A stretch of 64,000 nucleotides of DNA from Fodinibius halophilus. GTDB taxonomy: Bacteria > Bacteroidota > Rhodothermia > Balneolales > Balneolaceae. A program made the translations under genes and the position numbers. Where the stretch lies: assembly GCF_011059105.1 (NCBI RefSeq), contig NZ_JAALLS010000003.1, positions 124,001-188,000 on the forward strand. The letters run 5' to 3'. This document shows, piece after piece, positions 1-64,000 of this stretch; the first letter of the stretch is position 1, and every line of letters begins with the position of its first letter. The notes below the pieces were generated by a model, which was given only the letters and a program-made list of their open reading frames with translations, ran no database searches and was not told the DNA's origin.

Positions 1-116
1 TCCAGAAAACAGAAGCCCGTTTCAATAGCGTGATAGCCCGTTGGCAAGCGATCCAAAACATGCAGACCTAGGTTTATTTTTGCGTACGAATCAGCAATCC
101 AGATTTCGTTAGACAT
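1..116 (-). CDS. ispE: 4-diphosphocytidyl-2-C-methyl-D-erythritol kinase, N-terminal part (cut by window edge)
   Basis: Only the first 38 codons lie in the window; the gene continues beyond position 1. The reverse strand starts with ATG at 116 and reads MSNEIWIADSYAKINLGLHV, followed by a GYHAIETGF segment. The AKINLGL and GYH..ET motifs are the substrate-binding N-terminus of GHMP-type IspE kinases, which phosphorylate CDP-methylerythritol in the MEP isoprenoid pathway in the cytoplasm. The fragment is too short to judge the rest of the protein. The family call rests on these two adjacent motifs. Confidence 0.8.
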   Translation of the reverse strand, partial: MSNEIWIADSYAKINLGLHVLDRLPTGYHAIETGFCFL

Positions 117-439
117 CTTTATACATTCTTTTGAAACCCTGAGGGTCTCGTGGTTAAATAGTAGAAATTATGTTTGCAACAAATCAAAAAATACCTGGAG
201 TTATTGTATAATTATTTTGGCTCCAAAACCTGCACTTTGATGCGGAATCTCGAGATCCTGAAAGAGATACTTCGACAAGCCAACCTATGCTAAGGTGTAA
301 TCTACCGAAACCCTTAGGTGTAGGTATGGCTTCGGCTGATAAACTCAGTACATGGTTCAGGATGACATCAAGCCTTATGACTTATCTACACTATGTTAAC
401 CAACATTTTTAATGTTACCTGACCAATAACAAATAACTA
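117..439. repeat. Gene-free spacer with degenerate dispersed repeats
   Basis: No coding region is visible between the ispE start and the cca stop. Around 262-283 and 357-371 are pieces of a dispersed repeat (ATACTTCGACAAGCC, GTTCAGGATGACATC) that appears in fuller form at 9141-9164. Positions 310-333 carry TTAGGTGTAGGTATGGCTTCG, which recurs almost unchanged on the other strand near 26935-26960. The spacer therefore looks like accumulated intergenic repeat fragments rather than a regulatory region. Confidence 0.5.
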
Positions 440-1852
440 TTAACTAACATACTCGTCTTTAATCTCCAGCATATAATTATAGGCAGCCTCATGCTCGTTT
501 GGAATCTCCCCGTCTAATATGGCCTCTTTAATTGCATCCTTAATATCACCAATAACAGGACCGGGAGAGATATCCAGTGCATCCATAATTTCATCACCGC
601 TTATCGGGTTGGTCCAATTACGCATGCGATCTTTCTCTTCTACGCGCTGAATTTTCTCTTCCACGCGATCAAAGTTCTGGTTATACCGTTTTACCTTGTA
701 ATCGTTCTTGCTGGTAATGTCGGCACGGCACAACAGCATGAGATCCTCGATATCATCACCCGCCTCATAAATAAGGCGGCGTACCGCACTGTCGGTCACC
801 TCATCAGAAACCAACGCAATAGGCCGCAGGTGTAGCCGCACGAGCTTTCGCACGTAACGCATCCGCTCATCCAACGGTAACCCCAGTCGACGAAAAATTC
901 CTTTAACCCAGTGTGCCCCAAGCGCATCGTGTCCATGAAAGGTCCAGCCGGTGCCCGGCTCAAACTTTTGCGTAGCCGGTTTGGCAATATCGTGCATGAT
1001 TGCCGCCCAGCGCAGCCATAAATCACCGCCCTTTTTGGCAACATTATCAAGCACCTTTAAGGTGTGCCAAAAATTATCTTTATGACGAACTCCACGCACC
1101 TCTTTGACCCCGTGCAGCTTTACCAGTTCAGGGAAAAAGTGATGTAGCAATCCAGTCTTAAACAGATGAGCAAAGCCGATAGAAGGTTTCGGGGCCATCA
1201 CAATCTTATTGAGCTCTTCGATAATCCGCTCTTTAGAAATAATTTCAATGCGGTCGGCCATCTCCTCAATGCCGCGATAGGTCTGCGACTCAATATCAAA
1301 CTGCAGCTGTGTGGCAAACCGAATGGCCCGCATCATGCGCAACGGATCATCATCAAAGGTCTTAAGCGGATCTACCGGGGTTCGGATGAGCTGCTTTTTC
1401 AGATCCTGTATTCCCTCAAAGGGATCAATAAGCTGGCCGAAGTTGTCTTTGTTGAGCGACCATGAAAGGGCATTAATAGTAAAGTCACGGCGCAGCTGAT
1501 CGTCTTCCAGCGTACCATCTTCCACAATAGGCTTGCGAGAGTCGCGGCTGTAACTCTCCTTGCGTGCGCCAACAAACTCAAGATCCATATTCTCATATCG
1601 AATATGTGCGGTCCCGAACTGCTTAAAAACAGATAAATTATCGGCACCCAGTCGTTCAGAAATCTCTTTTGCCAGCTCGATTCCCGACCCTATAGTCACG
1701 AAATCGATATCCTGCTCGTCGGCATCTTTAGTCCTGTTCAGGTAAAAATCACGTACATAGCCACCTACCACATACACATCCTGGCCTACGGCTTCTCCGG
1801 CCTCGGATATAACTTCAAATACTTCTTGGTGTTGCTCAGGGATATCTTCCAC
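440..1852 (-). CDS. cca: CCA tRNA nucleotidyltransferase / poly(A) polymerase family with HD domain
   Basis: 470 residues. The N-terminus has the class II nucleotidyltransferase signature: VVGGYVRDFYLNR at about 27-39, then the catalytic DIDFV aspartates at about 48-52. The RRDFTINAL motif (about 119-127) and the DPLRMMRAIRFA motif (about 166-177) of tRNA nucleotidyltransferases follow. The middle has an HD phosphohydrolase motif (MHDIAKP, about 288-294) as in bacterial CCA enzymes that also carry 2',3'-phosphodiesterase activity. The predicted role is addition or repair of the 3' CCA of tRNA in the cytoplasm. It could instead be a poly(A) polymerase paralogue; the two cannot be split by eye. 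Confidence 0.88.
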   Translation of the reverse strand: MEDIPEQHQEVFEVISEAGEAVGQDVYVVGGYVRDFYLNRTKDADEQDIDFVTIGSGIELAKEISERLGADNLSVFKQFGTAHIRYENMDLEFVGARKESYSRDSRKPIVEDGTLEDDQLRRDFTINALSWSLNKDNFGQLIDPFEGIQDLKKQLIRTPVDPLKTFDDDPLRMMRAIRFATQLQFDIESQTYRGIEEMADRIEIISKERIIEELNKIVMAPKPSIGFAHLFKTGLLHHFFPELVKLHGVKEVRGVRHKDNFWHTLKVLDNVAKKGGDLWLRWAAIMHDIAKPATQKFEPGTGWTFHGHDALGAHWVKGIFRRLGLPLDERMRYVRKLVRLHLRPIALVSDEVTDSAVRRLIYEAGDDIEDLMLLCRADITSKNDYKVKRYNQNFDRVEEKIQRVEEKDRMRNWTNPISGDEIMDALDISPGPVIGDIKDAIKEAILDGEIPNEHEAAYNYMLEIKDEYVS

Positions 1853-1973
1853 GGGCCCTTTCTTTGTTCAATAATTACTAGTCTGAAAATGAGCGTAAAA
1901 ATAAGAACAAAAACGCTTGCTTTCAGGTATTCTTTGCTTAATCTTTTAGCCAACTGATCACCAACATATTACC

Positions 1974-2906
1974 GTGGAAAGATCACCGGCAAAAAAAGCG
2001 TTACTTATTAGCTTATTGGTATCCTTTGTGTCGTTAGGGTTAAAGCTCAGCGGCTTCTGGATTACCCGTTCTACCACCGCCCTTTCTGATGCTGCCGAAT
2101 CCGTTATACACGTTCTGGCGGTCTCTTTTGTCTATTATGGATTAATGCTGAGCAACAAACCTGCTGATGACAAGCACCTTTATGGGCATGAACGCGTGGA
2201 ATTTCTATCGGTTGGCGTTGAAGGAGCCGTCATCACCATAGCAGGTATTACTATTATCTATCAGTCGGTGGAGAACTACCTATTTGGCCACCATCTTAAA
2301 GAACTTATGAGCGGTGTTTACCTGATCGGCGGTGCAGGAATCATCAATCTTGTGCTTGGAACCTACTTGCTAAAAGTAGGTCGCCGCGAAGAAAATATGA
2401 TGGTAATCAGCAACGGCAAACATACTCTTACCGATGTATGGACCAGTGCCGGAGCCGTGGCAACTCTGCTAATTATAAAGTTCACTAACTTTATAATTCT
2501 GGATTCCCTGGTCGCAATATTGCTGGCATTCTATATTATATATGAGGGGGGCAAGCTACTAAAATATGCAATCGATGGGTTGATGGATTCCCGAAATCCC
2601 GCTATCGATACTTCAATTCGCCAAGAGCTTTCCAAGGATTTCCCCGGATCAATGATCGATGTTCACAATTTACGACATCGTACAACCGGCAACACGACCT
2701 GGATAGAGCTGCATGCTGTTTTTGAAGAAGAAGTGAGCCTAAAAAAAGCGCATGACGATTCAACAATGCTTGAAAAGAATCTAATAAATGCGGTAAACGG
2801 AGATGTCATTGTCACCATCCATTTAGAACCGGAAGGACATCACGAAGAGGTGCACGATACATTAAAAGACGCCGACCAACAGCGCCCGCTGAAAGATTTT
2901 ATTTGA
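1974..2906 (+). CDS. Cation diffusion facilitator family transporter
   Basis: 310 residues, starting with GTG at 1974. There are about six hydrophobic segments. The CDF metal-site signature is present: ALSDAAESVIHV at about 36-47 (HxxxD/DxxxD-type site in TM2) and NGKHTLTDVWTSAG in TM5 (about 146-159). After the membrane part, the cytoplasmic domain (about 205-300) carries histidines and acidic residues typical of the CDF regulatory domain. These antiporters expel Zn, Fe, Mn or Co with proton exchange; the metal cannot be read from the sequence. The gene stands alone between divergent cca and convergent Mur-region genes. Confidence 0.88.
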   Translation: MERSPAKKALLISLLVSFVSLGLKLSGFWITRSTTALSDAAESVIHVLAVSFVYYGLMLSNKPADDKHLYGHERVEFLSVGVEGAVITIAGITIIYQSVENYLFGHHLKELMSGVYLIGGAGIINLVLGTYLLKVGRREENMMVISNGKHTLTDVWTSAGAVATLLIIKFTNFIILDSLVAILLAFYIIYEGGKLLKYAIDGLMDSRNPAIDTSIRQELSKDFPGSMIDVHNLRHRTTGNTTWIELHAVFEEEVSLKKAHDDSTMLEKNLINAVNGDVIVTIHLEPEGHHEEVHDTLKDADQQRPLKDFI

Positions 2907-2913
2907 GAGATAA

Positions 2914-3078
2914 TATTGAGTAGTGAGTATAAAGTATTGAGATTGGCATGAGCAATTCTATCCATCGAGCATCTTTTCTTCCACCGCTTTTTCAATACGC
3001 TGCAAGCTGATTTCTTCTGATATCAGGAATTACTTTCCCTTACTCAATACTCATATCTCAATATCTCACTACTCAATA
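2914..3078. repeat. Inverted-repeat element between convergent genes, enclosing a coding-like relic
   Basis: TATTGAGTAGTGAG at 2914-2927 is repeated in perfect inverted orientation at 3065-3078, and similarity extends imperfectly to arms of about 30 bases. The right arm ends just before the stop codon at 3081. Inside, the reverse strand from about 3025 to 2958 reads LISEEISLQRIEKAVEEKML and ends with TAG, which looks like the tail of a real protein without a start. It may act as a bidirectional terminator. It also resembles in layout the inverted-repeat cassette at 49389-49790. Confidence 0.5.
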
Positions 3079-3080
3079 AG

Positions 3081-4088
3081 TTAAACCTCAACGCCAATCT
3101 TTGTATGGTCGCCCAGATGTACTTCTTGATCAACATCTTTCAGCTCGGTATGTCGACCGATGGTTGAATCCTCGATTGTACAGTCTTCAAGGGTTGCATG
3201 CTCCTGGATGAGGCTGTTTTTAACGGTACACTTCTTAAGCGTACTTCCTTCAGCGATACTTGCTTTAGGACCGACAATACAGTTTTCAAGCTCTACATCA
3301 TCTCCAATATACACCGGAGGGATAATTTTTGTACCGGGAAAGCGATCTTCATCAATCTCTTCATACTCTTTTTCAACAATGATACCGGAAGTTTCGCGCC
3401 ATGCCGGCAGTGTTCCACAATCCAACCACTGGTCAACCGTGGCTTTGCGAAATATTTTATCATCTTTAAGTAGTCGATCCAGGGCATCGGTGAGCTGAAA
3501 CTCTCCGCCATGACCACGAACATCATTATCAAGCAGGTACTCAATTTCTTTTTTGAGCTGCTCTCCTTCTTTAAAATAATACACCCCAATGATAGCGAGA
3601 TTTGAGATCGGCTCATCCGGCTTTTCGACGAAATCAGTAATCTTGCCATCTTGTTCTACGGCCACGCCAAAGCGGGAGGGATCTTCCACTTCTTTCAGCC
3701 AAACAACACTATCGGCATCCTCAATAGAAACGGAACCTTCCATATCAAATATAGTATCTGCAAAAACAATAATGCATTCTCCGCTCAAGTCCTCCTCTGC
3801 ACAATAAACGGCATGGGCTGTTCCCTCGGCAGTCTCCTGCACGCGGAAGGTCGCCTTTGCTCCCTGACGATCACTCATCGCTTGCAAAGCATCCTTAATC
3901 TCTTGCCCAAAATCAGGCCCCAGAATAAATACAATTTCATTAATATCACGATCTAATGTTCGCGCAAATGTCTCTACAATACGCTCCACAATCATTTTTC
4001 CTGCTACGGGAAGTAAAGGTTTGGGAACCGTATGTGAATGGGGCCGAACTCTTGTTCCACGACCTGCCATTGGGATTATTAATTTCAT
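3081..4088 (-). CDS. Sugar-phosphate nucleotidyltransferase with C-terminal left-handed beta-helix
   Basis: About 335 residues from the ATG at 4088; a TTG three codons upstream is possible but less likely. The N-terminus MKLIIPMAGRGTRVRPHS is the nucleotide-binding GxGTRxxP loop of nucleotidyltransferases that make NDP-sugars from sugar-1-phosphates. A VPKPLLPVAGKMI motif follows, and VEKP occurs at about 155-158. The C-terminal ~90 residues have hexapeptide-like repeats (IGDDVELENCIVGPKASIAEGS) that form a left-handed beta-helix. The substrate could be glucose-1-phosphate, and the acceptor pathway is unknown. It is transcribed divergently from the MurF gene, with about 80 bases between the starts. 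Confidence 0.82.
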   Translation of the reverse strand: MKLIIPMAGRGTRVRPHSHTVPKPLLPVAGKMIVERIVETFARTLDRDINEIVFILGPDFGQEIKDALQAMSDRQGAKATFRVQETAEGTAHAVYCAEEDLSGECIIVFADTIFDMEGSVSIEDADSVVWLKEVEDPSRFGVAVEQDGKITDFVEKPDEPISNLAIIGVYYFKEGEQLKKEIEYLLDNDVRGHGGEFQLTDALDRLLKDDKIFRKATVDQWLDCGTLPAWRETSGIIVEKEYEEIDEDRFPGTKIIPPVYIGDDVELENCIVGPKASIAEGSTLKKCTVKNSLIQEHATLEDCTIEDSTIGRHTELKDVDQEVHLGDHTKIGVEV

Positions 4089-4171
4089 ATATTTCAACGA
4101 ATTTTAGATGAAAGATTATCTAATTTGTTTAGCGCGTTAATATAACGGAAGTTCCATACTTTAGCGACCAC

Positions 4172-5881
4172 TTGTCACTTATTAATTCTTTAATAAACAG
4201 CTTCAATTTGAATTGGTATTTACATTTTATTGATCTCCTCATTCTCGCCTTCGTAATTGTACTGGCGAGACATACCTTTCTAAGAGGACGTTTTTTCTTA
4301 CATATCTTTCAGCAGCACGGTTATAAACTTAATGAGTACTGGCACTGGCTCTTCGACAATTGGAATAGGCGTGTAGTTACCCCGGAGCATATATTGTACA
4401 ATATTGTTATCGTAGTTCTGCTCTTTGTTATGTCGAATACCGTAACAGGAAGTACCGCGATAGTTATTTTAAGCCTATTCGGCATCTTCTGGTTTGCCCC
4501 CTTTAACTACTACGGAAATGAGGAGGTTAAAAAGCCTCTTGTTTTCACCCCGCGAATGATTCGCCTCACCGTGCCTTTTGTAATTTTATCATTACTGCTT
4601 CCTATACTCGTTACTTATATCTCGTATAGCGGTCGTATTCCCTTTACCGGCTATGGACTCAAAAACCAGGGGCTGTATGCCGCTGACATGTACCTTCTGG
4701 GATTCGGATGGGTTTTTGCCAATGCCTTAATTCCCTTCCTTATATTTATAGCAGGGACCCTAACAAAACCGATAGAAGCGTATGTGCATCGTCATTTCAT
4801 AAAGCTGGCCCAAAAAAAGCTCTCCCAAATGCCCGAACTTACGGTCATTGCTATCACCGGCAGCTATGGTAAAACCAGTACGAAATTCATGATCCGCGAT
4901 CTGCTTAGTGAACGCTATGCGGTCTGCTCCACACCGGGCAGCTACAACACTCCTATGGGGATATGCAAAGTTATCAACAACGATCTGGAGGCTCAACACC
5001 AAGTGCTGGTACTTGAGATGGGAGCACGCTATGAAGGGAACATCGATGAACTTTGTGATATTGCTGAACCGGATATTTCGGTAGTTACCAATGTGGGCGT
5101 GGCACACTTAGAAACCTTTGGATCTCAGGATGCTATAGCACGTACAAAATCTACGATAGTAAGCCGAACCCAGCCCAACGGAAAAGCAGTACTCAATGCA
5201 GATGACAAACGCGTGCATGCTATGGCTGAACTCCGGGATGATCTGGAGATCACCAAAGTAGGGCTTGAAAAAGGCGACATACGGGGCACCAATATTCAGT
5301 ATGGCCCCGATGGAATGCAGTTTACCGTTACTTCCAATGGAGATAGCGAAACTTTTAATATGAAACTTCTGGGCTCCCATAATGTCCAAAACATGCTATT
5401 GGCTGTCGGTGTTGCGAGAGCATTAGATATCCGCCTAACTACCATGGCGATGGCTGCGAGCAGAATAGCACCGGTAGAACATAGGCTGGAGCTTAAGAAA
5501 CAGGGAGAGCTGACTGTTATTGATGATGCCTTCAACTCTAATCCCGTGGGGGCACGCAATGCTGTGGAAACACTCTCCGCATTTGATACCGGCAGGCGTA
5601 TCATCATCACGCCGGGAATGATTGAACTTGGTGAACTTCAGGCAGAGAAAAACTACCAGTTTGGCGTGCAAATTGGCGAAGCTGATTTAGACTTGGCCGT
5701 TCTTGTAGGGCAACAACAAACCAAACCTATTAAAGAAGGGATTGCCTCTACCGACTTCGACATGCAAAAAGTACAAACCGTCAATAGCTTAAATGAAGCT
5801 AATGAGAAGGTTCAAGACTTTGCCCAGAACGGCGATATCATCCTCTACGAAAATGATCTACCTGATAGTTTTAACGAGTAA
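4172..5881 (+). CDS. murF: Membrane-anchored Mur ligase family protein (MurF-like)
   Basis: 569 residues, apparently from a TTG start. Residues ~15-215 form an integral membrane domain with about five hydrophobic stretches. A Mur ligase follows: P-loop ITGSYGKTST at about 230-239, the central EMGARYEGNIDELC segment, a VTNVGVAHLETFG motif, and a C-terminal domain ending ENDLPDSFNE as in MurF enzymes. MurF adds D-Ala-D-Ala to UDP-MurNAc-tripeptide. The standard enzyme is soluble and about 450 residues, so the membrane extension is an addition. It may be the sole MurF or a specialised paralogue; this window cannot decide. Confidence 0.8.
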   Translation: MSLINSLINSFNLNWYLHFIDLLILAFVIVLARHTFLRGRFFLHIFQQHGYKLNEYWHWLFDNWNRRVVTPEHILYNIVIVVLLFVMSNTVTGSTAIVILSLFGIFWFAPFNYYGNEEVKKPLVFTPRMIRLTVPFVILSLLLPILVTYISYSGRIPFTGYGLKNQGLYAADMYLLGFGWVFANALIPFLIFIAGTLTKPIEAYVHRHFIKLAQKKLSQMPELTVIAITGSYGKTSTKFMIRDLLSERYAVCSTPGSYNTPMGICKVINNDLEAQHQVLVLEMGARYEGNIDELCDIAEPDISVVTNVGVAHLETFGSQDAIARTKSTIVSRTQPNGKAVLNADDKRVHAMAELRDDLEITKVGLEKGDIRGTNIQYGPDGMQFTVTSNGDSETFNMKLLGSHNVQNMLLAVGVARALDIRLTTMAMAASRIAPVEHRLELKKQGELTVIDDAFNSNPVGARNAVETLSAFDTGRRIIITPGMIELGELQAEKNYQFGVQIGEADLDLAVLVGQQQTKPIKEGIASTDFDMQKVQTVNSLNEANEKVQDFAQNGDIILYENDLPDSFNE

Positions 5882-5894
5882 ACATATTTTAATA

Positions 5895-5925
5895 TAGATA
5901 CCATCGCTCAAAGCGATGGTATCTA
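5895..5925. terminator. Bidirectional hairpin terminator
   Basis: TAGATACCATCGCT pairs perfectly with AGCGATGGTATCTA around a three-base loop. It lies between the stop of the MurF-like gene (5881) and the stop of the convergent outer-membrane-type gene (5936), with A/T-rich flanks on both sides, so it can serve both strands. Confidence 0.85.
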
Positions 5926-5935
5926 TGTCTCAGAT

Positions 5936-6436
5936 TTAAAATTTCACTTCTATCCCCAAGCCTGAGTTTAACATCCCAAACCCTCCAAAACCACTATCAT
6001 CTAAGATAAAAACATTTAGTCCTGCTTCCCCAAAAATAGCAAAGTGCTCACTTAGGCTATAGGAGGTTCCAAATATAGCACCAGGACCAATAGTGGGATC
6101 TTCAAATTGTAAATGGAGATTTATCCCCCAATATGTATTTACGTCTTCCGTATCGGTCAATCCAAACTTCCTGAGATAGCTCACATCCAGAAAAAAGTTA
6201 TCCCGTACACCAGATCGGTTAACATGGAAAAATCCAAGTGTCCGAATGGTATTATTCTCTCCAAAATTAAAGTTTGCCCCTACCATGGGAGAAATACCGC
6301 TTATTTTCATTGATCCGGTAATTTCTACATCATCTGTTTCTTGGCTATATACAGTTGGGGTTATCATTAAGGTACAAAGAAGAAATCCACAAAGGGTTAG
6401 TACGTTACTAAAAAATACTTTTTTGTCTCTAAACAT
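5936..6436 (-). CDS. Small secreted protein, probable outer-membrane beta-barrel; function unknown
   Basis: About 166 residues from ATG at 6436; a TTG at 6448 would add four. A hydrophobic signal peptide (FFSNVLTLCGFLLCTLMITPTVYS) is followed by QETDDVEITGSMKISG. The mature part alternates polar and hydrophobic residues and is rich in Gly, Phe and Tyr, for example GANFNFGENNTIRTLGFF and YWGINLHLQFED. It ends GLGIEVKF, a C-terminal aromatic typical of barrel proteins recognised by BAM. The size suits an eight-stranded barrel. No specific family is recognised, so the location is inferred from composition. Confidence 0.6.
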   Translation of the reverse strand: MFRDKKVFFSNVLTLCGFLLCTLMITPTVYSQETDDVEITGSMKISGISPMVGANFNFGENNTIRTLGFFHVNRSGVRDNFFLDVSYLRKFGLTDTEDVNTYWGINLHLQFEDPTIGPGAIFGTSYSLSEHFAIFGEAGLNVFILDDSGFGGFGMLNSGLGIEVKF

Positions 6437-6601
6437 ATTGTAATACAATTTTAATAATTAGTTTGGATAAAAGGTTATTGAATAACCTATCAAAGCTGCT
6501 TATCAATCAGACGGTTAATCCCGATAAATGTTGTCACTCAGCTTGATAATAAAAATAATTTAATCCCTCAATGCTCAAGACCTACTTTCGGGCGAAAGAA
6601 A

Positions 6602-6634
6602 TAAAAAAGTACCGCCACTAAAAGTGGCAGCACC
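6602..6634 (-). terminator. Intrinsic terminator of the minus-strand convergent neighbour region
   Basis: Read on the minus strand, GCCACT-TTT-AGTGGC forms a stem-loop followed by GGTAC and a run of six T. It lies directly after the stop codon of the Xaa-Pro peptidase gene (6646). Confidence 0.75.
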
Positions 6635-6645
6635 GTGAAATGAAT

Positions 6646-7980
6646 TTAGTCGGCCATTACTTTTTCGATTTCATCTCGCTCTTTGGGCACATCGGTCATA
6701 TTTTCATACCCATCCTCGGTAATAATCAGATTATCTTCGATGCGTACCCCACCAAAGTCCATCATCTCATTAAGCTTTGAGGCATTCAAAAACTTAGAAG
6801 ACTTCTCATCTTCCAGCGCCGGTTTTAACAGCGCAGGCACAAAATAGAGACCGGGCTCTATAGTCAGTGCCATACCGGGCTGCAGCGTCCGCCGCATGCG
6901 CAGGTATTTAATCCCGGGACGTTCAATCCGCTCTACTCCTTTGGGGTAGCCTCCTACATCATGCGTATCCAAACCAAGGAAGTGTCCCAGCCCATGGGGA
7001 AAAAATAGTGCAAAGATATCCTCTTCCATCAGGTCATCAATAGAGCCACTGACAATATCAGCATCTTTAAGTCCCTGCATCATCACGCGCGCCGCCAAAA
7101 TATGCAGATCTTCCATCTTAGCATCCGGTTCGGAACCCTCAATAACTTGCTTTTGAGCTTCAAGAACGGCCTCATAAATCTCGGCTTGGGTAGCTGTAAA
7201 CTTCCCATTCGCGGGATAGGTTCTTGTATAATCCGAAGCATAACCATTGCATTCATAACCGGCATCAATCAAGAAAAGATCACCGTCTTTCACTTCGCGG
7301 TTATTCTCTACGTAGTGTAGAATAGCGCTGTTTTCACCGGCCGCAAAAATGCCGTTATAGGCATCCTGCATCAATCCATTTTTAATCTGATGATAATCAA
7401 AAATGGCTTTCAGCTCATGCTCATATTTCCCCGGCTCCAGGGCATCAAGTACCGCTCGGTGAGCAATATTATTCACCCGTGCAGCTTCTCGCATCTGATC
7501 CAGCTCCCACTCTGTTTTAAATACCCGACAATGTGTAATGGCATCATCAAGCGTATCCAGATCAATGGGAAGCTTGCGTTCAAACTCTTCGATAAACTCA
7601 GCTTGCTCCTCTTCAATACAGTATATTTTATCAGGATCAATTTCATTAAGCACCTGGGGCAGTTTATTTTCATAATGCAAGTGATCAGGCTGGTATTCTT
7701 CTTGCAGCTGCTCTTTGGATTTCACCCGACCGTGCCAAACCGCATATTGTGCATCACGTTTCGGGGCAAAAAGGTGATACTCCTGCTTTTGGAGATCCAA
7801 AACGAGATGGAAATCCGGTTCATTTACTCCCGTTAGGTACCAAAAATTCGACTCCTGCCGGAAAGGGAACTCATAATCGGTATTGTACCGATACATGAGA
7901 TCAGCCCCCTTCATATAAACAATGGCAGATTCTTCATCGTCAAGTAGTGAAAATAATTTTTCGCGGTGTAAATGATGCAT
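6646..7980 (-). CDS. pepP: Xaa-Pro aminopeptidase (M24B)
   Basis: 444 residues, close to E. coli PepP. Residues ~1-130 are an AMP_N-type domain (RQESNFWYLTGVNEPD). The catalytic pita-bread domain has the metal ligands in order: LIDAGYECNGYASDYTRTYP (two Asp), FFPHGLGHFLGLDTHD (His), LTIEPGLYF (Glu) and GGVRIEDNLIIT (Glu). These five ligands bind two Mn/Co ions. The enzyme removes N-terminal residues preceding proline from peptides in the cytoplasm. The gene has its own terminator at 6602-6634 and stands apart from the HsdR-like gene upstream. Confidence 0.9.
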   Translation of the reverse strand: MHHLHREKLFSLLDDEESAIVYMKGADLMYRYNTDYEFPFRQESNFWYLTGVNEPDFHLVLDLQKQEYHLFAPKRDAQYAVWHGRVKSKEQLQEEYQPDHLHYENKLPQVLNEIDPDKIYCIEEEQAEFIEEFERKLPIDLDTLDDAITHCRVFKTEWELDQMREAARVNNIAHRAVLDALEPGKYEHELKAIFDYHQIKNGLMQDAYNGIFAAGENSAILHYVENNREVKDGDLFLIDAGYECNGYASDYTRTYPANGKFTATQAEIYEAVLEAQKQVIEGSEPDAKMEDLHILAARVMMQGLKDADIVSGSIDDLMEEDIFALFFPHGLGHFLGLDTHDVGGYPKGVERIERPGIKYLRMRRTLQPGMALTIEPGLYFVPALLKPALEDEKSSKFLNASKLNEMMDFGGVRIEDNLIITEDGYENMTDVPKERDEIEKVMAD

Positions 7981-8055
7981 AAGAAATTGTTTAATGAAAA
8001 TGGAATCTGGAACTTACGAGAAAAATCGTATCGAAGAAACTAAATCACCTGTTAT

Positions 8056-8976
8056 CTACTCTACATACTCAGAGAAAATATCATTGGCCTGTTCTGCAAT
8101 TTCGGACATCTCTTTTAGCTGCCACAACTCCCAATAGTCATTGAGATCAAAGGTTCGAATACCATCTTTGGAATACAGGCCACTGTTACCCTTCTTTTCA
8201 TCATCAAGCAGATCGAGATTAATTTCTAACACGGCCTTATTTTCATCTTCCTCGTTTAAAATGATGATCATTCGGTTGCCTCCAAATGCCGTATTTAGGG
8301 TACTAACAGCAATACGACGATCTTCGGCCACCGCATTAATTCGATAATAGTGACTTAAATCCACATCCGAAGGACCATCCCCAAAATTTAAGTATTGAAC
8401 CTGCTGATCTTTTGCAAGCCAAAATTGAGAATAAGCCTTCTGTATCCACTCTTGCAATTTTGAGGAGGCTTTTTCACCGGCAAATCCACGATCTTTCCAA
8501 TACGTGAAGTCAGGCTTCATACCCTCACTGCTGTCATCCAGAAACGGTGGACGCTCATCTCTCTGCATAACTTTGTCCGATTCGCTGTCAATGGCATACC
8601 AGTAGTCACTTATCCCATTTGTTAGCAACAAATAGGGTGCATTCACATTCCTGTTATATCGCCCAACTTGCTCTGCCGCTTTTTCGGATATAGGAATATG
8701 TTCGGCTTTACATTCAACCAACAGCATCGGTTCAAATTGCCGGTCATAGCAAATAATATCCGTCCGCATATCCGTATCTCCTATACTGCCAATAGACTCT
8801 TCGGTCGACATACGATTTTTTGACCATCCAAATTGCATAAGAGCCTCAATAACGCGCAGACGTACCCGCTCTTCCGGTAGGTTTTTTAAGGCTTTCTTAT
8901 GGATAGGATTCCATAACATCTTCTGGCGATTTCGCCACGCCACCCGGGGATATGCATGTTCAACAATAGTAGACAT
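8056..8976 (-). CDS. Protein with type I restriction HsdR N-terminal (PD-(D/E)xK) domain
   Basis: 306 residues. The N-terminal half has a PD-(D/E)xK nuclease core: a glutamate helix (RLRVIEALMQFGW), then DMRTDIICYDRQFEPMLLVECKAEH, where D and ExK are catalytic-type residues. This is the HSDR_N_2 arrangement found as a stand-alone protein in many Bacteroidota. No HsdM, HsdS or helicase part lies nearby, so it is not a working type I restriction system. The C-terminal half is not recognised. A role in DNA or nucleic-acid cleavage is inferred only from the fold. Confidence 0.7.
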   Translation of the reverse strand: MSTIVEHAYPRVAWRNRQKMLWNPIHKKALKNLPEERVRLRVIEALMQFGWSKNRMSTEESIGSIGDTDMRTDIICYDRQFEPMLLVECKAEHIPISEKAAEQVGRYNRNVNAPYLLLTNGISDYWYAIDSESDKVMQRDERPPFLDDSSEGMKPDFTYWKDRGFAGEKASSKLQEWIQKAYSQFWLAKDQQVQYLNFGDGPSDVDLSHYYRINAVAEDRRIAVSTLNTAFGGNRMIIILNEEDENKAVLEINLDLLDDEKKGNSGLYSKDGIRTFDLNDYWELWQLKEMSEIAEQANDIFSEYVE

Positions 8977-9066
8977 AGCTACAAATATAGAAATTTTAAA
9001 ATAGGCTTAAAGGCAATTCGAAAAAACTGCATAGCCAATACGTTGGCCATAATCATTCAAAGGGAC

Positions 9067-9185
9067 CTTTGCAAAACCAGGCAGCCATCCTGAATGTAAT
9101 GAAGGATCTCCCTTTCAACGGCAGCAGATGGATACTGGAGATTCTTCGACAAGCTCAGGATGACGAAATCAAAGGTTTTGCAAAG
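9067..9185. repeat. MITE-like palindromic intergenic repeat
   Basis: CTTTGCAAAACC at 9067-9078 is mirrored exactly by GGTTTTGCAAAG at 9174-9185. The interior holds CTTCGACAAGCTCAGGATGAC-like sequence and CATCCTGAATGTAATGAAGG. The same inner motif occurs in broken form near 260-370 and 26690-26730. No coding potential is visible. It looks like a non-autonomous dispersed repeat. Confidence 0.6.
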
Positions 9186-9194
9186 CCCTCTCAA

Positions 9195-9227
9195 ACAAAA
9201 AAGGCCCCGAAATCCGGAGCCTTTCTG
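9195..9227 (-). terminator. Intrinsic terminator after yidC
   Basis: On the minus strand AAGGCTCCGG-ATT-TCGGGGCCTTTTTTG forms a GC-rich stem with a T-run. It lies 20 bases past the yidC stop codon and closes the rpmH-rnpA-yidD-yidC operon. Confidence 0.88.
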
Positions 9228-9247
9228 CTTCATACACGTTAGGCTGT

Positions 9248-11068
9248 TTAGGCGTTTGCCATCTCTTTTTCTTTATCCATTTGGCGATAAATAATCAGCT
9301 GCTGCCCAATAGATACTACGTTATATATGAGATAGTAGAGACTTAATCCCGCAGCAAAGTTGTTAAAAATAAACAACAGCATGAAGGGGAAAATATATTG
9401 CAGTGCCTTCATATTCGGTCCGCCGGCTGCTCCACCGCCGCCACCACCGGGTCCCATACCGCCGGTAAGTTTGCTTTGTGCCATCATTGCTGCTGTCATC
9501 AACAGTACAAAACCGGCAAGCTGATCACCAAGAAACGGAACTTCAAAAGGAAGGTTTAATATATAATCCGGTGCTGAAAGGTCACCTGCCCACAGAAATT
9601 CCTGCTGACGAATTAAGATCGAGTTCTGGAAGAAACGCCAAAGAGTAATTAAAATTGGTAACTGTAACAGGTTGGGCAAACATCCACCCAGCGGATTTAC
9701 GCCCTCCTCTTTATACAGCTTCATTGTTTCTTTCTGCTGTTTTTCCGGGTCATCTTCATACTTCTCTTTAATCTCCTGCATCTTAGGCTGCAGCTCTTTC
9801 ATTGCAGCCATACTACGGTAACTCTTCTTTGTAAGCGGGTACAGAACCATCTTAATGAGTATAGCAAATAAGATAATCGCAAAACCGATGCTCATATAAT
9901 TTTCAGCTGCATCGAAGTACGGAATAATAAGATACGTTACGAGAGGGTCCGACATCCAGCTTAACCAAGAGTACCCGGTATCTACCATCCCATATGTCTG
10001 GGCATCATAAGAGGACAATGCGTGATAGTCCATTGGACCGGCAAACAAACTAAAAGCTGCTTTTCCTTTGGGAGAGATGTCCGTTGTAATAAACGACTTG
10101 TAATTATGATCAGTCGTCATCTTCCCGCTTTCTCCCGTCTGTTCACCAACAAGATGGGCGCCCTGTGTAGAATTTGGAGTCTTAATAATTTGCGTAAAGA
10201 ACTTTGTGCGAGTTGCCACCCAATCGATAGTACCATTGTAATCTTGGGTATTGCGTCCTGCTTCATCTAGCTTTAACCGCTCCATCTCTCCCCCAGTATA
10301 AACATAGGCCGAAGAGTAAGTAGATTCCAGTGTGGGATCTTTCTCGGTGAAATTAAGTGGAGAGGTCCATCCAAAATCAACTGTACCACCAATAATATCG
10401 CGCTCCAATCCTTCAAAAGTAACATCGAGCCCGAACTGGTGAGAATCTCCCGACAGGGTATACGTATAAACTATGCGCTTACTGTCGCTGATGTTAAGAG
10501 CATACCGAACCTGTGCCGAATCACCTTTTGCTACAGTCAGCGAATCAGCATTGGTAAGGGGTTCAAACACCAGGTCATTCGTCTCAACATTATAATTTTC
10601 ACTGGTCAGAAAGCCCATGGAGTACGCAGATTGCGTCGTATCTTTAATCATATGCACAGGCTTATGATCCCACGTCTCGTAATCTTTGAGCGTTATCTGC
10701 GAAGGCCCTGCTCCGAGATTTGTAAATGTTGCCCGGTACAGGGGAGTCTTAACTACAATTTCAGAAGTATCAGCGACACTGGCAGCTGAAAATGCTCCCA
10801 TATTTTGTGGTTCTTCCTGTTCAGAACGCAACGTTTGCTGCTGTGGTTCTGGTGAAGCCTGTGCTTCTTCCACATCTTGCTGCTGGCTATCCTCATTTTG
10901 TGCCATCGTCTTTGCTCGCTGGCTGTCTGCCTGAGCAGCAGCAATACTGTCTTGACGCGCTTGTGCCTGACGTTCACGCAATTCCTGTTCTGATGGCATG
11001 CTAAAGTAGCCCCAGGCAACCATCACTATAAATATTAACACTAAGCCGGTTACGGTATTACGATCCAA
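9248..11068 (-). CDS. yidC: Membrane protein insertase YidC
   Basis: 606 residues, the long Gram-negative form. TM1 lies at the N-terminus (VTGLVLIFIVMVAWGYFSM). A periplasmic beta-sandwich domain spans about 60-350. The conserved five-helix Oxa1 core follows from ~375: AIILFAILIKMVLYPLTKKSYRSMAAMKELQPKMQEI, then NPLGGCLPNLLQLPILITLWRFF and the C-terminal helices. A Gly-rich loop (GGGGGG with A, P and M residues) sits between the last two helices. It inserts inner-membrane proteins with or without SecYEG. It is the last gene of the rpmH-rnpA-yidD-yidC operon, 18 bases after yidD. Confidence 0.97.
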   Translation of the reverse strand: MDRNTVTGLVLIFIVMVAWGYFSMPSEQELRERQAQARQDSIAAAQADSQRAKTMAQNEDSQQQDVEEAQASPEPQQQTLRSEQEEPQNMGAFSAASVADTSEIVVKTPLYRATFTNLGAGPSQITLKDYETWDHKPVHMIKDTTQSAYSMGFLTSENYNVETNDLVFEPLTNADSLTVAKGDSAQVRYALNISDSKRIVYTYTLSGDSHQFGLDVTFEGLERDIIGGTVDFGWTSPLNFTEKDPTLESTYSSAYVYTGGEMERLKLDEAGRNTQDYNGTIDWVATRTKFFTQIIKTPNSTQGAHLVGEQTGESGKMTTDHNYKSFITTDISPKGKAAFSLFAGPMDYHALSSYDAQTYGMVDTGYSWLSWMSDPLVTYLIIPYFDAAENYMSIGFAIILFAILIKMVLYPLTKKSYRSMAAMKELQPKMQEIKEKYEDDPEKQQKETMKLYKEEGVNPLGGCLPNLLQLPILITLWRFFQNSILIRQQEFLWAGDLSAPDYILNLPFEVPFLGDQLAGFVLLMTAAMMAQSKLTGGMGPGGGGGGAAGGPNMKALQYIFPFMLLFIFNNFAAGLSLYYLIYNVVSIGQQLIIYRQMDKEKEMANA

Positions 11069-11086
11069 GAGAAATCCTCAGTTAAA

Positions 11087-11320
11087 TTAAATTTTTGAAT
11101 TCTTTTTGTGCTCGGGTACAGGATCATGACCTCCTTCGGTCCAGGGGTGGCAACGTGCAATACGCTTTGCGGTAAGCCAAAACCCTTTAATAGCCCCATG
11201 CCTTCGAAAAGCTTCAATACTGTATTGACTGCATGTAGGATGATACCTGCAGCTGCTTGGCATCCACGGAGAAATAACTAGCTGATATAAGCGGACAAGT
11301 CCAATAAACAGGTATTTCAT
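11087..11320 (-). CDS. yidD: Membrane protein insertion efficiency factor YidD
   Basis: 77 residues. It has the full YidD signature: [37 protein letters not shown] and later [14 protein letters not shown], with the conserved cysteines C-x5-C. YidD is a small inner-face protein that assists YidC-dependent insertion. The start overlaps the rnpA stop by four bases, indicating translational coupling within the operon. Confidence 0.95.
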
Positions 11321-11751
11321 GAATGGGCGGACAAAATGGTAGGAAGTTGATCGCGCACTTGTTCGAGCAATACTACTACATCTTGCTCAACATCTTTATA
11401 GGGCACATCAACAGCATTGGCCATGAGTGCTCCATGAAAAGTAAGCTCTGTCTCCCGGAGGAAGGCCGATAACGTATGTTGATGAAGCCGATAAGCTTCT
11501 TTAAGAAGCCGTTTCATTCTATTTCGTTTATTTGCTTTACCCAAACTTTTCCGTACAATAAAGCCCATAAGGCAGCCGAAAGAAGTATTATCAACAATCT
11601 GAAACCGTAGATTTACATACTTATGACGGAAAATATAAGCGTCCTTTTCAAAAAGGCGCTTAAAATTCTTTCGGCCCCTCAGGATTTTAGCTTTGGATAA
11701 GCCTAAATCATTGCCAGAGGTCGAAGAGTGGTTACTTCGGCCCTTGTTCAT
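11317..11751 (-). CDS. rnpA: Ribonuclease P protein component
   Basis: 144 residues from ATG at 11751; a GTG at 11754 is adjacent. After a 25-residue N-terminal extension rich in Ser and Asn, the RnpA fold starts at [15 protein letters not shown]. The RNA-binding signature [18 protein letters not shown] lies at about 72-89. With the RNA subunit it trims the 5' ends of pre-tRNAs. Its first 20 bases overlap the end of rpmH, and the N-terminal extension is encoded there and just after. The length (144) is longer than the usual ~120. Confidence 0.92.
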
Positions 11752-11887
11752 CACTAATAGTGATACTGTGGCGTCCTTTTTGACGACGCTTCTTCAACAC
11801 TTTCTTTCCGTTCTTGCTACTATTACGCTTTCGGAAACCATGCTTGTTTTTTCGTTTACGACTGCTTGGTTGATACGTACGTTTCAT
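11732..11887 (-). CDS. rpmH: 50S ribosomal protein L34
   Basis: 51 residues, read directly on the reverse strand from ATG at 11887 to TAA at 11732. The sequence begins [20 protein letters not shown] and continues with Arg/Lys-rich [21 protein letters not shown], the complete L34 signature. The usual C-terminal KGRxxLSA is replaced by a longer [10 protein letters not shown] tail, which is the part overlapping rnpA. It is the first gene of the operon, divergent from secA with about 215 bases between the starts for two promoters. Confidence 0.95.
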
Positions 11888-12104
11888 GACTAAAATCGAT
11901 TTATGAGAATTCGCTTCTGATACAGACCCATAAAATAAAAATAAATTTAGACAATAAGAACCATAATTTATCGGTTACATTTAATGCATATGTAGAGGTC
12001 TACTGGTAAAAAATGCGGAATTATACCGTTAATTAATTTGAACAGGCTCTGCGTAAACTGTAACTTTCACAAATCATATTAATTGCACGAGACAAAACTT
12101 TTCT

Positions 12105-15100
12105 ATGTTCGACACATTAGGTGATAAAGTTAGTGATCTTTTAACGAGTATTTTCGGATCCAAGAGCGAGCGTGACCTCAAAAGGATCTGGCCCATAGTG
12201 GAAGAAATAAATGAGCACTATGAGGGAATGGAAGAGCTTTCGGATGAAGAGCTCAAACAGAAGACCGAATCCTTCAAGCAGAAAATTAGTGACGCCACTG
12301 CCGAAGTGGAAGAGGAGATCGCCTCTATTAAAGACACGCTGAACAGCAGCGATGAACTCTCGGTAAACCGACGCCGTGAACTGGCCGAAGAACTCGAAGA
12401 GCTTGAACAAGAACAAACAGACATCATTGAAGATGTTCTGGATGAGATCCTGCCCGAGGCCTTTGCCGTAATGAAAGATACGTGCCGGCGCTTCCTTGGC
12501 GAAAAATGGATGGTCGGCGGCAGCATGAACGAATGGGGTATGGTGCCCTACGACGTACAGCTTGCCGGCGCTGTTGCCATGCACCAGGGTAAAATTGCTG
12601 AAATGAAAACGGGTGAAGGTAAAACACTGGCCGCTATTATGCCGGCTTACCTCAATGCATTAAGTGGCCGCGGTGTCCATATTGTAACGGTTAACAACTA
12701 CCTGGCAAAACGTGATGCCGAATGGAATGAACCGCTGTTTAACTTCCACGGTCTCGAAGTTGATTGTGTTGACCTCTATGATCCGAACTCCGAACCTCGT
12801 CGCGAAGCTTATCAAGCCGATATCACCTACGGCACAAATAATGAGTTCGGCTTCGATTACTTGCGCGATAATATGGTCGTCAACTCCGACCAGCTTGTGC
12901 AACGTGATCATAACTTCGCCATTATTGATGAGATTGACTCTATTCTTATTGATGAAGCCCGTACTCCACTTATCATTTCAGGTCCCGTACCGGAAGATAA
13001 CCGCTCTGAGAAATATGAAGAACTGAAACCCCGGGTAGAATCACTGGTTAAAGCTCAGAAAAAACTTGTTGCTTCCCTTGTCAAAGAAGCCCAGGAAGAG
13101 ATGGAAAAAGGGAATGAAGAGAAAGCGGGGCTCGCACTGTATCGCGCACAGCGTGGATTTCCAAAGAACAAGAAGTTCCGCAAAATGATGCAGATTCCAC
13201 AGAACCAAAAGCTTGTTCAAGAGACCGAAGCTTTTTACTTGCAGGACAATGCCCGCCGCCTGCCGGAAGTAGATGAAGAGCTATACTATTCGGTAGATAT
13301 GAAGATGAATAACCTGGAAATGACCGAAAAGGGTCGAGAGTTTATTCTGCGGGATGATGAAGATAAAGAGTTTTTCGTAATCCCTGACCTGGGTACCGAA
13401 ACCACTATTATTGATGAAGAAATTGATGAGCTTCGCGAAGAAAAAATCGAAGAGATCAAACAAAACGATGACTTTAGCGAAGAATATAAAGAGAAAAAGA
13501 TTGAAGAAGCCAAGCAGGAAGTAGCACAGGAACGCGAACGACGTTTCAATGAACTTCACCGCCTGTTTGCCGAACGCAGCGACCGCATCCACACTATCAA
13601 CCAGCTGCTAAAAGCCTATACCCTTTTTGAACGCGAAGAAGAATACATTGTTCAAGAAGGCAAAGTCCAAATTGTAGATGAGCATACAGGTCGTGTACTG
13701 TCGGGACGCCGATATTCTGATGGTTTGCACCAGGCTATTGAAGCCAAAGAGAATGTGAGTGTTGAAGCTTCTACTCAGACCTACGCTACCATTACGCTGC
13801 AAAACTACTTCCGGATGTACAATAAGCTTTCCGGAATGACTGGTACTGCTGCAACTGAGGAGGGAGAATTCAATGAGATATATGACCTTGACGTCGTAAT
13901 CATCCCCACTAATGAACCGGTAATCCGGGATGATAAAGAGGATCTCGTATTCCGCACCAAGCGTGAAAAATATAATGCGTCCATTGAAAGAATCCGTGAA
14001 TATCACGAAAAAGGGCAACCCGTACTCGTAGGTACTACCAGCGTTGATGTGTCTGAGACCATCAGCCGAATGCTCAAACGTGCCGACATTCCTCATAACG
14101 TATTAAACGCCAAGCATCACGCACGGGAAAGTGAAATTGTAGAAAATGCCGGCCAGCCCGGTGCCGTTACCGTGGCTACGAACATGGCGGGCCGTGGTAC
14201 CGATATTAAACTGGCTCCCGGTGTTAAAGAGAAAGGCGGGTTGGCTATCCTCGGTACTGCCCGACACGAATCTCGACGTATTGACTTGCAGCTTCGCGGA
14301 CGTGCCGGTCGTCAGGGAGATCCCGGGGAATCCCAATTCTTTGTATCTCTGGAAGATGACCTGATGCAGCTGTTTGGCTCTGATCGTGTTGCCAGCGTAA
14401 TGGATCGCCTCAACTTTGAAGAAGGCGAAGTTATTACCCACTCCTGGATTACCAAATCACTGGCACGGGCACAATCAAAGGTTGAGCAAAACAACTTCAG
14501 CATTCGTAAGAAACAGCTGGAATACGATGACGTGCTCAACAATCAGCGTGAAGTTATCTATAAACGACGTAAACACGCCCTCGAAGGTGATGAGCTACGT
14601 AGTGACCTCTACGACATGCTTGAAGAACTCGTCGAAAATGTAGTTGATGAACACTATCCTGAAGGTGAGCTCGATGAAATAAAAGATACCATACTTCGAT
14701 TCTTAGCTGTTGATATCCAACTTGATCGCGAAGAGATGGGCCAAATGGGACCTGACGTGCTCATTGATCACATTATTGAGCGAGCATACGAGGTTTATGA
14801 TCAAAAAGAACAGATGATCTCTGAACCTATCTATGAGGTGATCAAAAATATTGAAGAGTCGGAAGCCGAAAACAAGCCTTCCAAGGTGCAGGTTATCTTC
14901 ACTGACGGAATTCGCCGCATGCGAGTAGTGGTAGATGTAGACCGGGCACTCGAAAATGAAGGGCATGAAATTGCACGTGCCCTTGAGCGTACGGCGGTTC
15001 TTTCTACTATTGATAATAAATGGATGGACCACCTCCGCGAGCTGGATGCCGTTAAAGAAGGTATTGGCCTGCGTGCGTATGGGAAAAAAGATCCCCTCCT

Positions 15101-15500
15101 AGAATACAAGCGCGAAGCATTTGAGATGTTTAAGCAGCTGCTTGATGATGTTAACCAAGAGGCCATTTCTCTGATCTGGAAGGCGATCCCTGAGATGCAA
15201 GCTGACCAGGAAAAACTACAACAAGCACCCGAAGAGCGTGCCAAAGTGGATATGAACCAAGCCAAGACCAAGCACTCCGATGCTACCAATATGGGCTTCA
15301 AGTCCGGACAGGCACAGCCAAACGGCGGACAACAGGAACGGAGCGACCAAAAGCCACAACCGGTAACCGTTGAAGAAGAACCGGGACGTAACGACTACGT
15401 CAAAATTCAGAACATGAGCAGCGGCGAAGTCATCGATATCAAATGGAAAAAGGCCAAACGCAAAGTTGAAGAAGACGGCTGGGTTCTAATCGAAAAATAG
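12105..15500 (+). CDS. secA: Preprotein translocase ATPase SecA
   Basis: 1131 residues against about 900 in E. coli. The extra length lies in an acidic coiled-coil insertion at ~62-115 and a larger one around 320-500 (KEKKIEEAKQEVAQERERRF region). Walker A is MKTGEGKT at 167-174, Walker B IIDEIDSILIDEARTPL, with TMAGRGTDIKL-type and RRIDLQLRGRAGRQGDPG helicase motifs. The C-terminus is GRNDYVKIQNMSSGEVIDIK and lacks the zinc-binding CxCxGSGKKxKxC tail, as in many Bacteroidota. It powers Sec export at the inner membrane. It is transcribed divergently from rpmH. Confidence 0.97.
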   Translation: MFDTLGDKVSDLLTSIFGSKSERDLKRIWPIVEEINEHYEGMEELSDEELKQKTESFKQKISDATAEVEEEIASIKDTLNSSDELSVNRRRELAEELEELEQEQTDIIEDVLDEILPEAFAVMKDTCRRFLGEKWMVGGSMNEWGMVPYDVQLAGAVAMHQGKIAEMKTGEGKTLAAIMPAYLNALSGRGVHIVTVNNYLAKRDAEWNEPLFNFHGLEVDCVDLYDPNSEPRREAYQADITYGTNNEFGFDYLRDNMVVNSDQLVQRDHNFAIIDEIDSILIDEARTPLIISGPVPEDNRSEKYEELKPRVESLVKAQKKLVASLVKEAQEEMEKGNEEKAGLALYRAQRGFPKNKKFRKMMQIPQNQKLVQETEAFYLQDNARRLPEVDEELYYSVDMKMNNLEMTEKGREFILRDDEDKEFFVIPDLGTETTIIDEEIDELREEKIEEIKQNDDFSEEYKEKKIEEAKQEVAQERERRFNELHRLFAERSDRIHTINQLLKAYTLFEREEEYIVQEGKVQIVDEHTGRVLSGRRYSDGLHQAIEAKENVSVEASTQTYATITLQNYFRMYNKLSGMTGTAATEEGEFNEIYDLDVVIIPTNEPVIRDDKEDLVFRTKREKYNASIERIREYHEKGQPVLVGTTSVDVSETISRMLKRADIPHNVLNAKHHARESEIVENAGQPGAVTVATNMAGRGTDIKLAPGVKEKGGLAILGTARHESRRIDLQLRGRAGRQGDPGESQFFVSLEDDLMQLFGSDRVASVMDRLNFEEGEVITHSWITKSLARAQSKVEQNNFSIRKKQLEYDDVLNNQREVIYKRRKHALEGDELRSDLYDMLEELVENVVDEHYPEGELDEIKDTILRFLAVDIQLDREEMGQMGPDVLIDHIIERAYEVYDQKEQMISEPIYEVIKNIEESEAENKPSKVQVIFTDGIRRMRVVVDVDRALENEGHEIARALERTAVLSTIDNKWMDHLRELDAVKEGIGLRAYGKKDPLLEYKREAFEMFKQLLDDVNQEAISLIWKAIPEMQADQEKLQQAPEERAKVDMNQAKTKHSDATNMGFKSGQAQPNGGQQERSDQKPQPVTVEEEPGRNDYVKIQNMSSGEVIDIKWKKAKRKVEEDGWVLIEK

Positions 15501-15506
15501 CGTACC

Positions 15507-15543
15507 GTTATTGGTTAATGGATGGCATACAACCAATAACTTT
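15507..15543 (+). terminator. Hairpin after secA
   Basis: GTTATTGGTT at 15507-15516 pairs perfectly with AACCAATAAC at 15531-15540, followed by TTT. It starts six bases after the secA stop. The stem is AT-rich and the T-run short, so termination may be weak. Confidence 0.5.
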
Positions 15544-15567
15544 AACCATTAACCTATATTCGGCAAT

Positions 15568-16326
15568 ATGGAAATACTGGGAATTGATATCGGGAGTTAT
15601 GGTATCAAAGGATGCATTGTTGATACCGAAAAAGGTGAAATAATATCGGAATATAAAAGCACTCCCCCACTCGAGGATAGTACCCCACACAAAGTCTTAG
15701 CTCAGATGCATCATATGGTGAGCAATGAGTTTGAGTGGGATGGTCCTGTAGGATGTGCCTTCCCTGCTCCTGTCAATAACGGCATTGTTTTATCAGCAAG
15801 ACGTATCGACAAATCTTGGATAGATGCCAATGCTGAGCAACTTTTTTCTGATATCACCGATAATCCTGTCACTATTATAAATGATACCGACGCCACCGGT
15901 TTGGCAGAAATGCATTTTGGAGCAGGTATAAACCAAAGCGGGCTTACCATCGTGCTCACGGTGGGTACCGGTATCGGCTCTTCCCTTTTTATGGATGGCA
16001 AACTGGTGCCAAACACAGAGTTGGGCCTCCTTGAGATTGATGGCACCACCGTTGAAAAACATGCCTCTAACAAAGCCCGAAAAGAAGAAAATCTCCGCAA
16101 AAAAATCTGGGCCAAACGTTTAGAAACCGTGCTGGAACATTTCGAAAAGATCTTTCACCCCAACCTGTTTATTCTGGGCGGACAACTCAGCAAAAAGGCC
16201 AAAAAAACATTTCCATATATTAAAATAAACACCGCCTTTAAGGCCGCGGAATTTCAAAATGAGGCCAGTATCGTTGGTGCGGCTATGGTTGCCAGCAACA
16301 AGGGTAACGAAGTATTCTATCGCTAG
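15568..16326 (+). CDS. ppgK: Polyphosphate glucokinase-like ROK kinase
   Basis: 252 residues. The N-terminal phosphate loop reads LGIDIGSYGIKGCIVD (4-19). The catalytic aspartate is in IINDTDATGLAEMHFG, and VLTVGTGIGSSLFMDGKLVPNTELG matches PpgK, including the LVPNTELGxLEI segment typical of strictly polyphosphate/ATP glucokinases. The zinc-type CxCGxxGC motif of classic ROK repressors is absent, as expected for PpgK. It should phosphorylate glucose in the cytoplasm with polyphosphate or ATP. The gene follows secA and precedes mtgA by 20 bases. Confidence 0.82.
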   Translation: MEILGIDIGSYGIKGCIVDTEKGEIISEYKSTPPLEDSTPHKVLAQMHHMVSNEFEWDGPVGCAFPAPVNNGIVLSARRIDKSWIDANAEQLFSDITDNPVTIINDTDATGLAEMHFGAGINQSGLTIVLTVGTGIGSSLFMDGKLVPNTELGLLEIDGTTVEKHASNKARKEENLRKKIWAKRLETVLEHFEKIFHPNLFILGGQLSKKAKKTFPYIKINTAFKAAEFQNEASIVGAAMVASNKGNEVFYR

Positions 16327-16346
16327 CTCTGATGTTAGTGCCATAA

Positions 16347-17156
16347 ATGCCGACATATATAAAGCAATCGTCGTCTTTATACTCTACCATGGATGACTAC
16401 TATAGCTTTCAACAGCTTTCCAGAGAAGTTGAAGAAACAGAACTTTTCAAATACCGGTCTTATACAGCTCAGTTTGGGCATTATCTCTCCCGCTTAATTG
16501 CAGGAATATTCTTGTTATCGATATTTATCGTTTTATTGCTTCGCTGGATTCCTCCTCCCACAACTTCTTTCATATTACAAAGACAGTATGAAGCAAGGCA
16601 AAATAGCCAATCGCTGGATATTCAATACCACTGGATATCTGATGATGAGATTTCGCCACACCTCAAAATGGCAGCTATCTCATCAGAAGATCAACGCTTT
16701 GCCAATCACTGGGGACTTGATGTCAACTCTATCCAAAAGGCGATTAATGAACATAAACAAGGAGCAGATCTCCGGGGCGCCAGTACTATCACGCAACAAG
16801 TTGCCAAGAATCTTTTTTTATGGCCAAGCCGGTCATACCTGCGAAAAGGAGTCGAAGCCTATCTTGCTCTCACGATTGAGCTCCTTTGGTCGAAAGAAAG
16901 GATCCTCGAAGTATATTTAAATATTGTGGAATTTGGGGATGGTGTTTATGGTGCCGAAGCTGCCGCCCAGCGCTACTTTAACAAATCTGCGAAACAACTC
17001 TCAAAATGGGAAAGTGCCTTTATGGTAACGGCTCTTCCGGCCCCAAAACGTTATAATCTTGATAACCCCTCCGAATATATGTTAGGCCGCAGCGCCTGGG
17101 TTATGCGCTATATGAATTACCTGGGCAATGATACCTACCTGGAAAAATTAGAGTAA
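16347..17156 (+). CDS. mtgA: Monofunctional biosynthetic peptidoglycan transglycosylase
   Basis: 269 residues from ATG at 16347; an ATG at 16389 (MDDYYSF) may be the true start. One membrane segment lies at about 52-68 (AGIFLLSIFIVLLLRWI). The GT51 domain follows with the catalytic glutamate motif ISSEDQRFANHWGLD, then RGASTITQQVAKNLFLWPSRSYLRK, SKERILEVYLNIVEFGDGVYGAEAAAQRYF and the terminal ALPAPKRYN. It polymerises lipid II into glycan strands at the inner membrane. No transpeptidase domain is attached. Confidence 0.93.
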   Translation: MPTYIKQSSSLYSTMDDYYSFQQLSREVEETELFKYRSYTAQFGHYLSRLIAGIFLLSIFIVLLLRWIPPPTTSFILQRQYEARQNSQSLDIQYHWISDDEISPHLKMAAISSEDQRFANHWGLDVNSIQKAINEHKQGADLRGASTITQQVAKNLFLWPSRSYLRKGVEAYLALTIELLWSKERILEVYLNIVEFGDGVYGAEAAAQRYFNKSAKQLSKWESAFMVTALPAPKRYNLDNPSEYMLGRSAWVMRYMNYLGNDTYLEKLE

Positions 17157-17255
17157 TACCCTGCCTCAAAATCGTAAAAAAATGTACCGCTCTTGCCCCT
17201 CTCTTAAATCCTTTCTTTATTATCGAACGAAAAATAACTTTCAGAATCATTCATA

Positions 17256-19334
17256 ATGAAGCCACTTTTAACACTTTTTACCCTTTTACTGCTCATACCG
17301 GGATTTACAAAAGCCCAGACATCTCTTGATACACTGAGCTTAAAATCAATCTTCTATGAACCGTTATTGGCAGGCAATCGCCCCGACCTAAATACTTTTT
17401 CTCCTGATGGCCAACATATCTATTACCAGGCCAATGACTCGGCAATGACTGAAGAAGAAATATTCCAAGTAAGCCTTAATGGCAGCGACAGAAAGCTTGC
17501 CCCCAAAGATATTGAAAAGCGATTTAAGGTTGCCCCCACAGGGAATAAACTCCTATTTAATAAACGAGGAGACCTGTGGATAGCCGACCTAAACTTTGAA
17601 AACAAAAAGCAGCTTACTGACTCTGAGGTCCCGGAATACAATGCTATCTGGTCTCCCAACGGTAGGCGTATTGCTTTTGTCATGGATGGCGATGTTTGGA
17701 TTCTGGATATCAAAAGTGCCCAGCTCAAACAAGTGACAAACATCTCAAAAGATGATCTGCGATACAGCATCACCGACTGGGCGGGAAATGACAAGCTTAT
17801 TTTATCTCAATACGACACTTCTGACTATGAAGAGTATTATTTTCCTGAGTATGTTGGCCACTACGTTGAAACGGGTGCCACACGCCGAGGTATAGCAAAA
17901 CGAACCTATTCCATTGCCTATCTCGATTCCAGTAAAATCGACCAGATCCTTGAAAAAAAGGGATATATCAGCCCTAGCGTTAGTTCGGATGGCCAATACC
18001 TTGCTCTTGATATCATGGATGCTCCCATGAAACATCGTGAAATAAAGGTATATGACCTACAGAAATCAGCTTGGGAAACGGTTTTTAAAGATTCTACTGA
18101 CGGATGGCTTTACGGTACCGAGATGGAATTTGCTCCCGAAGGACAAACGCTGATGTTCCAGTCAGAAAAGGATGGATGGAACCATATATACACCATAAAC
18201 CCTGATGGAAGTAATCTCAGCCAACATACAAAGGGTTCATTTGAAATCCCCTGGGTACAATGGACCGGCAAAGAGTCTATGGTTTTTGCTTCTACCAAAG
18301 TAGATCCCGGTGAACGACATATTTATACCCTCGATATTGGTAATAGTAAAGTCACAAAACTTACTGACAAAACAGGATATCGCAAGGGCTTTCGATTAAG
18401 TCCTGACAAAGATCACCTGGTATATAAGTACAGTTACTTTAATCAGCCGTTTGAACTTTACAGTCTCGACCTTCAAAATCCTCAAGAAGAAGTTCGATTA
18501 AGCGAGACTATTCCAAATCGTTTCAATAAAATCGACTGGCAAAAGGAGGATTACATTCGGTTTACCGGTCGCGATGGCGAGACCAAGCTCTCGATGTCTG
18601 TTCTTGAACCTCTGAACAAACAAAAGGGCAGCTCTCATCCTGTTGTAGTGTTTGTGCATGGTGCCGGCTCGCTACAAAATGTGTACAAAGGATGGTCATC
18701 AAGCTATTATCGTGAGTATATGTTTCATCAGTACCTCACAGCGCAGGGATATTATGTGATTGAGGTCGATTATCGACATAGCACCGGATACGGACGTGAA
18801 TTTCGAGAAGATGTAACCAACTGGATGGGTAAGTACGAAACCCAAGATATCATAGACGGCATCAATTATCTTGCTGATAACTATCCGCAGGCTGATACCA
18901 GCAAGACGGGTATCTATGGGGGAAGTTACGGGGGATTCATGGCCTTGTATGCCACCAGCGTAGCCCCTGACTATTTTGATGCTGCAGCTGCTTTACGTGC
19001 CGTCACAAATTGGGATAATTACTATCACACCAACCCTTGGTACACTTTGCCACGATTGGGAGAACCCAAGGCCGACTCTGCCAACTATGCCCGAAGCTCT
19101 CCTATCAATTACGTGGATGAGCTGGAACAACCTGTACTCATCTTACATGGACTCATAGACAGCAATGTGGGTTTCCAGGATGCCGCACAATACATAGATA
19201 AACTTGTGCAGTCCGGCGACAAAGAGTTCGATATGATGGTCTATCCCTCAGAGCGACATAGCTTTAAAGATCCCGATGCCTGGTATGATGAATACAGCCG
19301 TATTTACGAATTCTTCGAAGAGGAACTAAAGTAA
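17256..19334 (+). CDS. Secreted S9 family prolyl oligopeptidase (DPP IV-like)
   Basis: 692 residues. A cleavable signal peptide (MKPLLTLFTLLLLIPGFTKA|Q) is followed by a WD/TolB-like beta-propeller (about 40-430; repeats such as IWSPNGRRIAFVMDGDVWILD). The C-terminal alpha/beta hydrolase has nucleophile GIYGGSYGGFMA with Ser at 557, then Asp in LILHGLIDSNVGF and His in SERHSF. It probably releases dipeptides or cleaves after proline in the periplasm or outside the cell. It stands alone, with a terminator at 19361-19415. Confidence 0.88.
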   Translation: MKPLLTLFTLLLLIPGFTKAQTSLDTLSLKSIFYEPLLAGNRPDLNTFSPDGQHIYYQANDSAMTEEEIFQVSLNGSDRKLAPKDIEKRFKVAPTGNKLLFNKRGDLWIADLNFENKKQLTDSEVPEYNAIWSPNGRRIAFVMDGDVWILDIKSAQLKQVTNISKDDLRYSITDWAGNDKLILSQYDTSDYEEYYFPEYVGHYVETGATRRGIAKRTYSIAYLDSSKIDQILEKKGYISPSVSSDGQYLALDIMDAPMKHREIKVYDLQKSAWETVFKDSTDGWLYGTEMEFAPEGQTLMFQSEKDGWNHIYTINPDGSNLSQHTKGSFEIPWVQWTGKESMVFASTKVDPGERHIYTLDIGNSKVTKLTDKTGYRKGFRLSPDKDHLVYKYSYFNQPFELYSLDLQNPQEEVRLSETIPNRFNKIDWQKEDYIRFTGRDGETKLSMSVLEPLNKQKGSSHPVVVFVHGAGSLQNVYKGWSSSYYREYMFHQYLTAQGYYVIEVDYRHSTGYGREFREDVTNWMGKYETQDIIDGINYLADNYPQADTSKTGIYGGSYGGFMALYATSVAPDYFDAAAALRAVTNWDNYYHTNPWYTLPRLGEPKADSANYARSSPINYVDELEQPVLILHGLIDSNVGFQDAAQYIDKLVQSGDKEFDMMVYPSERHSFKDPDAWYDEYSRIYEFFEEELK

Positions 19335-19360
19335 TTATAAGCTTTTGCTTCGATTTCTTC

Positions 19361-19415
19361 TCGGGGATAATACCTGATTTTTTATAACTACCGGTATTCC
19401 CCCGGGGATTTTTTT
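19361..19415 (+). terminator. Intrinsic terminator after the S9 peptidase gene
   Basis: CGGGGATAATACC pairs with GGTATTCCCCCGGGG (one bulge) across an AT-rich loop and is followed by seven T. Confidence 0.7.
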
Positions 19416-19555
19416 CACCTTCCTAAAAAAGATAGTACGAACCGAAAAATCGTATGCAAGAATAAATAAGCAAAAAAACCTCGGAATGTTCCTTTTTTTT
19501 CTTAGGTTCTTATCTTTTCAAGACTGATCCCAATAATCATAATTTGTGAAAATTT

Positions 19556-20626
19556 ATGGCTTGGATTGTCATTGCCATAACTACATTAATCGTTGCCCTT
19601 TTCGTAGTAGAACTACAGATTGCTGCACCTCCCTACCTGGAGAAAACTTCTGATCACTTTGATGGTAAGAAATTTGTGAACCCCAATGCAGGGGATACAC
19701 ACCGTTACTGGGAAGTACTCAAATGGTGGTTTAGCGGCTATGACAGGGGAGAATGGCACCAACTGGATGAAGATCAAATAACCCAATATCCTCCTCCAGC
19801 TCCAAAAGAAGGGCAAAACAGTTTCAAAGCTACATTTGTAAACCATGCGACCTACCTGCTTCAGCTGGATGGCCTCAATATCCTAACTGATCCCGTATGG
19901 AGCTTTCGTGCCAGCCCGTACCAATGGATTGGCCCCAAGCGTATGCGTCCACCGGGTATTGCCTTTGAAGATCTCCCCCATATTGATGTCGTACTGCTTA
20001 CCCATAACCATTACGATCATCTTGATTTACCGACAGTAAAAAAACTGTATCAAAAGTATGATCCGAAATTTATAGTCCCACTTGGTGTTGAAAAGCTCCT
20101 TCACGACCATGGTATTTTTAGCACTTCACATCTCGATTGGTGGGATCACCATCCCATCTCAGAATCCCTGTCGCTGACCGCTGTTCCGGCTCAACACTTT
20201 TCGGGACGTGGCCTTTTTGACCGTAACAAAACATTATGGTGTGGCTATGTTTTACACGCTTCAATAGGAAATATCTACTTTGCCGGTGATACGGGCTATG
20301 GTGATTTTATCAGGGATATTGGCAATCGTTTTGGCCCCATACATACCTCTTTTCTGCCAATTGGTGCCTATAAGCCGCGCTGGTTTATGCAAAAGATCCA
20401 TATGTCGCCCAAAGAAGCAGTTAGAGCACATAAATATATCCAGTCTCAACAGAGTTTTGCCATGCATTTTGGCACCTTTCCTATGGCTGATGATGGAATG
20501 TATGAACCCGTCGAAGACTTAGCACATGCCCTCGATGAACTTAGTGTCAACGAACAAGAATTCAATGTACTTGACGAGGGAGAGTCGAAGGTATTTAATG
20601 CACTTGATTCTGCTGATGTGGCATAA
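19556..20626 (+). CDS. MBL-fold metallohydrolase (NAPE-PLD/UlaG-like)
   Basis: 356 residues. An N-terminal hydrophobic segment (WIVIAITTLIVALFVVELQIA) anchors or exports it. The metallo-beta-lactamase motif is LTHNHYDHLDLPT, with further metal ligands in AVPAQHFSGRGLFD, YFAGDTGYGDF and FAMHFGTFPMADD. The spacing and the FVNHATYLLQLDGLNILTDPVWSFRASP segment match the NAPE-hydrolysing phospholipase D-like group of outer-membrane or inner-membrane-associated MBL proteins. The true substrate is unknown. It is monocistronic. Confidence 0.82.
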   Translation: MAWIVIAITTLIVALFVVELQIAAPPYLEKTSDHFDGKKFVNPNAGDTHRYWEVLKWWFSGYDRGEWHQLDEDQITQYPPPAPKEGQNSFKATFVNHATYLLQLDGLNILTDPVWSFRASPYQWIGPKRMRPPGIAFEDLPHIDVVLLTHNHYDHLDLPTVKKLYQKYDPKFIVPLGVEKLLHDHGIFSTSHLDWWDHHPISESLSLTAVPAQHFSGRGLFDRNKTLWCGYVLHASIGNIYFAGDTGYGDFIRDIGNRFGPIHTSFLPIGAYKPRWFMQKIHMSPKEAVRAHKYIQSQQSFAMHFGTFPMADDGMYEPVEDLAHALDELSVNEQEFNVLDEGESKVFNALDSADVA

Positions 20627-20800
20627 AATTCGTATTAATTAACCTATTCCTGTATTGCCTTATTTACTTGGAAGTTTCCCCTATCTTAATATCGGTCTTC
20701 AATAAGGAAGGTTTACAAATTTAGCACGAAATTGGCCTTCATTTTTTGTAGATTAATCCGTTGTTTATATGAATAACTTCCAGCTCAACCAGAGCCTCCG

Positions 20801-22729
20801 ATGTCTGACAATTACCGTGCATTAACTCGTACTTACCGGCCAACGTCCTTCGACGATATTGTATCCCAGGAACACGTAAGCAGTACGTTAAAAAATGCCA
20901 TCAAAAAGAACAGGCTGGCCCATGCCTATATGTTTTGCGGTCCGCGCGGGGTGGGCAAAACAACTATGGCGCGTGTGTTGGCCCGTACCGTTAATAAAAT
21001 TGATCAGCAAGTTGATGGAGAATCGCTCAATCAAACTCTCAATGTTGTTGAGATCGATGCGGCATCGAATAACAGTGTAGATGATATTCGAGACCTGAGA
21101 GAGCGCGTTCGTATCCCTCCTCAAAATGGCCGATATAAGATCTACATTATTGACGAGGTTCATATGCTTAGTAAGTCGGCGTTTAACGCCCTGCTGAAAA
21201 CGCTGGAAGAACCGCCGGATCATGTCATTTTTATTTTTGCGACCACAGAACCGCACAAAGTGCTGCCCACAATATTATCTCGGGTTCAACGCTTTGACTT
21301 TAAACGTATCAGTGTTGACCAGATCGTAGAACGACTTGCTAATGTAGCACGCGACCAGAACATCAACATTGATGAAGAATCGCTCCACGTCATTGCTAAA
21401 AAAGCGGATGGTGCACTTCGCGATGCCCTTGGGCTTATGGATCAGGCTATTGCATTTTGTGGCAACAATATCCAACATGAAGAACTTCTTCGGGCACTCA
21501 ATGTGGTAAGCACCGAACGCATGTTTGCCTTTATGAATGCGGTGGAAACACAAAATGCCAGTGAAGGACTTGAGCTTATCAATGAACTGCTGCAAGAAGG
21601 CTATGACATCCAGGAATACCTGGTGGGGCTCACCGAACATCTGCGAAATCTGTACGTAGCAAAAAGCTCTGCGAAGATGCACTTAGTCGAAGCATCACCC
21701 GACACCAAAAAACGCTACAAAGAAGCATCAAAAACATTTTCAGAAGATGACTTGATGCGCATGCTCCATATCGTCAGTGATGCCCAATACAAAATAAAGG
21801 AAGCGCATCAGCCTAAGATACAGTTTGAGCTCACCCTCCTGAAGCTGATCCATATGGAGCGCACACAAAATCTCAATAAATTGCTAGCCGGGCTTAAAGA
21901 CTTAAAAAAAAAGCTCAGTAATCAGCCTCAATTAGAGCAGAACGATTCTGGCAGCGAGCCCTCTTCTGAACCAGAAAACGATCCCCCATCTACCAATGGA
22001 CAACAAAACAGCTCTACCCCTGATAACGGGGGGGGGGACAATCCTAAAAAAGAAACGGTAGCACAGCAACCAAAGGACCCTGATCCGGAGCATTCAGATA
22101 AAGCCGATGGTACAGTTTCCGAATCACAACCAGAACCGACAGCCCAAGAACCGGCACCTTCTCCAACTCCGGTAGTTCAGGCAGAAAGCAAAACATCCCC
22201 AAAAGAAACTGGAAATGAAGACGATGAATTTAGTCATCTATTCGGCGGATCTTCTTTGGGCAATGCTAAAAAAAGCCCCGAACCTGCAGTTGATGAAACT
22301 GAAGATACCACGGAAGTTGCTACTAAAACTGCTCCCAAGCGAGCCCCAAAAGATGTTAGCTTAAACGAAGTGAAGGAAGTATGGGATTCGTACTTGGATG
22401 ATCTTCGCCAACATGTGCCCGAGATGTTATATTTTCAGATGCAGCGTGTGAAACCCATGCAGCTTAAAAATGGGGTTCTGTTACTGCGCTGTAACGACGA
22501 TTTCGCAAAGAAAATTGTGGATGAAAATAACCGACGACTGGGAAAGTTCCTGGAAGATAAAATTGGGGCTTACCTGGGGTTCGAGTCGGTTGTGCAAAAA
22601 GATGAGAGCGATGCCGAAGCTTCAAAAAGTCCCTATGAACGGTTTAAAGAACTGCAGGAACGAGATCAAACCATAAAAAAACTAGTTGAACTTTTTGGAG
22701 CCGAACTGGATTACAATTTAAACCAATAG
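20801..22729 (+). CDS. dnaX: DNA polymerase III subunits tau/gamma
   Basis: 642 residues, the same size as E. coli tau. Walker A GPRGVGKT is at 47-54. The stretch NVVEIDAASNNSVDDIRDLRE carries the conserved AAA+ signature, IIDEVHMLSKSAFNALLKTLEEPP includes Walker B, and ATTEPHKVLPTILSRVQRFDF is sensor 1/SRC. The four zinc-binding cysteines usually found between residues ~64 and 80 are missing; that stretch is short and Cys-free. After residue ~371 comes a Pro/Ser/Glu-rich linker, then a tau C-terminal domain. It is the clamp-loader motor at the replisome. ybaB and recR follow, the common dnaX neighbourhood. Confidence 0.96.
   Translation: MSDNYRALTRTYRPTSFDDIVSQEHVSSTLKNAIKKNRLAHAYMFCGPRGVGKTTMARVLARTVNKIDQQVDGESLNQTLNVVEIDAASNNSVDDIRDLRERVRIPPQNGRYKIYIIDEVHMLSKSAFNALLKTLEEPPDHVIFIFATTEPHKVLPTILSRVQRFDFKRISVDQIVERLANVARDQNINIDEESLHVIAKKADGALRDALGLMDQAIAFCGNNIQHEELLRALNVVSTERMFAFMNAVETQNASEGLELINELLQEGYDIQEYLVGLTEHLRNLYVAKSSAKMHLVEASPDTKKRYKEASKTFSEDDLMRMLHIVSDAQYKIKEAHQPKIQFELTLLKLIHMERTQNLNKLLAGLKDLKKKLSNQPQLEQNDSGSEPSSEPENDPPSTNGQQNSSTPDNGGGDNPKKETVAQQPKDPDPEHSDKADGTVSESQPEPTAQEPAPSPTPVVQAESKTSPKETGNEDDEFSHLFGGSSLGNAKKSPEPAVDETEDTTEVATKTAPKRAPKDVSLNEVKEVWDSYLDDLRQHVPEMLYFQMQRVKPMQLKNGVLLLRCNDDFAKKIVDENNRRLGKFLEDKIGAYLGFESVVQKDESDAEASKSPYERFKELQERDQTIKKLVELFGAELDYNLNQ
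21904..21921 (+). promoter_or_regulatory. A9G slippage site in dnaX, candidate gamma-producing frameshift
   Basis: Nine A (21904-21912) and then G form TTA AAA AAA AAG in the reading frame, so the heptamer A AAA AAG is in phase for a -1 shift. A -1 shift or one extra A gives two codons and a TAA at 21919-21921. Loss of one A gives a TAG within about nine codons. The product would be about 373 residues, ending where the AAA+/collar domains end and the linker begins. E. coli uses the same heptamer and Thermus an A9 run in dnaX. No strong stimulatory stem is evident. Confidence 0.6.
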
Positions 22730-22742
22730 ACCGACAATGAAT

Positions 22743-22766
22743 CGGGGATTTCCCCGTTTGGGTTAT
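22743..22766 (+). terminator. Hairpin after dnaX
   Basis: CGGGG-ATTT-CCCCG followed by TTTGGGTT lies 13 bases past the dnaX stop. The stem is strong but the T-run short. Confidence 0.5.
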
Positions 22767-22860
22767 AGACTTTACAGAATGAAATCAAATATTCCCAAAG
22801 GACTCATGGGAATCAGCAAATTGAACTTTTAGTACTTTTTAACACCTAAAACATAAGATT

Positions 22861-23205
22861 ATGAATCAGAATATGGCAGATATGTTCGGAAAGTTTTCCG
22901 AGCTACAAGAAAAGATGAAGCAAGCAAAAAGCGAACTCTCGAAGCTTGAAGTTGAAGCAGAAGCAGGTGGCGGCATGGTAAAAGTAAAAGCCAACGGCCA
23001 GCGTAAAATTTTAAGCATCAGCCTTGATGAAGATGTTATCGATCCTGATGATGCCGAAATGATGGAGGACCTCATCGTAGCCGGCGTTAATAAAGCGCTC
23101 GACAAGGCAGAGGAAACCGCCCAGGAACGCATGCAAGAAACCTATAAGGATATGATGCCCGGCGGTGGAATTCCAGGCATGGACATGAGCAAACTGGGAC
23201 TGTAA
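22861..23205 (+). CDS. ybaB: YbaB/EbfC family nucleoid-associated protein
   Basis: 114 residues. It has the YbaB core: MADMFGKFSELQEKMKQAKSELSKLEVEAEAGGGMVKVKANGQRKILSISLDEDVI, and MMEDLIVAGVNKALDKAEE for the second helix. A Gly/Met-rich tail ends it (MMPGGGIPGMDMSKLGL). It is a dimeric DNA-binding protein that coats the nucleoid. It sits between dnaX and recR, the usual place for this gene. Confidence 0.93.
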   Translation: MNQNMADMFGKFSELQEKMKQAKSELSKLEVEAEAGGGMVKVKANGQRKILSISLDEDVIDPDDAEMMEDLIVAGVNKALDKAEETAQERMQETYKDMMPGGGIPGMDMSKLGL

Positions 23206-23297
23206 CACTAGTTAATTGTTATTCGTTATTAGGCCATTCTCAGCACTAAAAAGAGAATCCTAATTCACTAATAACTATTAACCTTTAACAAAACTAC

Positions 23298-23906
23298 ATG
23301 GAAGGAACTTCGGAAATACTGGAGCAGGCAATAGAACAGCTGGCTAAGCTCCCCGGCACAGGGCGAAAATCGGCCCGGCGTATTGCGCTCTATTTACTTA
23401 AACAAAACGAGGAGTCTGTTTTAAAACTGGCAGAAGCGCTTGTCAATCTCAAAAAATCGATTACGCGCTGCGATACTTGTGGTGTTATCAGTGACAGCGA
23501 TCCCTGCTCCATATGCAGTAACGCTAAGCGTCAAACAGGCCAAATTTGCGTGGTTGAAGAATCACAGGATGTATTTCTGATCGAAAAAACCAATGAGTTT
23601 CGCGGACGCTACCATGTGCTGGGAGGCGTTATTTCTCCCCTGGATAATATTGGTCCCGATGACGTGCGCGTTAAAGAGCTTATGGAGCGCATCAATAATG
23701 AAGAGGAGCAAACCGAAGAAGTGATTCTGGCGCTCAACCCCGATTCCGAAGGCGAAGCCACATCCTACTATATTAATAAATTGATTAAACCTTTCGATGA
23801 TGTTAAAGTTACCCGTATTGCCTATGGGATTCCCATGGGTACGGAGCTTGAATTTATTGATGAAGCTACATTGGGACGTGCCTTCGCAAGCCGAAACACA
23901 TTTTAG
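23298..23906 (+). CDS. recR: Recombination mediator RecR
   Basis: 202 residues. An N-terminal HhH motif (LAKLPGTGRKSARRIALYLL) is followed by the zinc finger CDTCGVISDSDPCSIC at about 57-72. The TOPRIM domain starts at QICVVEESQDVFLIE and includes FRGRYHVLGGVISPLDNIGPDD and LNPDSEGEATSYY. It acts with RecF and RecO to load RecA at gaps. The spacer before it contains a short inverted repeat of TTATTAG/CTAATAA type. Confidence 0.95.
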   Translation: MEGTSEILEQAIEQLAKLPGTGRKSARRIALYLLKQNEESVLKLAEALVNLKKSITRCDTCGVISDSDPCSICSNAKRQTGQICVVEESQDVFLIEKTNEFRGRYHVLGGVISPLDNIGPDDVRVKELMERINNEEEQTEEVILALNPDSEGEATSYYINKLIKPFDDVKVTRIAYGIPMGTELEFIDEATLGRAFASRNTF

Positions 23907-23991
23907 TTTTTAAACTTTATGAATAGGTACTAAGAAATAAGACGCTATTCCTGATCCTATATCTCAAATCCATAATTAAACAAGAAACCCT

Positions 23992-25893
23992 ATGAAACTT
24001 AAAACTATTAGTCTTTGCACGCTTTTTTTGCTGCTCTCTGTGGCCGGCTTTGGCCAGGGTAAATATTACTGGCAGCAAGAGGCAGAGTATAAAATGGAGA
24101 TCAACGTCAATGCCGAGAATCATCAATTTACCGGCACGCAAGAGTTAACATACCACAACAACTCTCCGGATACGTTGCACCGGGTATTCTACCATCTGTA
24201 CTTCAACGCATTCCAACCGAACAGTATGATGGATGTACGCTCGCGTACCATTGCTGACCCCGACGGAAGGGTCCGCGATCGCATCCAGAAACTACCTAAA
24301 GATGAAATCGGCTACCATCACATTAACAGCCTAAAACAGGATGGCAAAAAGGTTGATTATACCGTAGACGGTACCATTTTAGAAGTAACACTTGAGGAAC
24401 CTATCCTCCCGGGAGAATCAACAGTTTTTAATATGGAATTTGAGAGCCAGGTCCCCCGCCAAATCCGCCGCTCGGGCTGGATGAATAAAGAGGGCGTAGA
24501 ATTCTCAATGAGCCAGTGGTATCCCAAGCTTTCTGAATATGATGAAGATGGGTGGCATCCCAACCCCTATATCGGACGAGAATTCCACGGCGTTTGGGGC
24601 AGTTTCGACGTTAAAATTACTATCGACAGCTCTTATGTGATGGGCGCAACAGGGTACCTGAAAAATGCGGATGAGATTGGCCACGGCTATACTGATGAAT
24701 ATGATCGTCCCGACTCCGAGAAACTAACCTGGCACTGGAAGGCTGATAAAGTCCACGACTTTATGTGGGGTGCCGATCCTGACTTTACGCATACTACGGC
24801 CCAGGTTCCCAATGGACCGAAACTTCATTTTCTCTATCAAGCCGATACTGTTGCCATTAATGCTAAGCGCCGCACTCAGGAGCAGCTGCGAAAAAATTGG
24901 GAAAAGCTGCCTCAAGCTACGGTTAAAGCATTCCAGTTCATGAGTAAGCATTTTGGAAAATATCCCTATGATAAGTTTACTGTTATCCAGGGAGGCGATG
25001 GTGGCATGGAATACCCAATGTCTACCCTTATTACTGGTAACCGCTCATTTGGTAGCCTGGTAGGGGTTACGGTACACGAATTTGTTCACAACTGGTATTA
25101 TGGTGTGCTGGCTACGAACGAAAGTCGCTACCCATGGATGGATGAAGGCTTTACGACCTACTCTTCGGCTCTTATTATGGATCATCTTTTCAGCAATGGG
25201 AATAACAAACGACCTCACAAACGTTCGTACCAGTCGTACTTTAGTATTGCTGAGAATGGACAACAAGAGGCGCTCGATACCCATGCTGACCACTACCATA
25301 CTAACAGGGCGTACGGTACGGCATCCTACTCTACAGGCGCTGTATTCCTGAACCAATTACGTTACATCATTGGCGCGGAAAACTTTGACCGCGGTATGAA
25401 ACGTTATTTTGAAGAGTGGAAATTCAAGCATCCCGACGGACGCGACTTTTTACGAGTTATGGAACAAGAATCCGACATGGTGCTGGATTGGTACTATCAA
25501 TATTTCATTGAGACCACCAAGCATATAGACTATGGTATTACCTCTGTTTTAGGGAATAACGGATCGACCTATGTAACCCTGAAACGACATGATCTGATGC
25601 CAATGCCGGTTGACCTGGTGGTTACCTATAAGGATGGCAGTAAAGAGCTTTTTTATATGCCTCTGCGCATTATGCGTAACACCAAACCACATCACAGTTC
25701 CGATATGCAGCGTACCATTAAACCGGACTGGCCATGGGTTAACCCAACGTATACGCTCGAAATTGATGCCCCCTCGTCGAAGATTAAGCGTATAGAGATT
25801 GATCCTTCAATGCGTATGGCTGATATCAATCGCGACAACAATGTGATTGAGATGAGTGAATACCTGAAGCAGTTTGAGCCTGCTACTAAATAG
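23992..25893 (+). CDS. Secreted M1 family zinc metallopeptidase
   Basis: 633 residues. A signal peptide (MKLKTISLCTLFLLLSVAGFGQ) is present. The M1 active site is VHEFVHNWYYG, with zinc ligands His362 and His366, and a Glu in YPWMDEGFTTY 18-20 residues further on. A GGMEYPM motif (the GxMEN variant) lies upstream. The catalytic tyrosine is in YGTASYSTGAVF. It is an aminopeptidase-like enzyme acting in the periplasm or on the surface. The N-terminal beta-domain is present and the C-terminal ARM domain is short. A strong terminator follows. Confidence 0.9.
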   Translation: MKLKTISLCTLFLLLSVAGFGQGKYYWQQEAEYKMEINVNAENHQFTGTQELTYHNNSPDTLHRVFYHLYFNAFQPNSMMDVRSRTIADPDGRVRDRIQKLPKDEIGYHHINSLKQDGKKVDYTVDGTILEVTLEEPILPGESTVFNMEFESQVPRQIRRSGWMNKEGVEFSMSQWYPKLSEYDEDGWHPNPYIGREFHGVWGSFDVKITIDSSYVMGATGYLKNADEIGHGYTDEYDRPDSEKLTWHWKADKVHDFMWGADPDFTHTTAQVPNGPKLHFLYQADTVAINAKRRTQEQLRKNWEKLPQATVKAFQFMSKHFGKYPYDKFTVIQGGDGGMEYPMSTLITGNRSFGSLVGVTVHEFVHNWYYGVLATNESRYPWMDEGFTTYSSALIMDHLFSNGNNKRPHKRSYQSYFSIAENGQQEALDTHADHYHTNRAYGTASYSTGAVFLNQLRYIIGAENFDRGMKRYFEEWKFKHPDGRDFLRVMEQESDMVLDWYYQYFIETTKHIDYGITSVLGNNGSTYVTLKRHDLMPMPVDLVVTYKDGSKELFYMPLRIMRNTKPHHSSDMQRTIKPDWPWVNPTYTLEIDAPSSKIKRIEIDPSMRMADINRDNNVIEMSEYLKQFEPATK

Positions 25894-25929
25894 ATTCTGG
25901 GCTTTTTACTTCACCCATTAAATGATATT

Positions 25930-25968
25930 AAAATGGCGCAAGCATCCTGCTTGTGCCATTTTCTTTTT
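25930..25968 (+). terminator. Intrinsic terminator after the M1 peptidase gene
   Basis: AAAATGGCGCAAGCA pairs with TGCTTGTGCCATTTT (one G-T wobble) around a three-base loop, followed by CTTTTTGG. Confidence 0.88.
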
Positions 25969-27742
25969 GGGGATTAGTTAGCCTTCTCTACAGTTAAATC
26001 CCTGCTTTATAAGATTCGTATACAACAGAGATTTCTCACTTCGTTCGAAATGACTCGTTGTTTGTTTACTGTAGCAAACTGCCCCTTACTACTCCCTAAA
26101 GTCACCTCGAGTATAGCGAGAGGTCTTTGTTCATAAAATACTATTCAAAATCTCGTCCGATCAAAATGGAAAGACAATGACTACAATTATTTTCAAAGCA
26201 CACCATTAGAAAACCCTCACCCCTCCTATCTTATGTAGACAGCGATTTGGTTCAAAACCAGATTATCAGGAATGTAAGCAATGCTCTGCAAATAATACTA
26301 TTTATATTGAAAATATAGGCGCTAAAATAAGAAGTCAGCCCAGCAGTCATCTCGACCAACGGGAGAGATCTTTGTTTCCATGGATAAGCTAATAAAACAA
26401 TGACTACAATTACTATTTAAGTCTATCATCGGGGGTTCCAGAAAAGAACTTAAACACCCTCCATGTCGATCTAGTGTTTTTTTCTCGAGAAAAGGAGTTT
26501 CCCTCCCTGCTCGCAGGGAGGGATCAAGGGTGGGTCAGAAAGACCATTCAAACTATCTTATCTTCCGCCGGACGCCAAACCCAGTCGCCCGACGGAGGGC
26601 AAAAAATCGTTCAAAATGACGTGAAGCAATCTCTCTGAAGAAACGGGCTGGAATATGAAGATTTCCTTTAGATTCTACGGGAACCTTTTCAAGGAGATCC
26701 TTCGACTTCACTTCGTTGCGCTCAGGATAACAGTGGTTCTGCTGGAGAACGGAGTTTCCTTACCTGATCGTAGGGTGAGACCAAGGGTGGGTCAAAAGCA
26801 GTACATGCGTTCCAACGCAGAGCATTAAAAACGAGATCCCGAAACAAGTTCGGGATGACAAGGTATTTTTATAATATGGTTTTCCAATCAGGGTTCTGGT
26901 CCCGACAGCTGTCGGGATACGATTCCCTGCGTGCTACGAAGCCATACCTACGCCTATGGGCTTTGGCAGATTTCACCTTGGCGTAGTAGTACCAGCAGTT
27001 TTTTCGTATATTTTTTGCTGACAAAAAATGGGCACCACACCTACTGATAACTTGTATCAACTATATCTCAATATAATCTCACAAGTCGCAGCCGTACGCC
27101 AGTATAGGCAACCATTTCTAATGTAATAACCCCATCCTGTCCCCCCTAAGGGGACTTTACCTTCCCTTATATAATTCGCCGCCCCAATCAACCGACAAAA
27201 GACAACACATCATCCCAAAAAATATCCTCAGCGTCTTTAACAAACGTGTAGCCTAACAAGCAGCAGAGATTGTAGAGAATCTCTATGCAGAAAATGATTC
27301 CATTACGTTCTAAGTGACTATATTCCCCTTACCCAAAACCATGATCTCCAAAAATTTCAAATATATTTCACCTTAACCATTTCGTCTCACAAATATAACA
27401 ATTGCTTTTGTAGTTTTTTTCCAAATTTTTATATTCACATAAGGATGAAATCCTTAACTATCTTAAATCTAGGATAACCAATGGGATTCTTGAAGAGATC
27501 AACTCGAAAATATAACTGATTGAACACAGGACTCAGGTCACCGAAACACAACTAATTTTATTAACATTATTTACTCCACCTGCAATAAACCCACATTCGA
27601 CTCCCCACAGCATTCAAGATAGAACCTATTTATTCATTATTTACACAACAATATCTCACAAAATGAGATTATGCTTTACTTAATTGAATCCTAAATAAAT
27701 AAGCAGTGAAGATTATCTAAATGCACTAAATCATTTTAACAA
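25969..27742. repeat. Gene-free, repeat-rich spacer of about 1.8 kb
   Basis: No open frame here looks like a protein. Several repeat motifs occur. TTTCTCACTTCGTTCGAAATGAC lies near 26033; CAATGACTACAATTA occurs at about 26175 and 26400; AAGGGTGGGTCA occurs near 26525 and 26783, each preceded by a GAGTTTCC element. CCTTCGACTTCACTTCGTTG is at about 26698, and the perfect palindrome CCCGACAGCTGTCGGG at 26901-26916. A TAGGTATGGCTTCGTAG segment (minus strand, ~26935-26955) recurs near 310-333. The last 300 bases are AT-rich and may hold the promoter of the LuxR-type gene. Confidence 0.6.
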
Positions 27743-27997
27743 ATGATAAAATTTATGAGAGATATTAGTAATGCAAATAAAAACCTAACCTTGCTAATAG
27801 CATATCGTGATTTAAGTAAGAGAGAGTGCCAAGTTTTAAAATTACTTTCAGAGGGTAAGCAAAACGCCCTAATAGCTGAAGAACTTTCTATCAGTAAAAA
27901 AACAGTGGAAAATCATATTACCAATATTGGAAACGAACTGAATATAAAGGGAGTGGGAAGTTTAAGGAAGTGGTTAAAGGATTCTAAGCTAAGTTAA
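27743..27997 (+). CDS. Small LuxR-type HTH protein
   Basis: 84 residues. After a 25-residue lead comes a full LuxR/GerE helix-turn-helix: LSKRECQVLKLLSEGKQNALIAEELSISKKTVENHITNIGNELNIKGVGSLRKWL. There is no receiver or sensor domain, and no upstream frame would supply one, so this is a stand-alone DNA-binding unit or a remnant. The gene is AT-rich compared with core genes. An IS256-family element is inserted so that its 9-bp target copy overlaps the last bases and stop codon. It may regulate the peptide export cluster downstream; that is inference from position. Confidence 0.7.
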   Translation: MIKFMRDISNANKNLTLLIAYRDLSKRECQVLKLLSEGKQNALIAEELSISKKTVENHITNIGNELNIKGVGSLRKWLKDSKLS

Positions 27998-28001
27998 AAC
28001 C

Positions 28002-29183
28002 GCTTGTGCAACTTTTTTCTGTAAAAGTTACTTAGCCATAGCAGGTTGATGAATCTTCAGATATCGCTGACTCGTGATCCAATCCTCATGCTGTTCTTTA
28101 AGCATCGCTCCAAACAGCCGCAGGCAGCTGTCCGGGTTGGGAAAAATCCGCACCGGTTTGCTGCGACGCTTTAACTCCTGGTGAAGTCGCTCAACTGCGT
28201 TGGTTGTGCGCATTCTTCGGCGATGAGCCTTTGGGGCCACCTGGAAGACGGTTAAGGTTTGGGGCGCCTGCTCGCTTAGCCAGACGGCCACATCCGGCAG
28301 TGGATCCGCCAGCTCATCGACCAGCTCCTCAAGGGTGGCTTTCCGGTAGGAGTTCTCTTTTCGCCACATGTGTTCCAGTGCCTGGAGCATTTGATCCTCA
28401 CGCTTTTTGGGGACCTGATCAAGGGCATTCTGGCGAAAATGGTATTGGCAGCGTTGCCACGGGACTCCAGAATAGTGCTCACGCAAGGCCGCCTTGATCC
28501 CGGGATGATTGTCACTGACAAACAACTGAACCCCGGAAAGCCCACGCTTCTTAAGCCCACCGACAAACCTGCTCCAGACTGCTTTGGATTCGCCCCATCC
28601 GGTCTCCACGGCCAGCACGTGACGATGGCCCTCTTTTCAGACACTCCGATAGCTACCAGAACCGCCATATCGACGATGATCCCGTCGCGCCGGCACCGCT
28701 CGTAGCGGGCATCGATCTTTACGTAGGGAAAGTCTTGGTTCAGTGGCCGGACCCGCCAGGCCTCCAGTTCCGCATCCAGTTGCTCGGAAAAACGACTGAT
28801 GGTACTCGCAGAGAACTCTTTGCCAAACAACCGTTCGGTCACCTTGGCCATCTTCCGCGTGGACACGCCCTGTACGTAGGTCTCGGCCAGGGCCGCTACC
28901 AAGGCTTTTTCGCTGCGCTCGTAGGGATCCGCCCCAATATGTTGGTCACGTTCGAGTTCCATAAGTTGTTGGAGTCCTAATTGTATAATCTCTGCCAGCA
29001 GGTTCTCGCTGCCGGACCCCAGCAGATCTTCTAGCTGAAATTCTGATGATTCCTTCGTATCCTTTTCCTTAGAGATCATGGCAATAATGGTTTTGGTTAT
29101 GATTTTTGGTGAATCAACCAAAACCTAGCCATGGCCTTTCTTTTTTCTACTTATCTACTTTTACAGAAACTATTATACACAGC
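28002..29183 (-). mobile_element. IS256-family insertion sequence, decayed, with 9-bp target duplication
   Basis: The element is 1182 bp. Its ends are imperfect inverted repeats: left GCTTGTGCAAC..TTTCTGTAAAAGT (28002-28026), right the reverse of GCTGTGTATAAT..TTTCTGTAAAAGT (29159-29183). They share a perfect 13-base core. GTTAAAACC flanks both sides as a direct repeat (27993-28001 and 29184-29192), matching the 8-9 bp duplications of IS256-family insertion. It encodes one transposase, now broken. Its GC content is visibly higher than the AT-rich surroundings. Confidence 0.9.
28028..29079 (-). pseudogene. IS256-family transposase, frameshifted and internally deleted
   Basis: The frame starts at ATG 29079 (MISKEKDTKESSEFQLEDLL) and runs through YVQGVSTRKMAKVTERLFG and the DDE aspartate segment YVKIDARYERCRRDGIIVDMAVLVAIGVSE. 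At 28634-28637 a run of four A (coding strand) has lost one base: restoring it joins VSEKEGHRHVLAVETGWGES and the rest (VSDNHPGIKAALREHY, TTNAVERLHQELKRR). Near 28905-28925, PYERSE runs straight into KALVAALAE. Family members have about 45-50 more residues there (GYRNGYKPRTLKTRVGELEL region), so a deletion between short RSE repeats is likely. The protein is almost surely inactive. Confidence 0.88.
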
Positions 29184-29224
29184 GTTAAAACCCGAAAACT
29201 ATAATTTCACTTATAATAATTGGA

Positions 29225-29488
29225 ATGAATATAGATAAAACAAATATGAGAGAATGGGAGCAGCCTAGTGTATGGCAGCGGCTGAAGAATTCCCTTATTA
29301 CTGCACTCATAGGTATATTCCTATATCTACATAATTCCAACAAACTATTTTATTGTATTTTTAGATAATAATACTATTTATATAATTTTTTATTCATACA
29401 TGGCAATTTGCTTACTATTAGGCTGGTTAGCCGATGATAAAATAATCAATTTTTATTAGTTAAAATTTCGGACTGGTGGGATCCGCAA
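29225..29488 (+). pseudogene. Decayed copy of the two-helix membrane protein at 30074
   Basis: An ATG at 29225 opens MNIDKTNMREWEQPSVWQRLKNSL.., which aligns with SVWQRIKDSIAALLMGIVIY of the gene at 30074. It is cut by TAA at 29366. In another frame LDNNTIYIIFYSYMAICLLLGW matches LDNSIIYVILSLYLATCLLVGW, and in a third KISDWWDPQDM matches KIMDWWDP. The 3' flanks match too (AGATATGTTTAAATAATA.TGCACTTCAT), including a weakened terminator. This is a tandem duplicate with at least two frameshifts and a lost stop codon. It lies just downstream of the IS element. Confidence 0.85.
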
Positions 29489-29662
29489 GATATGTTTAAA
29501 TAATAGTGCACTTCATCTAATCTCTAAAAGCACCCCTAAAATAATGAGGGTATATTTATTTTTGCAAAATAGATAAATGTTATAGTATGACTATAGATGG
29601 TAATAAAGCTACACTGAGTTAAGTGTGGTTAAATAAATATTAAAATAAACATACAGATAGAT

Positions 29663-29857
29663 ATGGAAAATCAAGATAATATACTCGGGAGATCAGAAAT
29701 GAAGCAGATCACGGCTGGTAATTATTCAACCTGCAATCAACAATCTTGTTATGTGGTGGGGACTAATAAATATGAATGTAAGCTAGGTGGCGGATATTTA
29801 GCACACTGCGTGCAATTTAATGAACTCCATTGCCAGAATTTTGTGTGCCACCCATGA
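29663..29857 (+). CDS. Six-cysteine double-glycine-type precursor peptide
   Basis: 64 residues, AT-rich. The leader MENQDNILGRSEMKQITAG resembles Bacteroidota natural-product leaders (..LSRxEMKxIxGG) cut by C39 peptidases after GG or AG. The predicted core of 45 residues has six cysteines at 24, 29, 39, 49, 57 and 62 (C-x4-C-x9-C-x9-C-x7-C-x4-C), suited to three disulfides. There is no Sec signal peptide. A TATTTTTG box at 29557-29564 fits the Bacteroidota -7 motif, but no clear -33 box is seen. A perfect hairpin terminator follows, so it forms its own transcript. The exporter and VKOR-thioredoxin genes lie downstream. Its activity is unknown. Confidence 0.72.
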   Translation: MENQDNILGRSEMKQITAGNYSTCNQQSCYVVGTNKYECKLGGGYLAHCVQFNELHCQNFVCHP

Positions 29858-29883
29858 TAACCAATTCTTTATAACGATTTATT

Positions 29884-29928
29884 ACAGACCTGAGTTACAT
29901 AAGAATAATACTCAGGTCTGTTTATTAA
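29884..29928 (+). terminator. Strong terminator of the precursor peptide gene
   Basis: ACAGACCTGAGT pairs perfectly with ACTCAGGTCTGT over 12 bp, followed by TTATTAA. It begins 27 bases after the peptide stop codon. Confidence 0.88.
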
Positions 29929-30073
29929 CTTATAGACAGATTTCATATTACCCATGAGTACATTTATTGGCTTATTTATTAAGGTTGTGTTAATAATTAT
30001 TATACATGCCCCCTGGCTTTAGAAAAGTTTCAATAAATGTAATTTAATCATCAATAATGTTACAGACTTGTGT

Positions 30074-30349
30074 ATGAAAGAGGAATTAGCTGATTCCATA
30101 AGAAAAGAGGAAAAAAAAACAACGACAAGTGTTTGGCAGCGGATAAAGGATTCCATTGCTGCTCTACTTATGGGTATAGTCATATATTTCATAGCGCCAA
30201 TAGGCCTTATCCATATGCATTTAGATAATAGTATTATTTATGTGATTTTGAGTTTATATTTGGCCACATGCTTGTTGGTGGGTTGGTTCTACGGTAAACA
30301 AACAAGAAATATTTTATATGCTAAAATTATGGATTGGTGGGATCCGTAA
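30074..30349 (+). CDS. Small two-helix membrane protein, candidate immunity or accessory factor
   Basis: 91 residues from ATG at 30074; a TTG at 30068 is possible. The N-terminus is charged and ends in a KEEKKTTTSVWQRIKDS amphipathic stretch. Two membrane segments follow (IAALLMGIVIYFIAPIGLI and SIIYVILSLYLATCLLVGW), and the tail is KIMDWWDP. Related sequences occur as a pseudogene at 29225 and, more distantly, at 35916. Small membrane proteins beside bacteriocin genes are often immunity proteins, which is an inference here. A run of nine A at 30111-30119 near the N-terminus is a possible slippage point. No family is recognised. Confidence 0.65.
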   Translation: MKEELADSIRKEEKKTTTSVWQRIKDSIAALLMGIVIYFIAPIGLIHMHLDNSIIYVILSLYLATCLLVGWFYGKQTRNILYAKIMDWWDP

Positions 30350-30389
30350 GATATGTTTAAATAATAATGCACTTCATTTAATATCTTAA

Positions 30390-30424
30390 ATACCCCCCAA
30401 AATAATGAGGGGATATCTTTTTAG
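30390..30424 (+). terminator. Intrinsic terminator after the two-helix protein gene
   Basis: ATACCCC pairs with GGGGATAT around CCAAAATAATGA, followed by CTTTTT. A degraded version of the same hairpin follows the pseudogene near 29530-29563. Confidence 0.75.
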
Positions 30425-30465
30425 ATTATTCATCAAAAATCGTTTCGTTAAACTAATTATTTATC

Positions 30466-32106
30466 ATGCAAAAACTTGTATCTAAAGAAAAAGTCCTTTC
30501 TCAATACCTCAATTATTTGGATATACCAGTTTCAAGTAGTTACTGCGAAAAACTGGTTGCCTCACACCCCCATCATACTACGCTACTGAGCATTGCTGAT
30601 ACTCTAAAATTGTTAGGAGTTCCAAATAAGATTTTTCGTATTAAGAGGGAAGAGCTTGAAAACATATCCTTCCCATATGTATTGCATCTTAACACGGATA
30701 GTGGTGAGTTAATAGCAATTATGGATAGCAAAGATTTGGAGGAGAAACAACCTTTTTTAGAGGATTGGGATGGTGTTGTGCTTAAAGCAGAACCAACCCC
30801 AATAATAAGCGATGAAGAAAACCAGTCCCATATTTCGAAAGAACGGGATGCAAAAATTAGTTCCGTTTTATTTGTTGCAGCGGTGGCTTTTCTTTTGTTT
30901 TTGCTATTTATCCAGAATATATCGTGGGTCTATTTTTCATTTTTAATTACTGCTGCTGCCGGCACAGTATTAGGATACATCCTTGTGGCAAAAGATTTAG
31001 GTATTGAATATAAAGCTGTAATGTCCTTTTGCAACAAGGGAGGAATGCGAACAAGCTGTGATCAAGTATTAGGGTCTCAAGATGCCAAAATTTTTGGCAG
31101 GGTAACTTTTTCGGACGCCGTGTTGAGTTATTTCAGCTTTCAATTAATCATAGTTGGGCTTATTGCTCCGGTTTATGAAAACCCAGTTGGTTTCTTATGG
31201 GTTTTGTCTATGCTTAGTGTTCCAGCTCTACCGATTATAGGTTATTCGTTATACTCCCAATTTTTTAAGCTCCAATATTGGTGCAAGCTGTGCCTGTTTG
31301 TAGATGGAATTCTTATGATACAAGCAGTTTTGGGGGGATTAATGTACAGTATGGCTACAATTACTGTGGCTGATTATAGTTTTTTTGCTATCGGTGTATC
31401 AATCTTTTTATTCACTGTAGTAAGTTCCCTTATTTTTTTGCTGAAATTGAAATTGGCCGCAGGAAAACGGGCTACTCAGGCTGAAATCAAAGCGAATCGT
31501 ATAAAATACAATCCCTCTGTTTTTTCTTGGCTTCTTTCACAAGAAAAGCAACTAAATATCACACCGTTTGATAAGGAGTTACAGGTTGGATCTCCAACTG
31601 GCTCAATCAAAATAGTTATGGCAGCCAGTTTTTCATGTATACATTGTAAAAAAAGCTTCCAAAAATTTACTCAACTAAATGAATTATATCCTGGTCAACT
31701 AAATCTAGTATTTAGGTTTTTACCTGATAAAGAATTAAACAATAAAGGTTCTCTTGCAAAAACCTTTTGGGGCTATTGGCTGCTGCAAATATATGAGGAC
31801 AATGAAGAGATTCCTCGTACCAAGCAGCTTATTCAGGATAAATTTACATTGTCATCTGATACATTTAAAGAAAAATATAAGCAGGATAAAAATATTGATG
31901 ATAAATTAATAGAAGATCTTTCATACCAACAAGCCAAATGGTTTGATATGTATGATATTAAAAGCACACCTAGTTTTTTTATTCAAGATCATCAACTTCC
32001 TGATGGCTATCAAATAAATGATCTTAAAAGATTAATACCAGGATTAATAGAAGCATCACAAGAAAAAAACAACCAACCATTCGTCCCATTCTCCCGACAT
32101 CTATAA
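30466..32106 (+). CDS. C39-like/VKOR/thioredoxin fusion oxidoreductase
   Basis: 546 residues in three parts. Residues ~1-110 resemble a C39 peptidase domain (LLSIADTLKLLGVPNKIFRIKREELENISFPYVLHL) but lack the catalytic Cys and His. Residues ~125-330 are a VKOR membrane domain, with loop cysteines in FCNKGGMRTSCDQVL and the active-site CxxC in YWCKLCLFVDG. After ~385 comes a DsbA-like thioredoxin domain with CIHC in VMAASFSCIHCKKSFQKF and a cis-Pro-type STPSFFI. VKOR reoxidises the thioredoxin domain with quinone and forms disulfides outside the inner membrane. Its neighbour encodes a six-Cys peptide, the likely substrate. The gene is AT-rich. Confidence 0.88.
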   Translation: MQKLVSKEKVLSQYLNYLDIPVSSSYCEKLVASHPHHTTLLSIADTLKLLGVPNKIFRIKREELENISFPYVLHLNTDSGELIAIMDSKDLEEKQPFLEDWDGVVLKAEPTPIISDEENQSHISKERDAKISSVLFVAAVAFLLFLLFIQNISWVYFSFLITAAAGTVLGYILVAKDLGIEYKAVMSFCNKGGMRTSCDQVLGSQDAKIFGRVTFSDAVLSYFSFQLIIVGLIAPVYENPVGFLWVLSMLSVPALPIIGYSLYSQFFKLQYWCKLCLFVDGILMIQAVLGGLMYSMATITVADYSFFAIGVSIFLFTVVSSLIFLLKLKLAAGKRATQAEIKANRIKYNPSVFSWLLSQEKQLNITPFDKELQVGSPTGSIKIVMAASFSCIHCKKSFQKFTQLNELYPGQLNLVFRFLPDKELNNKGSLAKTFWGYWLLQIYEDNEEIPRTKQLIQDKFTLSSDTFKEKYKQDKNIDDKLIEDLSYQQAKWFDMYDIKSTPSFFIQDHQLPDGYQINDLKRLIPGLIEASQEKNNQPFVPFSRHL

Positions 32107-32153
32107 ACCCTCATCCTGTTATGTTTTCTGCGTTATATTTTATTAGCTGCATA

Positions 32154-32191
32154 CCATAACTATATCTCTGTCTTCTCAGATATAGTTATGG
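32154..32191 (+). other. Perfect hairpin between oxidoreductase and exporter genes
   Basis: CCATAACTATATCT and AGATATAGTTATGG pair over 14 bp around a 10-base loop. No T-run follows (GCCAGGAAGG), so it is not a classic terminator. It could be an mRNA processing or stability element, or a terminator of another kind, that separates expression of the two genes. Confidence 0.65.
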
Positions 32192-32307
32192 CCAGGAAGG
32201 TAAATCCATGTGAATACTATTGACAATTATTTTCTACATCAAATCTTAACATTACACAATGTCGTTTCGCTGGCATAAACAACAAAATTAAATTTAAGAA
32301 ACAGTAG

Positions 32308-34497
32308 ATGGCACGATTCAAAGTTTACCGCCAGCATGATCAGATGGACTGTGGGCCCACCTGCCTGCGTATGATTGCCAAACATTATGGCAGGAATTAT
32401 ACCCTGCAGACGCTTCGCAAGAAAAGCGGCATCAATCGTGAGGGGGTATCCCTGTTGGGGATGAGCGAAGCGGCCGAAGAGATCGGTTTCCGCACTATTG
32501 GGGCAAAACTTAGCTGGGAGCAGCTAAAAAAGGAAGCGGAACTCCCCTGTGTCATACACTGGGGCCAAGAGCATTTTGTGGTCGTCTATAAAATAAGCGG
32601 ACAAAAGGTATATATCGCCGATCCGGCCAAAGGAAAAGTAGTATATAAAAAAGATGATTTTCTGCAGCAGTGGCTGAGTTCAAAAGTGGATGAGCAGGCT
32701 GCTGGAATAGCGTTACTACTGCATACCACCCCCAAGTTTTATGATCTGGAAGGGGAAGAAAACAACGAGCTGAACTTTAGCCGTCTGTTGCGCTACGTGC
32801 TGCCCTACAAGAATCTGATGTTCCAGTTGGCACTGGGCTTGCTCGTGGGAAGTGCCCTCCAGCTTGTGGTTCCCTTTTTAACCCAGTCAGTGGTAGATAT
32901 CGGGATCCAAAACCGGGATTTGAACTTTATCTACCTCATTCTTATTGCCCAGGTGATGTTGTTTATTGGGCGAACGGCTGTCGAATTTATACGATCCTGG
33001 ATCTTACTGCATATGAGTACCCGTATCAACATTTCTATTCTATCCGATTTTCTGATCAAGCTGATGAAGCTGCCTATGGCATTTTTTGATACGCGCATGA
33101 TCGGTGATATTATGCAGCGGATGGAAGACCATGCCCGTATTCAAAACTTTTTGACCAGTAAAACCCTGAGTACGCTGTTCTCTTTTGCTACCCTTTTTGT
33201 TTTCGCCATTGTGTTGGCTTACTACCATATGATGATCTTTACCATTTTCTTAGTGTGTAGCGTGTTATATGTAATTTGGGTGATGCTCTTTCTTAAAAAG
33301 CGAAGAGAGCTCGACTATCGTCGTTTCGGTATTTCTTCCAATGACCAAAGTAAAGTGATCCAGCTTGTTGAAGGCATGCAGGAGATTAAGTTGAACACCT
33401 GTGAAAAACAGAAACGCTGGGAATGGGAGCGCCTGCAGGCACGTCTGTTCAAATATAAGGTCAGCAACCTTTCTCTTAACCAGTACCAGCAGGCCGGCGC
33501 CTTTTTTATTAATGAAGGCAAAAATATCGGGATCACTTTTATTGCAGCTGTTGCGGTAGTCAATGGCCAGCTCACATTGGGGGCAATGATGGCGGTGCAG
33601 TATATTATTGGTCAGCTAAATGGACCTATTGAGCAGCTCATTACTTTTGTACGGTCAGCCCAGGATGCCCATTTAAGTCTTGAGCGCCTGAATCAAATCC
33701 ACCAACAGGAGGATGAAGAACCGGAAGATGAAAGCTTCATTTATACCCTGCCAGAACAACGAGATATCGAAATAAAAAATGTGAGCTTCTCGTATCCGGG
33801 AGCGGGAAATGAACAGGTATTGAAAAATATTAATATGCGCATTCCCGAAGGGAAGACAACGGCTATAGTTGGGATGAGTGGCAGCGGTAAAACAACTTTG
33901 CTGAAGCTATTGCTTAAATTCTATAAGTTGGACAACGGAAGTATTCATTTGGGGAACGTAAATCTTTCAAATATGGGGCACCGCAGCTGGCGGTCGCATT
34001 GCGGAGTGGTAATGCAGGACGGTTTTATTTTCTCCGATAGTATTGCTGCAAACATTGCAGTGGGAGAGGATCACCCGGATATGCAAAAGATGCAGCACGC
34101 CGTTCAGGTGGCTAATATTCATCCCTTTATAGCGTCACTGCCATTGGGCTACAACACCAAGATCGGCTCCGAGGGCAATAGCATCAGTATGGGACAAAAA
34201 CAGCGTATTTTAATTGCCCGGGCAGTCTATATGGATCCGGAGTTTATCTTTTTTGATGAAGCTACCAACTCGCTGGATGCCAATAACGAGCGAGCAATTA
34301 TGGAAAGCCTGGAAGCCTTTTTTGAACAGCGTACAGTGGTAGTGGTGGCCCACAGGTTGAGTACGGTAAAAAATGCAGACAATATTGTTGTTCTCAGTAA
34401 CGGGGAAATTGTAGAGCAGGGCACGCATCAGGAACTTACGAATCTGGAAGGAGACTATTTCAAGTTGGTAAAAAATCAGCTGGAACTGGGAAATTGA
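32308..34497 (+). CDS. Peptidase-containing ABC transporter (C39 PCAT)
   Basis: 729 residues. The N-terminal C39 peptidase has catalytic Cys15 in DQMDCGPTCLRMIAKHYG, His89 in HWGQEHFVVVYK and Asp105 in IADPAKGK. Six membrane helices span about 165-440. The ATPase has Walker A GMSGSGKTT, signature SMGQKQRILIARAV, Walker B FIFFDEATNSLD and the H-loop VVAHRLSTV. Such transporters cut leaders after GG-type motifs and pump the mature peptide across the inner membrane. The precursor at 29663 is the obvious cargo. It is followed eight bases later by an HlyD adaptor. Base composition is closer to core genes than the peptide and VKOR genes. Confidence 0.95.
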   Translation: MARFKVYRQHDQMDCGPTCLRMIAKHYGRNYTLQTLRKKSGINREGVSLLGMSEAAEEIGFRTIGAKLSWEQLKKEAELPCVIHWGQEHFVVVYKISGQKVYIADPAKGKVVYKKDDFLQQWLSSKVDEQAAGIALLLHTTPKFYDLEGEENNELNFSRLLRYVLPYKNLMFQLALGLLVGSALQLVVPFLTQSVVDIGIQNRDLNFIYLILIAQVMLFIGRTAVEFIRSWILLHMSTRINISILSDFLIKLMKLPMAFFDTRMIGDIMQRMEDHARIQNFLTSKTLSTLFSFATLFVFAIVLAYYHMMIFTIFLVCSVLYVIWVMLFLKKRRELDYRRFGISSNDQSKVIQLVEGMQEIKLNTCEKQKRWEWERLQARLFKYKVSNLSLNQYQQAGAFFINEGKNIGITFIAAVAVVNGQLTLGAMMAVQYIIGQLNGPIEQLITFVRSAQDAHLSLERLNQIHQQEDEEPEDESFIYTLPEQRDIEIKNVSFSYPGAGNEQVLKNINMRIPEGKTTAIVGMSGSGKTTLLKLLLKFYKLDNGSIHLGNVNLSNMGHRSWRSHCGVVMQDGFIFSDSIAANIAVGEDHPDMQKMQHAVQVANIHPFIASLPLGYNTKIGSEGNSISMGQKQRILIARAVYMDPEFIFFDEATNSLDANNERAIMESLEAFFEQRTVVVVAHRLSTVKNADNIVVLSNGEIVEQGTHQELTNLEGDYFKLVKNQLELGN

Positions 34498-34504
34498 GAT
34501 AATT

Positions 34505-35857
34505 ATGGACGAATATTCTTCACAAAACGGTACCGAGCAAGAAGAAGCTTTGGCTGCACCTGAACCCAAGCAGAATAACAGCAGCCATGAGTTAGAGGTA
34601 CGCAGTAACGAGGTGCAAGAAATAATAGGGCGACCACCCCATTGGCTCGTCCGTGGTGGTATTGCCGCTTTTATAGGGGTACTAGCCATGGTTTTTATCG
34701 TTGCTGCAGTTATACAATATCCGGAAGTTATTGAAGCTCCCCTCAAGGTAACGGCCCTTAATGCCCCCAAGCCGATGGAGAGTAAAGTCAATGGGAAACT
34801 GGTTAAGCTGTTATCACCAAATGGAGCCGACGTTGAACAAGGCACTATTATCGCTTGGCTGGAAAGTACCGCCCATCATCAAGAGGTTCTGGACCTGTCT
34901 AAGAATCTTGAAAAAATCGATCGCTGGTTTAATGAAGAAGAGTACAACAAGATCCAGGCACTGGAAATGGAACAATTTACGAATTTAGGAGGGTTGCAAA
35001 CACAGTACCAGTCCTTCTATAAAGTATATAATGAATTCATCACTTTTCTGCCCGGGGGATTGTATCGCCAAAAACGAGCGATGCTTCAGCAAGAGATTGC
35101 ATATAAGAACCAGCTTCTGGAGAGCCTAAAAGAGCAGAAAGAGGTAAAAAAAGTTGATCGTGAACTGGCTAAAAAGAAATATGATATACAAAAGAAACTG
35201 CGAGAAAAAGAGTTATCGGCGCCTCTGGAGCTAGCTACGGCCAAAAGTAAAATGGCAGCCAGCCAATTACCCCTTTTACAAACAGAAACAGCAATTATCA
35301 ATAACCGTGCTTCCCTGGTTGGGAAAAAGCAGCAGCTGATAGAGTTAAACAAACAGTTGGACAGACAGAAAGCTGACTTCCGTCAGGCATTGCATACATT
35401 ACAGAATGCTATTAAAGATTGGAAACAAAAATATTTGCTTCAGGCACCGGTGAGCGGCAAGCTGGTGTATGCCGGGGTATTCCAGGAAAATCAAACCATT
35501 AAATCCGGTGAACGTATAGCATATGTGCGACCTGAGAATACCCACTTTTTTGGAGAGCTTGTTATTTCACAACGTTCGTATGGCAAAATCCAAGAGGGAC
35601 AAGAAGTACTGGTCCGCTTTAGCGGTTTCCCATCCAAAGAGTTTGGTTCGGTATCGGGCAAAGTTGATTACCTTTCCGAATTCCCGGTAAAGGATAGTCT
35701 GTTCGTTGCCAAAGTGACCTTTCCCAACGGTTTTACTACCAATTATGACCGGCAGCTGAATCCGACCAATGGCATGCAGGGCCGTGCTGAGATAATTACC
35801 CAGGATATGCGATTTATCGAGCGTATTTATAACAACCTGACCAAAGAACTACGATAA
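34505..35857 (+). CDS. HlyD-family membrane fusion protein
   Basis: 450 residues. The acidic cytoplasmic N-terminus (~55 residues) ends in RPPHWLVRGG. One membrane helix follows (IAAFIGVLAMVFIVAAVIQYP). A lipoyl half (NAPKPMESKVNGKLVKLLSPNGADVEQGTIIAWLES) comes next, then a long coiled coil (~125-300, KEQKEVKKVDRELAKKKYDIQKKLREKE), the second lipoyl half (LQAPVSGKLVYAGVFQENQTIKSGE) and a beta-barrel. It bridges the inner-membrane exporter to an outer-membrane channel. No TolC gene lies nearby, so a channel encoded elsewhere must serve. Confidence 0.92.
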   Translation: MDEYSSQNGTEQEEALAAPEPKQNNSSHELEVRSNEVQEIIGRPPHWLVRGGIAAFIGVLAMVFIVAAVIQYPEVIEAPLKVTALNAPKPMESKVNGKLVKLLSPNGADVEQGTIIAWLESTAHHQEVLDLSKNLEKIDRWFNEEEYNKIQALEMEQFTNLGGLQTQYQSFYKVYNEFITFLPGGLYRQKRAMLQQEIAYKNQLLESLKEQKEVKKVDRELAKKKYDIQKKLREKELSAPLELATAKSKMAASQLPLLQTETAIINNRASLVGKKQQLIELNKQLDRQKADFRQALHTLQNAIKDWKQKYLLQAPVSGKLVYAGVFQENQTIKSGERIAYVRPENTHFFGELVISQRSYGKIQEGQEVLVRFSGFPSKEFGSVSGKVDYLSEFPVKDSLFVAKVTFPNGFTTNYDRQLNPTNGMQGRAEIITQDMRFIERIYNNLTKELR

Positions 35858-35915
35858 CCCCTTCTTAAACAAGAATGGGTTGAACATAGCATTAATTAAA
35901 TAGTTAAGAAACAAA

Positions 35916-36226
35916 ATGACTAAAAAAAGAAAAAAAGTCCTCATATTGAGATAGATGAAAACAACCACAAGAAAGCAGCCAGTTTAAAAGATAACGTAAA
36001 GTACAGTTTATTGGGTATTCTTTACGGGGTACTACTAGCTCAAATGATTATATTTTGGTTTGCTTTTAGAACAGGTGCATTTAATGCTGGAATATCAGTA
36101 ATAATCTATATGGACAGTATTATTTTCTGGGTTTACCTGGGAATATGCGGGGTGATAGGATGGATTTCCGGACGGGAATTTATAGATTGGCTAAATGCCC
36201 GCCTAGGATCTTGGAAGTTTTGGTAG
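35916..36226 (+). pseudogene. Third two-helix membrane protein, out of frame at an A7-G-A7 tract
   Basis: From ATG at 35916 the frame reads MTKKRKKVLILR and stops. The next frame, open from 35924 to 36226, reads KSPHIEIDENNHKKAASLKDNVKYSLLGILYGVLLAQMIIFWFAF and continues through a second helix (SIIFWVYLGICGVIGW) to WLNARLGSWKFW. That frame has no ATG at a suitable place; only a TTG at 36011, inside the first helix. One extra A in the A7-G-A7 tract (35922-35936) would join them into a protein of about 100 residues. The helix pattern and the SII..GW..W tail resemble the protein at 30074. It may be a mutation, an assembly error or regulated slippage. Confidence 0.6.
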
Positions 36227-36604
36227 TTCGTCCCCAAATAATTTATGAACAAGAAAAACTATTTGTTTATCAGTTGCGTTTAGAGGTTGCAATAACTAAC
36301 ACGCTACGAAGTTAGATATTTTCCATGATTACTGAAGACCTTAAAACACTGGCACTCATTGTATTATCCTCTTTTTAAAATTTAGGATATGTGACTGTTA
36401 ACAATACAAAAGCCGATGCAGGGTAGGTAGAAATCTGGAGGTCACTGAAGACATTCGGTTTTATTCCGATGACAAATTAATTGAACAATGAAAATTGTAT
36501 TACCGGGGACAGATGGAAGGGGATATATATTAAAAAACTGAACGCAGACCGCTTAGCAACAAGAGGCACATCAGCGGCAATTTTATAATCGATAGAAACA
36601 CCAA
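36227..36604. other. Gene-free spacer with traces of decayed coding sequence
   Basis: No intact gene is seen. Two adjacent plus-strand fragments look protein-like: VGRNLEVTEDIRFYSDDKLIEQ then a stop at about 36488, and, in another frame from 36481 to 36588, MNNENCITGDRWKGIYIKKL with 15 further residues. They could be remains of one frameshifted gene, but no family is recognised and both are short. Confidence 0.35.
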
Positions 36605-37174
36605 CTAAAACAGATTGGCCTGCTCACTATCATCTTTGGGTGCGCGCTCCATCTTGGGATTGGCAATCTTACCTTGGTTTACACGTAACATATCCGGTTT
36701 AAACTTCTTGCCGTAGATCTGCTTAGAAACTCCTTGCAGTGCCTTCTCACCACGAGGGGTAATTAACAAGCGATCTTGGTCATCGATAGAAAGGAAACCG
36801 AACTCTTTAAGATCATTAACAATCATATAGGCCAGCTTGCCCACTGCACCAGAGTTCTGCTCCACATAATCTCGGCGAGGCGCTTCATCAGCAGCAGAAT
36901 ATACTAACCCAAGAACATTCAGCTCAACCTCGGTAAGGGGATATCCCTCACAGCCGGCTGTTAGCGTTTCGTCCCAGGCTTTTTGGCTGTAATAAGCTCC
37001 AAACCACCATTTTCCTTCCTTGATGAGCTTTTCTGTTACCTTGCAGGCAAAGTATTCGCCGGGCTTCGCTTTCTTGGGAATTCCCCGGTCGCGATACATT
37101 GATACCAATGTCGCCAAATCCAACTCATGAAGGTTTGGCGGATAGCTGAAAAATGTATTTGATGATTTTTCCAT
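36605..37174 (-). CDS. Uncharacterised protein with a possible sliding-clamp-binding C-terminus
   Basis: 189 residues; no known family recognised. It is soluble, with no signal or membrane segment. The middle (LTEVELNVLGLVYSAADEAPR..LAYMIVNDLKEFGFLSIDDQDRLLITPRGEKALQG) looks like a winged-helix or helical domain: helices, then a beta pair ending LLITPRGEKAL. The last five residues are QANLF, which fits the QxxLF-type peptide that docks proteins onto the beta sliding clamp (dnaN is at 59457 here). That suggests a DNA-replication or repair role, on motif evidence only. It lies downstream of topA on the same strand, with a gap of about 135 bases. Confidence 0.7.
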   Translation of the reverse strand: MEKSSNTFFSYPPNLHELDLATLVSMYRDRGIPKKAKPGEYFACKVTEKLIKEGKWWFGAYYSQKAWDETLTAGCEGYPLTEVELNVLGLVYSAADEAPRRDYVEQNSGAVGKLAYMIVNDLKEFGFLSIDDQDRLLITPRGEKALQGVSKQIYGKKFKPDMLRVNQGKIANPKMERAPKDDSEQANLF

Positions 37175-37310
37175 GACGCCCCAAATTAGAAAACTGGAAC
37201 CTTATTGTCATGTTAAAATTTCACGAATTTTAAGATTTGTGTGTCCCGGTACTAAAACCGGGCGCTAACACAAATTTATCAACAACCCAGGCAGCTCAAC
37301 CTATCGGACA

Positions 37311-39854
37311 TTATCCCTTCTCGGTGATGAGCTGCACGGCAATATCCATATCTACATCCTCAGGATCAAAGTCATCGGGCAAACTGATGTTATTTTTGCC
37401 GTGCTTGATATATGGACCATACCGACCGGTCATTACGCGCACTTTCTTACCATCTTCGGGATGCTTCCCAAGATCGTTGATGACGTTACTTTTGCGTGAT
37501 TTCTTATTCTTCTTTTTCTCCAACAGTTCCACAGCCCGGTCAAGACTCACATCCAACACATGGTCTTTCTTGCGTAATGAAGCGAAGGTTCCGTCATGCA
37601 CTACAAACGGACCATATCGTCCCACTCCTGCTCGAATAACCTTTCCGGTCTCAGGATGATCACCCAACGGACGTGGCAACTCCAACAAGCGCAATGCCAT
37701 ATCTACGTCCACATCTTCAGGCTTCATATCTTTTAGCAGCGAAGCACGTTCCGGCTTCTTATTATCATCTGTCACTTCACCGACCTGCACATAGGGACCG
37801 TACCTTCCATTAAGAATAAAGATCGATTCGCCGGTTTCGGGATGGTTCCCAATAGGCTTGGGCCCTTCTTCTTCCGCCTTAATAAGCTCTTCCAGCTTTT
37901 CAACTGTAATATCACTCGGCTTCCAGCTGTCAGGAATAGAAGTCGTTAACTCTTCGTCCCCCTGTTCTTTCTTAATATAGGGACCATACCGGCCTACAAA
38001 CACTTTTATACCATTAAGGTCGGGCAGGGGCAATTCAAGATGACGCGCATCCTGGGGATCAATCTCATCCTCCTGCTCTTCTACCTTAGCTTTTAATCCA
38101 TTATCCCCATTGTAATACTCCTTGAGATACTGCTTTGTATCCAGATCACCTTGCGCAATCTCATCAAGCTTAGCTTCCATTCCCGAAGTGAAATCACTGT
38201 CCACTACATCGTGAAGGTTCTTTTCTAGCAGTTCGGTAACGGCAAAAGCAGTAAATGTAGGCACTAACGTTTTACCATCGGCTTCTACATAGCCCCGATT
38301 TTGTACTGTACTAATAATGGAAGCATACGTACTTGGACGGCCAACCCCTCGTTTTTCGAGCTCCTTAACAAGTGTAGCCTCGGTATATCGCGCCGGCGGC
38401 TTTGTTTCGTGCGAGATAGGTTCAATGCCTTCTTCCTCTACCTCTTCCCCTTCACTCAATTTAGGTAAAAACTTCTCTTGGTTTGCCAGTGCTGCATCCG
38501 GATCATCACTGCCTTCTACATAGGCACGGAAAAATCCGGGGAATATAATTTTCTTGCCGCTGGTCTTAAATTCAGCAACTTTACCATTAGCTTTTGCCTC
38601 AATCGTCACATTGGTAAACTCCAGCTCAGCCTGCGACATCTGGGTGGCAATTGTACGCTTCCAGATCAGATCATACAATTTGAATTGATCACCGCGGAGG
38701 CCTGCCTCTTCCGGCTTCTTAAAATAACTGCCGGCCGGACGAATAGCTTCGTGAGCTTCTTGAGATCCGGAACCGCCAGAATAATTTCGGACTTTTTTAT
38801 AAAGGTAGTCCTCGCCATATTCATCTTTAACAGCACTACGCGCCGCCCCGATTGCCTGGCTCGACAACCGAGCAGAGTCGGTACGCATGTAGGTAATGTG
38901 CCCATACTCGTACAGCTTTTGAGCAACACCCATCGTCCGTTTTGCCGAAAAGTTTAATTTCCGGTTCGCTTCCTGCTGCAGGGTAGAAGTAATAAAGGCG
39001 GGAGATGGATTTCGTTTCTTACGATTCTTTTTAACCTCAGAAACTTCCCAATCAGCAGAATCAAGATCATCGCGCAGTTCGCCCGCTGTTTTATCATCGA
39101 GCAGAACAACTTTCTTAGGCTTCTTGAGCTTGCCGGTATTTTCGTCAAAGTCTTTACCTGAAGCTAATCGTTTTCCATCTAGATGGGTAAGATCTGCTTC
39201 AAAAGTACTGCTACCATCCTGCTTGCTGAGCTGTGCTTTCAAATCCCAATAACGGGCAGAGCGAAATTTCATTCGTTCCCGTTCACGCTCAACCATAAAT
39301 CGCACGGCTACCGACTGCACACGTCCGGCCGAAAGCCCTGGGGCAATCTTCTTCCATAACAGGGGAGAGATCGTATAACCCGCCAGCCGATCAATGATAC
39401 GGCGGGCTTCCTGCGCATTCACCAGATTCATATCAATCTCACGAAAATGGTTCAATGCCTCTTTAATAGCCTCTTCGGTAATCTCACGAAAAACCATTCG
39501 TTTTACCGGCACATCGGGCTTCAGGATCTCCGTCAAATGCCACGAAATTGCTTCTCCTTCCCGGTCTTCATCCGTGGCAAGGATAAGCTCATCAGAATCT
39601 TTGAGCTCCTTTTTTAATCGCTTAACAACTTTCTTTTTGCTGGATGGTATTACATAAAGCGGGTCAAAATCATCATCCGTATTGACTCCCAGGTTTGCCC
39701 ACTCCTCACCTTTAAACTTCTTTGGAACCTCTTTGGCATTGGCAGGAAGATCCCGAATATGCCCCATCGACGAATCGATCACATAATCCTCGGGCAGATA
39801 CTTCTTAAGCGTTTTAATCTTTGTGGGTGACTCTACAATTACAAGCGACTTCAT
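37311..39854 (-). CDS. topA: DNA topoisomerase I
   Basis: 847 residues. The TOPRIM domain opens the protein (KSLVIVESPTKIKTLKKYL, DEDREGEAISWHL). The catalytic tyrosine is in YEYGHITYMRTDSARLS, and the IDRLAGYTISPLLWKKIAPGLSAGRVQSVAVR gate region is complete. The C-terminus has four GRYGPY/F repeats (about 645, 700, 760 and 815) instead of Cys zinc fingers, as in many Bacteroidota and Gram-positive-type enzymes. It relaxes negative supercoils. It is preceded by the peroxiredoxin gene with only 12 bases between, suggesting co-transcription. Confidence 0.95.
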   Translation of the reverse strand: MKSLVIVESPTKIKTLKKYLPEDYVIDSSMGHIRDLPANAKEVPKKFKGEEWANLGVNTDDDFDPLYVIPSSKKKVVKRLKKELKDSDELILATDEDREGEAISWHLTEILKPDVPVKRMVFREITEEAIKEALNHFREIDMNLVNAQEARRIIDRLAGYTISPLLWKKIAPGLSAGRVQSVAVRFMVERERERMKFRSARYWDLKAQLSKQDGSSTFEADLTHLDGKRLASGKDFDENTGKLKKPKKVVLLDDKTAGELRDDLDSADWEVSEVKKNRKKRNPSPAFITSTLQQEANRKLNFSAKRTMGVAQKLYEYGHITYMRTDSARLSSQAIGAARSAVKDEYGEDYLYKKVRNYSGGSGSQEAHEAIRPAGSYFKKPEEAGLRGDQFKLYDLIWKRTIATQMSQAELEFTNVTIEAKANGKVAEFKTSGKKIIFPGFFRAYVEGSDDPDAALANQEKFLPKLSEGEEVEEEGIEPISHETKPPARYTEATLVKELEKRGVGRPSTYASIISTVQNRGYVEADGKTLVPTFTAFAVTELLEKNLHDVVDSDFTSGMEAKLDEIAQGDLDTKQYLKEYYNGDNGLKAKVEEQEDEIDPQDARHLELPLPDLNGIKVFVGRYGPYIKKEQGDEELTTSIPDSWKPSDITVEKLEELIKAEEEGPKPIGNHPETGESIFILNGRYGPYVQVGEVTDDNKKPERASLLKDMKPEDVDVDMALRLLELPRPLGDHPETGKVIRAGVGRYGPFVVHDGTFASLRKKDHVLDVSLDRAVELLEKKKNKKSRKSNVINDLGKHPEDGKKVRVMTGRYGPYIKHGKNNISLPDDFDPEDVDMDIAVQLITEKG

Positions 39855-39866
39855 ATAAATTCTTTT

Positions 39867-40340
39867 CTACAAATTCTCGATCACTTCCTTCAACTCAGAA
39901 GCGTGATCTTTAGTATTTACTTTTTCTATGACAGCTTTTACCGTACCGTCGGTATCAATGATATAGGCAGAACGTGACGGAGCCTCATATTGATTGCCAA
40001 ACATATTCTTTTCCACAATGGAATCGGTTGCTTCTGCAAACTTATATTCGGGATCGGAGGCCAGTATATAATTGATATCCAGCTTTTCTGCGTAGTTCTT
40101 GTGCGAGCCACAGGTATCTTTACTGATAGCCACAATATTATACCCCTGCTCATTAAACCAGTCGGAATGCTCCGCCAGACTCTTATTCTGCTTATCGCAA
40201 CCAGAGGTATTATTACGCATATATACCGAAACTATGGTAGGGCGCTCTAACAGATCACCAAAGGCTACAGTCTGCTCTTCACCGTCTTTAACGATATCAA
40301 GCGTAAAATCGGTATCAATTTTAGATCCTGTCTCAATCAT
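39867..40340 (-). CDS. Peroxiredoxin (BCP/PrxQ-like)
   Basis: 157 residues. The peroxidatic site is VYMRNNTSGCDKQNKSL: the Thr-x-x-Cys arrangement is kept, but the usual Pro before it (YPKDNTPGC) is changed. A second cysteine lies in AISKDTCGSHKNYAEKL, a plausible resolving residue. The end, SRSAYIIDTDGTVKAVIEKV, is the conserved AhpC/TSA tail. It reduces peroxides with thioredoxin. It is probably in an operon with topA. Confidence 0.85.
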   Translation of the reverse strand: MIETGSKIDTDFTLDIVKDGEEQTVAFGDLLERPTIVSVYMRNNTSGCDKQNKSLAEHSDWFNEQGYNIVAISKDTCGSHKNYAEKLDINYILASDPEYKFAEATDSIVEKNMFGNQYEAPSRSAYIIDTDGTVKAVIEKVNTKDHASELKEVIENL

Positions 40341-40603
40341 ATCTGTTCACAAATTAACTGTGGTTCTCAATCCAATCGTGTATTGGTAACGGGAGATGCA
40401 GGGGAAATCGTTCTCTGTAGTATCATCAATTAATCTTTTATGATAACGCTATCGCCCTGATACTGCAATAAAACTTTTTGATTGCCGAAGGTACGGGCTT
40501 TATTTGAAGCTTAGATGAAGATACCTTTTGTAAGAACAAAGACAACAAACGTTCAGAGAGTAAAACTTATTGCAATACCTATAATACTGTCTTCACTTCC
40601 GGC

Positions 40604-41188
40604 TCATTCCATCTCATTCCGATATAGCAAATACCGTGCAACGGTCGCCAGTACGATTGTGTGATGGATCGTCTCATCAGCCGCAAAAGAGAGAAACTCC
40701 TCCAGTGGCACTTTATGTACCTTTATTCGCTCGTGGATATCTCCCTCCGGTTCCTGAAGGCCTTCAAATGTACAATTCTCAGCTAAAAACAAATGGGTAA
40801 AGTTCGTCATTATCGCGGGGTTGGCACTTACTTTACCCAAGCTCTGCCAATGCTCAGACTGATAACCCGTCTCTTCCACCAGCTCTCGCTGTATCGCTTC
40901 CAGTGGTTGCTCTCCCGGATCCACCATCCCACCTGGCACTTCCAGGGTCGGCTCCTCAATACCGTATCGATACTGCTCTACCAGCACCACTTCATCATCC
41001 GAAGTAATAGGAAGTACATTTACCCACTCCGGTGCTTTTAATACGTAAAAATCACCTTCGTTCTCCTCTTCTTCCGACTCCAATTTCATTTTTCGGTGTA
41101 AAAGATTGAAAATTGGTGTCTGATATTCCTTATTTTGGTGGGTAACCGACCACGGTTCTATTGAGAAACGAAAAGATTTTTCACTCAT
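40604..41188 (-). CDS. Nudix hydrolase, ADP-ribose pyrophosphatase-like
   Basis: 194 residues. The Nudix box is GGMVDPGEQPLEAIQRELVEETGYQ (GX5EX7REUXEEXG), at about 95-119. The preceding VVLVEQYRYGIEEPTLEVPGG stretch is typical of ADP-sugar pyrophosphatases (YffH/ADPRase group), including the R-Y-x..E-x-P-G signature. It hydrolyses ADP-ribose or related nucleoside diphosphate sugars in the cytoplasm. The gene is divergent from amn with 17 bases between starts, so their promoters must overlap the opposite genes. Confidence 0.88.
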   Translation of the reverse strand: MSEKSFRFSIEPWSVTHQNKEYQTPIFNLLHRKMKLESEEEENEGDFYVLKAPEWVNVLPITSDDEVVLVEQYRYGIEEPTLEVPGGMVDPGEQPLEAIQRELVEETGYQSEHWQSLGKVSANPAIMTNFTHLFLAENCTFEGLQEPEGDIHERIKVHKVPLEEFLSFAADETIHHTIVLATVARYLLYRNEME

Positions 41189-41205
41189 AAGACTACACGC
41201 TATTT

Positions 41206-42393
41206 ATGACAGAACGATTTGAATTTAATACCGACGAAGTAAGCTCACAAAAAGAACTCCATGAACGCATGGAAGAAGCCTGTGATTCAATGGAAGCCAT
41301 TTATGAAAATGGAGAATACCCAAAATTACTGGTCAAACGATCGTGGTCCAAACATAATCCCATTATTACGGGAGAGATGGCAAAACCCAAATCGTATCGC
41401 TGGTACCTACTGCGGGAACTTAAGAAACTCGGCGAAAAGGGGGCTGTCATAAAAATCCTCCCTTCTCGAGAGCGGCTGGCACTTAACGATCCCGACCTAC
41501 TAGATAATACCGACGAAGATGACTGGGACATCACCCAGAAAAAGCTGTTCCTGTTTAGTCCCGAGCGAATAGAGATCTCACTCAATCGCCTGGAGCATTA
41601 CACCGGTACTCAACCCGAAGATTTCCAACGTTATATCCTGTTTACCAACTACGATATGCACGTGGAAGTCTTCAAAGAGAAGTTTCCCGACTGTGTTGGC
41701 CCGGCTCGCGAAGGAGTACAGATGCCGGCGTACCACCATAAGCTGGATGACCATAAAGGCGTAACCCTTATTAATATTGGGGTAGGTCCATCGAATGCCA
41801 AAACCATTACCGATCATGTTGCCGTGCTTCGTCCCGATGCTATGATTATGGTAGGTCATTGCGGAGGCCTGCGTAACCACCAGGAAATCGGTGATTTTGT
41901 ACTGGCCACCGGCTTTATGCGTGATGATGGGGTACTGGATAATATTTTACCGCTCAATATTCCTATTACGCCCAACTATTTGCTAAATGTATATCTTAAA
42001 GAAGTGCTCGACAGTTATAATCGCAATCACCGTTTGGGTACCATCTTCACCACGGCCAATCGGAACTGGGAGTTTATTAAAGGACGAACGGTAGAGCAGA
42101 TTCACATGAGCCGCAGTATTGCCGTAGATATGGAATCGGCCACCGTTGCTACCAACGGCTATCGATACCGTATTCCCAATGCCACTATGCTTTGTGTTAG
42201 TGACAAACCCCTACATGGAAAACCCAAGCTCAGTGACGATGCCCAGGAATTCTATCAAGATTCCAAACAGATGCATATTGAGATGGCTATTGACGTGCTT
42301 AATATGTGCAAACAAAACTATCCCGAAGGCTTACCCAACGCCAGTATCCGCGCCATGAACGAACCATTGATGGGCGGACCCGACGAAGACTAA
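41206..42393 (+). CDS. amn: AMP nucleosidase
   Basis: 395 residues. The C-terminal phosphorylase-like domain has IMVGHCGGLRNHQEIGDFVLATGFMRDDGVLD, AVDMESATVATNGYRYRIPNATMLCVSDKPLHGKPK and a GVGPSNAKT phosphate/ribose loop. The N-terminal ~140 residues form the regulatory domain characteristic of AMP nucleosidases rather than simple nucleoside phosphorylases. It splits AMP into adenine and ribose-5-phosphate and helps control AMP levels. A strong terminator follows. Confidence 0.9.
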   Translation: MTERFEFNTDEVSSQKELHERMEEACDSMEAIYENGEYPKLLVKRSWSKHNPIITGEMAKPKSYRWYLLRELKKLGEKGAVIKILPSRERLALNDPDLLDNTDEDDWDITQKKLFLFSPERIEISLNRLEHYTGTQPEDFQRYILFTNYDMHVEVFKEKFPDCVGPAREGVQMPAYHHKLDDHKGVTLINIGVGPSNAKTITDHVAVLRPDAMIMVGHCGGLRNHQEIGDFVLATGFMRDDGVLDNILPLNIPITPNYLLNVYLKEVLDSYNRNHRLGTIFTTANRNWEFIKGRTVEQIHMSRSIAVDMESATVATNGYRYRIPNATMLCVSDKPLHGKPKLSDDAQEFYQDSKQMHIEMAIDVLNMCKQNYPEGLPNASIRAMNEPLMGGPDED

Positions 42394-42420
42394 GTTCAAC
42401 AAATTATTACCGCTTCTTCA

Positions 42421-42459
42421 AGCCTGTCAGAGATCCACAACTCTGACAGGCTTTTTTAT
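42421..42459 (+). terminator. Intrinsic terminator after amn
   Basis: AGCCTGTCAGAG pairs perfectly with CTCTGACAGGCT around an 8-base loop and is followed by TTTTTATT. Confidence 0.93.
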
Positions 42460-42574
42460 TAGTTCCATTTACCATAAAACAACAATCATTTATTGTTTAT
42501 CAATAAAAAATTGTTACTATTCAGTAAATTTTATTTTTACTTGAGATTGAACATCAATAAAGCGATTTGTATTC

Positions 42575-43207
42575 ATGACTTTTAACAAAGATTGGACCCT
42601 CGCTCACTTCCTATATTATATCTCACAAATTGGTTATGTGCTAATTGGCGGACTTATCCTAATACAGACCTTTACGTTTTTCATGCAAAGCCAGAACAAT
42701 CATTTAAGTACCGATCTAATTCCTGTGCAATTAGAAGTCCAGGAATTTAAGGAAGCAAGTGATATCAAAGCAGGAGAGGTTACCTTGCATATAAATGAAG
42801 AGATGAATGGAAGAGTTAGGCTTTCAACCTCAGACAAATCTTCTCAATGGCCTATTATTGGTTTTTTCTTGGTCGGCTTGTTGAAGTACGTCATTTTAGC
42901 CATCGTTTTATTCCTGTTCAGCAAACTTTTCAAGACGATTATTGACAAGGAACCCTTTAGCGAGAAAAATCCAACGTACTTATTTACTATTGGCTGGATT
43001 TTATTCTTAGCCCCATTTACTATTCCTGCCCTTAATTTTTTCGTCCATCCCTATTTCGCCAGTCTAGACCTCCCAGAAAACTTATCAATTGCCGGGCTAA
43101 CATATATGGGGGATGGATATGCCTATGCAGGCATTTTTATACTTGTATTGGGCTATGTATTCAAAGAAGGAAACAGGCTCTACAAAGAACAACAACTCAC
43201 GATATAA
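42575..43207 (+). CDS. DUF2975-type membrane protein, first of three
   Basis: 210 residues. Membrane segments lie at about 15-37, 95-116, 135-158 and 178-198, with a polar loop (~45-90) after the first. The C-terminal VFKEGNRLYKEQQLTI is the DUF2975 hallmark. DUF2975 proteins are usually paired with a small Xre-like HTH protein, as here at 44616. Their function is not known; they may sense something at the membrane and govern the regulator. It starts a tight run of five or six genes with small gaps. Confidence 0.75.
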   Translation: MTFNKDWTLAHFLYYISQIGYVLIGGLILIQTFTFFMQSQNNHLSTDLIPVQLEVQEFKEASDIKAGEVTLHINEEMNGRVRLSTSDKSSQWPIIGFFLVGLLKYVILAIVLFLFSKLFKTIIDKEPFSEKNPTYLFTIGWILFLAPFTIPALNFFVHPYFASLDLPENLSIAGLTYMGDGYAYAGIFILVLGYVFKEGNRLYKEQQLTI

Positions 43208-43217
43208 TTATCACACT

Positions 43218-43865
43218 ATGAAAGGACTTGGAGAAAAATCAACGGCCTACTTCTGCTATCTCATTGTTAATGTTTGGTGGTACCTCTCTTGCCTAATGGG
43301 AATTCTGTTTGCCGGGCTTTTGAGCTATGAATTCTTTGGGAGTAGTCATCCCAACTCCATTTTTGGATTAACACTCCCCATAAAGTCTGACCTTATCACT
43401 CTTAAAAACCCGGAGCAATATGAATATCTCTCCACCGGTCCGGCAAAGGGGATGATCGATTTTGACTACATCCTGCAACACACTCCTTACGCATATATTA
43501 CCTGGGCGATCTTTATTGCTATCGCCATTGCTCTTTTTCTATTGGGATTATACCAGCTGCGCAACCTGTTAAAATCTGCCACTAACAACACCATCTTCAC
43601 CGGAGAAAACGTCCGCCGCCTTAAAATAATCGCCCTTTTGGTGTTCTTGGTAGAACCGCTGGAGTGGCTGGCCTATTATCTCACCATACACTTTCTGGGA
43701 CCTGCCTCAGAGATTATAGCCCATGGCATTGGTGAGTTTAAATTAGAAATGCCACTTATTGGCTCGGACTGGACATTTCTAATCGGCGGCTTATTGCTCT
43801 ATACGCTTGCCGCTGTTTTCGAGAAAGGCAACGAGATGTACCAAGAACTCAAATTGACGGTATAA
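43218..43865 (+). CDS. DUF2975-type membrane protein, second of three
   Basis: 215 residues from ATG at 43218; earlier in-frame ATGs lie inside the previous gene. Four membrane segments, one polar loop after TM1, and the terminal FEKGNEMYQELKLTV match the preceding protein. The loop is shorter in charged residues and begins TLPIKSDLITLKNPEQYEYL. It starts 10 bases after the first paralogue stops. Function is unknown. Confidence 0.72.
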   Translation: MKGLGEKSTAYFCYLIVNVWWYLSCLMGILFAGLLSYEFFGSSHPNSIFGLTLPIKSDLITLKNPEQYEYLSTGPAKGMIDFDYILQHTPYAYITWAIFIAIAIALFLLGLYQLRNLLKSATNNTIFTGENVRRLKIIALLVFLVEPLEWLAYYLTIHFLGPASEIIAHGIGEFKLEMPLIGSDWTFLIGGLLLYTLAAVFEKGNEMYQELKLTV

Positions 43866-43883
43866 CTAATACCTAAATCATCT

Positions 43884-44609
43884 ATGGACCTGCAATCAAA
43901 CATCATAAAAGAAAGCAATTTTAGGTGGCTTGTACTCTCAATACTAGCTTTGATGGTTCTATTTTATATCTATCTGGGTATCAACAGTATTCAAACATTC
44001 CACCGAGTATATGACAATAGCCCACCCTCTGCACAAACAGCGACCTATGAAATAGGTGATTTAACTCTCTCCAAAACGACCGTTGTTCAACAAGACACTA
44101 AACGCACGGTTCGCTATATCACGACCGATGATTTATCATACACTCCATCCCAAAAGAAGACAGCTAATATTTTACAGGCACAAACAGGCTTAACAAAAAT
44201 TATGGGGCTGAGTGGCAATCCTTCATTCCTGGTTACCGAAGAACATGAATCATTCTGGAAATCTCAATTTTATTACCAGATCGCATTTTATTTTGGTGGA
44301 TTTCTAATTTTTGCGCTCTTTCTGATAGGTGTTACCGAAATCAATTTTCGACAAGAAAAAAAGTTATTTACAAAAGAAATTAAGCGTTTCTTTGGCGGTA
44401 TCTATGCATTATTCATTACTGCATTCTTTATAAAAGCTGTTCTTTATGGACGAATGGTTCACTTTCTAAACAATGAATATTACCTGGGCGAATCACTTAC
44501 CGGCGGAGTATCCAGCTCGTTGTTAAGCATTGCAGTAGCTTTACTATTCATTTTTCTCTTCTTGGAACGCGCAATTAAACTTCAGAAAGAACAGGATTTA
44601 ACTATTTAG
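43884..44609 (+). CDS. DUF2975-type membrane protein, third of three
   Basis: 241 residues, the most divergent of the three. TM1 (FRWLVLSILALMVLFYIYLGI) is followed by a long polar loop of about 90 residues rich in Thr (SAQTATYEIGDLTLSKTTVVQ), then three membrane segments and the terminal RAIKLQKEQDLTI. It ends six bases before the Xre gene, so the two are likely co-translated. Confidence 0.72.
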   Translation: MDLQSNIIKESNFRWLVLSILALMVLFYIYLGINSIQTFHRVYDNSPPSAQTATYEIGDLTLSKTTVVQQDTKRTVRYITTDDLSYTPSQKKTANILQAQTGLTKIMGLSGNPSFLVTEEHESFWKSQFYYQIAFYFGGFLIFALFLIGVTEINFRQEKKLFTKEIKRFFGGIYALFITAFFIKAVLYGRMVHFLNNEYYLGESLTGGVSSSLLSIAVALLFIFLFLERAIKLQKEQDLTI

Positions 44610-44615
44610 GTTATT

Positions 44616-44831
44616 ATGGCCATTAAAGTAAACTTAGATTTAATGCTGGTAAAGCGCGATATGTCCCTGACCGAACTCTCAGAGAAGGTGGGAGTGACGA
44701 TCTCAAACCTGTCGATCCTGAAAACCGGCAAAGCCAAGGCCGTACGTTTCTCTACGCTTAACGCCATCTGTGAGGCCCTGGATTGCCAACCGGGCGATAT
44801 TTTAGAGTATGAAATAACCGGAGAAGAGTAA
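44616..44831 (+). CDS. Xre/YozG-type HTH regulator
   Basis: 71 residues: a single helix-turn-helix with the YozG-like signature MAIKVNLDLMLVKRDMSLTELSEKVGVTISNLSILKTGKAKAVRFSTLNAICEALDCQPGDILEY. These small regulators are standard partners of DUF2975 proteins. It probably controls this cluster, which is inference from family pairing. It uses more GC-rich codons than the DUF2975 genes. Confidence 0.88.
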   Translation: MAIKVNLDLMLVKRDMSLTELSEKVGVTISNLSILKTGKAKAVRFSTLNAICEALDCQPGDILEYEITGEE

Positions 44832-44903
44832 CACTATTTACTTTTACTCAATAAAAGCATAGCATAACAACCGGAAACAACCAATCGCAAGAGAATACCA
44901 ATT

Positions 44904-45638
44904 ATGATTCTAAAAGCAGAAAACATCACAAAAGCATATAAATCAAGCGCAGATGCTTTTCGGCTGAAGATCGATGACTTTGTTATTGAAGAGGGCAGTT
45001 TTACCGCCATCCTGGGACCCAATGGGTCAGGAAAGTCAACCTTTTTGAAAGTCATTCTCGACCTTCTTTTTGCCGATACCGGGCATATCACCCTGATGGG
45101 AAAATCACACAAGAATAAAGAATCACGGGTTAAACTCAGTTATCTGCCGGAAAATTTCTCACTCCCCAAGAATTTTACCGTCAGAGAGGTATTGCAATCC
45201 TTTGCCGGGCTCAAAAAGTCACCCCCTGAGAACCTGGACCTACGCATTGAAGAACTGGCCGATGCCTTTGATGTCAACTACCTGGACAAAAAAGTGAAAG
45301 GCCTCTCCAAAGGGATGACACAGATTACAGCCCTGATGAATACCTTTTTGTCTGATGATCAATTTTATATTCTGGACGAACCGTTCAACGGACTCGATGC
45401 GGTAAAGAAAAAGGGTATCATGGATTATATATTTCACCTGCAAGATAAACGAAATATCTCGATCCTGATAACGACCCATATTCTTTCTGATATTGATAAA
45501 ACCTGCGACCATCTTCACCTTATAAAGGATGGGCAAATTATCGAAGAAGCTTCGAAATCAGAATTACAAGACCAGTTTGATACCGTCGAATCGTTCTACC
45601 TGCATCATTTTGAAAACAAAGAACCTATTACATCATGA
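44904..45638 (+). CDS. ABC transporter ATP-binding protein
   Basis: 244 residues. Walker A is ILGPNGSGKSTFLK (about 35-48). The signature region is KVKGLSKGMTQITALMNTFL, a variant of LSGGQ (LSKGM) common in ABC-2-type exporters. Walker B is FYILDEPFNGLD, with the switch His in TTHILSDI. The stop codon overlaps the start of the permease gene by four bases. With that permease it forms an ABC-2 exporter; the cargo is unknown. Confidence 0.9.
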   Translation: MILKAENITKAYKSSADAFRLKIDDFVIEEGSFTAILGPNGSGKSTFLKVILDLLFADTGHITLMGKSHKNKESRVKLSYLPENFSLPKNFTVREVLQSFAGLKKSPPENLDLRIEELADAFDVNYLDKKVKGLSKGMTQITALMNTFLSDDQFYILDEPFNGLDAVKKKGIMDYIFHLQDKRNISILITTHILSDIDKTCDHLHLIKDGQIIEEASKSELQDQFDTVESFYLHHFENKEPITS

Positions 45639-46420
45639 TACGTTTTATTACACGCACCATTTTTAAAAATAAAGCATTATGGAGCTGGCCTGCAATTGTT
45701 CTCCTATTTGTATTAGCCATTATGTACTGGGGAGATATAGCAGCTGCTCAAAACAGTTACTCATTTTCAGTTCAGGTGGGTGACCTTAACCTTTCTGCAG
45801 CTATGGTTATGTCGCAGATTATAGGCTTAATTACCTTAGTCTGTATCATTGGCTTTCCAAACCACTTTTCTCAAAATTTAAAGTCGGAACGCAGTTCATT
45901 GATTCTATCAAAACCTATTTCTCGCTCCGATTTTTTCTTTTCTGATCTTGCGGCCGTCTCTATTGTAGCAGTAGCCTACACCCTTATTACCCTTTTACTT
46001 CTGGCAATAATGCTGGCTATTAAAGCCGCTATATTTCCATTTCAGTTCTTTCTCGGCATACTGCTGTTTCTGCCACTGCTAATATTAACCTATTATATAA
46101 CAATTGTTTTATTTCTCACTATTACCAACTCTTATCTGGCAGGTGCCATTTTAGGCTGGTTTATAACAAGCCTGTCCGCCGGCCTGCTAAAGATTGAAAA
46201 ATTAATAGATCTGTTTGGCATTGAGTCAGAGTTATTTCGCTACTTTATGGTAGCGCTCAGCTATATTATCCCCAGTGCGGGCGGGGTAGAAGAGCTGCTT
46301 AAGCAGATATACAGCGGTGGCTTTTCAGCACTTGACGGCGGGTTACTGGCTTTTATATTGGTTAGCTGCCTGCCTTTGGGCCTGCTCAGCTTATATATAT
46401 TCCGGAAAAAAGAGTTTTAA
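45635..46420 (+). CDS. ABC-2 type permease
   Basis: 261 residues with about six membrane segments; the first (IVLLFVLAIMYWG) is followed by a polar loop. The sequence SDLAAVSIVAVAYTLITLLLLAIMLAIKAAIF and the C-terminal LLAFILVSCLPLGLLSLYIFRKKEF fit ABC-2 permeases. It overlaps the ATPase gene by four bases. The pair follows the DUF2975/Xre set by 72 bases and may be under its control. Confidence 0.82.
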   Translation: MIRFITRTIFKNKALWSWPAIVLLFVLAIMYWGDIAAAQNSYSFSVQVGDLNLSAAMVMSQIIGLITLVCIIGFPNHFSQNLKSERSSLILSKPISRSDFFFSDLAAVSIVAVAYTLITLLLLAIMLAIKAAIFPFQFFLGILLFLPLLILTYYITIVLFLTITNSYLAGAILGWFITSLSAGLLKIEKLIDLFGIESELFRYFMVALSYIIPSAGGVEELLKQIYSGGFSALDGGLLAFILVSCLPLGLLSLYIFRKKEF

Positions 46421-46478
46421 ATTTGATATCAAAACTTCTTCTATAACTACCAATGGAGTCTTTTCCCGACTTTAGAAA

Positions 46479-47855
46479 TCAAAAAGTGCCATTGGTAGTT
46501 GTAGTTCCATTCATATCAACTTTTTGATTGATGCTTTCAATCGCATTTGTCAACACGTGGGTTTGACTCTGTAACTCTTCGGCTGTCGAAGCGTTCTTCT
46601 CCGCCATATCTGCTGTGTTATCTGTGGTATCAGATATTCTGGCAATACTGCTTTTAATCTCTTTTAGCTGAGCAATCTGCTCATCCCCCACCGTATTTAC
46701 CTGTTCAATCCAGGCCTGTAGTTCATCAATCTGTGATGAAATTTGCTTTGAAATAGAAACCCCGGCTTCTGCCTTCTCCACATTGGTTTCAATCATCTTA
46801 CTAATATCAGCTGCTGCCCGAGCCGTCTTTTGGGCTAACACTCGAATTTCGTCAGTTACAACGGCAAAACCAGCTCCGGCATCTCCTGCACGCGCAGCCT
46901 CAACGGCAGCATTCAGTGCCAATATATTTGTCTGCGAAGCAATACTGTCGATGGTTTCAGTAATGGTAGATATATTACTGCTAGACTCTTTTAAATTATT
47001 CATAGAGTCATTCATCTGATCCGTATCACTGGCAATCGACTTCACCTTCTGAGTGGCAGAACTCGTTTTATCGTTAAGCTCCAATATTTTTTCGTTCATG
47101 CTGTCGATCGATTCATTGGACTCTGCTACTGCCTGGGCATTATCAGAAGCATTGGCAGCCAAATCTTGCCCGGAATCAGAAATAAATTCTGTCACCTCTC
47201 CAACTTGATGAGCCGAAGCGCTCAGCTCATCCATAATATTAAACACCTTCGAGTTGTTCAGGTACTCTTGTGTAAGATTTAATACAATGTTGCTTATTAC
47301 CACTGCTTCAACAATCACAAAAATTGCATGCAAAGCCACCAGATCCCAACCACATCCATAATCAAACACTTTAATAGGAGTCCCGGCAACAGCCATTTCA
47401 TAGGTTTGTGCAACATTAAAAAGGGCGTGGTGTATCGCTGTTGTTGCTGCAGCAGCCAATACCGGTGCTATATCTTTGTACCGTATCAGTACGGCGATAG
47501 CGATAAAAATATGGAAGTGCATTTCTATCCTACCCATATGCTGCTGGATAAAAATCATAGAAAAGGCCATAAATGATGCCCCAAAGGTAATTCTGCTTAA
47601 TAGAGTGCCCGGGTTCATATTATAAACCGCATAGGCAATGCCCGTTATCACGGCCCCACCTACAAATCCCAACAAATAGGTACTGTATGTAAATGCTGTT
47701 AGTGTGGAGGCACCAATCCAGTGCACAACAACAAGTCTGAACATAAAAGCATCAGCTTTCTCAAAAGTTTTTTTAACATTCTGCTTTACCCCCGCCGATA
47801 ATCCCTCATTATAAATCGGAAAGAATGTATCTTTGAAACTAGCTTGATTGGTCAT
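46479..47855 (-). CDS. Methyl-accepting chemotaxis protein with His-rich membrane sensor domain
   Basis: 458 residues. Residues ~40-205 form an integral membrane domain of about six helices, carrying His45, His106, His113, His115, His142 and His143 ([36 protein letters not shown]). The signalling tip is [50 protein letters not shown], flanked by coiled coils. There is no periplasmic ligand domain. The histidines could hold heme or a metal; this is inference. It is downstream of a SCO1-type copper protein on the same strand, 47 bases after it, so the two are probably co-transcribed. Confidence 0.88.
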
Positions 47856-47902
47856 TGTCCAATTTCTTTTATCCCCTCCCGAGGATTTTTAACATTGTTC
47901 TA

Positions 47903-48463
47903 TTATTGTATTGCTTGTTCTAACACAAGCTGTATTGCTTCCTTCTCAATATTATTTGATAATACCCGCCTCACTTTCCACTCATTCTGCTTCTGCTGTA
48001 AAACAAAAAAGTGATCCGTATGAAAAATTGTTGGCTTATCTGCATTCGGCTTGTTTAAGCGCACATTAAAATCACGGAGAACTTGTTTCATATCATCTTT
48101 TGCCAAGGTAACACCTCGTATATCTTCCGAAAACTGACGGCTATACCTATTCGATAAGTCTGCCGAAACCTGCTCTCCAATATCTACGAATACTGCCCCT
48201 GTCTTACTGTCAGGGTATTTTTGATCTATTTCCTTAAAAACCTTAGCCAGTTTTATTAACGAAGTAGGACATATCGACTCGCAACCAACATATCCGAAAA
48301 ATAGTACCTCTATTGAATTTGATGACTGGGAAAGAAACGGTGGTTCAGCTACTGTTTTATTTTCCAGGGGATGCGCATTACCTAAATACGAAAAACCTAT
48401 TACTAAAGTAGCAGGCAATAATAATAAGCTTGCCAGCAAAAACAGTGATATAACTTTTCCCAT
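47903..48463 (-). CDS. SCO1/SenC-family copper protein
   Basis: 186 residues from ATG at 48463, which has AAGGGG upstream; a GTG at 48484 is less likely. An N-terminal anchor or signal (VISLFLLASLLLLPATLVIGFSYL) precedes a thioredoxin fold. The copper-binding CxxxC is FGYVGCESICPTSLIKLAK and the His ligand is in IFHTDHFFVLQQK. SCO proteins deliver copper to cytochrome oxidase CuA or act as redox switches, outside the inner membrane. No oxidase gene is nearby. The next gene on the strand is the chemotaxis receptor. Confidence 0.85.
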   Translation of the reverse strand: MGKVISLFLLASLLLLPATLVIGFSYLGNAHPLENKTVAEPPFLSQSSNSIEVLFFGYVGCESICPTSLIKLAKVFKEIDQKYPDSKTGAVFVDIGEQVSADLSNRYSRQFSEDIRGVTLAKDDMKQVLRDFNVRLNKPNADKPTIFHTDHFFVLQQKQNEWKVRRVLSNNIEKEAIQLVLEQAIQ

Positions 48464-48640
48464 TTTTTTTGTCCCCTTGCCCACGATTAAGATTTAATTA
48501 TCGGTGTATATGCTTATAACTTAAGTTATGCGTTGTATTTGGGGTTGGGGGTAAAGACAAAAGAGGTTGGCCTCCCTTTTGTAAGGATTATACGTTCAGA
48601 TAGTCTTACTTATAAAACCAACATCAAAAGAGAGGTTCCC

Positions 48641-49360
48641 ATGTCTGACCAAGAACAATTCGAAGCCGGCACTTTTTTAAACAGAACCGTCAAAGAGATG
48701 AGCCCAGACGAACAACCGCGCGAGAAGCTAATGAATTACGGAAGTGAAAGTCTTTCGGATGCTGAACTCCTGGCTATTTTACTTCGCACGGGCAGCCGAA
48801 AAATGAACGTGATACAGATGGCCCAAGCGCTACTCGATCATTTCGATGGCCTACGCTACCTGGCACGTAAAGATTGGCAAGATCTTAAAGTGATACCGGG
48901 GATGGGGAAGGTAAAGTCATTAACCCTGGAGGCGGTGTTTGAGCTTTCCAAACGTATACAAGTAGCCAGTTTGGGCGAACAGGTGCAGGTTACATCACCC
49001 GAGGATGCGGTGGCCTATTTTGGACCAAAGCTGCGAGACCTCACTAAAGAGGTATTCATGGTGGCCTTTCTCAATAATGCCAAAATCGTAATGGGATATA
49101 AAAAAGTAAGCTCCGGCGGTTCAACAGCTACTATTGTAGATCCAGCCGAGGTAATGCGGCAGGCGGTAATGAATGAGGCCAACAGCATACTACTATTACA
49201 CAACCATCCCAGTGGCAATAACAAAGCTTCAAAAGCCGATATCCAACTGACCGAACGTATTTCAAAATCCGGCAAACTGCTGGGCATTCCCGTTGATGAC
49301 CATATCATCATCGCCGGCGACGGCTACACCAGCTTCCGCGCTCAAGGGATTATTAATTAA
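48641..49360 (+). CDS. radC: RadC-family JAMM protein
   Basis: 239 residues from ATG at 48641; upstream in-frame starts would add about 35 residues of unlikely sequence. The N-terminus has a helix-hairpin-helix (LRTGSRKMNVIQMAQALLDHF..LKVIPGMGKVKSLTLEAVFEL). The C-terminal JAMM motif is LLLHNHPSGNNKASKADIQLTERI. RadC was named for DNA repair, but its true activity is uncertain. It is separated from argS by the inverted-repeat cassette at 49389-49790. Confidence 0.92.
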   Translation: MSDQEQFEAGTFLNRTVKEMSPDEQPREKLMNYGSESLSDAELLAILLRTGSRKMNVIQMAQALLDHFDGLRYLARKDWQDLKVIPGMGKVKSLTLEAVFELSKRIQVASLGEQVQVTSPEDAVAYFGPKLRDLTKEVFMVAFLNNAKIVMGYKKVSSGGSTATIVDPAEVMRQAVMNEANSILLLHNHPSGNNKASKADIQLTERISKSGKLLGIPVDDHIIIAGDGYTSFRAQGIIN

Positions 49361-49388
49361 GAATTGGAAATTAGGAATTAAGAGTTAA

Positions 49389-49790
49389 GAATTAGGAATT
49401 GAGAATTAAGATTATGAAAAAGGAAAATATTGTTAGAGACAAAAGTTATCAGTTCTCACTGCGTGTTATTCAACTTAGTCGAACATTAATTAAAAACGAG
49501 CACGAATATGTTATATCCAAACAAATTCTAAAAAGCGGGACCTCTATTGGCGCTAACATTGAAGAAGCAATCGGTGCTCAATCCAGAAGAGACTTTAAAG
49601 CCAAACTTTCAATTTCTTACAAAGAAGCCAGGGAAACGCATTACTGGCTCAGATTGATAAGAGATTCTAAACTTATAAAGCCTGAACTTGCCAATTCCCT
49701 AATTGAAAATTGTGATGAATTATTAAAAATACTCGGCTCGATCATAAAAACTCTAAAAAATCCTCATTCCTAATTCTCAATTCCTAATTC
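49389..49790. mobile_element. Inverted-repeat cassette carrying a four-helix-bundle gene
   Basis: GAATTAGGAATTGAGAATTA at 49389-49408 is repeated exactly in inverted orientation at 49771-49790 (20 of 20). The left arm ends five bases before the ATG, and the right arm contains the stop codon. Further copies of AATTAGGAATTAAGA-like units lie just left (49357-49388). The tight bracketing of one small gene between core genes suggests a mobile or mobilised cassette. No transposase is present. Confidence 0.55.
49414..49773 (+). CDS. Four-helix-bundle protein (23S rRNA intervening-sequence/S23 family)
   Basis: 119 residues from ATG at 49414; a TTG upstream lies inside the left repeat arm. It has the S23 signature: SYQFSLRVIQLSRTL, then ISKQILKSGTSIGANIEEAIGAQSRRDFKAKLSISYKEARETHYWLRLI and LLKILGSIIKTL. 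The family is first known from insertions in 23S rRNA and is related to the Avd accessory protein of diversity-generating retroelements. Its function is not established. No rRNA, reverse transcriptase or variable repeat is seen nearby. Confidence 0.88.
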   Translation: MKKENIVRDKSYQFSLRVIQLSRTLIKNEHEYVISKQILKSGTSIGANIEEAIGAQSRRDFKAKLSISYKEARETHYWLRLIRDSKLIKPELANSLIENCDELLKILGSIIKTLKNPHS

Positions 49791-49844
49791 AACTCCTTAT
49801 ATTTAGCGGTTATTAATTTCCTGCAAATGCAACGGTATTATATA

Positions 49845-51479
49845 ATGAAGGATTATCTACGAAAAGTTATTAGCACCTCACTGGCGCAGTTTGATATCAA
49901 TGAAGAGGATATCCCTGAAATCCAGATTGAAAAGCCCAACCAGCCAGAGCATGGCGATGCGGCCTCCAATATTGCCCTGAACCTCGCAAGTATTCTAAAA
50001 AACAGTCCGCGCAAAATTGCTGACCAGATTGTAGAGAGCCTGGAATATGAAGCTAATAAAATTGATACTGTTGAAATTGCAGGACCCGGTTTTATCAACT
50101 TTCGATATGCCGAAAACTACCTCTTTGATGAACTCAATAATATCCTCGAAGAAGGAGAAAGATTTGGGAAATCTTCTGCGCTCGACGGCCAGCGCATCCT
50201 TGTCGAATATGTTAGTGCTAATCCTACAGGACCACTAACCGTAGGCCACGGCCGTAACGCCGTACTGGGCGACACCATTGCCAACCTGTTGGAATGGACC
50301 GGGGCCGAAGTAGACCGCGAGTATTACTTTAACAACGCCGGTCGCCAAATGCGGGTATTGGGGCAGAGTGTCAAAGCCCGATACCTGCAAGAGTTGGGAC
50401 AAGAAGTTGACCTTCCCGATGATGGATACGAAGGAGAATATATTCGTGACATTGCCAAAGCATTAATTGACGAACACGGCGAAGAGCTCATTGATAGTGA
50501 TAACATTACCCCGTTCAAAGAAAAAGCTGAACAGGTTATTTTTGAGGATATCCAGGAGACTCTACAGCGTATGGATATTGAAATGGACGCCTTTTTCAAT
50601 GAGCAGGAAGTATATGATGACGGATCCATCGACAAAGTCGTAGAAACACTGCGCGAAAAAGATCTAGCTTACGACGAAGACGGGGCAACCTGGTTCAAAA
50701 CAACTGAATTTGGCAAAGATAAAGATACCGTACTGATCAAAAGCAGTGGAGAACCCACCTATCGCCTGCCCGACATTGCTTACCACGTTAACAAACTTGA
50801 ACGGGGCTATGACCAGTGCATTGACGTCTTTGGAGCCGACCACATAGATACCTACCCCGACGTACTTTCCGGGCTCGACGCAATGGGCTATGACAAATCA
50901 AAGGTTGATGTGGTGGTTTACCAGTTTGTGACTATTGTCAAAGAGGGTAAGCCCTTTAAGATGAGTACGCGCAAAGCCAACTTTGTAACCCTTGACGATC
51001 TCATGGATGAAGTTGGTTCTGATGTCACACGTTTTTTCTTTGAGATGCGTGATCCCAATACGCACCTGGAATTTGATATCGCCGAAGCTAAAGAAGCCGG
51101 GGACAAAAACCCGGTATTTTACCTGCAATATGCGCATGCCCGCATCCACAGTATCCTGCGAAAGGTAGAGCAAGAATATTCTTTTGATGCCAAAGCAAAG
51201 CTTAGCCTGCTTACCCATGAGTCAGAAACAGAATTAATGAAAAGCCTTATCCGCTTTCCTGAGATGATCCAAAGTGCAGCCCGCAGCCATGAACCCCATC
51301 GGCTAATAAACTACCTGGATGACCTGGCCTCCGCCTTTACTTCATTCTATCACGATTGCCGTATTCTAGGCGAAGAAAAAGAATTAGTACAAGCACGTTC
51401 GGCACTGGCCAAAGCCACCGCACAAGTGCTGGCGAATGGATTGGGTATTTTGGGTATTTCTGCACCGGAAGAGATGTAA
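49845..51479 (+). CDS. argS: Arginyl-tRNA synthetase
   Basis: 544 residues from ATG at 49845; an ATG at 49827 would add six. The class I HIGH-type motif is VEYVSANPTGPLTVGHGRNAVLGD, the KMSK-type motif is KPFKMSTRKANFVTLDDLMDEVG, and the C-terminal DALR domain ends AQVLANGLGILGISAPEEM. It charges tRNA-Arg with arginine. The N-terminal Add1 domain (residues ~1-100) is present. The sequence around HGRN varies from the usual HVGHxR. Confidence 0.94.
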   Translation: MKDYLRKVISTSLAQFDINEEDIPEIQIEKPNQPEHGDAASNIALNLASILKNSPRKIADQIVESLEYEANKIDTVEIAGPGFINFRYAENYLFDELNNILEEGERFGKSSALDGQRILVEYVSANPTGPLTVGHGRNAVLGDTIANLLEWTGAEVDREYYFNNAGRQMRVLGQSVKARYLQELGQEVDLPDDGYEGEYIRDIAKALIDEHGEELIDSDNITPFKEKAEQVIFEDIQETLQRMDIEMDAFFNEQEVYDDGSIDKVVETLREKDLAYDEDGATWFKTTEFGKDKDTVLIKSSGEPTYRLPDIAYHVNKLERGYDQCIDVFGADHIDTYPDVLSGLDAMGYDKSKVDVVVYQFVTIVKEGKPFKMSTRKANFVTLDDLMDEVGSDVTRFFFEMRDPNTHLEFDIAEAKEAGDKNPVFYLQYAHARIHSILRKVEQEYSFDAKAKLSLLTHESETELMKSLIRFPEMIQSAARSHEPHRLINYLDDLASAFTSFYHDCRILGEEKELVQARSALAKATAQVLANGLGILGISAPEEM

Positions 51480-51693
51480 CATGCGAGAAAAGGTCATAGT
51501 TTCCAAATAGTATACCCATAACAGACTATTAAATAAACTGTCTTCACTTATTTACTGGGGACTTTTCATACTTGGCAGCCTCACCTCCTTGTCACACTTG
51601 AAACAAAAAAATTTTTTTCTAACATGTGCATTCATCTTGAGTTATCATCAAGACATAACATAAACTAACTTCGTAATCAAAAATCTATTCATT

Positions 51694-51909
51694 ATGAAAG
51701 TTAAGATTATGATAGCCAGTCTAATGTTATTGTTCATGGGAAGTGTAATATCTCCAGCATCTGCCAAAGTACGAGAAGACCTTTGTGAAGATGAGCTCGC
51801 AAAATGCAAGAATGATTGTGATGAAAATTGGAATGCTGACTGGGCAAAAGGAGCATGTTACACAGGATGTGGTGCAGGTTATGCAGCCTGTGAAATTGCC
51901 ATCGAATAA
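51694..51909 (+). CDS. Secreted small protein with symmetric twin CX3C cysteine pattern
   Basis: 71 residues. The signal peptide MKVKIMIASLMLLFMGSVIS-PASA ends in an AxA site. The mature 47 residues have six cysteines at 31, 38, 42, 55, 59 and 66, in the mirror pattern C-x6-C-x3-C-x12-C-x3-C-x6-C. Twin CX3C motifs of this spacing make disulfide-linked helical hairpins in small Tim proteins and plant alpha-hairpinins. Its role is unknown; a folding or binding peptide is possible. A hairpin at 51931-51962 separates it from the propeller lipoprotein gene, so it may be transcribed more strongly. The region is AT-rich. Confidence 0.7.
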   Translation: MKVKIMIASLMLLFMGSVISPASAKVREDLCEDELAKCKNDCDENWNADWAKGACYTGCGAGYAACEIAIE

Positions 51910-51930
51910 CACAATTAAATACTAAACATA

Positions 51931-51967
51931 GTAGGGGTACAATACCATATTGTATCCCTATTACTTT
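51931..51967 (+). terminator. Hairpin after the twin CX3C peptide gene
   Basis: GTAGGGGTACAAT pairs with ATTGTATCCCTATTAC with a G-T wobble around a short loop. The trailing sequence is CTTTAAT, so termination is probably partial. Confidence 0.6.
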
Positions 51968-51982
51968 AATACTCTATTCTCA

Positions 51983-52972
51983 ATGTTCCCTAAGAAAAGT
52001 TGTTTTTTTTACACCTTAATTTCTCTACTAATCTTTCAGTTAGTAAGCTGTGAAAAAGAGCCTAATAAAAGAACAGGTAAAGCGGTACAGTTTGTTGATT
52101 ACGATATAGAAAATGTACTCACTATCGATAGTACAAATAGCGCCAACTACATTACTGATTTTACCCTCGACTCTCTAGGAAATATCTACGCACTTGATAT
52201 CAGTGATTTTCAGTTAAAAAAGTTCAACCCAAATGGAGAGTTAATTGCTAAAACTGGAAGAAAAGGAGACGGGCCGGGAGAATTTAAAAAACATTACTAC
52301 ACTGTTAGTAAACTTCCAAATCCTGTAGGGTCCGCAAGTGTCAAAGAGGTCTCAATACAGCTCTTTTCATCCACCTTAGAGCACCAAGATGTGTTGCTTA
52401 ATAACGGAATAGTCTCCACCTTTGCAGCTAATAACAACGGGGATATTTTAGTTAGCAATTTTGCAACAGGTAATCTTGACCTCCTTGACTTGGATGGCAC
52501 GTACCATAAAACAATTGAAGAAGTAGATATTACTGATAAAAAGAAAATCTATGATCTGGTCAAATATATTAAATTCTATAATGACGATATTTTTTATGTG
52601 TCATTTCCATTTAAAAATTTAATCCAGAAGTTTTCTATCTCACAGGGTCTTTTGGATGAATTCAGGCTCCCCTCGATTCCAAAGTTCAGCCGTACCAACG
52701 ACGGATTACCTAAAGGACCAGTCATCCAGGGAATTACGACATTACCAAATGGAAGAGTTTGGGTTGTAGGCCGCAGCTTCAGTAAAAATCCGGCTCAAGA
52801 TATATATGTTTTCAATAAAAAAGGAGAGTACATCCATACATTTGTACTGCCGGAAAAGGCCCAAGCCTTAACCTATAATAATCAGTCACTTTATACTCTT
52901 GGGGCCGGCGGATACCATATAAAAAAATGGAAAATAGATCCGAAACAAGTTTCAAGTCATGAAATCGATTGA
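51983..52972 (+). CDS. 6-bladed beta-propeller lipoprotein
   Basis: 329 residues from ATG at 51983. A lipoprotein signal ends in the lipobox LLIFQLVSC. The rest has NHL/6-bladed repeats: DSLGNIYALDISDFQLKKFNPNGELIAKTGRKGDGPGEF, NNNGDILVSNF, LPNGRVWVVGRSFSKNPAQDIYVFNKKGEYI. Related lipoproteins (BF3164-like) often sit beside secreted small peptides in Bacteroidota, as here. It overlaps the start of the ABC ATPase by 14 bases, so they are translationally coupled. The ligand is unknown. Confidence 0.78.
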   Translation: MFPKKSCFFYTLISLLIFQLVSCEKEPNKRTGKAVQFVDYDIENVLTIDSTNSANYITDFTLDSLGNIYALDISDFQLKKFNPNGELIAKTGRKGDGPGEFKKHYYTVSKLPNPVGSASVKEVSIQLFSSTLEHQDVLLNNGIVSTFAANNNGDILVSNFATGNLDLLDLDGTYHKTIEEVDITDKKKIYDLVKYIKFYNDDIFYVSFPFKNLIQKFSISQGLLDEFRLPSIPKFSRTNDGLPKGPVIQGITTLPNGRVWVVGRSFSKNPAQDIYVFNKKGEYIHTFVLPEKAQALTYNNQSLYTLGAGGYHIKKWKIDPKQVSSHEID

Positions 52973-53873
52973 ACTCACAAACATTTCTACATACTACAAG
53001 AAATCAATATTCCAGAAGACCAAGGTACTGAGGAATATTGACCTAAAATTACAGAAAGGGAAAATATATGGCCTGCTAGGCCCTAACGGCGCCGGGAAAA
53101 CCACATTAATTAAAACATTACTCGGCTTACTTAGAAAACATGACGGTACAATCAGTTATTATAACGAAGGTAAAAAAGTAAGCCGCGTAAAATGGCTCCA
53201 GAGAGTAGGCTTTGTACCCGAAGAAGTAACGTTCTCACAAAATATTACAGGTAGAAATTTTCTAAAATTAATGGGAAACTTATATCCTATCAACAAAAAA
53301 GATCTCACCCAACGGGTAAAAGATCTTTTTCAATTAGTAGGACTGGAATCAGAAAAAGAAAAAAGTATTAATGCTTATTCCAAAGGAATGAAAAAAAGGC
53401 TGTTAATTGCCCAAGCCCTTTTATGTAATCCTCATATGCTTTTTTTAGATGAACCGATGGCAGGCCTGGATCCCAAACAAAGAAATCAAATGAGAAGCCT
53501 CTTCACCCAGTATAAGGACCAGGGTACCGGCATACTAATTAGCAGCCATGAACTTCCTGAAATCCAAATGATCTGTGATGCTATTTTTCTTATAAAAGAT
53601 GGTCAAATTATCCTTACCGAAAACCTTGACAGCCTGGATAGCTTTCAAAGCAACCCGGAAGTACAACTAGCAATCAACGATATCAATGAGTTACCCCAAA
53701 AAATATCAACAAAATATCATTGTTCAGAAGAACATGGGAGAATCACTATTTCTGTTAAACAAGATAATCTTCAAGAGCTCTTAGCAGTATTAAACGACAA
53801 TGGTATCGCCGTGAAAAATATACAAACAGGTAGTGCAAATCTGGAAAAGGTATTTCTAAATAATTTGAAGTAA
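52959..53873 (+). CDS. ABC transporter ATP-binding protein
   Basis: 304 residues. Walker A is [14 protein letters not shown], the signature is AYSKGMKKRLLIAQALL and Walker B MLFLDEPMAGLDPK, with the switch His in ISSHELPEI. The C-terminal ~90 residues form an extra domain (VQLAINDINELPQKI..) common in ABC-2 exporters such as CcmA/NatA-type. It is downstream of the propeller lipoprotein and two bases before the permease. The system may export a peptide or act on the envelope; the cargo is not known. Confidence 0.9.
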   Translation: MKSIELTNISTYYKKSIFQKTKVLRNIDLKLQKGKIYGLLGPNGAGKTTLIKTLLGLLRKHDGTISYYNEGKKVSRVKWLQRVGFVPEEVTFSQNITGRNFLKLMGNLYPINKKDLTQRVKDLFQLVGLESEKEKSINAYSKGMKKRLLIAQALLCNPHMLFLDEPMAGLDPKQRNQMRSLFTQYKDQGTGILISSHELPEIQMICDAIFLIKDGQIILTENLDSLDSFQSNPEVQLAINDINELPQKISTKYHCSEEHGRITISVKQDNLQELLAVLNDNGIAVKNIQTGSANLEKVFLNNLK

Positions 53874-53875
53874 CT

Positions 53876-54664
53876 ATGAGTACTCTACTGAATGTTTTAT
53901 CAATTCAATGGCGTGAGTTAAAACAAGCGCGGTCATTTTATACTGCGCTTGCACTAGGGATACCGCTTTTTATTTATACCGGTATTTTCATGGACCTGCA
54001 ATGGAATGCGTACCAACTGGTGGCAGTAGATTATATTACAACGTCTGAACCGAATCTATTTATATCTCAATGGGCCTTTGGATATTTTGTAATCTTATTT
54101 TGTTTATGCTATACAAGTGGAGCTATCCTTATGCTAAACAAAACCGGTGAATTCACGTCTCTTTTATTTTCAAAACCGATATCAAGAGAAAAATTCTTTT
54201 TGTATCTAATTTCTGGTACCACGCTCTTAATAATGATCCCATTTGTACTTTTACATCTTAGTTTTTGGATTAATTTTGGGATCCTCGATCAAGTATGGTC
54301 ACCATATATATGGCTTAGCTTACTTGGATTATTAGCTCCCTGCCTATTAATTGTTAGTTCGATTTCGTTCTTTTCATTTATTTCGGGCAGTGGTGTCTTT
54401 CCAACAATAGTATATTGCTTTATTTTTCCCTTTATCTTCGGAGAAAAAGAAAAGTTTTTATATCCGTTAGCGGATAATAATATCTACAGAGGACTTATAG
54501 ACTTTATAGATCTTTTTCTACCAAATTTTGGTGACCTTCTTATGTTTTCCGGAAATATATTTGCCCAGCAACCATACCAGCTTTCCATTAACACCTTAGG
54601 AATTCCCTACATTGTCATATTATTGGGAATCTCATTTTTTCTCTTTAAAAGAAAAAATATATAA
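53876..54664 (+). CDS. ABC-2 type permease
   Basis: 262 residues. About six membrane segments (SFYTALALGIPLFIYTGIFM, WAFGYFVILFCLCYTSGAILML, LYLISGTTLLIMIPFVLLHL, LLGLLAPCLLIVSSISFFSF and more). An N-terminal RELKQARSFY lead and the terminal GISFFLFKRKNI match ABC-2 permeases. It begins two bases after the ATPase stop. Confidence 0.82.
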   Translation: MSTLLNVLSIQWRELKQARSFYTALALGIPLFIYTGIFMDLQWNAYQLVAVDYITTSEPNLFISQWAFGYFVILFCLCYTSGAILMLNKTGEFTSLLFSKPISREKFFLYLISGTTLLIMIPFVLLHLSFWINFGILDQVWSPYIWLSLLGLLAPCLLIVSSISFFSFISGSGVFPTIVYCFIFPFIFGEKEKFLYPLADNNIYRGLIDFIDLFLPNFGDLLMFSGNIFAQQPYQLSINTLGIPYIVILLGISFFLFKRKNI

Positions 54665-54671
54665 CCGAGAT

Positions 54672-54887
54672 ATGGAATTTTTATTAGAACACCTTGAGTT
54701 AATCCTAACCTTCATTGCTAGTGTCGTCATAATTTTGCTATCTGGATTTACCGCCCGAAAAAAGGGTGCCAGCTTTGCTTTAGGAGCTATCTTCGGCTTG
54801 TTATTTAACTTCATCGGATTAGTCATCCTTTCATTACTCCCAGATAAGCAACCCCGACACACCGAAAATAATAATCAGGCACTATAA
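54672..54887 (+). CDS. Small two-helix membrane protein
   Basis: 71 residues from ATG at 54672. Two membrane segments: LILTFIASVVIILLSGF and SFALGAIFGLLFNFIGLVILSLLP. A positively charged TARKKG loop lies between and a polar tail (DKQPRHTENNNQAL) follows. It is eight bases past the permease stop, so it belongs to the same operon. No family is recognised. Confidence 0.6.
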   Translation: MEFLLEHLELILTFIASVVIILLSGFTARKKGASFALGAIFGLLFNFIGLVILSLLPDKQPRHTENNNQAL

Positions 54888-54987
54888 TCCTCAATGACAC
54901 TGACTGAGAACTTAACTTAGATTAAAGCTGCTGCTCACATGTATATTTATAGCCATACGACAATCACTTCCAAGGAAACCTACAACA

Positions 54988-55197
54988 TCAGTTTACAAGT
55001 TCTGGCATTTTCTTATAATTCAAGATTAAATAAACTAACCCTGAAAAAGGAATAAAGAAGAAAATAAACCCCAAGAAAATTTTAACAAATGTTGAATATC
55101 TTTGTTCTTTTCCAACTAAAAATATTGCTGAGATAGTAATCACGAAATAAAGTATAATTACCAAAAATAACATTGGTTCACTTATAAAAAATATCAT
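54988..55197 (-). CDS. Small membrane protein, PLDc_N-like
   Basis: 69 residues. Two membrane segments (MLFLVIILYFVITISAIFLV and IFLGFIFFFIPFSGLVYLIL) frame a short polar loop and end in NYKKMPELVN. The pattern, with a Pro-Phe-Ser-Gly turn in the second helix (PFSGLVYLI), resembles PLDc_N two-helix domains of cardiolipin-synthase-like proteins, which often occur alone. It is 13 bases downstream of the cysteine-rich lipoprotein, on the same strand. Confidence 0.55.
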   Translation of the reverse strand: MIFFISEPMLFLVIILYFVITISAIFLVGKEQRYSTFVKIFLGFIFFFIPFSGLVYLILNYKKMPELVN

Positions 55198-55210
55198 AAT
55201 AAATAATTAT

Positions 55211-55945
55211 TTATTTGCAACAATAAGCTTGTGTTGATAAACATCCATGATTTTCACCAACACAAGAAGTATCCACTCCACCAATTTTACTACATGTCTC
55301 TCCGGTTGCTTCCTCATGGTCCTTAACCTTTCTGGAGGCACCCTCACTTTTTATGGTGCTCACAGCAACTGATCTTGTAAAACCGACTGAATTTAAATAA
55401 TAAGTATTCCAGAAACTACAACCACTTAGTGTAGACCTATGGAACATATTAGCTTTAATTTTATTTTGCGAATTAGAAGTTATTTCATCTAGTGCAAATA
55501 ATAATAACGTTAAATCTTTATTTAAGTTATTTTTACTAAAGTCTTCTAATGGTCCCTGATAGTTTTCCGTAATAATATAAGGGGAATTATTTACTAGGCT
55601 TACACCTAAACTAGGTTTTCCATCTAGATGCAAAACCTCATCCTTAATATAGAAAGAAAAACTTTGTTCCCTAGAATTATGTTTATCCCCAGAAATTACG
55701 TTATGCTGTAAGAAATTAATATCTGTTCTGCTCTTTCTTTTTTTAACTTCTGCTTTTACAACACCAAGAGAAACGAACTCTTGAGAGAATAGGTCCTGAT
55801 TATTTTCAATTGTTAAATTCTCTTTTAAATCATAATTTTTCTGAGCTTCTTCAGTTCCAACAGTATCATTACATGATGAAAATAAAATGAATGATATTAA
55901 AACTAATCCTAGATATGATAAGTTCGATAAATTTAGATATGACAC
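55211..55945 (-). CDS. Lipoprotein with a cysteine-rich C-terminus
   Basis: 244 residues from a GTG start. The hydrophobic lead ends in lipobox LFSSC, so it is a lipoprotein. The middle (about 50-160) is polar with no recognised fold. Six cysteines follow in the C-terminal ~75 residues: one in STLSGCSFW, and five in GETCSKIGGVDTSC and GENHGCLSTQAYCC. They are likely disulfide-bonded. No family is known to me. It is AT-rich, in the same accessory block as the twin CX3C peptide but on the other strand. Confidence 0.65.
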   Translation of the reverse strand: MSYLNLSNLSYLGLVLISFILFSSCNDTVGTEEAQKNYDLKENLTIENNQDLFSQEFVSLGVVKAEVKKRKSRTDINFLQHNVISGDKHNSREQSFSFYIKDEVLHLDGKPSLGVSLVNNSPYIITENYQGPLEDFSKNNLNKDLTLLLFALDEITSNSQNKIKANMFHRSTLSGCSFWNTYYLNSVGFTRSVAVSTIKSEGASRKVKDHEEATGETCSKIGGVDTSCVGENHGCLSTQAYCCK

Positions 55946-56189
55946 CTTGCATCTCTTTTGATTAAATAGATTATAACTTTTTTAATTTCAAAAAAAAAAA
56001 AAGAAATAGTCAAATATTTTTTTATAGATCAGGAAGTAAGTCAGGAGAATATAGTTAAGGACTTAGGCTAGTGTAAACAATAGAATAGGAAACGAGTTTT
56101 GAACATCAAAGCACTGATGTAAATACAAATAAGATAGAAGTTCAAGACGTTACCCACTTATATCCTATATCTTAAATACTGTAACTCTC

Positions 56190-56335
56190 ATGCCGGCGAA
56201 ACTTCGCAAAACACACAATCCCTTTTGAAAGTTAATCTAATACGATAAATCTGGCGCACTCAAACAGTTGATTGCTCTCCTCAACCGTCAAAAATTATAT
56301 GTCGGAAAATTCGGCTGAATCCTACCTGGTGTTTA
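56190..56335 (-). pseudogene. Relic of a second methyltransferase gene
   Basis: The minus strand matches the 3' end of the methyltransferase at 57755-58561: GGATTCAGCCGA...TTTTTGACGG, TGTTTGAGTGCGCC and TTTCAAAAGGGATTGTGTG correspond to GGATTCAGCGGA...TTTTGGACTATC, TGTTTGAACGGGCC and TTTCAAAAGGGATTGTTTG. Stops and gaps break the frame. It corresponds to roughly the last 50 codons. The serA gene lies between the copies. Confidence 0.75.
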
Positions 56336-56350
56336 CACCGGGCCGTTACC

Positions 56351-57581
56351 TTAATACAGCACCCGAAAACGAATAGTATCATCTACATTTTTTAACTCTT
56401 CCTTTATCTCTTCGTTGTAATCGGTGTTAATATCAGTAATAACATACCCTACCGATTCATTTGTTTTGAGATACTGCCCGTCGATATTGATGTCGTATTT
56501 AGCCAGAATATTATTGATAGTAGCCATTATGTTAGGCTTATTGGCGTGAATGTGTAAAAAGCGATGGGAATCCTCAAAACTAGGCAGTTTTAAATTAGGC
56601 AGATTTACGCTGCCCGAAGTATTTCCGGTATTAATAAAATCCATAATTTTGTGGGGCACAAAATTGCCAATATGCTCCTGGGCCTCCATCGTACTACCGC
56701 CAATATGTGGGGTAAGAATGGTATTTCGGGCACCGGCCATCACATCTTCAAAAGGTTCGTCATTGCTTTTGGGTTCTTGGGGGGTATACGTCTATACCAG
56801 CCCCTAAAATACGTTTGGCATCAATAGCATCGCGCAGAGCATCTGTATCTACTACTTTGCCTCGCGCCAGATTTAAGAAAATAGCTCCATCGTGCAGCCA
56901 ATCCAGCTCTTCTTTGCCAATAAGGCCTTTATTAGCGGGGCGACCATCCACATGAACGCTCACTATATCAACTGTTTTAAATAGCTCTTCCATAGAAGCA
57001 GTACGGGTGGCATTGCCTAGGGGCAGTTTATCTTCCAAATCATAATAATACACGTCCAGCCCCATAGCTTCTCCCAACACACTCAGCTGGCTGCCAATAT
57101 TACCATATCCTACAATACCCAGCTTTTTACCGCGAAACTCATGGCTGTACTTGGCTGACTTTTGCCAACGGCTTTGATGCATAGCCATTATTTTGTCTGG
57201 CAAATTACGGATCAGAAGTATCATTTCAGCAACAGCCAACTCTACTACACTCCTTGTATTACTGTAGGGTGCATTAAAAACAGCAACACCGTTTTTACTT
57301 GCTGCATTTAAATCGATCTGATTGGTGCCAATACAAAAAGCACCGATACACAACAGGTTGGGGGCGTTATTGATGATCGACTCCGTCATATCGGTTTTGG
57401 AGCGAATGCCAATAATTTGGGTACCTTTCAGGGCATCGTGCAGTTCCTCTTCCGACATGGACGAGGTTTGATAGGTCACATTATACCCTTCATTTTCGAA
57501 AAGTTTTACGGCATCTTTATGGACGCCTTCGAGTAGCAAAACATTAATTTTATCCTTCGGATACGATAGCTTTTTAGTCAT
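56351..57581 (-). pseudogene. serA: D-3-phosphoglycerate dehydrogenase gene with a one-base frameshift
   Basis: The start is at 57581. The frame encodes the SerA substrate and NAD domains: LLCIGAFCIGTNQIDL, GKKLGIVGYGNIGSQLSVLGEAMG, IFLNLARGKVVDTDAL, ILGAGIDVYP. At 56779-56784 there are six G on the plus strand (six C in the coding strand). With six, the frame reads PPRTQKQ and stops. With five it reads PQEPKSNDEPFEDVMAGARNTILTPHIGGSTMEAQEHIG and continues through the ACT domain to VRFRVLY-like IRFRVLY at 56351. The total would be about 409 residues, the E. coli length. It would catalyse the first step of serine synthesis. It may be a mutation, a phase-variable tract or a sequencing error. 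Confidence 0.85.
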
Positions 57582-57754
57582 TGTTCTAGTTTTTTAACAA
57601 TGCTGCTTTTAAAAGTTAGTATTATGATATAGCATATTTGAACTATAGAAGTGGGAATGTAACTAAATTTATTCGAGTGGCGAAAATCTAAATACTACTG
57701 TTTTCTATATTTGCAAAAACCTATTTAAAACAGTTCCGCAACATGTAGCATTAC

Positions 57755-58561
57755 TTAGGCCGGAATAAGCTTACTAAAGCAAACAATCCCTTTTGAAAAC
57801 TGTTCTGCGATTTGAAAACCGGCCCGTTCAAACATGGTATTACTCTCATCGATAGTCCAAAATTTGATGCCGCCAAACTCCGCTGAATCCTGGAGCAGGC
57901 GCATATACCAGGCATCAGCATTTACCAGGTGCATCATAAAAAAGATGCCGTCTTTCTTAATAACGCGACGAGCTTCATAAAGCACTTTTAACGGATCTGA
58001 CAGTTCATTAAGTGTCCCTCCCATCATCGCCCCATCAAAAGTAGCACCAAAAAACGGCAACCTACGACCATCGGCACGCAGAAGATATAGGTTGGCCTGC
58101 TCTGCTTCTGATTTCAGTCGTGCCTCCTCTAACATCTGTTTTGAAAAGTCCAGTGCCACCACCTTTGCCTCCGGCTGTTTGCCTTGAACCAAGCGACTGT
58201 ACAACCCCGTTGAGCAACCAATATCCAAATACAATTTATCGGGCTGGGGATTTAACCACTCAATGAGTAGTTCCCGTTCTTTTTCGATAGGGAAGGTCTC
58301 TCCTGTCAGGATTGAAAGAGAACGTTTACGCCAGATATCCTCATACAATGCTGCCGTCACCTTCCAGTGATTAGAACTTTGTGCCCATGACATGCTCACC
58401 GGATCATCCGCCAACAGGTCAATAATGTTATTGGTGATAGCATACTCGTCTCCTTTGTTAGAACAGACCGTACCATTGAAACTCTTTTGTAGATTTGCAA
58501 CTTCCCGGGGTACCGAAATAGACGCCCGATCATTCTTTGGGGAACGCAGTTCAAGAGACAT
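57755..58561 (-). CDS. Class I SAM-dependent methyltransferase
   Basis: 268 residues. The SAM motif is KLYLDIGCSTGLYSRLVQ (motif I). Motif II-like acidic Asp lies in KVVALDFSKQMLEEAR, and DGRRLPFFGATFDGAMMGGTLNELSDP is motif III-IV, typical of Methyltransf_11 proteins. The first ~70 residues (RSPKNDRASISVPREVANLQKSF) include a Trm112-like or zinc-free lead. The acceptor is unknown; ubiquinone/menaquinone, lipid and small-molecule enzymes all share this fold. A broken second copy of its 3' end is at 56190. Confidence 0.82.
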   Translation of the reverse strand: MSLELRSPKNDRASISVPREVANLQKSFNGTVCSNKGDEYAITNNIIDLLADDPVSMSWAQSSNHWKVTAALYEDIWRKRSLSILTGETFPIEKERELLIEWLNPQPDKLYLDIGCSTGLYSRLVQGKQPEAKVVALDFSKQMLEEARLKSEAEQANLYLLRADGRRLPFFGATFDGAMMGGTLNELSDPLKVLYEARRVIKKDGIFFMMHLVNADAWYMRLLQDSAEFGGIKFWTIDESNTMFERAGFQIAEQFSKGIVCFSKLIPA

Positions 58562-58663
58562 AACTTTCTTTTTTTAAATATTCAGTATCATAGCCCAAAA
58601 AAGGCACAACAAATTCACAGCCGACGTGCAATGGTACGGGATTGTACCTATCGGTGTTGCACT

Positions 58664-59464
58664 CTAAATCTGACTCTCTTTTTGTAGAATCAAAGAGATT
58701 TGTGCACCCTTTTGAACACTTAACATCTCTTCGGCATTTCCTTTATTTATGCCGATCTCCAACATGCCTGAGCTCCCAATAAATGCCATTGGTTCGCCTT
58801 CCGGTACGGCCCCAAACGTACTGACGATCTCATCAAGAATAGTGTTGCCCACATAGATTTTTACGCTCTTATCCCCAATAACATCTTCGATCTGGGAAGC
58901 CGTTATATTGGTAATTAAATTGCCAAACTTATCAATATGGATCACCATACCTTCCAGCCCATCCTTATCGGCAATAGGTACCGTCCACCGATAGGTAACA
59001 AGCTCATCGAGGGGCTCCCCCAGCTCTTCTAACGGCACCCCTTCGCTAAGATGAGCAGCTGCAGGGGCAAAAATATCGCGGCCGTGAAAAGTCTCCGAAG
59101 GGTTATCCCTCCAATATTTTTCGTTGGTCAATCGTACAGCCTTATAATCACGCTCTTGGGTGAGCAGAGAAAAGATACCGTTATCGGGACCAACAAAATA
59201 TTGGTCTTCTATTTTCAGGGCTACTGCATTTCGATCTGTACCAACCCCGGGATCTACCACTACGTTATGAACCGTACCGCTTGGAAAAAGCATAGCAGAG
59301 TTTTGCAGGATCCATGATCCTGCCATAATATCCTGAGAAGGAATATCATGTGAGATATCGATCATCCGCACATCAGGCGCAATGCCCAGAATAACCCCTT
59401 TCATGGCACTCACATAGTAATCCTTCAGACCAAAATCAGTCGTTAAAGTAATTACATTACGCAT
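58664..59464 (-). CDS. SAM hydrolase (DUF62 / SAM hydroxide adenosyltransferase)
   Basis: 266 residues. N-terminal ITLTTDFGLKDYYVSAMKGVILGIAPDVRMIDISHDI is the family signature, with the catalytic-type Asp in TTDFG. VVDPGVGTDRNAVALKIEDQYFVGPDNGIFSLL and ETFHGRDIFAPAAAHLSEGV follow, with HIDKFGNLITNI in the second domain. Members hydrolyse SAM to adenosine and methionine; fluorinase and chlorinase are relatives. The FHGRDIFAPAAAHL segment matches hydrolases rather than halogenases. Its start codon overlaps the end of dnaN by eight bases, so the two are coupled. Confidence 0.9.
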   Translation of the reverse strand: MRNVITLTTDFGLKDYYVSAMKGVILGIAPDVRMIDISHDIPSQDIMAGSWILQNSAMLFPSGTVHNVVVDPGVGTDRNAVALKIEDQYFVGPDNGIFSLLTQERDYKAVRLTNEKYWRDNPSETFHGRDIFAPAAAHLSEGVPLEELGEPLDELVTYRWTVPIADKDGLEGMVIHIDKFGNLITNITASQIEDVIGDKSVKIYVGNTILDEIVSTFGAVPEGEPMAFIGSSGMLEIGINKGNAEEMLSVQKGAQISLILQKESQI

Positions 59465-60572
59465 ATGTATTGAGCATAACCGGCATCACGAGCATGAGAA
59501 TCTCCTCATCCTCTTCCTCCTCGGAAGGTTTTACGATACCAGCTCTATTGGGAGTGGAAAATTCGAAATATACTTCATCACCGTCAACATTACCTAATAC
59601 ATCAGCCAGATATTTAGCGTTAAAACCGATCTCCATCTCATCATTACTGTACTCACAAGCAATGGTTTCTTTCGCCTCACTGCTCATATCGATGTCTTCG
59701 GCCCGAATTGTTAAGTTATCGGGATTGAGCTGCAGGCGGATCTGTCGTGTAGTAGAGCTAGAGAATATAGCCACACGCTTTACTGTGGCCAGCATCTGTT
59801 CTTTGTTAATGAACAGTTCCTTTTCGTTGTCCTTAGGAATTACTGATTCATAATTGGGATACTGCTCATTAATGAGTCGTGTAATAACAATAGTATTTCC
59901 GCTCTTAAAGCGCACGTGATCTTCCGTAATAGTCATCACACACTCCTCGTCGTGGAGCGCTTTCTTGACCAAGTTTAATGCCTTTTCCGGCACAATAAAG
60001 TCGACCTCGGTATCACTGGTAAGGTCGTGTTTGATATACTTCACTAAACGGTGACCATCGGTAGCAACAAATTTGCTCTCCTCGGCACCGATATCAAAAT
60101 AAACCCCCATCATTGCCGGACGAAGATCATCATTTGATACTGCAAAGAGCGTTTTATCGATAGCGTTGAGAATAACATCTTTACTCGTCTCAAGCTTTTG
60201 CCCATCATTTAAATTCGGCACCTCAGGAAACTCATCGGGATCTTCACCCACCAGCTTATACGTACCCTTATCGGTACGAAACTTAATATTAAATTTCTCA
60301 TCAACCTCAAAGGCTACGGGGATATCGGGCAACTGACGCAGTGTTTCTATCAGTCGTCGTGCCGGTATTGCCACAGCCCCGCCATCATCGATATCAGCAT
60401 CCATCGATTCAATAATCGAAATTTCAAGATCGGTAGCTGTCAGACGAAGTTGATTGCCATCACTTTCAAATAAAATTGTTTCCAAAATGGGCAGTGTGGC
60501 TTTATTGGGAACAGCCCCCGAAACCGCTGATAATGCATTAACAAGTTCGTTACTTGAGACATTAAATTTCAT
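59457..60572 (-). CDS. dnaN: DNA polymerase III beta sliding clamp
   Basis: 371 residues, the standard length. It starts MKFNVSSNELVNALSAVSGAV and has PNKATLPILETILFE, RRLIETLRQLPD, LRPAMMGVYFDIG..FVATDGHRLVKY and the end MLVMPVMLNTYA, close to the canonical VMPMR. Three clamp folds are present. It holds DNA polymerase on DNA. Here it is not beside dnaA but upstream of the SAM hydrolase; miaA lies divergently 243 bases away. Confidence 0.97.
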   Translation of the reverse strand: MKFNVSSNELVNALSAVSGAVPNKATLPILETILFESDGNQLRLTATDLEISIIESMDADIDDGGAVAIPARRLIETLRQLPDIPVAFEVDEKFNIKFRTDKGTYKLVGEDPDEFPEVPNLNDGQKLETSKDVILNAIDKTLFAVSNDDLRPAMMGVYFDIGAEESKFVATDGHRLVKYIKHDLTSDTEVDFIVPEKALNLVKKALHDEECVMTITEDHVRFKSGNTIVITRLINEQYPNYESVIPKDNEKELFINKEQMLATVKRVAIFSSSTTRQIRLQLNPDNLTIRAEDIDMSSEAKETIACEYSNDEMEIGFNAKYLADVLGNVDGDEVYFEFSTPNRAGIVKPSEEEEDEEILMLVMPVMLNTYA

Positions 60573-60815
60573 AGATAAACCTTTTTAAGCTAAACGTTCG
60601 TCAGACATCGATTTTTAGTCCGAATAATAAGTACCATATACTAATAAATACTCGCTCTCTTAGCAACCATATAACCCCTGCTTTCTGTAACTAAATTTGG
60701 GGATCTCAAGGCATCCGCAAAAGAAGTTATATTCTGCAAATGAATTCCCATAAAAAGCTGATATTTCCTTATGTTTAGCCCTTATAAGCGTTCAGAATAA
60801 TCGAACAAACTTTTT

Positions 60816-61745
60816 GTGAGAATACTTTTACTTGGCCCCACAGCTGTGGGTAAAACAGCACTCTCTGTAGATCTGGCTAAAGAACTCGATGCCGAAATCA
60901 TTTCTACCGATTCCCGTCAGTGTTACCAACATATGAACATCGGCACAGCCACCCCTGCGAAACAAGAACAGGGTGAAGTACCTCACTATAATCTATCGAT
61001 TATTGATCCCACTAAGAAAGACAGTGTCGTTAATTTCTATGAACGAGCCATGCAATGGCAACAAGAGATTCAATCGCGCGGCAAGAATGTGCTTTATGTT
61101 GGCGGAAGCACCCTGCATGTGCAGTGCGTTATTCAACCTTTGGATGATGTGCCTGCAGCCAATGAAAAAAATATAGCACAACTCGAAGCACAGATTGAAG
61201 CAGAAGGTATTGAAACACTGTATCAAAAACTGGAATCTATTGATCCCGACTACGCACAAAAAATGGATGGCATGAACACCCAGCGTATCATTCGGGCACT
61301 TGACGTGTGGATGCAAACCGATCGCCCTTTTAGTTCATTCCACTCTGACGATAATACCATTACAGTACCAGATGACCTTGTGGTATTTGGATTACAACGA
61401 GATCGACAAAATCTTTATGACCGTATTAATCGTCGTGTCGACCAGATGTTTGAAGAAGGATTTCTCGATGAAGTGCGCTCTATTCTCCAGCAGGGTTACT
61501 CATTAGACGATCCCGGACTTAATACCGTGGGATACAAACAGGCCATTGCATACCTGAATGACGAGATCAGTCGCGAACAGATGATCAAAGATATCAAAAC
61601 CAAAACCCGCCGATATGCCAAAAGACAGCTTTCATGGTTTCGCCGCTGGGATTTCATCAACTGGATAGACCTTGATGAAACCACCCAAAGCGGGGCACAG
61701 AAATTTATCTGCCAACAGTTAGCAGCTAAGTCAAATAAAGATTAA
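60816..61745 (+). CDS. miaA: tRNA dimethylallyltransferase
   Basis: 309 residues from GTG at 60816. The P-loop is LLLGPTAVGKTALSVDLA, with ISTDSRQCYQHMNIGTATP and VGGSTLHVQCVIQ as substrate loops. NTVGYKQAIAYLNDE and TRRYAKRQLSWFRRW close the protein. It adds dimethylallyl to A37 of tRNAs that read UNN codons. The DSRQ motif matches the DMA-PP binding site. It precedes purS by 38 bases and may share a transcript. Confidence 0.93.
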   Translation: MRILLLGPTAVGKTALSVDLAKELDAEIISTDSRQCYQHMNIGTATPAKQEQGEVPHYNLSIIDPTKKDSVVNFYERAMQWQQEIQSRGKNVLYVGGSTLHVQCVIQPLDDVPAANEKNIAQLEAQIEAEGIETLYQKLESIDPDYAQKMDGMNTQRIIRALDVWMQTDRPFSSFHSDDNTITVPDDLVVFGLQRDRQNLYDRINRRVDQMFEEGFLDEVRSILQQGYSLDDPGLNTVGYKQAIAYLNDEISREQMIKDIKTKTRRYAKRQLSWFRRWDFINWIDLDETTQSGAQKFICQQLAAKSNKD

Positions 61746-61783
61746 CTTTACCCTCATTTAAAACTGCATAATTTTTGCACAGA

Positions 61784-62032
61784 ATGTATAAAGCAACAGT
61801 AAACGTTACGCTTCGAAAATCTATTTTGGACCCTAAAGGAAAAGCCGCTCATCACGCGCTTGAAGATCTCGGACTTACCGACATCAACAGTGTTCGAATC
61901 GGCAAACTTATTGAGCTCGATATTGATGCTGATGATAAAGACAAAGCGCATGAAGTCGCCGAAACGGCTTGTGAAAAATTGCTGGCTAACGAAGTAATGG
62001 AAGACTTTGAAATAACGATCAGCGAAAACTAA
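61784..62032 (+). CDS. purS: Phosphoribosylformylglycinamidine synthase subunit PurS
   Basis: 82 residues from ATG at 61784; a TTG nine bases upstream is unlikely. The sequence MYKATVNVTLRKSILDPKGKAAHHALEDLGLTDINSVRIGKLIELDID matches PurS throughout. It bridges PurL and PurQ in step four of purine synthesis in species with the split enzyme. The next gene is clpS and then purQ; purL is not in the window. Confidence 0.95.
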   Translation: MYKATVNVTLRKSILDPKGKAAHHALEDLGLTDINSVRIGKLIELDIDADDKDKAHEVAETACEKLLANEVMEDFEITISEN

Positions 62033-62045
62033 TAAGCATATTGTT

Positions 62046-62384
62046 ATGGACGATCTGCTTTTTAGCATTTGGGGATCCGATCCCGACCTCGAAGAAGAAA
62101 GTAAGCCGGGTATTGAGGTCGATGTTCTTGAAGAAGAACAAGAAGATGAAAAAGAAAACACCCCGTGGAGAGTCATCCTTTATGACGACGACATCCATAC
62201 CTTTGATGAGGTTATTACACAACTCATCAAAGCACTAAAATGCAATAAATCGCACGCTGAAAGCTTAACCTATAAAGTACATAACGAAGGTAAAGCCAAT
62301 GTCTATGAAGGCTCTTTTGAAGATTGCTTTCAAGTCAACGGCGTGCTTAAAGAAATTCAACTTATCACCGAAATAAAAGGATAA
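62046..62384 (+). CDS. clpS: ClpS adaptor protein
   Basis: 112 residues. An acidic N-terminal extension (~40 residues, EEESKPGIEVDVLEEEQEDEKE) precedes the core TPWRVILYDDDIHTFDEVITQLIKALKCNKSHAESLTYKVHNEGKANVYEG. The core holds the N-end-rule pocket features (DDD.HTF.EV and the Val/His of the VHNEGKA segment). It delivers N-degron substrates to ClpAP. It lies between purS and purQ with spacings of 13 and 3 bases, so it is translated within the purine operon. Confidence 0.93.
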   Translation: MDDLLFSIWGSDPDLEEESKPGIEVDVLEEEQEDEKENTPWRVILYDDDIHTFDEVITQLIKALKCNKSHAESLTYKVHNEGKANVYEGSFEDCFQVNGVLKEIQLITEIKG

Positions 62385-62387
62385 ACC

Positions 62388-63089
62388 GTGTCTGCTAACT
62401 TTGGAGTAATTGTATTTCCGGGCTCAAACTGTGATCATGATGCCTACCATGCACTGGCTCATGTGATGAATGCCAATACTAAATTTCTTTGGCATAAAGA
62501 TACCGATCTTTCTGACATCGATTTTTTACTGGTACCGGGTGGGTTCTCTTATGGAGACTACCTGAGATCCGGAGCTATTGCCCGTTTCTCACCCATCATG
62601 CAATCAGTCGTAGATTTTGTAGAACAGGGACGTCCCGTATTGGGTATTTGTAATGGATTCCAAATCTTACTGGAAGCCGGACTACTGCCGGGAGCTATGC
62701 TACACAACGAAGAACTCCGTTTTGTGTGCAAACAAACCCACCTGCGTTGCGAAACTTCTGATACCCTCTTCACACGCAATATTGAAGAAGGCGAAGTACT
62801 TCAAGTTCCTGTGGCACATGGCGAAGGCAACTACTTTACTGATGAGGATCAGCTGAAAGCTCTACAAGATAACGACCAGGTTGTTTTCCGTTACAGTGAT
62901 GCTGATGGTAACGTCACTGAAGAAGCAAACTTCAATGGCTCAGTCGATAATATTGCCGGTATCTGTAATAAAAACAGAAACGTACTGGGCATGATGCCAC
63001 ACCCGGAACGTGCAGTAGAAAAATTGATAGGGTCTGATGACGGGAAAAAGATCTTTGAATCTGTCTTAAATGAGCTGGCTGTGGCGTAA
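62388..63089 (+). CDS. purQ: Phosphoribosylformylglycinamidine synthase subunit PurQ
   Basis: 233 residues from GTG at 62388. It is a class I glutamine amidotransferase: nucleophile Cys in VLGICNGFQILLEAGLLPGAM, upstream VPGGFSYGDYLRSGAIARF, and His-x-Glu in GMMPHPERAVEKL. PurQ supplies ammonia to PurL. It starts three bases after the clpS stop, so translation is coupled. Confidence 0.96.
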   Translation: MSANFGVIVFPGSNCDHDAYHALAHVMNANTKFLWHKDTDLSDIDFLLVPGGFSYGDYLRSGAIARFSPIMQSVVDFVEQGRPVLGICNGFQILLEAGLLPGAMLHNEELRFVCKQTHLRCETSDTLFTRNIEEGEVLQVPVAHGEGNYFTDEDQLKALQDNDQVVFRYSDADGNVTEEANFNGSVDNIAGICNKNRNVLGMMPHPERAVEKLIGSDDGKKIFESVLNELAVA

Positions 63090-63110
63090 GCTTTAACAAA
63101 CCTTCATTAG

Positions 63111-63881
63111 ATGCCCGAACACAAACAGAATAAAACGCTTTTTAGCAAAGGCCTAACCAAGAGCTATAAAAAGCGTACGGTCGTTTCGGATGTATCTATC
63201 AATGTAAGCCAAGGAGAAATTGTGGGGCTCTTGGGGCCTAATGGCGCTGGCAAAACAACCACGTTTTATATGTTTGTGGGATTGGTAACCCCTAACAGCG
63301 GGCAGATATTCTTAGATGACACAAATCTTACCGGTATGCCGATGTATAAACGGGCCAGGCTGGGGGTTGGATACCTATCTCAAGAAGCTAGCGTATTTCG
63401 AAACCTTACGGTACGGGAAAACCTGGAATCTATTCTTGAGTTCTTTAACATGCCCGACAAAGAGATACAACAGCGTGTAGACCAGCTTATCGAGGAGTTC
63501 GGGCTGGAGCGCGTTGCCCATAATAAAGGGCACAGTCTGTCGGGTGGTGAGCGCCGCAGAACCGAAATTGCTCGGGCACTGGTTACTGATCCGGATTTCA
63601 TCTTATTGGATGAACCCTTTGCCGGCGTTGATCCCATTGCTGTTGAAGATATTCAGGAAATCGTATCAGAACTGCAGTATCGTAATATTGGTATTTTTAT
63701 TACCGACCATAATGTGCACGAAACATTGGCTATTACCGACCGGGCCTATCTGATGTTTGAAGGGAATATTCTTAAAGAAGGTTCCGCTGATGAGTTAGCT
63801 GACGATGAGGAAGCCCGGCGCTTGTACCTGGGCAGCCAGTTCCGTTTGGATCGTTATAAATCACAAGAACAAGAAGAATAA
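63111..63881 (+). CDS. lptB: LPS export ABC transporter ATP-binding protein
   Basis: 256 residues. Walker A is [20 protein letters not shown], the signature [15 protein letters not shown], Walker [22 protein letters not shown] and the switch His [19 protein letters not shown], which matches LptB very closely. It drives LPS transport from the inner to the outer membrane with LptFG. Its N-terminus has ~10 extra residues ([11 protein letters not shown]). It follows purQ by 21 bases; no other lpt gene is visible. Confidence 0.93.
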
Positions 63882-63896
63882 ACTTTTTAATGAACC

Positions 63897-64000
63897 ATGG
63901 AAGAAATTAGCGTAAAAGAGCTTAAAGAGGAGATAGATTCGGATAACAGTTCTGTTTTTTTACTGGATGTTCGCGAACCCTTTGAGCAATACCAGTCAAA
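63897..64000 (+). CDS. Rhodanese-like domain protein (cut by window edge)
   Basis: The first 34 codons lie in the window: MEEISVKELKEEIDSDNSSV then FLLDVREPFEQYQS. The LLDVREPxE motif is the start of a rhodanese domain, of the single-domain PspE/GlpE-like kind. The active-site Cys loop lies beyond the window. It starts 15 bases after lptB. Sulfur transfer is the family role; the substrate is unknown. Confidence 0.8.
   Translation, partial: MEEISVKELKEEIDSDNSSVFLLDVREPFEQYQS

Follow-up and report, generated by a model that had tools for sequence, protein, structure and literature searches.

What does a bacterium do with a small secreted peptide whose cysteines are arranged in mirror symmetry? 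The window analysed here, 64,000 nucleotides of Fodinibius halophilus DNA, encodes such a peptide at 51694-51909 on the forward strand, in an open reading frame of 71 residues that is identified as a six-cysteine helical-hairpin precursor by its translation, family conservation and predicted fold. Residues 1-24 (MKVKIMIASLMLLFMGSVISPASA) form a signal that, judged by inspection, is of the Sec type, with a basic start, a hydrophobic core and an ASA/K junction, and residues 25-71 (KVREDLCEDELAKCKNDCDENWNADWAKGACYTGCGAGYAACEIAIE) form a mature part of 47 residues with the pattern C-x6-C-x3-C-x12-C-x3-C-x6-C. Translation and cysteine gaps (6-3-12-3-6) agree exactly with the original prediction of a secreted peptide with a mirror-symmetric twin CX3C motif. 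Six cysteines placed at random in 47 residues give palindromic gaps in 0.37% of cases; the real test of the symmetry is the conservation of spacing among homologues, rather than this chance figure. Internal duplication was rejected as its source, because the two halves mirror each other in spacing and are not repeats. No Pfam or NCBIfam family matches the peptide above cut-off, in line with the earlier claim that no bacterial family with a signal peptide and this pattern was known; BSMAP (Pfam, E 0.026) falls below cut-off and was discarded as an identity.

A peptide family with a conserved cysteine scaffold

A single-sequence scan of 84,980 genomes with the window peptide gave no close relative. 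On contig 34 of the window's own genome there is a divergent paralogue (39% over 52 residues, E 0.07), whose case is strengthened by the propeller lipoprotein gene that follows it as well. Peptide and propeller matches are likewise adjacent in genomes G012 and G028, and an ORF scan revealed full six-cysteine peptides, including a tandem pair in G028. Iterated profile searches brought the family to 25 peptide genes in 22 genomes from two classes of one phylum (10 of the 245 genomes of the window's class, and 12 of the second class). Two more matches (G823 and G611) are doubtful, with stops or unclear frames, and stand outside the 25. In two accepted members, the peptide of locus L112 and the first copy in L118, a frameshift separates the signal region from the cysteine domain; each could be a pseudogene or the result of an assembly error.

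The original prediction had named unconserved cysteine spacing in homologues as one way in which it could fail, and this did not come about: 22 peptides share the exact spacing 6-3-n-3-6, with n being 10, 12, 13, 15 or 17. The commonest middle gap is x17, not the x12 of the window, and the exceptions are two peptides with 7/8-3-12-3-3 and one with four cysteines. In the alignment four cysteines are invariant, two nearly so, and one glycine is nearly invariant, while the remaining columns drift; the scaffold is kept at a mean column identity of 38%. The net charge of the mature peptides is mostly acidic or neutral (-6 in the window, range -9 to +1). These peptides are a previously unnamed bacterial family that extends beyond the window's class, and a literature search found no description of the peptide-propeller operon. 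Several candidates were set aside: a Flavihumibacter match is a chance hit, out of frame within another gene; weak profile matches (E > 0.002, e.g., L060-L064, L070 and L071) lie inside unrelated genes or have no fitting ORF; and TIGR04117, a radical-SAM target family (Syntroph_Cxxx), reaches 13.9-15.2 bits against a cut-off of 50, with no radical SAM gene among the cassette neighbours read.

How might the cysteines be paired? An AlphaFold2 model of the window's mature peptide, built with five relatives, places helices at 2-21 and 25-46 (mean pLDDT 87.2); the model is thus a helical hairpin, and the second outcome that could have overturned the original prediction, a non-hairpin fold, did not materialise. 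C1 and C6 are missing from the paralogue on contig 34, and the peptides of L143 and L122, which are more distant and also precede propellers, keep both C-x6-C motifs and lack C3 and C4; judged by position and spacing, the latter two are likely homologous to the family. Cysteines are lost as mirror pairs, which supports, at the level of sequence, nested disulfides C1-C6, C2-C5 and C3-C4.

Plant alpha-hairpinins are defence peptides with a mirror-symmetric cystine hairpin, and they rank high among the Foldseek candidates (Jug r 2, VBP-8, Luffin P1, Nigellin-1.1 and BWI-2c; VIA Z 4.7-6.7). Because unrelated hairpins give similar structural scores and Foldseek E-values exceed 2, we take this match as likeness of fold, not ancestry. 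The family profile finds nothing related among PDB sequences (best E 0.53, unrelated), and short cysteine peptides can diverge past detection. Both groups share a helix-loop-helix of 40-50 residues, twin CX3C motifs and nested disulfides (here predicted). The patterns described for alpha-hairpinins and vicilin-buried peptides are C-x3-C-x4-20-C-x3-C and, in the six-cysteine form, C-x3-C-x3-C-xn-C-x3-C-x3-C (PMC11591084). The core is present here, with gaps 3-12-3 in the window and 3-(10 to 17)-3 in homologues, but the outer cysteines of alpha-hairpinins stand at x3 and those of the family at x6, sequence similarity is absent, and the family is bacterial and resides in an operon with a propeller and an ABC transporter. 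A Pfam scan of 19 members up to E 0.1 showed neither zf-Tim10_DDP (small Tim, twin CX3C) nor CHCH; the fold-search rows likewise list no structure of either kind, an absence that does not show the folds to differ.

Among bacterial hairpin peptides, sublancin is known to have dedicated thiol oxidoreductases. Together with glycocin F and thermoglycocin it belongs to the glycocins, which show that a bacterial helical hairpin whose disulfides are nested, in some cases three of them, can be antibacterial (PMC12457901). The family would resemble them as a set of bacterial secreted hairpins: both C-x6-C motifs are present and the hairpin is predicted, with a presumed nested pairing. It differs in its Sec signal, its extra inner CX3C pair and its Gram-negative hosts, and neither a glycosyltransferase nor C39/GG-leader export occurs in the six-cysteine cassette neighbourhoods. 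Small secreted peptides of the NVEALA type neighbour six-bladed propeller lipoproteins in Bacteroidota. They share with the family the small exported peptide, but their cysteine pattern differs; NVEALA (PF14055), considered as the nearest analogue in Bacteroidota, matched neither the family peptides nor the window's genome, and a literature search on NVEALA found nothing.

Partner genes, RNA hairpin and genomic setting

In the window the order of genes is peptide, propeller, ATPase, permease, all on the forward strand. The propeller gene (51983-52972, ATG start) encodes a lipoprotein with lipobox LVSC, which is six-bladed and NHL/DUF5128-like; its NHL and DUF5128 matches are weak and below cut-off, and its low-confidence model (pLDDT 59), for which NHL propellers are the best structural matches, was used for the propeller fold alone. 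Pfam and NCBIfam identify the next product (52959-53873) as a DrrA/GldA/LanF-like ABC ATP-binding subunit, the best NCBIfam matches being drrA, GldA and lantibiotic-protection ABC, with scores below the curated cut-offs. The last gene (53876-54664) yields no significant Pfam match; we assign it as an ABC-2-type permease subunit, since its product is a hydrophobic membrane protein and occupies the place that permeases take in the other ABC-bearing cassettes. The earlier reading of a propeller lipoprotein followed by an ABC exporter holds for the genes and their order; the transporter is a two-gene, DrrA/GldA/LanF-like ABC-2 system and not a peptide exporter of the C39 type.

The gene directly after the peptide encodes a six-bladed NHL/DUF5128-like propeller in every locus (in L104 it is cut by the contig end), and peptide and propeller together are the smallest unit that is conserved. 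In the window's class the propellers are lipoproteins, and most of those in the second class are plain secreted proteins. An ABC ATPase follows in 17 of 21 assessable loci, nearly all with an ABC-2 permease and sometimes with a second one, and an adjoining ABC is absent from at least four loci. Because the peptide already has a Sec signal, the ABC pair is more likely to serve protection or efflux than to export the peptide. Such a layout recalls self-protection by LanFEG, BcrAB and DrrAB, in which separate ATPase and ABC-2 permease genes also end a peptide operon; the window's scores, however, lie below the curated cut-offs, and a protective role is here presumptive. In second-class loci the propeller is followed by a MauE-like protein, usually with a C-terminal CxxC redoxin fusion, or by a separate CxxC redoxin, neither of which was seen in cassettes of the window's class. 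Upstream of some loci lie small AraC-type HTH_18, LuxR-type or Yip1 genes.

Between the peptide and propeller genes, the transcript is predicted to fold into a 16-bp RNA hairpin (51929-51963, forward strand; -19.3 kcal/mol, z = -5.34), which has no T run behind it and is probably an attenuator or a transcript stabiliser. Gaps of this kind contain a hairpin with z <= -2.8 in 11 of the 17 loci with a measurable gap, compared with 4 of 35 gaps between co-directional genes that served as controls (Fisher p = 1.5e-4, an optimistic value since some loci are close relatives). Among divergent loci the hairpin sequences are unrelated and their position is the same. A hairpin after the peptide gene fits a peptide output that would exceed that of its partners.

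One neighbourhood is of a bacteriocin type. Next to the C-x6-C...C-x6-C peptide and its propeller on contig 76 of G028 (L122) lies an ABC exporter with a C39 peptidase domain (Pfam E 2e-34), accompanied by an ABC pair, a GG-leader peptide (MKALEVHQMEEIVGG...) and a thioredoxin-like protein; this is an association in one genome, not proof of a link to bacteriocins. Candidate RiPP clusters in Streptomyces are recorded as containing MauE homologues, and MauE is believed to assist the formation of disulfides (PMC7794033). The window itself harbours a separate bacteriocin/RiPP-type cluster at 29663-35857 (forward strand), with a GG-leader-like, cysteine-rich peptide of 64 residues, a small membrane protein, a C39-like membrane protein of 546 residues, an HlyD-like protein and an ABC exporter with a C39 peptidase domain (Pfam C39 E 5e-39). 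The forward strand also encodes, at 42575-46420, a second pair of ABC ATPase and permease, along with a short HTH protein of the Cro type and three small membrane proteins related to one another.

Among the 12 genomes of the genus, the window's genome is the only carrier, and the cassette is absent at the argS junction in the other 11. In most of these a methyltransferase gene begins 40-280 bp after argS, a distance that is 6.3 kb in the window; in G002 a dehydrogenase gene separates the two, as it does in the window. We therefore regard the cassette as an accessory insertion at a hotspot. At the argS spot of G006 (L142:984-2724) there is a different cysteine-rich secreted protein with its own propeller, and beside them a small membrane protein similar to that of window 54988-55197. 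Inside the window's argS insertion, 55211-55945 on the reverse strand encodes a lipoprotein with a cysteine-rich C-terminus (GETCSKIGGVDTSCVGENHGCLSTQAYCCK) and no Pfam or NCBIfam match. On contig 34 (L103) a small cysteine-rich secreted peptide of a different type adjoins a second propeller gene; they lie on the opposite strand from the second peptide, some 2.7-4.1 kb away. As to rates, the mature peptides of the L110/L111 pair diverge at dN 0.19 (dS 0.51), compared with 0.08 for the ABC ATPase and 0.05 for the regulator; of the three comparisons within the f7 trio, two show a faster change in the peptide than in the ATPase and one shows equal rates. The dN/dS ratio is below 1 throughout, and the propeller diverges about as fast as the peptide.

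A tentative role in competition, and its rivals

How might these components act together? The peptide is probably directed at other microbes, as a weapon or as a signal. We envision it as bacteriocin-like, secreted and stapled by disulfides on a scaffold new to bacteria, with the propeller as its partner and the ABC pair for self-protection; its most likely purpose would be competition with other microbes. We hold this reading tentatively, as quite possible if short of probable. The peptide would leave the cytoplasm by Sec, its signal being cleaved, and would be oxidised outside into the predicted hairpin with three putatively nested disulfides, in many relatives with the aid of a dedicated MauE and/or CxxC redoxin. 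The folded RNA hairpin preceding the remaining operon may cause the peptide to be made in excess. It would then bind the adjoining propeller lipoprotein as its carrier, docking or immunity partner, as the invariant adjacency and the similar divergence rates suggest, and the DrrAB/LanF-like ABC pair would clear it from the producer's own membrane or periplasm. The acidic charge argues against a membrane-lytic mode, because such peptides are cationic. We arrive at this reading because the cysteine scaffold is kept at 38% mean column identity, cysteines are lost pairwise and the predicted fold is a hairpin; because the peptide-propeller order is constant and MauE with a CxxC domain is available as a redox partner; because the peptide changes faster than the ABC ATPase and its presence is accessory and patchy; and because the G028 contig 76 cluster is bacteriocin-type and the intergenic hairpin enriched. 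Against it stand the lack of any homologue of known function, the absence of the ABC from at least four loci, the lack of an outer-membrane export route within the cassette, and bacteriocin-protection ABC matches that are below cut-off and common to many ABC-2 ATPases.

The main rival, which we consider somewhat unlikely, is a fixed periplasmic or surface complex of peptide and propeller, with a NosFY-like ABC for assembly or cargo supply. Its layout would be analogous to that of the methylamine dehydrogenase cluster (MauA/MauB/MauE/MauD), which shares a small disulfide-rich protein, a propeller subunit and a MauE/redoxin pair; the cassette differs in an unrelated peptide, a six-bladed NHL-type propeller, the lack of TTQ residues and an added ABC pair. 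As to MauA homology, the family alignment has no conserved tryptophan and Pfam gives no match. Invariant adjacency, similar divergence of peptide and propeller, the often fused MauE and CxxC redoxin, loci devoid of the ABC, and acidic peptides unlike toxins all suit a complex. However, conservation of only the cysteines and one glycine leaves no cofactor site such as the TTQ tryptophan pair, the intergenic hairpin suggests unequal expression, tandem peptides in G028 share a single propeller, and the distribution is patchy and accessory.

Two further readings weigh less. A signalling role, in which the propeller lipoprotein and an associated regulator would read the peptide as a message between cells or within the envelope, appears improbable: surface-type propeller lipoproteins can act as binding proteins, and L105, L106, L110, L111 and L112 have small AraC-type HTH_18 genes immediately upstream, but these regulators are small HTH proteins of the cytoplasm that lack a receptor domain, they are absent from the window and many loci, and no kinase or transmembrane regulator recurs among the neighbourhoods read. 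More improbable still is a metal-binding or redox carrier, with the ABC, MauE and propeller set devoted to metal or respiratory maturation. It would be in keeping with the twin CX3C motifs among the six cysteines and with the NosFY-like ABC, MauE and redoxin partners, yet the hairpin and the symmetric pairwise loss of cysteines suit disulfides rather than ligand sites, no histidine or methionine is conserved, and the peptide sequence drifts fast.

The bacteriocin-like reading can be taken further, to a new and widespread class of Gram-negative bacteriocins: Sec-exported triple-disulfide hairpins that look like plant alpha-hairpinins, matured by a dedicated MauE-redoxin, with the propeller lipoprotein as receptor or immunity protein. 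We think this extension possible but rather doubtful. More broadly, the apparently independent use of the mirror cystine hairpin in a conserved bacterial operon would supply the secreted peptides of bacteria with a new scaffold. The many six-bladed propeller lipoproteins that are unexplained in Bacteroidota-type genomes would acquire a testable role, and MauE/redoxin pairs would be linked to peptide oxidation.
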